A stretch of 17,051 nt of DNA from Thioalkalivibrio nitratireducens (GTDB lineage Bacteria; Pseudomonadota; Gammaproteobacteria; Ectothiorhodospirales; Ectothiorhodospiraceae), in assembly GCA_011390385.1 (NCBI GenBank), contig JAABSN010000068.1, positions 1-17,051 on the forward strand, given 5' to 3'. The notes under the pieces were generated by a model, which had not been told where the DNA came from, made no database searches, and worked only from the letters and a program-made list of their open reading frames with translations. Shown piece by piece: positions 1 to 17,051 of the stretch. The position numbers and the translations under genes are program-made. Each line of letters opens with the position of its first letter. Within the stretch, counting starts at the first letter, position 1.

Positions 1-104
1 CATTTATCCACTCCGTAAGCGCCCTGAATGTTACAGATAAAACCGATCAGGAACTGTTGGACTGGATGTTGACACACAGGGGTCGCGGTGTTGAGTCCGG
101 ATAG
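1..104 (+). CDS. C-terminal end of an unidentified protein (partial)
   Basis: An open frame enters from the left edge (first full codon at position 3) and ends at TAG 102-104. It encodes about 33 residues with ordinary composition (FIHSVSALNV... ELLDWMLTHRGRG). I do not recognise the protein. Its stop lies only a few bases before the first tRNA-derived repeat, so it may be the last gene before the accessory region or cargo of a previous unit. Because only about 100 bp are visible, the frame could be open by chance. Confidence 0.4.
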   Translation, partial: FIHSVSALNVTDKTDQELLDWMLTHRGRGVESG

Positions 105-110
105 GGCCGG

Positions 111-207
111 GGTAGGTACCCGGTTCAAGTCCTGCAGGGCCCACCATCTTATTGATTCCAATGAGTTATTCCGGGGGAGACCCATAGACCCTCGGTCGGG
201 TGGTCGC
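111..207 (+). repeat. tRNA 3'-end repeat, copy 1 (att-like)
   Basis: Positions 121-146 read as the 3' end of a tRNA: T-loop TTCAAGT, CCTGC, acceptor strand AGGGCCC, discriminator A, then CCA at 144-146. The 5' side of the T-stem is degenerate (CCCGG instead of GCAGG), so this is not part of a working tRNA gene. Similarity to copy 2 (866-967) continues beyond the CCA: TCTTATTGATTCC, then a CCATAGAC-like block and GTCGGGTGGTCG. The stretch CCGGGGGAGACCCATAGAC is nearly the same as in copy 4 (12281-12379). Partial tRNA ends repeated at intervals are the usual footprint of site-specific integration at a tRNA gene. Confidence 0.75.
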
Positions 208-220
208 ATTGGACTGGCGC

Positions 221-262
221 TTGACCTGCGTCAATCGACCCTACCGGGCCAAACGCTATTCT
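221..262 (+). promoter_or_regulatory. FNR/ANR/DNR-type promoter 1
   Basis: TTGACCTGCGTCAA (221-234) is a palindrome of the FNR-family form TTGAN6TCAA. Its centre (227.5) lies 29.5 bp before a -10-like hexamer TATTCT (257-262). That is the class II activator spacing, with the box centred at about -41.5 of a start near 269. The first gene downstream is the exported protein at 364. The box and spacing are seen in the sequence; the regulator and oxygen or NO control are inferred. Confidence 0.5.
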
Positions 263-363
263 CCTCTTGGTAGCAGCCGCAGTCATTAACTTGCGCTGAA
301 GGGGCGTGAAATCGGGCGCGGCCCAGCGTGTTTGAGACTTTTTTCTGAAAGGGGAATCGGGAT

Positions 364-834
364 ATGAACAACTCGTATCGAATTATTCTGGCGTTGATGT
401 TATGTGTGATGTCCTCAATCGCTATGGGGCAGGAAGCCAAGTGTCAGATTCATGATATGGGTCCCGACATTCCACTGATCGGACGAATAACCACCGGAGA
501 AAAGCTCCACTGCACCCTCCATCTCGACCAAAGCACGGTCAAAGATCTGGTAAACGGAGAAATCTTTGCAATAGATAATACCTGTAGCGCGCTTTCTGAA
601 GCTGTAGCTGATGCGGTGTTTGAAGACAGTCCGGACGACGTATTTACGGCAATATTCAGTGGTGTCATGACTACGGCTGTATGGGGCGTCTGCGATGCAG
701 CCATTGTGAGCGAGTTGATTATCGGCGAGGCACATTCCTGTAGTGGCGGCTATCATTTGACGATTGACGGCAAAGCGACTGTCGGGCCGCCGCCGAAAGG
801 GCATGCCAGTATCCGGGGGCAAGGCTGCCACTAG
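364..834 (+). CDS. Small exported cysteine-containing protein of unknown function
   Basis: A 156-residue protein. The N-terminus is a typical Sec signal peptide: MNNSYR, a hydrophobic core around ILALMLCVMSSIA, and a probable cut near AMG|QEA. The mature part carries six cysteines, so disulfide bonds in the periplasm or outside the cell are plausible. I recognise no domain. The start at 364 is supported by an AAAGGGGAA Shine-Dalgarno-like stretch ending about 8 bases upstream. It is the only gene between tRNA-3' copies 1 and 2, so it looks like the single cargo of a small cassette, transcribed from the FNR-like promoter at 221-262. Its base composition is more AT-rich than the R-M genes, in keeping with separate acquisition. 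Being a real gene is likely; its role is unknown. Confidence 0.7.
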   Translation: MNNSYRIILALMLCVMSSIAMGQEAKCQIHDMGPDIPLIGRITTGEKLHCTLHLDQSTVKDLVNGEIFAIDNTCSALSEAVADAVFEDSPDDVFTAIFSGVMTTAVWGVCDAAIVSELIIGEAHSCSGGYHLTIDGKATVGPPPKGHASIRGQGCH

Positions 835-865
835 TTGCTTGGCCTTTGGCAGACAGCAAGCGCCT

Positions 866-967
866 GAATCGGTAGGTCGCAGGTTCAAGTCCTGCAGGGC
901 CCACCATCTTATTGATTCCTATGGGTTTACGCCCTGCGTGACTCATAGACTTGGGGTCGGGTGGTCG
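866..967 (+). repeat. tRNA 3'-end repeat, copy 2 (att-like), best preserved
   Basis: Positions 866-906 match the 3' half of a tRNA from just after the anticodon: AATCGG, variable loop TAGGTC, T-arm GCAGG-TTCAAGT-CCTGC with a perfect 5-bp stem, acceptor strand AGGGCCC, A, CCA (904-906). The pattern AATC...GGTCGCAGGTTC is closest to tRNA-Lys as I remember it. No matching 5' half lies upstream (841-865 does not contain one), so this is a fragment and not a gene. The following 60 bp repeat copy 1. It marks the left edge of the large cassette with the ATPase and R-M genes. Confidence 0.8.
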
Positions 968-1016
968 GCTCAGAGTGGTCTGGAAGAGCCCCGCTGATCC
1001 GGCGTGCCCGTCTCGA

Positions 1017-1058
1017 TTGATCCAGGTCAAATCTCCGCTGTAGGCGCTGGCCTAATTT
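1017..1058 (+). promoter_or_regulatory. FNR/ANR/DNR-type promoter 2
   Basis: TTGATCCAGGTCAA (1017-1030) differs from the FNR consensus TTGATN4ATCAA at one position. The AT-rich hexamer TAATTT (1053-1058) starts 29.5 bp after the box centre, the same class II geometry as promoter 1. The hexamer itself is a poor -10 (three of six). The next supported gene is the ATPase at 1379, which would leave a leader of roughly 310 bases. Confidence 0.45.
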
Positions 1059-1063
1059 ACAGG

Positions 1064-1378
1064 TGGCGTCAGGCGTGGAGAAGCGGAACGGTAAGAGGGA
1101 ATAGCGGCACAAAATACGACGTAGCTAGCTCCGAATTGGATGGATCAGGCGTGTCAGCACCGCTGATTGTCCTTCATCTCTTCTGTTCCGTTCTCTATAG
1201 CCAAGAGCGCGGCTTTGTTGCGCCTTTACTGCGGCCTTTTCGATTGTCTCTCTGATGCGAAGAACCAATCGAAAGCAGAAATCTAGGTACGATGTGATCG
1301 GTGCGTCGAGGTAGCGATGAACACACAACGGCCTCAATCCGCTTAGTGATCGGAATAGGGGCAAAACAAGGTTTTGTC
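1064..1378 (+). other. Long leader or intergenic stretch with no supported gene
   Basis: About 315 bp between the FNR-like promoter and the ATPase start. I find no convincing small ORF with a ribosome binding site and no clear terminator. A minus-strand frame over 1125-1255 reads somewhat protein-like, but it has no supported start and could be a gene remnant. A decayed earlier cargo is as likely as a functional leader. Confidence 0.4.
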
Positions 1379-2782
1379 ATGACTGTAGGCGACTATGCAA
1401 AGCGACCCTCCGAAGTAAAGCGCTTGGAAAAGCTGTTAACCGAAGGGTCTGAAAACTTGTCCATTTGCTCGATTTCCGGCCCAGGAGGGGTGGGAAAAAC
1501 GTATCTGCTTGACCATGTTCTAAGCAAGCTATCGCCGCGGGCGCTCAACTACCTTACTTTGCGCGTGGATGGTTCAAATCCAGAGAAGTCTTCCGATTTT
1601 TTCGGGCTGGTGGCTGATCAGCTGGCTAAACGGAGCCTGCCTCCTCCCGCGAAGATGTCGCGCGATTATTTTCCGAACACAAGAAACATTGACGATCTCC
1701 ATAAACGACTGTTAAGCGATGTTGAAAAGGAATTAATGGACTCTGGTCTTGATCCAGAGACAAGGGCCGCAATTTTGTCCCTAGTCAAAATTGCGCATGT
1801 GTGCAATGAATGGATGCCCGTTTCGAATATTCCGGTCAAGTTGGTTCTTAGTACTATTGGAAACGAGGAAGCTGTAAAGAAGGCGCTAGATACCGTTGGC
1901 CCAATCATTGATAGCCTGATAATTAATCACCCACCAATCTTGGACCCCTTTTTCGACCTGCTTGGTGTTTCCAAGAGGAATAGGGTCAAGAAAGACTTGT
2001 ATGGAGTTACAGCAGACGCCTTTATAAAAGACGTTCAAGTCGCGATTGGTGCTCCAGGCCGGTCAAAAGTTAGCCTGACCCATCCGCCAATAAAAGGCCT
2101 GAAGCGATTGCTCATGGTCATTGATGACTATGAGGCGTTACATCCAGTAATAGGGTCTTATCTTATTGGCGCTTTAATGCCTCGTCTTTCGGAAGCCGAC
2201 TTTCAGACTGTTATGATCATTTGCTGCCGGGATGACCTTGACGCGACTGATCCTTCATGGAACCAACACCGAAAAAGTTTTTTCAAGGAAGATATTCGGC
2301 TGATGCCTTTTTCGGAAGACGCCGCAAAGAGCCTTATGAGTGAAGCAGGTGTGCCGCCTGAACAACAAGACGGAATCTACAGCGCTACTTCAGGATTTCC
2401 ATTCCTGCTGACCCTTGCCATTGAGGAGATCACGACTACTGCCGGCGGATCTGCGCTTTTCGCCAAGAAGTTCTACGACAGAACATCTCGATGGATGAAT
2501 GGCCGTCAAAGGGAATGGTTCAATAGGGTTTGTTATCTTGACGAAGTCAACGAGGATTCGCTTTCGGTTTTTTTCGAGGAACATCAAGTCTCAGGCGTTC
2601 AGAATTGGTTCGAAGGTGAGGCATCTATCCGTGACCCCGACAGCCCCACATTTAGTGTACGACCAGTTATCAGAAACAAAACGCTGGAGTACATGAAGCT
2701 CCGCTCACCGAGGCTGCATGAGGAGAGGCAAGAAACGGCGAAGAGACATGGGCATATGAGTAGCATCAAGGACGGAAGGTGA
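1379..2782 (+). CDS. Stand-alone STAND (NACHT/NB-ARC-like) ATPase
   Basis: A 467-residue P-loop ATPase if translation begins at ATG 1379; an upstream ATG at 1301 would add 26 residues that do not look conserved. An ACAAGG stretch sits about 8 bases before 1379. Walker A is GPGGVGKT (residues 34-41). Walker B is LLMVIDDYE (about 243-251). A sensor-like strand VMIICCRDD follows, then GFPFLL (339-344), matching the GxP motif of STAND ATPases, and a winged-helix-like C-terminus. The Walker A to Walker B gap (about 200 residues) is long for the family. STAND ATPases often serve as phage sensors with a fused effector and repeat sensor. Here neither an N-terminal effector nor C-terminal repeats are present, so it may need a partner or act as a regulator. 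It lies between a tRNA-3' repeat and the R-M operon and is less GC-rich than hsdM. ATPase class is confident; the defence role is inferred from context. Confidence 0.75.
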   Translation: MTVGDYAKRPSEVKRLEKLLTEGSENLSICSISGPGGVGKTYLLDHVLSKLSPRALNYLTLRVDGSNPEKSSDFFGLVADQLAKRSLPPPAKMSRDYFPNTRNIDDLHKRLLSDVEKELMDSGLDPETRAAILSLVKIAHVCNEWMPVSNIPVKLVLSTIGNEEAVKKALDTVGPIIDSLIINHPPILDPFFDLLGVSKRNRVKKDLYGVTADAFIKDVQVAIGAPGRSKVSLTHPPIKGLKRLLMVIDDYEALHPVIGSYLIGALMPRLSEADFQTVMIICCRDDLDATDPSWNQHRKSFFKEDIRLMPFSEDAAKSLMSEAGVPPEQQDGIYSATSGFPFLLTLAIEEITTTAGGSALFAKKFYDRTSRWMNGRQREWFNRVCYLDEVNEDSLSVFFEEHQVSGVQNWFEGEASIRDPDSPTFSVRPVIRNKTLEYMKLRSPRLHEERQETAKRHGHMSSIKDGR

Positions 2783-2947
2783 GCCTCCTAGCGCTGGAGG
2801 ATACCTAGCTGAGAGGGCCCCAGGTTCTAAGCCGGAGCTAACGATCGTGTCGTAGGGCGACGAGCGAAAATGCGGGGTCGTGTTTCGTGCATGCCTTCTG
2901 GCGGCCTGCGATGCGGCCATCCCGCGTTCGGCTCCCCACCCCCACAC

Positions 2948-2990
2948 TTGACCCAAATCAACCACGCCCCCTCCCGCTACCCGCTAGACT
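2948..2990 (+). promoter_or_regulatory. FNR/ANR/DNR-type promoter 3, upstream of hsdM
   Basis: TTGACCCAAATCAA (2948-2961) matches nine of the ten defined positions of TTGATN4ATCAA. A -10-like TAGACT (2985-2990) starts 30.5 bp after the box centre, giving a start near 2997 with the box at about -42: class II geometry. Start to hsdM ATG is about 40 bases. CTAGACTCT recurs at 3012-3020 in an imperfect tandem copy of about 28 bp (2984-3011 and 3012-3039), so a second -10-like TAGACT lies at 3013-3018. This is the only promoter candidate I see for the R-M operon. Confidence 0.5.
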
Positions 2991-3035
2991 CTCCGGGGTT
3001 GCTGGCTGAATCTAGACTCTGGGGGTCTTTCTGGC

Positions 3036-5057
3036 ATGAGCGCTGATATCAAGCATCTGGGCTCGTTCGTCTGGTCCATCGCGGAGCTGCTGCGGGGCGA
3101 TTTCAAGCAGTCGGAGTACGGCAAGATCATCCTGCCGTTCGTGGTGCTGCGGCGGCTGGACTGCATTCTGGCCGAGTCCAAGCCTGCGGTGCTGGAGCAG
3201 GCGGCGGCGCTGTCTGACGACATCGACGAGGAGGCCCGGGACATGCTGCTGTCCGGGGTGGTCGGCAAGAACATCAAGCTCTACAACCTGTCGCGCTTCA
3301 CCTTTGCCACCCTCAAGGGCCAGGACGCCAAGGACATCCACAAGAATCTGGTCGAGTACATCACCAAATTCTCAAGTAATGTCCGGGACATCTTCCTCGA
3401 CAAGTTCCTGTTCACCGACCAGCTCAAGCGCCTGAACGACGCCGGGCTGCTGTATACGGTGTTCGAACGGTTCACCGAGATCGACCTGCACCCCGACGCC
3501 ATCTCCAACCTCGGGATGGGCTACCTGTTCGAGGAACTCATTCGCCGCTTCTCCGAAATCTCCAATGAAACCGCTGGAGAGCACTACACCCCGCGCGAGG
3601 TCATCCGGCTCATCGTCTCGCTGCTGCTGATCAACGACCGGGATGCACTGACCGGCACGGGCGTCATCCGTCAGGTCTACGACCCGGCGGCTGGCACCGG
3701 CGGCATGCTGTCCATCGCCGAGATGGAGATGAAGGCGCTCAACGAGCGGATCCGGGTCGAGCTGTTCGGACAGGAGCTCAACCCCGAATCCTTCGCCATC
3801 TGCAAGTCCGACATGCTGGTCACCGGGCACAACCCCGAGAACATCGCATTCGGCAACACGCTCACCCAGGACGCCCACAAGGACAAGCGCTTCCACTACA
3901 TGCTGTCCAATCCGCCCTACGGGGTGGACTGGAAGAAGTACGCCGACGACATCAAGACCGAGGCGGCAGAGCAAGGCATGGCGGGTCGCTTCGGCGCAGG
4001 CCTACCCCGCATCTCAGACGGACAACTGCTGTTCCTGCAGCACATGATTTCCAAGATGCGCGACGACGAACAGGGCTCGCGCATCGGCATCGTCATGAAC
4101 GGCTCGCCGCTGTTTACCGGTGGGGCCGGCTCGGGCGAGAGTGAAATCCGCCGCTGGATGCTGGAGAACGACTGGGTCGAGGCCATTATCGCGCTGCCCA
4201 CCGACCTGTTCTACAACACCGGCATCCAGACCTATGTCTGGCTGCTGACCAACCGCAAGGACGCCGAGCGTCGCGGCAAGGTCCAGTTGATCGACGCCAG
4301 CGGTGAGCGCTTCTGGAAGTCCATGCGCAAATCGTTGGGCTCCAAGCGCCGCGAAATCCCGCCCGAAGCCTGCGACGAGATCGCCCGCATCTATGCCGAG
4401 ATGCTGAATGGTGATGGAGAGTGGGGAGACGTCTCGAAGATCTTCGCCACCACCGACTTCGGCTACCGCGAAATCCGCGTCGAGCGGCCGTTGAAGCTCG
4501 CCTTTGCTGTCACGCCCGAAGGCCTGGCAGCCCTGCGCGAGGCCAAGCCATTCCAGAAGCTCGATCCGGACGAGCAGGCCCGTCTGCTGGACGCCTTGCA
4601 GGACCACCTCCCCGCTGAGCAGCGCTGGATGGCCCGGGATGCGTTCGAGAAGGTGCTGTCGGCCGCACTCCGTCGGGCAGGCATCAAGCTGGGTGCGCCA
4701 TTGAAGAAGGCCATCCTGTCCGCACTGTCCGAGCGTGATGAAGCGGCCAAAGTCTGCACCGACAAACACGGCAACCCGGAACCCGAAACCGACCTGCGCG
4801 ATCACGAACTGGTGCCGCTGAACGAGGACTGGCGCGACTACGTCCAGCGCGAAGTGCTGCCCTTCGTCCCCGACGCCTGGGTGGACGAGAGCTACACCGA
4901 TGCGCAGGATGGCCAGGTCGGGCGCGTCGGCTACGAGATCAACTTCAACCGCTACTTCTACCAGTACGTCCCGCCGCGGCCGCTGGCGGAGATTGATGCG
5001 GAGTTGAAGGCGCTGGAGGCGGAGATTGCGGGCTTGTTGCGGGAGGTGGTGGAGTGA
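3036..5057 (+). CDS. hsdM: Type I restriction-modification system, methyltransferase subunit HsdM
   Basis: A 673-residue N6-adenine methyltransferase subunit of a type I R-M enzyme. The N-terminal helical domain opens with the family's usual run (SVxW-like region, LLRGDFKQSEYGKIILPFVVLRRL). The S-adenosylmethionine motif is DPAAGTGG (residues 216-223) and the catalytic NPPY is at 292-295. The protein is longer than the roughly 530-residue E. coli K-12 type, with an added C-terminal region (about 450-673). It ends in a charged amphipathic helix, IDAELKALEAEIAGLLRE, of the kind that packs on HsdS. A GGGGG Shine-Dalgarno-like run lies 11 bases before ATG 3036. Normally hsdM is directly followed by hsdS. 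Here about 1.2 kb with an Abi gene intervenes, and the last 67 bp of hsdM are repeated just before hsdS. Confidence 0.95.
   Translation: MSADIKHLGSFVWSIAELLRGDFKQSEYGKIILPFVVLRRLDCILAESKPAVLEQAAALSDDIDEEARDMLLSGVVGKNIKLYNLSRFTFATLKGQDAKDIHKNLVEYITKFSSNVRDIFLDKFLFTDQLKRLNDAGLLYTVFERFTEIDLHPDAISNLGMGYLFEELIRRFSEISNETAGEHYTPREVIRLIVSLLLINDRDALTGTGVIRQVYDPAAGTGGMLSIAEMEMKALNERIRVELFGQELNPESFAICKSDMLVTGHNPENIAFGNTLTQDAHKDKRFHYMLSNPPYGVDWKKYADDIKTEAAEQGMAGRFGAGLPRISDGQLLFLQHMISKMRDDEQGSRIGIVMNGSPLFTGGAGSGESEIRRWMLENDWVEAIIALPTDLFYNTGIQTYVWLLTNRKDAERRGKVQLIDASGERFWKSMRKSLGSKRREIPPEACDEIARIYAEMLNGDGEWGDVSKIFATTDFGYREIRVERPLKLAFAVTPEGLAALREAKPFQKLDPDEQARLLDALQDHLPAEQRWMARDAFEKVLSAALRRAGIKLGAPLKKAILSALSERDEAAKVCTDKHGNPEPETDLRDHELVPLNEDWRDYVQREVLPFVPDAWVDESYTDAQDGQVGRVGYEINFNRYFYQYVPPRPLAEIDAELKALEAEIAGLLREVVE
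4991..5057 (+). repeat. Direct repeat A: 3' end of hsdM
   Basis: These 67 bp, the end of hsdM including its stop, recur at 6176-6242 with five mismatches (4994, 5003, 5012, 5033, 5037). All five are synonymous in the hsdM frame. The repeat contains the GGGAGG Shine-Dalgarno and the GTGA stop/start junction that at the second copy initiates hsdS. The two copies bracket the Abi gene and its upstream RNA region. Confidence 0.9.
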
Positions 5058-5087
5058 GGCAGCCCTCGAGCCATCGTGCAGCGACGC

Positions 5088-5117
5088 TTGCGCCCCTCAA
5101 GGGGGATATCGTATACT
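5088..5117 (+). promoter_or_regulatory. Candidate promoter for the RNA upstream of the Abi gene
   Basis: TATACT (5112-5117) is a near-consensus -10 box (five of six). TTGCGC (5088-5093), with an 18-bp spacer, is a weak -35. The predicted start is near 5124, exactly at the 5' side of the RNA stem described next. A CCCC-TCAA-GGGG palindrome lies inside the spacer region and could be an operator. Confidence 0.45.
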
Positions 5118-5123
5118 TTCGGG

Positions 5124-5195
5124 TAACAAGACCCGCCACGCCTCGGACGGAACCTCGGTTTCGCACTGCGCACCCGGCGGGTTACTTGTTTCTGG
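5124..5195 (+). ncRNA. Probable structured RNA in front of the AbiF/AbiD-family gene (antitoxin-RNA candidate)
   Basis: The 181-bp gap between hsdM and the Abi gene contains a foldable segment. ACCCGCC (5131-5137) pairs with GGCGGGT (5176-5182). After a two-base TA bulge, AACAAG (5125-5130) pairs with CTTGTT (5185-5190), giving 13 pairs. Inside the closed loop, GGAAC (5149-5153) and GTTTC (5158-5162) form a hairpin with loop CTCG. A competing pairing joins AGACCC (5129-5134) to GGGTCT (5195-5200), ahead of a T-run at 5203-5207, so the 3' end may switch between folds or act as a terminator. Structured RNAs upstream of abiF-type genes are known (Rfam abiF motif) and have been described as antitoxins to these HEPN proteins. 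Identity with that motif is inferred from position and pairing only. Confidence 0.5.
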
Positions 5196-5238
5196 GGTCT
5201 GGGTTTTTGCGGTTTTGTCGACCCGTGTGGGACGCCGC

Positions 5239-6150
5239 ATGAAATTTGAAAAGCCCTCCGCTTCCATTCGTGATCAGCTTGAACTGCTCAAACGCCGCGG
5301 GCTGATCATCGCCGATGAGGCGCGAGCAGCGCAATACCTGAGTTTCATCTCCTATTATAGGCTCAGGGCATACTGGTTGCCCTTCGAAGTGCCGACCCCC
5401 CGGGATGGCGACCATGCCTTGCGTGAGGGGACAACATTCGAGGATGTGCTGTCCCTCTATGTCTTCGACCGCGAGCTGCGGCTACTGACTCTGGATGCCA
5501 TCGAGCGGATCGAGGTTGCCTTGCGCGCGCAGTGGGCACACCACATGGCGATCCGGCACGGCCCCCACGGCTACCTCGATCAAAAGCACTATGCTCATAT
5601 CGAACGTCATGCCACCGCCGTTGCCCAGTTGCAAAACGAGTTCACGCGCTCGAAAGATACCTTCGCGGTCCACTATCGCAAAAAGTACACCTCGCCCAGT
5701 CTGCCACCTGTCTGGATGGCCGCCGAGTTGATGTCGTTCGGCTTGCTGTCCAAGTGGTACGGTGATCTGAAGCACCGGGCCGATCGGCGGGCGATTAGCA
5801 GGCGCTTTGGGCTGGATGATAAAGTGCTGAAGTCTGTTGCCCATCACATCAGCCATGTGCGAAACATCGGCGCCCACCACGCCAGGCTGTGGAACAAGCG
5901 CTTCACCGTGACCATGATGGTGCCACGGCGCCCGTCGACCCTCGCCGACGCCATGTGGGCTGCCAGGCCGCACTACATTTACAACACCCTGGTCATGCTC
6001 GATTATCTGCTGTCGCGGATTGCACCCGGCAGTGAATGGAAACAACGCCTCGTCGCATTGATCGACAGCTGTCCACTGGCCGATTCTGCCCAGATGGGCT
6101 TTCCAGCCGACTGGCGGAGGCGTTCGTTCTGGAACGGGGCGACTTCATGA
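5239..6150 (+). CDS. AbiF/AbiD-family (Abi_2) abortive-infection protein with HEPN motif
   Basis: A 303-residue protein from ATG 5239 with the hallmarks of the Abi_2 / COG4823 family. These are an N-terminal YLSFISYYRLRAYWLPF block (about residues 33-49), a central FDRELRLLTLDAIERIEVALR helix, and a C-terminal RNIGAHHARLWN block. In the last, R208-X4-H213 is the R-X4-6-H motif of HEPN ribonucleases. Such proteins are expected to cleave RNA and arrest growth on infection. An open frame continues upstream to 5026, but only the 5239 start gives the family N-terminus. The ribosome binding site is weak (GGGA). The gene sits between hsdM and hsdS, has its own candidate promoter and RNA in front, and its stop overlaps the ATG of the next mini-ORF by 4 bp (6147-6150). 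Family call is confident. RNase activity and control by the upstream RNA are inferred. Confidence 0.85.
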   Translation: MKFEKPSASIRDQLELLKRRGLIIADEARAAQYLSFISYYRLRAYWLPFEVPTPRDGDHALREGTTFEDVLSLYVFDRELRLLTLDAIERIEVALRAQWAHHMAIRHGPHGYLDQKHYAHIERHATAVAQLQNEFTRSKDTFAVHYRKKYTSPSLPPVWMAAELMSFGLLSKWYGDLKHRADRRAISRRFGLDDKVLKSVAHHISHVRNIGAHHARLWNKRFTVTMMVPRRPSTLADAMWAARPHYIYNTLVMLDYLLSRIAPGSEWKQRLVALIDSCPLADSAQMGFPADWRRRSFWNGATS

Positions 6151-6242
6151 GCACGACGACACGCCAGCGGAAATCGATCGATGCGGAATTGAAGGCACTG
6201 GAGGCGGAGATTGCGGGGTTGCTGCGGGAGGTGGTGGAGTGA
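6147..6242 (+). CDS. 31-residue microprotein duplicating the HsdM C-terminal helix
   Basis: ATG 6147 overlaps the Abi stop (ATGA), and the frame runs 31 codons to TGA 6240-6242, which overlaps the GTG start of hsdS (GTGA). Ten new residues (MSTTTRQRKS) are followed by the last 21 residues of HsdM, identical in protein sequence. The DNA of the duplicated part differs from hsdM at five sites, all synonymous. It also supplies hsdS with its Shine-Dalgarno GGGAGG (6226-6231, 7 bases before GTG). It may be a translational relay that keeps hsdS coupled. The peptide itself may also act, for example by docking where the HsdM tail meets HsdS. Coding capacity and conservation are seen; function is not known. 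Confidence 0.55.
   Translation: MSTTTRQRKSIDAELKALEAEIAGLLREVVE
6176..6242 (+). repeat. Direct repeat B: second copy of the hsdM 3' end
   Basis: Partner of 4991-5057, 62 of 67 bases identical. Its right end is the GTGA junction with hsdS. Its left end is embedded in the 31-codon mini-ORF after the Abi gene. This layout suggests that an ancestral hsdM-GTGA-hsdS junction was preserved at the right when the Abi module was inserted, while the hsdM end was restored at the left. Confidence 0.9.
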
Positions 6243-7498
6243 ACTGTAAGATCGGGTCACTTAAATACGCCCTCAACGGTGTCTACTCCGGTGGTACACC
6301 TACGGCGGGTGATGACTCGTTGTATGACGACGGCGGCATTCCGTTCGTGACGATTGGTGATATGAGTTCCCAAACGCCAATAATCTCGACCAAGCGCCAC
6401 CTATCCGAAGGCGGGTGCCAATCTAAAAACCTAAAGACTGTACAGAAGGGAACTATCCTTTTGTCGATGTACGCCACGATCGGGCTCCCTAACATTCTCG
6501 GAATTGACGCCTGCATAAGTCAGGCGATCATCGCGCTATTCAGTCGCAGGGATCAGAATCCCCGGTTTCTGTATTGGTGGCTGATGCACTACCGCGGATT
6601 TCTCGAAGCAGAAGTGGCCGGCTCGACCCAAGGAAATTTGAATGCAGAGCGTGTAAAGAATATCCGGTTCATATTCATTGATATCGCAACCCAACGCCAG
6701 CTTGCCGACTTTCTGGACCGTGAGACCGCAAGAATCGACCTGCTGATCGAGAAAAAGCAGCGGTTGGTGGCGCTGCTGGGGGAGAAGGTAAGACGTTATG
6801 TTTCATCGATATTCGAAAGACTAGCGCACGAAAATCGGATATGGCGTCTGAAACATGTCTTGCTCGCCGGATTGGCATATGGCGCCAACGAACCATCTGA
6901 CGGCGACGACCCAGACGATGTTCGCTATATTCGCATCACTGACATCGATCCAGACGGAAACCTGCGTGATGACACCTTTAAGAGTCTCCCGCGTGAGCGC
7001 ATCCGTGACTACATCCTAGAAGATGGCGACATTCTGTTTGCTCGGAGCGGTGCAACCGTTGGCAAGTCCTTCATCTACAGAGAGCACATGGGCGAGTGCT
7101 GTTATGCTGGTTACCTCATTCGCGCCCGCGTCAACACAAAACTCATCTCTCAAGACTTCCTGAAGCACTTCACGTCAACCGATCAATACTGGAATCATAT
7201 CCTTGGAACGAACATTCAGGCGACAATCCAGAATGTGAGTGCGGAGAAATACGCAAACCTTGCATTTCCATTGCCGCCACTAAGCGTTCAAAGAGAAATC
7301 TCTGCAAGGGTAATGAGAAACGAGGAACGTTATGCCGCAACAAAGAGTAGGGTGAATGCCTCCATCGACCGCCTTAAAGAATACCGCTCCGCCCTGATCA
7401 CCGCCGCCGTCACTGGCCAGATCGATGTTCAGGCCTACGCCCGATCCGGCACCACCGACCGCCGCCTTGATGCCATTCAAGAGGAGATGAACGCATGA
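6239..7498 (+). CDS. hsdS: Type I restriction-modification system, specificity subunit HsdS
   Basis: A 419-residue specificity subunit that determines the target sequence for both methylation and cleavage. It has the usual two half-sites. TRD1 spans roughly residues 1-150 (GGTPTAGDDSLYDDGGIPFVTIGDM) and ends with the first conserved helix region, TQRQLADFLDRETARIDLLI. TRD2 (about 200-350) has YIRITDID, DILFARSGATVGKS and LPPLSVQREI, followed by the second helix and AALITAAVTGQI-type tail (ALITAAVTGQIDV). Start is GTG 6239, overlapping the mini-ORF stop, with GGGAGG 7 bases upstream. The gene is visibly less GC-rich than hsdM and hsdR, normal for the exchangeable recognition domains. Its stop overlaps the next gene (ATGA, 7495-7498). 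The recognition sequence cannot be predicted from the text. Confidence 0.93.
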   Translation: MNCKIGSLKYALNGVYSGGTPTAGDDSLYDDGGIPFVTIGDMSSQTPIISTKRHLSEGGCQSKNLKTVQKGTILLSMYATIGLPNILGIDACISQAIIALFSRRDQNPRFLYWWLMHYRGFLEAEVAGSTQGNLNAERVKNIRFIFIDIATQRQLADFLDRETARIDLLIEKKQRLVALLGEKVRRYVSSIFERLAHENRIWRLKHVLLAGLAYGANEPSDGDDPDDVRYIRITDIDPDGNLRDDTFKSLPRERIRDYILEDGDILFARSGATVGKSFIYREHMGECCYAGYLIRARVNTKLISQDFLKHFTSTDQYWNHILGTNIQATIQNVSAEKYANLAFPLPPLSVQREISARVMRNEERYAATKSRVNASIDRLKEYRSALITAAVTGQIDVQAYARSGTTDRRLDAIQEEMNA

Positions 7499-8547
7499 AG
7501 CGTCTCTGGAAAGTCGTTCATGGAAAGTATGGTCAATATGAGGTAGAAGCGCTTCAAGAAAGCATCCTGTTGATCGACTTCAGGATCACCGCAGATATTT
7601 CCCATGCGAAGGATCGAGAGGCGCTAACCGAGATTCTGAGAGAGGCGTTCCCGGAAGCAAAGCCCAAAACAATCTCGAACTTCGCTGCTCAAGTGAATCA
7701 GTTCGTCAATGTCATGCAGCCCGATGATCTGGTGATCTGCCCGATCAAGACGTCCAGCACCATCGCAATCGGTCGAATCACCGGTCCCTACAAGCCGCAT
7801 CCGGAGTCGGGCTGGCCCACGCGACCCGTGCAGTGGCTGAAAACAGACTTGCCGCGTGACACCTTCAAGCAAGACCTGCTCTACAGCTTCGGAGCGTTCA
7901 ACACAGTCTGCGAGATAAGCCGGAACAATGCGGTTGCAAGGGTGGAGAGCGTCCTGCAGAGCGGCAAGGATCCTGGCTTTGGGGCCAAGCCTAGCGCGAC
8001 TCGGCCGAGCAGTACTTCCGAACCCTCTGGGGAAGTCGAGCCCAGCGAAGAAATCCTCGATCTGGACCAGATTGCCCGAGACCAGATCGAGCAGCGCATC
8101 GCTTCGGTCTTCACCGGCCACGACCTGACCAATCTGGTTGCCGCGATCCTGCGTGCCCAGGGGATGAAGGTTCGGGTTTCTCCGCCCGGAGCAGACGGCG
8201 GTATCGATCTGGTTGCAGGCAGTGGGCCATTGGGTCTGGAGAGTCCGAGGATTGTCGGGCAAGTCAAATCCGGCGAGTACCAGATTCAGGATCCGGACCT
8301 GAAGAGTCTGATCGGCAATATTCAGGAGACACACGCCGACTCCGGCTTGCTCGTCAGCTGGAATGGATTCACCGCACCGGTGCGCAAGCGGGTGAACGAA
8401 CTATATTTCCGAGTCCGTCTGTGGGGCCGACAGGAGATCATCGAGAGTCTGTTTGCGGTCTATGACCAACTTCCGGAAGAGATCATGGCCGAGCTGCCGT
8501 TGAAACGAACCTGGACGCTGGTGCCCGAGGATCTCGATGCGGTATGA
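7495..8547 (+). CDS. Mrr-like restriction endonuclease with an added N-terminal domain
   Basis: A 350-residue protein. Residues about 195-330 are an Mrr-type PD-(D/E)XK nuclease: GADGGID with D238, and QVK at 256-258 (GGID...QVK is the Mrr_cat signature). Residues 1-150 form a separate domain with VICPIKTSSTIAIGRITGPY and a later VQWL strand. This resembles the domains placed before type IV nucleases, possibly a PUA/EVE-like reader of modified bases. A Ser/Pro/Glu-rich linker (about 165-190) joins the two. The gene overlaps both hsdS and hsdR by 4 bp (ATGA), so it is fully integrated in the type I operon although it is not a core subunit. A plausible role is cutting modified foreign DNA that type I enzymes miss, or DNA damage control; both are inferred. 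Nuclease family is confident, the reader domain is not. Confidence 0.82.
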   Translation: MKRLWKVVHGKYGQYEVEALQESILLIDFRITADISHAKDREALTEILREAFPEAKPKTISNFAAQVNQFVNVMQPDDLVICPIKTSSTIAIGRITGPYKPHPESGWPTRPVQWLKTDLPRDTFKQDLLYSFGAFNTVCEISRNNAVARVESVLQSGKDPGFGAKPSATRPSSTSEPSGEVEPSEEILDLDQIARDQIEQRIASVFTGHDLTNLVAAILRAQGMKVRVSPPGADGGIDLVAGSGPLGLESPRIVGQVKSGEYQIQDPDLKSLIGNIQETHADSGLLVSWNGFTAPVRKRVNELYFRVRLWGRQEIIESLFAVYDQLPEEIMAELPLKRTWTLVPEDLDAV

Positions 8548-11516
8548 GTGAGTCGCGACACACCACTGCCGACATCCACCAGGAAAAGGTCTTTGAGGCC
8601 CATATCGTTGCCTGTCTGACCGCCAGGCAGGGCTACATCGAGCGGGACTGTGCCGCTCATTACGATGTGGCCCATGCACTCGACACCGAACTGCTGTTCC
8701 GCTTCCTGAAGACCACTCAACCCGAGGCCTGGCAGACACTGGAGGAGCACTACAGCGCGCAGGCCGAAGCCGAGGTGTTGAAGCGCCTGGAGCAGGCGTT
8801 GAAGCAGCATCCGACCCATGTCGTGCTGCGCGAGGGCATCAAGCTGGTGCCCAACATCCGCTTCGCGCTGTGTTTCTTCAAACCCGCGTCGAACCTGAAC
8901 CCGGAGCTCACCCGGCTGTACGAGACCAACCTGCTGTCTGTGATGCGTCAGGTGACGTATTCGGCGAAGAACAAGAACGCCATCGATCTGGTGACCTTCG
9001 TCAACGGCATTCCGGTGGCCACCTTCGAGGTCAAGAACCCGCTCACCGGACAAAACATCCGCCATGCCGAGAAGCAGTACCGTAAGGACCGCTCCCCGGC
9101 CGGCGAGCCGCTGCTGACCTTCAAGCGCGGAGCCATCGTGCATTTCGCGGTCGATCCGGACAACGTGTCGATGACCACCCGGCTGCGCAATGGCAAGACG
9201 GTGTTCCTGCCGTTCAACCGGGGTCGCGAAGGCGGGGCGGGCAACCCGGATGTGTTGGATGAGAACCGGGTGGCCTATCTCTACAAGAATCTCCCCGGCG
9301 AGAAGGCGGCGCTGTCGCGTGAGGTGCTGCTGGACCTGATCGGCCGGTTCATCCACCTGGAGCGCAACGACGGCCAGGAGACGCTGATCTTCCCGCGCTA
9401 CCAGCAACTGGACGCGGTGCGCAAGTTATTGGCCGATGCGCGATCGAAGGGTGCGGGGCAGAACTATCTGATCCAGCACAGCGCCGGTTCGGGCAAGTCC
9501 AACACCATCGCCTGGACCGCGCACCAGATCATCAACCTGCACGACGAGGACGATCGGCCGCTGTTCGATACTGCCATCATCGTCACCGACCGGCTGGTGC
9601 TGGACCGCCAGTTGCAGAGCACGATCGGCGGGTTCGCCCAGACCGAGGGCGTGGTGAAGAAGATCGACGGCACCTCGCGCGATCTGAAGGACGCGATCCT
9701 GAAGGGCGCGCGGATCATCATCACCACCATCCAGAAGTTCGGCACCGAGCATCTGGCGACGATTTCCGGGCAGTCCGGCAAGAACTTCGCGGTGGTCATC
9801 GACGAGGCCCATTCCTCTCAGTCCGGCAAAGCCGCCCAGGCGATGACCGATGCGCTGACTCGCGATGCGGTGGGCTCCGAGGACATCGAGGATCTGGTAC
9901 TGGCCTTCCAGAACGCGCGCGGACCGCAGAAGAATATCTCCTTCCTGGCGTTCACCGCCACTCCGCGAAACGTCACGCTGGAGCGCTTTGGCCGTATCGG
10001 TGACGATGGATTGCCTCACCCCTTCCACCTGTACTCGATGCGCCAGGCGATCGAGGAAGGCTTCATCGTCGATGTGCTGCAGAACTACACCAGCTACGAG
10101 GCCTACTATCAGCTGGAAAAAGCGATCGAGGACGATCCGGCCTTCAAGGGCCGACGCGCCCAGGCTCGGGTCGCCCGCTTCGCCTCGCTGCACCCGACCG
10201 CCATTGATCAGAAGGTGGAAGTCATCGTCGAGCACTTCCGCCGTCATGTCGCACGGGAGCTAAATGGGCAGGCCAAGGCGATGGTCGTGACCCAGAGCCG
10301 GGAGCACGCGCTGCGCTACTGGCAGCATCTGAATGCCTACATCGAGCAAAACGGCTACCAGGGCTTGCGGGCGCTGGTCGCGTTTTCCGGGGAGCTGGAG
10401 ATCGACGGCAACAGCTGGACCGAGGCCGCCGCCAATGGTTTCTCGGAGCAAGAACTGCCACGGCGCTTCGATGGCGAGGAATACCAGATTCTGGTGGTGG
10501 CCGAGAAGTACCAGACCGGCTTCGACCAGCCCAAGCTGGTGGCGATGTATGTGGACAAGAAGCTGGCCGGCTTGCAGGCCGTCCAGACGCTATCCCGCCT
10601 GAATCGGCGCTTCGGCCACAACCAGCCGACTTATGTGCTCGATTTCCGCAATTCCATCGAGGACATCAAGGAAGCCTTCCGGCCCTACTACGAAGTGACC
10701 GCGCTGGAGGAGCGCACCGACCTGAACCAGATCTACGACCTCGAGCAGCGCCTGATGGGCATGGGCTACCTGCACAAGGACGAGATCGAGCGCTTTGCCG
10801 AGCGCTTCTTCAAGGGCGGACTGGACAATTACGACCGCGTTGCGCTGGAAGGACTGGTGAAGCTCTGCGTCGCGCGATTCGTGCAGGATGAAGACGAGGC
10901 CCAGCAGGAGGAGTTCCGGCAACTGTTGCGCAGCTACCAGCGCTTCTACTCGTTCGTGGCTCAGGTCGTTCGCTTACAGGACAGCTGGCTGGAGAAGCTG
11001 TTTACCTACTCGTCCTGGCTAGGGCGTCTGCTGCCCTCCCGCGTTATCCCGCCCGAAATCAGTGTCAGCGATGACATGCTCGAGCTCTCGGCCTTCCGTC
11101 TGCAATCGACCGAATCCGGCAGCGCGTCACTGAAGGTCGGGGAGACCCGCGGTCTGGACCCGATTACGGAATTCGGCGCTAATCCGTACACGGAAGAGGA
11201 AGAAAAGTCACTGTCGGAAATCATAGAATCCTTCAACGAACGCCATGGCACCAGTTTCAGCCGCGAGGACTTCCTGCGCTTCGAGCGCGTCAACCGAGAA
11301 ATCGTCGATGACGAGATGCAGGAAATGCTACGCAACAACCCCGCCGACGTCGTCTACAACACCTTCGCCCAAGCGTTCTTCCAGGGCATGGTGAAACTGT
11401 TCCAGCAAGACAACGCAATGCGCAACATCGTGATGACCGATGGCGATGCTCGAGAGCAGGCAACACGGCATTTCTTTAGAAGGGCGCAGCGGCAGGCGAA
11501 TGAGGGATCAACATGA
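8544..11516 (+). CDS. hsdR: Type I restriction-modification system, endonuclease/translocase subunit HsdR
   Basis: A 990-residue restriction subunit. The N-terminal nuclease has D148 and E162-V-K164 (AIDLVTF...ATFEVKNP), the PD-(D/E)XK site. The superfamily 2 motor follows: Walker A SAGSGKS (313-319), DEAH box (420-423), FTATPR motif III (470-475) and motif VI QTLSRLNRR (from residue 681). The C-terminal part is the helical region that holds HsdR to the methylase core. All catalytic residues are present, so the protein should translocate and cut unmethylated DNA. It is the last R-M gene, with start ATG 8544 overlapping the Mrr-like gene. Its length is usual for the family. Confidence 0.95.
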   Translation: MSESRHTTADIHQEKVFEAHIVACLTARQGYIERDCAAHYDVAHALDTELLFRFLKTTQPEAWQTLEEHYSAQAEAEVLKRLEQALKQHPTHVVLREGIKLVPNIRFALCFFKPASNLNPELTRLYETNLLSVMRQVTYSAKNKNAIDLVTFVNGIPVATFEVKNPLTGQNIRHAEKQYRKDRSPAGEPLLTFKRGAIVHFAVDPDNVSMTTRLRNGKTVFLPFNRGREGGAGNPDVLDENRVAYLYKNLPGEKAALSREVLLDLIGRFIHLERNDGQETLIFPRYQQLDAVRKLLADARSKGAGQNYLIQHSAGSGKSNTIAWTAHQIINLHDEDDRPLFDTAIIVTDRLVLDRQLQSTIGGFAQTEGVVKKIDGTSRDLKDAILKGARIIITTIQKFGTEHLATISGQSGKNFAVVIDEAHSSQSGKAAQAMTDALTRDAVGSEDIEDLVLAFQNARGPQKNISFLAFTATPRNVTLERFGRIGDDGLPHPFHLYSMRQAIEEGFIVDVLQNYTSYEAYYQLEKAIEDDPAFKGRRAQARVARFASLHPTAIDQKVEVIVEHFRRHVARELNGQAKAMVVTQSREHALRYWQHLNAYIEQNGYQGLRALVAFSGELEIDGNSWTEAAANGFSEQELPRRFDGEEYQILVVAEKYQTGFDQPKLVAMYVDKKLAGLQAVQTLSRLNRRFGHNQPTYVLDFRNSIEDIKEAFRPYYEVTALEERTDLNQIYDLEQRLMGMGYLHKDEIERFAERFFKGGLDNYDRVALEGLVKLCVARFVQDEDEAQQEEFRQLLRSYQRFYSFVAQVVRLQDSWLEKLFTYSSWLGRLLPSRVIPPEISVSDDMLELSAFRLQSTESGSASLKVGETRGLDPITEFGANPYTEEEEKSLSEIIESFNERHGTSFSREDFLRFERVNREIVDDEMQEMLRNNPADVVYNTFAQAFFQGMVKLFQQDNAMRNIVMTDGDAREQATRHFFRRAQRQANEGST

Positions 11517-11543
11517 GTTCACTTATTTGAGGGAGCAAACGAC

Positions 11544-11957
11544 GTGCGTAGATTGTTTGTTCGTGGGCTGATCCTGATGCTGATCGGCCTCACAGCACCC
11601 GCCATGACATCCGAAAAATGCGGAAATTGGCTGAGTGAGGACTTCTTCAAGACAGCCGACATCAGCGCGGTAAGGGAATGCGTGGCAGACATGAAGTCAC
11701 TATCCGCGCGGGATGACGAGGGGCGAACGCCACTTCACCTTGCGGTCAAGGCCAGTCAAGATGTTTCGGTGATACTGGAACTGCTTCGGCTCGGCGCGGA
11801 TGTATCCCTTCTGGACGCATCTGGGCGGAGTGTGATCCATGATGCTGCAGAACATTCGACAGTTCCCGAGGTCATCCCCTTGTTGGAGAACCGGGGTCAG
11901 GTCGTGCTTCGTGCACGTTTCACGGACTGCGCTCCGGATACTTCGCGCGCGGTTTGA
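11544..11957 (+). CDS. Short exported ankyrin-repeat protein, probably cut short at its 3' end
   Basis: A 137-residue frame from GTG 11544, with a GAGGGA Shine-Dalgarno at 11529-11534. The first 20 residues are a signal peptide (LFVRGLILMLIGLTAPAMT). Residues about 55-115 are two ankyrin-like units: DDEGRTPLHLAV...LLRLGADVSLLD and ASGRSVIHDAA...VIPLLENRG. The last 20 residues lose the repeat pattern and read as non-family sequence. The gene therefore looks truncated near 11900, where it enters the repeat-rich right border of the island. It follows hsdR by 27 bp and could be co-transcribed. Exported ankyrin proteins sometimes act as inhibitors or immunity proteins, but nothing here shows a partner. 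Confidence 0.6.
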   Translation: MRRLFVRGLILMLIGLTAPAMTSEKCGNWLSEDFFKTADISAVRECVADMKSLSARDDEGRTPLHLAVKASQDVSVILELLRLGADVSLLDASGRSVIHDAAEHSTVPEVIPLLENRGQVVLRARFTDCAPDTSRAV

Positions 11958-12151
11958 CTCGCGGCCGATCTGCCGGATTGACAACAGCGCCTCGAGACCG
12001 TTGCGCTCGACCCGGTTCAAGAATCTGAGAGAGGGACCGCCTCGCTTGTTTTCACCGACTTCCCTGTTCTGAACGGTCACAAGGCTGGTTCAGTACCGCG
12101 GCAAATACCGCCTGATTCACGTGCACCTTTTCGCGCGCGAATCGAGTCTTT
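11958..12151 (+). other. Border sequence without a supported gene
   Basis: About 190 bp between the ankyrin gene and tRNA-3' copy 3. A minus-strand frame is open through it but is joined to tRNA antisense sequence and has no recognisable protein. GACCCGGTTCAAG near 12009 faintly resembles the T-arm region of copy 1 but soon diverges. Confidence 0.35.
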
Positions 12152-12187
12152 ATCGGCAGTCGCAGGTCGAAGTCCTGCAGGGCCCAC
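12152..12187 (+). repeat. tRNA 3'-end repeat, copy 3 (degenerate)
   Basis: ATCGGCAG, then CGCAGGTCGAAGTCCTGCAG, then GGCCCAC follow the same tRNA 3' segment as copy 2 with few changes. The T-stem GCAGG/CCTGC is kept and the T-loop is altered (TCGAAGT). Similarity stops before CCA, where an IS630-like fragment begins. There is no downstream extension as in copies 1, 2 and 4. Confidence 0.65.
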
Positions 12188-12256
12188 TGATCGGGCGTCT
12201 TGTCGATCAACATTCGCTGCAGACTGGCTTCCTGTTCGGAAAAAAGGGAACGCAGA
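12187..12256 (-). pseudogene. Fragment of an IS630-type transposase (N-terminal piece)
   Basis: The minus strand reads LFSEQEASLQRMLIDKTPDQ and then runs straight into tRNA antisense sequence. EQE...IDKTPDQ resembles the motif preceding the LWTRxAV helix-turn-helix segment of IS630-family transposases; that segment is missing. No inverted ends or catalytic DDE region are present, so this is a scrap left by earlier insertion and rearrangement. The short length limits confidence. Confidence 0.35.
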
Positions 12257-12614
12257 CACCCAACTCCAACATGCCTGGCTGAAACCGGGCAGGTCGCAGG
12301 CTCATGCCCTGCAGGGCCGAACATCTTGTTGAATCTTCTGGGTGTATCCGGGGGTGACCCATAGACTCTCGGTCGCATGCAAACGATGGGTGTCCGAGAC
12401 TCGCATCCGATGGGAGCGCAATATCGCAGGATTTCATGAAGAAATTGATCTGCCCGTTCTGATCGCTGAGCCAGGTATCGAGCAGGGGTTCGAAGAGGAA
12501 TGTCGGCGATTCGCTCGCGATCGCACTTGCACTCGAAAGCAAGAGCACGCCGGCCACAGTAGCGCAACGCCACCGGTGCCTGACTCGAACCAAAAGCCGA
12601 AATGGATGATTCAT
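12207..12614 (-). pseudogene. Secreted protein gene truncated by the right-border repeat
   Basis: From ATG 12614 (GGAG 9 bases upstream; an alternative ATG at 12629 lacks a site) the product starts MNHPFRLLVRVRHRWR. A signal peptide core CATVAGVLLLSSASAIA follows, with a cut near AIA|SES, then about 45 ordinary residues. From about residue 78 the frame runs into repeat copy 4, and further on into repeat antisense and transposase scrap, to a stop at 12207. The original 3' end is therefore missing. It lies 45 bp after the preceding secreted gene on the same strand and was probably third in that operon. I recognise no family. Confidence 0.5.
12281..12379 (+). repeat. tRNA 3'-end repeat, copy 4 (att-like, right border)
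   Basis: GCAGG-CTCATGC-CCTGC keeps the T-stem but has a changed loop. GCAGGGCCGAACATCTTGTTGA parallels the GCAGGGCCCACCATCTTATTGA of copies 1 and 2 (longer matches are at 12311-12332). The downstream part CCGGGGGTGACCCATAGAC and CTCGGTCG nearly equals copy 1 (170-197). It interrupts a minus-strand host gene, so it marks the right edge of the inserted DNA. Confidence 0.7.
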
Positions 12615-12658
12615 GTCGTTGATCTCCATTCAGCCAGCATAACCAGGCATCAACCGCA

Positions 12659-12982
12659 TCAAGACGACAAGCCCGATGATTCAAAACCATCCTTGAAGAG
12701 AATATCCGACTGCCCGGCCGGGGTCCAGAACCCGCCTCGGAGCGTGAATTCTCCGCCCGAAGACCCGCCAGCATCCGGCTGACCGACGGTGCCCTGCAGG
12801 AAGAACGCATCGCCGATGGAAGCCGCACCGCCTCCATCGATGGTCGAGCGCCGGATCTTGAACTCACCGCCGGCGGGCTGCGTTCTCTCTTGCGCGGCAA
12901 GACCAACCCCTGCAAGGCCCATGAGCGCCAGCACCGCGCCGGCGACCCAGCGCCTCCGATGCCGGGGCATCAGCCTGTTCAT
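12659..12982 (-). CDS. Small secreted protein with DGFE-type C-terminus
   Basis: A 107-residue protein from ATG 12982, whose start overlaps the stop of the S74 gene (ATGA). The N-terminus has a basic stretch (MPRHRRRW) and a hydrophobic segment (VAGAVLALMGLAGVGLAA), a clear signal peptide. The mature part repeats a theme: GGEFKIRRSTIDGGGA, then GDAFFLQGTVGQPDAG, then GGEFTLRGGFWTPA. It ends with ILFKDGFESSG, a tail common on secreted proteins of some gammaproteobacteria. Translation is probably coupled to the large surface protein, suggesting a shared export or surface role; the function is unknown. Confidence 0.75.
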   Translation of the reverse strand: MNRLMPRHRRRWVAGAVLALMGLAGVGLAAQERTQPAGGEFKIRRSTIDGGGAASIGDAFFLQGTVGQPDAGGSSGGEFTLRGGFWTPAGQSDILFKDGFESSGLSS

Positions 12983-15348
12983 GGGGCGTGGCGCGCGATT
13001 GCGTGCCGCTCAAGAAGCAGAGATTCAAGTAACGCCAGACGCGCCTCCAGGTCCTCATTGCGGTCATTCCGCGCCTCCAGTTCGGACAGTCGCGTGGTCA
13101 ATAGCCGGTTCTGCTCTCGCAGCCGCTCATTTTCTGCGCTCATGCGCGCATGCAGCTCGCGCATGGCCTCGACGGTCAGTGCCCGAAAGCCGATTGGCGT
13201 GATCTGCTTGTACCCTTCGGTACTCTCGTCGACCCATTCGGGCAGGACCTGCTCGACCTGTTGGGCCACGAACCCCATGCGCGGCACCGTGCCGCCAAAC
13301 GGCCTTGCCCCGTCGCGATAGCGAAAACGCACGCCTTCGAGAGCCAGCAACGCCTCCAGCGCGCCCTCAATGGGCTCGATGTCTCGCTTGAGCCGACGAT
13401 CAGAAAGTGTCGTGAAGGAACCGCTGGCGCTGTAGACGTTCCCTTTCCCATCGATTCGCATTGCCTCGGTCAGCGGTTGGTTATCGAAAAGTGTGTAAAA
13501 GCTCATCCGGGACGTGGAGTCGCCGGTCGTGTTGTTCTCCTTGACCGATTCGATATACCCGAGCACGTGCGGAACCGTTCCGTCGTGCCCACCGAAGGAA
13601 ATGGCGGCTCCGGTGCCCTCCGCACCGGAGGTTTCGGAGCCCTGCAGACGCAGCTGCCCGAAGGGCGCGCTGATCGGTGACGGGCCTCGAACGTGCAAAG
13701 CGGTTGCCGGAGATGCGGTATTGATCCCGACGCCGCCTGTCGTGTCCAAGAGAAACTGGTTCGGTGCAGTCGAACTGAACTCCCCGTTGTTGCTGTCCGA
13801 CCAGACGAATGACCCGTCGTGTACTGCGTTCGCCTGCCGACCCAGGGCCATTGAATACTCGCCGCTTGCGGTCGAGAAAGCACCCACTGCCGTGGCACTG
13901 ACTCCGGACGCAGTTGTATCCCATCCGATTGCGGTTGCGCTGGCCGCAGTCGCTTGCGGATTACGCCCGATTGCGACCGAGTAAAACCCATTGGCAATCG
14001 AAGTCAGTCCCATGGCGACGGAAAAGTCGCCGCCCGCGCTGGTCTGTGAACCCATTGCGGTCGAGGCTTCGCCGCTGGCAGTAGTCGAGGCACCCATTGC
14101 GATGGAAGAAGCCCCGCTGGCCGTCGTTGAATCTCCCATCGCCACCGAATTCGTTCCGCTGGCCTGGCTGAGCGACCCGGCTGCCGTGGCGCCGTCTGCC
14201 GTGGCACTGACGCCGAGTCCCATGCCCGTCGAGTAATTTCCCTCGGCGACGGCTGAACCCATGGCGACCGAGCCACTTCCGATGGCACTGGAACCAACGC
14301 CCATCGCCGTCGAGAAGCTTCCGCCGGCAGTGGTTTCGGATCCCATCGCGGTCGAGCCGCTACCACTCGCAGTGGTCGCGCCACCCATTGCCATCGCATT
14401 TCGGCCGCTCGCCGTCACCGAAGCCCCGATCGCGATGGCGCGCGATCCACTGGACACTGATCGAGAACCCATGGCGATCGACCCTCGACCCGTTGCATAG
14501 TTACCTTGACCACCTACCACGGTCGCATACTCGGCTGCAACCGTATTGATGCAGTTCGCGTTACCGTTCGGCCCGCAGTTTGAGGATTGTGGATCGCCTC
14601 CGCCACCGACTACGGTTGCACCATACAAGGGGGTCAGAGAATCATCGAGCCGGTTTGCAAAAGAGCCGGCAACGATGTTGGGATTGTGATTGCCGCCGGG
14701 ATCGTCAGCATCCAGAAGCTGAATGATCCGCGTCGACGCAACACCGATTGTCAGGGGCGCGGCATTCGTGGTGCCCAGATAAGCGGCACCTGCGGGCGTG
14801 TTGCCGGAAGTAGACCAATACTGACTCGCAAGCGGACTGGCATCAAAGTCCAGCGCATAGTTTGCTACCGGCGTGGGCGTGATCTTCTGCCTCGGTGTCA
14901 GCAACGTCCATCCGGGGACGCCGTCCTTCTGGACACTGATCTCCAGCCAGAGGTCCCCCAATGCGTATACGCTGCTGCCGAAATCAAGTTCCGTAGAGAA
15001 GATTCCTCCATCCACTAGAACGCGATCGCGGAGCTCCACCGAAGAGACGTTGGATGGAGTTCCTGTTTCTGAATCCACCAGCACGAACTGGAAATTGTAT
15101 TGCCCGTTCGCCGGCTCTCCACCATCTTCCAGGTAACCCTGGTAGGTGAACGCCGTCGAGACCTGGGCAGTCGCCAAGCTCAAAGCGAACAGGAACAACA
15201 CCAATCCAGCCGTGATCAGCCCCGGAAGGTTCGAGCCTGTTCTGCCAACCATCCCGCGGGGCCGCCGGCTTCCTGAATACGGGCCGTCGCAGACACCAGG
15301 AATACGCGACCGCTGCCTATTGAAGAACCATCCCGGGACGAAACGCAT
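12979..15348 (-). CDS. Large secreted surface protein: YadA-head repeats plus C-terminal peptidase S74 (intramolecular chaperone) domain
   Basis: A 789-residue protein starting at ATG 15348, chosen because AAGGAGG lies 6 bases upstream; an ATG at 15414 has no such site. A long basic N-terminus precedes a hydrophobic core (LITAGLVLFLFALSLATA), an extended signal peptide. Next come an FTYQGYLEDGG...NGQYNFQF domain and about sixteen 14-residue YadA-head repeats with S-x-A-M-G-x4-A-S-G. After GGVGINTASPATALHVRG comes an S74 domain with SDRRLKRDIEP (S649-D650), the conserved self-cleavage site. A coiled coil closes the protein. S74 domains help trimeric fibres fold and are then released; they are typical of phage tail spikes but also occur on bacterial surface proteins. 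No outer-membrane anchor of the YadA type is visible. It is probably a secreted trimeric fibre. Domain calls are confident, anchoring and target are unknown. Confidence 0.85.
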   Translation of the reverse strand: MRFVPGWFFNRQRSRIPGVCDGPYSGSRRPRGMVGRTGSNLPGLITAGLVLFLFALSLATAQVSTAFTYQGYLEDGGEPANGQYNFQFVLVDSETGTPSNVSSVELRDRVLVDGGIFSTELDFGSSVYALGDLWLEISVQKDGVPGWTLLTPRQKITPTPVANYALDFDASPLASQYWSTSGNTPAGAAYLGTTNAAPLTIGVASTRIIQLLDADDPGGNHNPNIVAGSFANRLDDSLTPLYGATVVGGGGDPQSSNCGPNGNANCINTVAAEYATVVGGQGNYATGRGSIAMGSRSVSSGSRAIAIGASVTASGRNAMAMGGATTASGSGSTAMGSETTAGGSFSTAMGVGSSAIGSGSVAMGSAVAEGNYSTGMGLGVSATADGATAAGSLSQASGTNSVAMGDSTTASGASSIAMGASTTASGEASTAMGSQTSAGGDFSVAMGLTSIANGFYSVAIGRNPQATAASATAIGWDTTASGVSATAVGAFSTASGEYSMALGRQANAVHDGSFVWSDSNNGEFSSTAPNQFLLDTTGGVGINTASPATALHVRGPSPISAPFGQLRLQGSETSGAEGTGAAISFGGHDGTVPHVLGYIESVKENNTTGDSTSRMSFYTLFDNQPLTEAMRIDGKGNVYSASGSFTTLSDRRLKRDIEPIEGALEALLALEGVRFRYRDGARPFGGTVPRMGFVAQQVEQVLPEWVDESTEGYKQITPIGFRALTVEAMRELHARMSAENERLREQNRLLTTRLSELEARNDRNEDLEARLALLESLLLERHAIARHAP
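13830..14510 (-). repeat. 42-bp periodic array coding for YadA-head repeats
   Basis: The coding strand repeats a unit of about 42 bp, seen on the plus strand as recurring CCCATxGCxxTCGA and GCCGCTGGCxGTxGT words, each encoding one S-x-A-M-G-x4-A-S-G coil. Units differ in sequence, with an occasional irregular unit (for example the GNYSTGMGLGVSATADGATAAG stretch at about 14180-14245). Such arrays expand and shrink by recombination. Confidence 0.75.
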
Positions 15349-15982
15349 CGGCTGCCTCCTTGAAGGCCCGCTGTCGCCCCGATTGCAGGCACGAAGAAGG
15401 AACGCACCGGGCAATTAAGTCATGGATATCGTGTCCTGCCACAATTGATTCTGCCCAAACGCTGCCGGGAATTCAATAGACCTTCCATAAGAGGTCAAGG
15501 GGCAATCAACAGAAGGCCTTTTGCGCATTTCGTTGCACCCGGATTCCAGAATGAACGCGTGACGACCCGATAAATAGCACAGGGCGAGCTCAAATTCCAG
15601 GGGGTAGTGGACGGAAAGCCCGCCCGTGGACGGAATCGGCCCTGTTCCTGCACTGAAACTCCTCATCTCTTGAGAAGAGCTCCTGACCTATTATGAACCC
15701 TGCACTAAATGGATTGCCGGGTTGATGCCCGGCCGGAACGGTCGGGGCCGCGAAGCGAAGGCATTTGCGGACATGCGCCGCAAATGCCGTGCAACGAGTA
15801 CCGTAGGAATTTCGTTGCCGGGTTAACAAGAAGAGCCTTATTCTCTACCCTTCGCCGGGAAACTCCCCCAGGGAGTGCCCGTCCCCGCGCATCGATCGCC
15901 GGGGGCATCCGCTGGAACAGACTTGCCTCTTCTGCAATTCGGTTGACTGGCCTGTCTATACTGGCAGCATACATTCGGTTCT
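15349..15982 (+). other. Intergenic region between divergent genes, with hairpins
   Basis: About 630 bp with no gene I can support; short minus-strand frames here have no start signal or family. CCGGG (15717-15721) and CCCGG (15728-15732) form a small hairpin, and a larger one lies at 15760-15788. A -10-like TATACT at 15957-15962 probably serves the gene at 15983, but TTGACT at 15943 is too close (8-bp gap) to be its -35. Confidence 0.5.
15760..15788 (+). other. Perfect 11-bp inverted repeat (hairpin)
   Basis: GGCATTTGCGG (15760-15770) and CCGCAAATGCC (15778-15788) are exact reverse complements around a 7-base loop ACATGCG. No T-run follows, so it is not a standard terminator. It could be a REP-like element or an operator; a dispersed repeat is possible. 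Confidence 0.7.
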
Positions 15983-16705
15983 ATGGTCCGGGGCATGCTG
16001 TTCAGACGATTCGCGGAGAACTTGAGAAGGCAGGACTGGGCGGCGATCGCGATCGAGTTTCTGATCGTGGTAATCGGGATCTATGTCGCATTCGAACTGG
16101 ACCGCTGGCGAGAGCTCGAGGCCGAGCGCAGCGCCAACGACAATTTCGTCCGGTTGCTCCGCCTCGAACTGGAAGAAAAGCTGCCCGTGGCCCGGGAGCG
16201 AATCGCCGCGCATCAGGAGATTGAAAATCAGCAGGACGCCGTGATCCAGTGGCTGAACGGAGACCTCCCGCCGTCGCGATTTACCGACGAGATGTGTTTG
16301 GCGGCCTTTCGCTCGCTCGTCCTGAACTGGTCCGCCACGAGACTGGAGACGGCGGATTACATGGTGACCGGTGAATGGACGCATGGCGTCCAGGACAGCG
16401 GACTCCGGCAGCTTCTGCTGGAACTGGCCTCTCTGCAGGAACACGCCACCGCCGTCTTCGGCCGCTTTGTTCTGCAGATCGTCAACATATCCGACCGATA
16501 TCCGGAGCTGATCATTCGCCGGGATACCGAGCCGGGCCAGTTCCGCGATGGTCTCACCTGTGACGCCGCAGGCATGCGAGCGAGCCAGGCCTTCAAGAAC
16601 CAGCTGTTTGGCAACATCGGCCGTCAGAGTGCGCTGCTGAACAATCGACGGGAAGAACTGGAATTGCTTGAACGCATCTTGACGAGAATCGGCGAACTTC
16701 GTTGA
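15983..16705 (+). CDS. Single-span inner-membrane protein of unknown function (DUF6090-like)
   Basis: A 240-residue protein; ATG 15995 is an alternative start four codons inside. The N-terminus has the pattern RRFAENLRRQDWAAI, followed by one membrane span (IAIEFLIVVIGIYVAFEL) and DRWRELEAERSANDNFVRLLRLEL. This resembles small membrane proteins of the DUF6090 type (ExxLVVIGIxxAxxxxxWxxxxxxR). The rest is mainly helical and charged, probably periplasmic. A -10-like TATACT at 15957-15962 fits a very short leader. It is a stand-alone gene outside the repeat-bounded region. Family assignment is from memory of the N-terminal pattern; function is unknown. Confidence 0.65.
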   Translation: MVRGMLFRRFAENLRRQDWAAIAIEFLIVVIGIYVAFELDRWRELEAERSANDNFVRLLRLELEEKLPVARERIAAHQEIENQQDAVIQWLNGDLPPSRFTDEMCLAAFRSLVLNWSATRLETADYMVTGEWTHGVQDSGLRQLLLELASLQEHATAVFGRFVLQIVNISDRYPELIIRRDTEPGQFRDGLTCDAAGMRASQAFKNQLFGNIGRQSALLNNRREELELLERILTRIGELR

Positions 16706-17051
16706 TGACGCGGCGAAGCCGATCGCATTGAATCCAGGGGCGCGCTGAATCACATCATGGCGCGAGGCAATTCTCGGTCCGAGATCTTTCTTATCGAGAA
16801 CCAACGTTGGCACCCATAGGGCCAGGTAGTTTCAACGCTCGGCATCCCTGGCCGGCACGAGCGGGGAGACAGTGCCCGGTCGCATCGAAATCGACTTCCG
16901 GGTCACGCTACCGATCAGGTATTCTGCAGTCCGATTGGATCGAGGAGCTCAGCACACTGCTGTCCCATAAACGTTCATGCGAACGCCAATTCCCTCTGAG
17001 GGCTCGGTGGTTCGGGTTTTGGCGGGCCGGTATCGAATAGCTCCATCAGCG
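16706..17051 (+). other. No supported feature
   Basis: About 345 bp after the membrane-protein gene. A 77-codon plus-strand frame (16807-17040) exists but has low-complexity, Arg/Ser/Trp-rich composition and no ribosome binding site. No terminator or RNA was recognised. Confidence 0.4.

Follow-up and report, generated by a model that had tools for sequence, protein, structure and literature searches.

How a toxin gene can stand between hsdM and hsdS of a type I restriction-modification (R-M) operon while hsdS is still translated, and why the end of hsdM occurs on both sides of it, are the questions raised by a stretch of 17,051 nucleotides from Thioalkalivibrio nitratireducens (GCA_011390385.1, contig JAABSN010000068.1), here called the window. 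The operon is complete, with hsdM, hsdS and hsdR in this order on the plus strand. The methyltransferase subunit of 673 aa is encoded by hsdM (3036..5057; N6_Mtase 2.9e-56, HsdM_N 1.1e-22), the specificity subunit of 419 aa by hsdS (6239..7498; Methylase_S 2.4e-26; 84% identity to Tropicibacter HsdS across 69% of hsdS length) and the restriction subunit of 990 aa by hsdR (8544..11516), whose NCBIfam hsdR score of 201.5 bits lies below the cut-off of 284.55; a gene for an Mrr-type endonuclease (7495..8547, plus strand; PADLOC PDC-S02) is located between hsdS and hsdR. A first-pass annotation, made from the letters alone, had described an RNA-like segment and an Abi_2/HEPN gene separating hsdM from hsdS, and both were recovered (RF03085 match, Abi_2 PF07751), the HEPN gene abi being situated within the hsd operon. 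It is likely, in our assessment, that an intact AbiFr-like RNA and AbiF module occupies the overlap of hsdM and hsdS, and that the second copy of the hsdM end is a recombination scar kept as the ribosome-binding site of hsdS.

The abi gene (5239..6150, plus strand) encodes a full-length AbiF/AbiD-type protein of 303 aa, in which Abi_2 is the sole Pfam domain and spans the full profile (PF07751, E = 1.1e-56, 192.4 bits vs. a cut-off of 25.6), no ABC-NTPase part being fused to HEPN; PADLOC returned an AbiD match (1.2e-71). Its HEPN RNase motif, R208-N209-x3-H213, is intact, with the three residues invariant in 14/14 aligned proteins, and an AlphaFold2 model (pLDDT 84.3) matches the PbAbiF-RNA structure 8vz6_A (E 1.4e-17, TM 0.84), where R208 and H213 align within the RN-x3-H segment of PbAbiF, whose residues R210 and H215 are named in PMC12373285.

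Upstream of abi a hairpin (5123..5191, plus strand) was identified as a candidate AbiFr-like antitoxin RNA by a covariance model, RF03085 and base-pair counts. The match to the abiF RNA family RF03085 (5132-5182) reached 28.3 bits in a 501-base search (E = 0.0051), below the gathering threshold of 37, at which the whole-window Rfam scan gave no match; the apical stem is longer in the window RNA than in RF03085, which accounts for the low score. In short loci of related Abis 10 of 11 scored 29.7-32.2, again all below 37, and L103 had no match. A model built from the relatives, with the window row included, gave 86.2 bits at 5123-5191 and detected the RNA in 12/12 Abi loci vs. 0/68 others (E <= 1), the conserved hairpin lying directly upstream of abi in all 12. 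With the structure set by the analyst, 91% of the cells of the hairpin alignment are paired vs. 30-50% when slid, and five pairs are changed on both sides; further pair types did not exceed shuffles (467/500 reached the value), and the single-sequence fold was no better than shuffles (z -1.02). An array of two or more RNA motifs, a trait of type III toxin-antitoxin systems, is absent, with one match at the window module (L152 has two). A promoter scan reported none upstream of the RNA, where a possible, weak promoter for the module (TTGCGC, 18 nt, TATACT; 5088..5117, plus strand) can be read by eye only, and a scan for plus-strand terminators found none. The proposal of the first-pass annotation that a type I operon houses an AbiF-type HEPN module together with a structured RNA is supported.

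Toxin and RNA form a pair of the known AbiF-AbiFr kind, closest to PDB 8vz6; the comparisons that follow refer to those parts of the cited accounts considered here. PbAbiF with its ncRNA (8vz6, of the same fold as the predicted window model) and AbiFCd-RCd22 of C. difficile (PMC12373285) likewise pair an Abi_2 HEPN protein with an abiF RNA in front of it, whereas the window module sits within an hsd operon and carries a single RNA motif where RCd22, which neutralises its toxin by binding (PMC12373285), has two. Abi2/AbiF/AbiD genes embedded in R-M operons, of the same family and kind of neighbourhood as abi, were listed in 2013 in a survey of HEPN proteins (PMC3710099, Table 1), in the considered part of which the abiF RNA, the stop-start takeover and the hsdM-tail relay set out below are not described. 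PrrC of the EcoprrI type Ic locus is also a HEPN RNase encoded in a type I operon and acts as a second line once restriction is blocked; however, it contains an ABC-NTPase part and is restrained by the R-M system, whereas the window Abi has a candidate RNA partner instead. DarTG2 and TgvAB (PMC12255303, PMC11411939) are nested between hsd genes as well, but are other genes in other positions (DarTG2 between hsdS and hsdR), and the portions considered describe no hsdM-tail copy. Nor was such a copy beside an embedded abi found in the literature covered, which comprised mostly freely readable journal papers.

That the last 67 bp of hsdM are present on both sides of the RNA and abi, as claimed in the first-pass annotation, was confirmed: the left copy (4991..5057), the true hsdM 3' end, and the right copy (6176..6242; tail profile i-E 5.4e-12), both on the plus strand, are identical at 62/67 positions (E = 1.9e-24 in blastn of the hsdM end vs. 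downstream DNA). Two features had been missed. All five differences are synonymous, leaving the 21-residue tail identical in protein, an outcome with a chance of 0.0009-0.0018 and the pattern expected of two hsdM alleles. Moreover, the right copy is in frame and closes a 31-codon ORF (ATG 6147 to TGA 6242, plus strand), the relay ORF, which is composed of ten residues for which no origin was found and the HsdM tail, and overlaps by 4 nt with the Abi stop at one end and with the hsdS start at the other. The predicted Shine-Dalgarno core of hsdS, GGGAGG (6226-6231, plus strand), lies within the right copy, and GTGA occupies 6239-6242, both as previously placed. Predicted anti-Shine-Dalgarno binding amounts to -14.8 kcal/mol in the right copy vs. 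-5.4 at the Abi 3' end.

For comparison, 80 loci with relatives of the window hsdM (best 88% identity) were kept. RNA and Abi lie between hsdM and hsdS in 12/80, a recurrent linkage, and of the 63 loci lacking Abi whose hsdM end could be used, 58 are empty sites, where hsdS begins at the hsdM stop in a single stop-start overlap. Relatives also have other genes between hsdM and hsdS (RhuM in L026, a 75-aa ORF in L027); the first-pass annotation had named empty sites and other inserts as support for a reusable landing site. In all 13 Abi loci, window included, the start at the hsdM stop opens nothing long and the next ORF is opened by the Abi stop. This ORF is hsdS in 11/13, which have no second hsdM tail, and a short ORF of 31 (window) or 40 codons (L026) ending in an hsdM tail in the other two. 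Predicted ribosome-binding strength at the Abi end is weak only in these two (-5.4 in the window, -5.6 in L026), vs. -9.8 to -12.0 in the other 10/12 loci, and the tail copies provide -14.8 and -9.8, respectively, an association of n = 2 loci. Judged from sequence, hsdS probably remains translated through the ribosome-binding site provided by the right copy: ribosomes finishing AbiF would restart on the relay ORF and then on hsdS. The set of occupied and empty sites bears sequence-level signs of a toxin threading into a restriction operon, which appears to leave translation of the specificity gene unbroken.

With regard to the origin of the right copy, the first-pass annotation had assumed that the module was inserted in such a way that hsdM and its coupling to hsdS stayed intact, the insertion itself making or carrying the repeat. 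The exact bracketing of the module in the window, a similar repeat in the Abi locus L026 (76 nt, 89%) and the tail copy retained before hsdS in L027, with another ORF in between, are in line with this assumption. It is nevertheless improbable and the repeat is not supported as part of an insertion design, with 11/13 Abi loci lacking it, tail copies occurring in Abi-less L008 and L027 (tail profile; best reversed control 0.97) and an HsdS-like N-terminus upstream of the tail copy in L026, which indicates that an hsdS 5' end was probably present before the tail joined. On these comparisons the abi cassette does not include the tail copy. The tail profile detected a further tail copy in L026. Nor does the window Abi group with the other hsdM-abi-hsdS loci; its companions are Abis located after hsdS and a single solo copy. 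The right copy may also stem from a simple local duplication that later acquired synonymous changes, given that the window's own left end (5 mismatches) is closer to it than any other hsdM end in the set (10 or more). Of the 78 hsdM ends compared, a set that also holds the window's own end and the odd ends of L065 and L069, 39 resemble the right copy more closely and 21 the left one, with 18 ties, so that no donor can be named; a donor locus with the exact junction was not found. We favour recombination between hsd loci, by which an hsdM tail and the gene behind it would have been joined to sequence downstream of abi, the scar being retained for the ribosome-binding site and start overlap that its tail codons supply to hsdS. 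Recurrent tail scars would then be a readable trace of exchange of hsdS and neighbouring defence genes.

What the module does in the operon has to be weighed separately. That abi is a decayed passenger is hardly credible: the one trait in favour of decay is a 3' end unlike that of relatives, while the protein is full-length with an intact RNxxxH motif, and six pairs of relatives, none including the window, show purifying selection (dN/dS 0.04-0.14). The RNA is expected to keep AbiF inactive; in its shortage AbiF would cleave RNA and thereby arrest the infected cell, acting as a backup to restriction. A PrrC-like guard role is a plausible hypothesis. In a stronger version, which appears rather unlikely, guarding or addiction of type I R-M operons would be the dedicated task of the AbiFr-AbiF cassette, an R-M counterpart of PrrC or CreTA that enters stop-start overlaps; HsdS would be made only from mRNA also making toxin and RNA, the toxin would be freed once the R-M message or complex is lost or shut off, and hsdM tails would be portable restart modules preserving the chain during hsdS exchange. 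That the module is autonomous, entering hsd operons simply as it enters other defence islands and functionally unconnected with restriction, is judged possible at slightly less than even odds; this reading concerns function and is compatible with the scar anatomy, hence the likelihoods of the two do not sum to one. In its favour, most of the sampled Abi relatives lie outside hsd operons (56/85 rows labelled solo), and the module is found before, between and after hsd genes. A sample of the alpha class (11 regions, 12 Abi places) yielded neither hsdM nor hsdS beside abi, only a weak match to Mod in L185 (18 bits), and the link is thus not general. However, the takeover of the start overlap by the Abi stop in every hsdM-abi locus makes it at least likely that expression is tied, and the constant spacing of 71 nt from the upstream stop (14/19 embedded loci measured) points to constraint or to precise transfer. 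A functional peptide, in which the C-terminal helix of HsdM, set free, would compete with HsdM itself for HsdS and so adjust assembly of the methyltransferase, is very unlikely. The tail is protein-identical despite its synonymous changes, and an EcoKI model places the HsdM C terminus near the HsdS N terminus (PMC3510504); yet divergence within hsdM genes before joining also explains the synonymous pattern, by eye the short ORFs of the window and L026 look unrelated in their N-terminal parts, and only 14 tail residues are left in L008. The tail scars make the guard question of embedded AbiF directly testable with matched constructs.

One observation on the hsdM ends of the Abi loci counts against the favoured explanation: no decay of their ribosome-binding site was seen (p = 0.51), although hsdS no longer uses it.

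The window holds an intact AbiF-RNA module inside a type I operon, and the hsdM-tail scar that follows the module probably acts as a translational relay; the module may have a guard role. The first-pass annotation had described a 67-bp repeat, an Abi gene, an RNA-like segment and an hsdS junction, and each was found where it had been placed, with the repeat copies at 4991-5057 and 6176-6242, the Abi gene at 5239-6150 and the RNA at 5123-5191. The two copies of the repeat, the left one being the hsdM 3' end, differ at five bases, all five synonymous in the hsdM frame; by chance this would have a probability of 0.0009 (0.0018 when transitions are weighted). Far from being a loose fragment, the right copy forms the end of a 31-codon ORF (6147-6242), the relay ORF, whose start overlaps the Abi stop (ATGA) and whose end overlaps the hsdS start (GTGA). 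The encoded peptide consists of MSTTTRQRKS and the 21 residues of the HsdM tail.

Homologous loci with and without the insert were compared, as the same annotation had proposed, and both states were recovered among the best 80 of 113 confirmed HsdM relatives (loci of relatives carry L-numbers). Twelve of the 80 loci had an Abi gene between hsdM and hsdS, three of them (L042-L044) near copies; loci in which tblastn with the window Abi gave no match at 1e-4 were treated as Abi-less, a definition that a very distant Abi could escape. Readable hsdM ends were present in 77 of the 80 and, with L065 and L069 dropped for odd ends, 12 Abi and 63 Abi-less loci were retained. The hsdM stop opened an ORF of 250 aa or more, in a single stop-start overlap, in 58 of the 63 Abi-less loci (38 GTG, 17 ATG and 3 TTG starts), the exceptions being L009, L027, L050, L052 and L079, of which L052 and L079 show overlap ORFs of 216 aa. 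No such ORF was found in the 13 Abi loci, window included, and in all 13 the next ORF opened at the Abi stop: an hsdS of 427-668 aa in 11, and ORFs of 31 codons in the window and 40 codons in L026. The Abi label required seven changes on the HsdM tree (a quick method, SH-aLRT only), at least five of them forced by starred branches, which indicates that the hsdM-hsdS site has been filled or emptied several times.

Translational coupling of hsdM and hsdS is known for EcoKI (PMC3510504). Over the 20 nt that precede the start of hsdS, anti-SD pairing had a median of -13.3 kcal/mol in the 58 Abi-less loci, and random 20-mers inside hsdM, taken as control, gave -3.1 kcal/mol. Twelve Abi loci were compared, with L123 added and the near copies L043 and L044 omitted, and in ten of them pairing at the Abi 3' end reached -9.8 to -12.0 kcal/mol; the weak ends were those of the window (-5.4 kcal/mol) and L026 (-5.6 kcal/mol), both with a tail copy whose own pairing is -14.8 and -9.8 kcal/mol, respectively. 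A tail copy was thus found in both weak-end loci as opposed to none of the ten others, which are related to one another. Contrary to expectation, the hsdM ends of Abi loci had an own site no weaker than that of Abi-less loci (p = 0.51). We infer that the window's tail copy provides the ribosome-binding site of hsdS, for which the scar would have been retained.

Further tail scars were sought with a profile of 76 hsdM tails on the 6 kb of DNA following each hsdM end, and five copies were counted: L027 (3.8e-13), the window (5.4e-12), two in L026 (1.8e-7 and 0.0034) and L008 (1.1e-5), the best reversed control being 0.97; a weak sixth match in L065 (0.074) was left out. Four of the matches run precisely up to a stop codon, and the second in L026 falls two residues short of one. 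In L026 an HsdS-like N-terminus (MSHKPYPAYKPS...) precedes each tail copy, and each copy overlaps the beginning of the ORF that follows it, RhuM for the first. These two fusions in series (L026:5686-7451), the first before the RhuM gene and the second before a 146-aa ORF without Pfam match, are a layered record of insertions. The Abi-less locus L008 carries a 29-nt hsdM tail scar followed by a second hsdS 5' copy (8629-8760), and L027 a 75-aa ORF without Pfam match, then a broken hsdM end and hsdS. The simplest common cause would be recombination between hsd loci, by which an hsdM tail and its downstream gene are joined elsewhere; in the window, on a reconstructed order of events, the tail would have been joined with its downstream gene to other sequence. 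DNA matches of hsdM ends in L033, L034, L045 and L060 (21-31 nt, E 1.6e-4 to 5.4e-4) were taken as chance.

The window Abi (303 aa) matches Abi_2 and PADLOC AbiD. A PDB sequence search (E <= 10) returned a single chain, from 8vz6 (Abi family protein, E = 2e-51), and the AlphaFold2 model (pLDDT 84.3) aligned with 8vz6_A, the PbAbiF dimer with ncRNA, at TM 0.84, the next match having E 0.46. Residues R208, N209 and H213 are unchanged across 14 of 14 aligned Abi proteins, and dN/dS was 0.04-0.14 in six pairs of relatives, none including the window. A decayed Abi gene was considered, and no sign of decay was found.

The RNA matched RF03085 at 5132-5182 with 28.3 bits, under the gathering score of 37. 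For related Abis, 11 short loci were scanned: ten likewise scored under threshold (29.7-32.2 bits), and the eleventh, L103, gave no match. In a set of 20 loci only L172 (50 bits) and L110 (49.5 bits), both solo copies outside hsd operons, passed it. RNAs of the window's Abi clade, embedded and solo alike, have a longer apical stem. The hairpin scored, which we named and set on 15 distinct sequences, had 91% of cells paired versus 30-50% with partners slid, and five pairs changed on both sides; one of five measures did not exceed shuffles. A model from those sequences matched in the window and 12 of 12 Abi-bearing hsdM loci, which are model rows or near copies, so that these matches show RNA location and not model independence; at E <= 1 it matched none of the 68 other hsdM loci, of which L021, L025 and L074 stop inside or at hsdM. 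In L152, with the layout hsdM-abi-X-hsdS including an extra gene, two model matches lie near the start of one abi (5938-6152, minus strand), and two motifs are likewise present in RCd22, which neutralises AbiFCd in C. difficile (PMC12373285).

An Abi tree of 85 rows, from which fragments below 180 bits were excluded, places the window in a group with four copies in the order hsdM-hsdS-abi-hsdR and a solo copy (SH-aLRT 99), while the four HsdM nearest to the window's by path all come from Abi-less loci. Abi would thus appear to have moved independently of hsdM. Close Abi relatives occur in several other arrangements. Plasmids of Nitratireductor and Thioclava carry hsdM-hsdS-abi-GIY-YIG-hsdR, a plasmid of Actibacterium has the same order but a short hypothetical gene where GIY-YIG would be, and in Acetobacter the Abi gene lies downstream of hsdS; a Pseudomonadaceae plasmid shows hsdM-abi-hsdS-hsdR. 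In 16 plasmid records, a chosen, non-random set out of 413 with an Abi match, Abi lay in type I operons in five, beside type III genes in one and elsewhere in ten. Genome samples were searched for Abi at E <= 1e-30. It was present in 18 of 394 genomes from the family of G001 (genome of L004), and in six of these it lay in a type I operon. The class of G006 (genome of L061) had Abi in 12 of 385 genomes, with hsd genes beside none of the 12 Abi places, centre genome apart; both samples include a centre genome picked for having Abi. Of 369 genomes from the class of G009 (genome of L027), 28 had Abi; among 31 Abi places there, seven had hsd neighbours and two had type III ones, where several contigs end near the Abi gene and detecting profiles derive from few seeds. 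The distance from upstream stop to RNA stem was measured in 19 embedded loci. It was exactly 71 nt in 14 of them, ten after hsdM and four after hsdS (L004, L012, L031, L042, L054, L061, L063, L068, L078, L123, L081, L082, L083, L120), 74 nt in the window and 87-117 nt in L026, L085, L087 and L147; solo copies L084, L089 and L121 had no stop at that place. The 71-nt point may be the left border of the module.

Abi embedding in R-M operons is not new, since a HEPN survey lists Abi2/AbiF/AbiD there (PMC3710099) and type I operons with other nested defence genes have been published (PMC11411939, PMC12255303, PMC12707154). The survey also describes PrrC as held by its R-M system (PMC3710099). In PMC12737573, AbiF-AbiFr is classed as a type III system that cleaves ssRNA, and CreTA as an addiction module of CRISPR-Cas. 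In the accessible parts of the literature searched, no description was found of the stop-start takeover, the tail relay or its ribosome-binding role.

A second embedded gene, for an Mrr-type endonuclease (PADLOC PDC-S02), lies between hsdS and hsdR (7495-8547), with homologues in 8 of the 80 relatives (L008, L031, L032, L033, L039, L058, L064, L066). Upstream of hsdM an ATPase-like gene (1301-2782) has weak AAA/NB-ARC matches below Pfam cut-offs, and an 811-aa ORF on the minus strand (12979-15414) combines YadA head repeats with a Peptidase_S74 chaperone domain.
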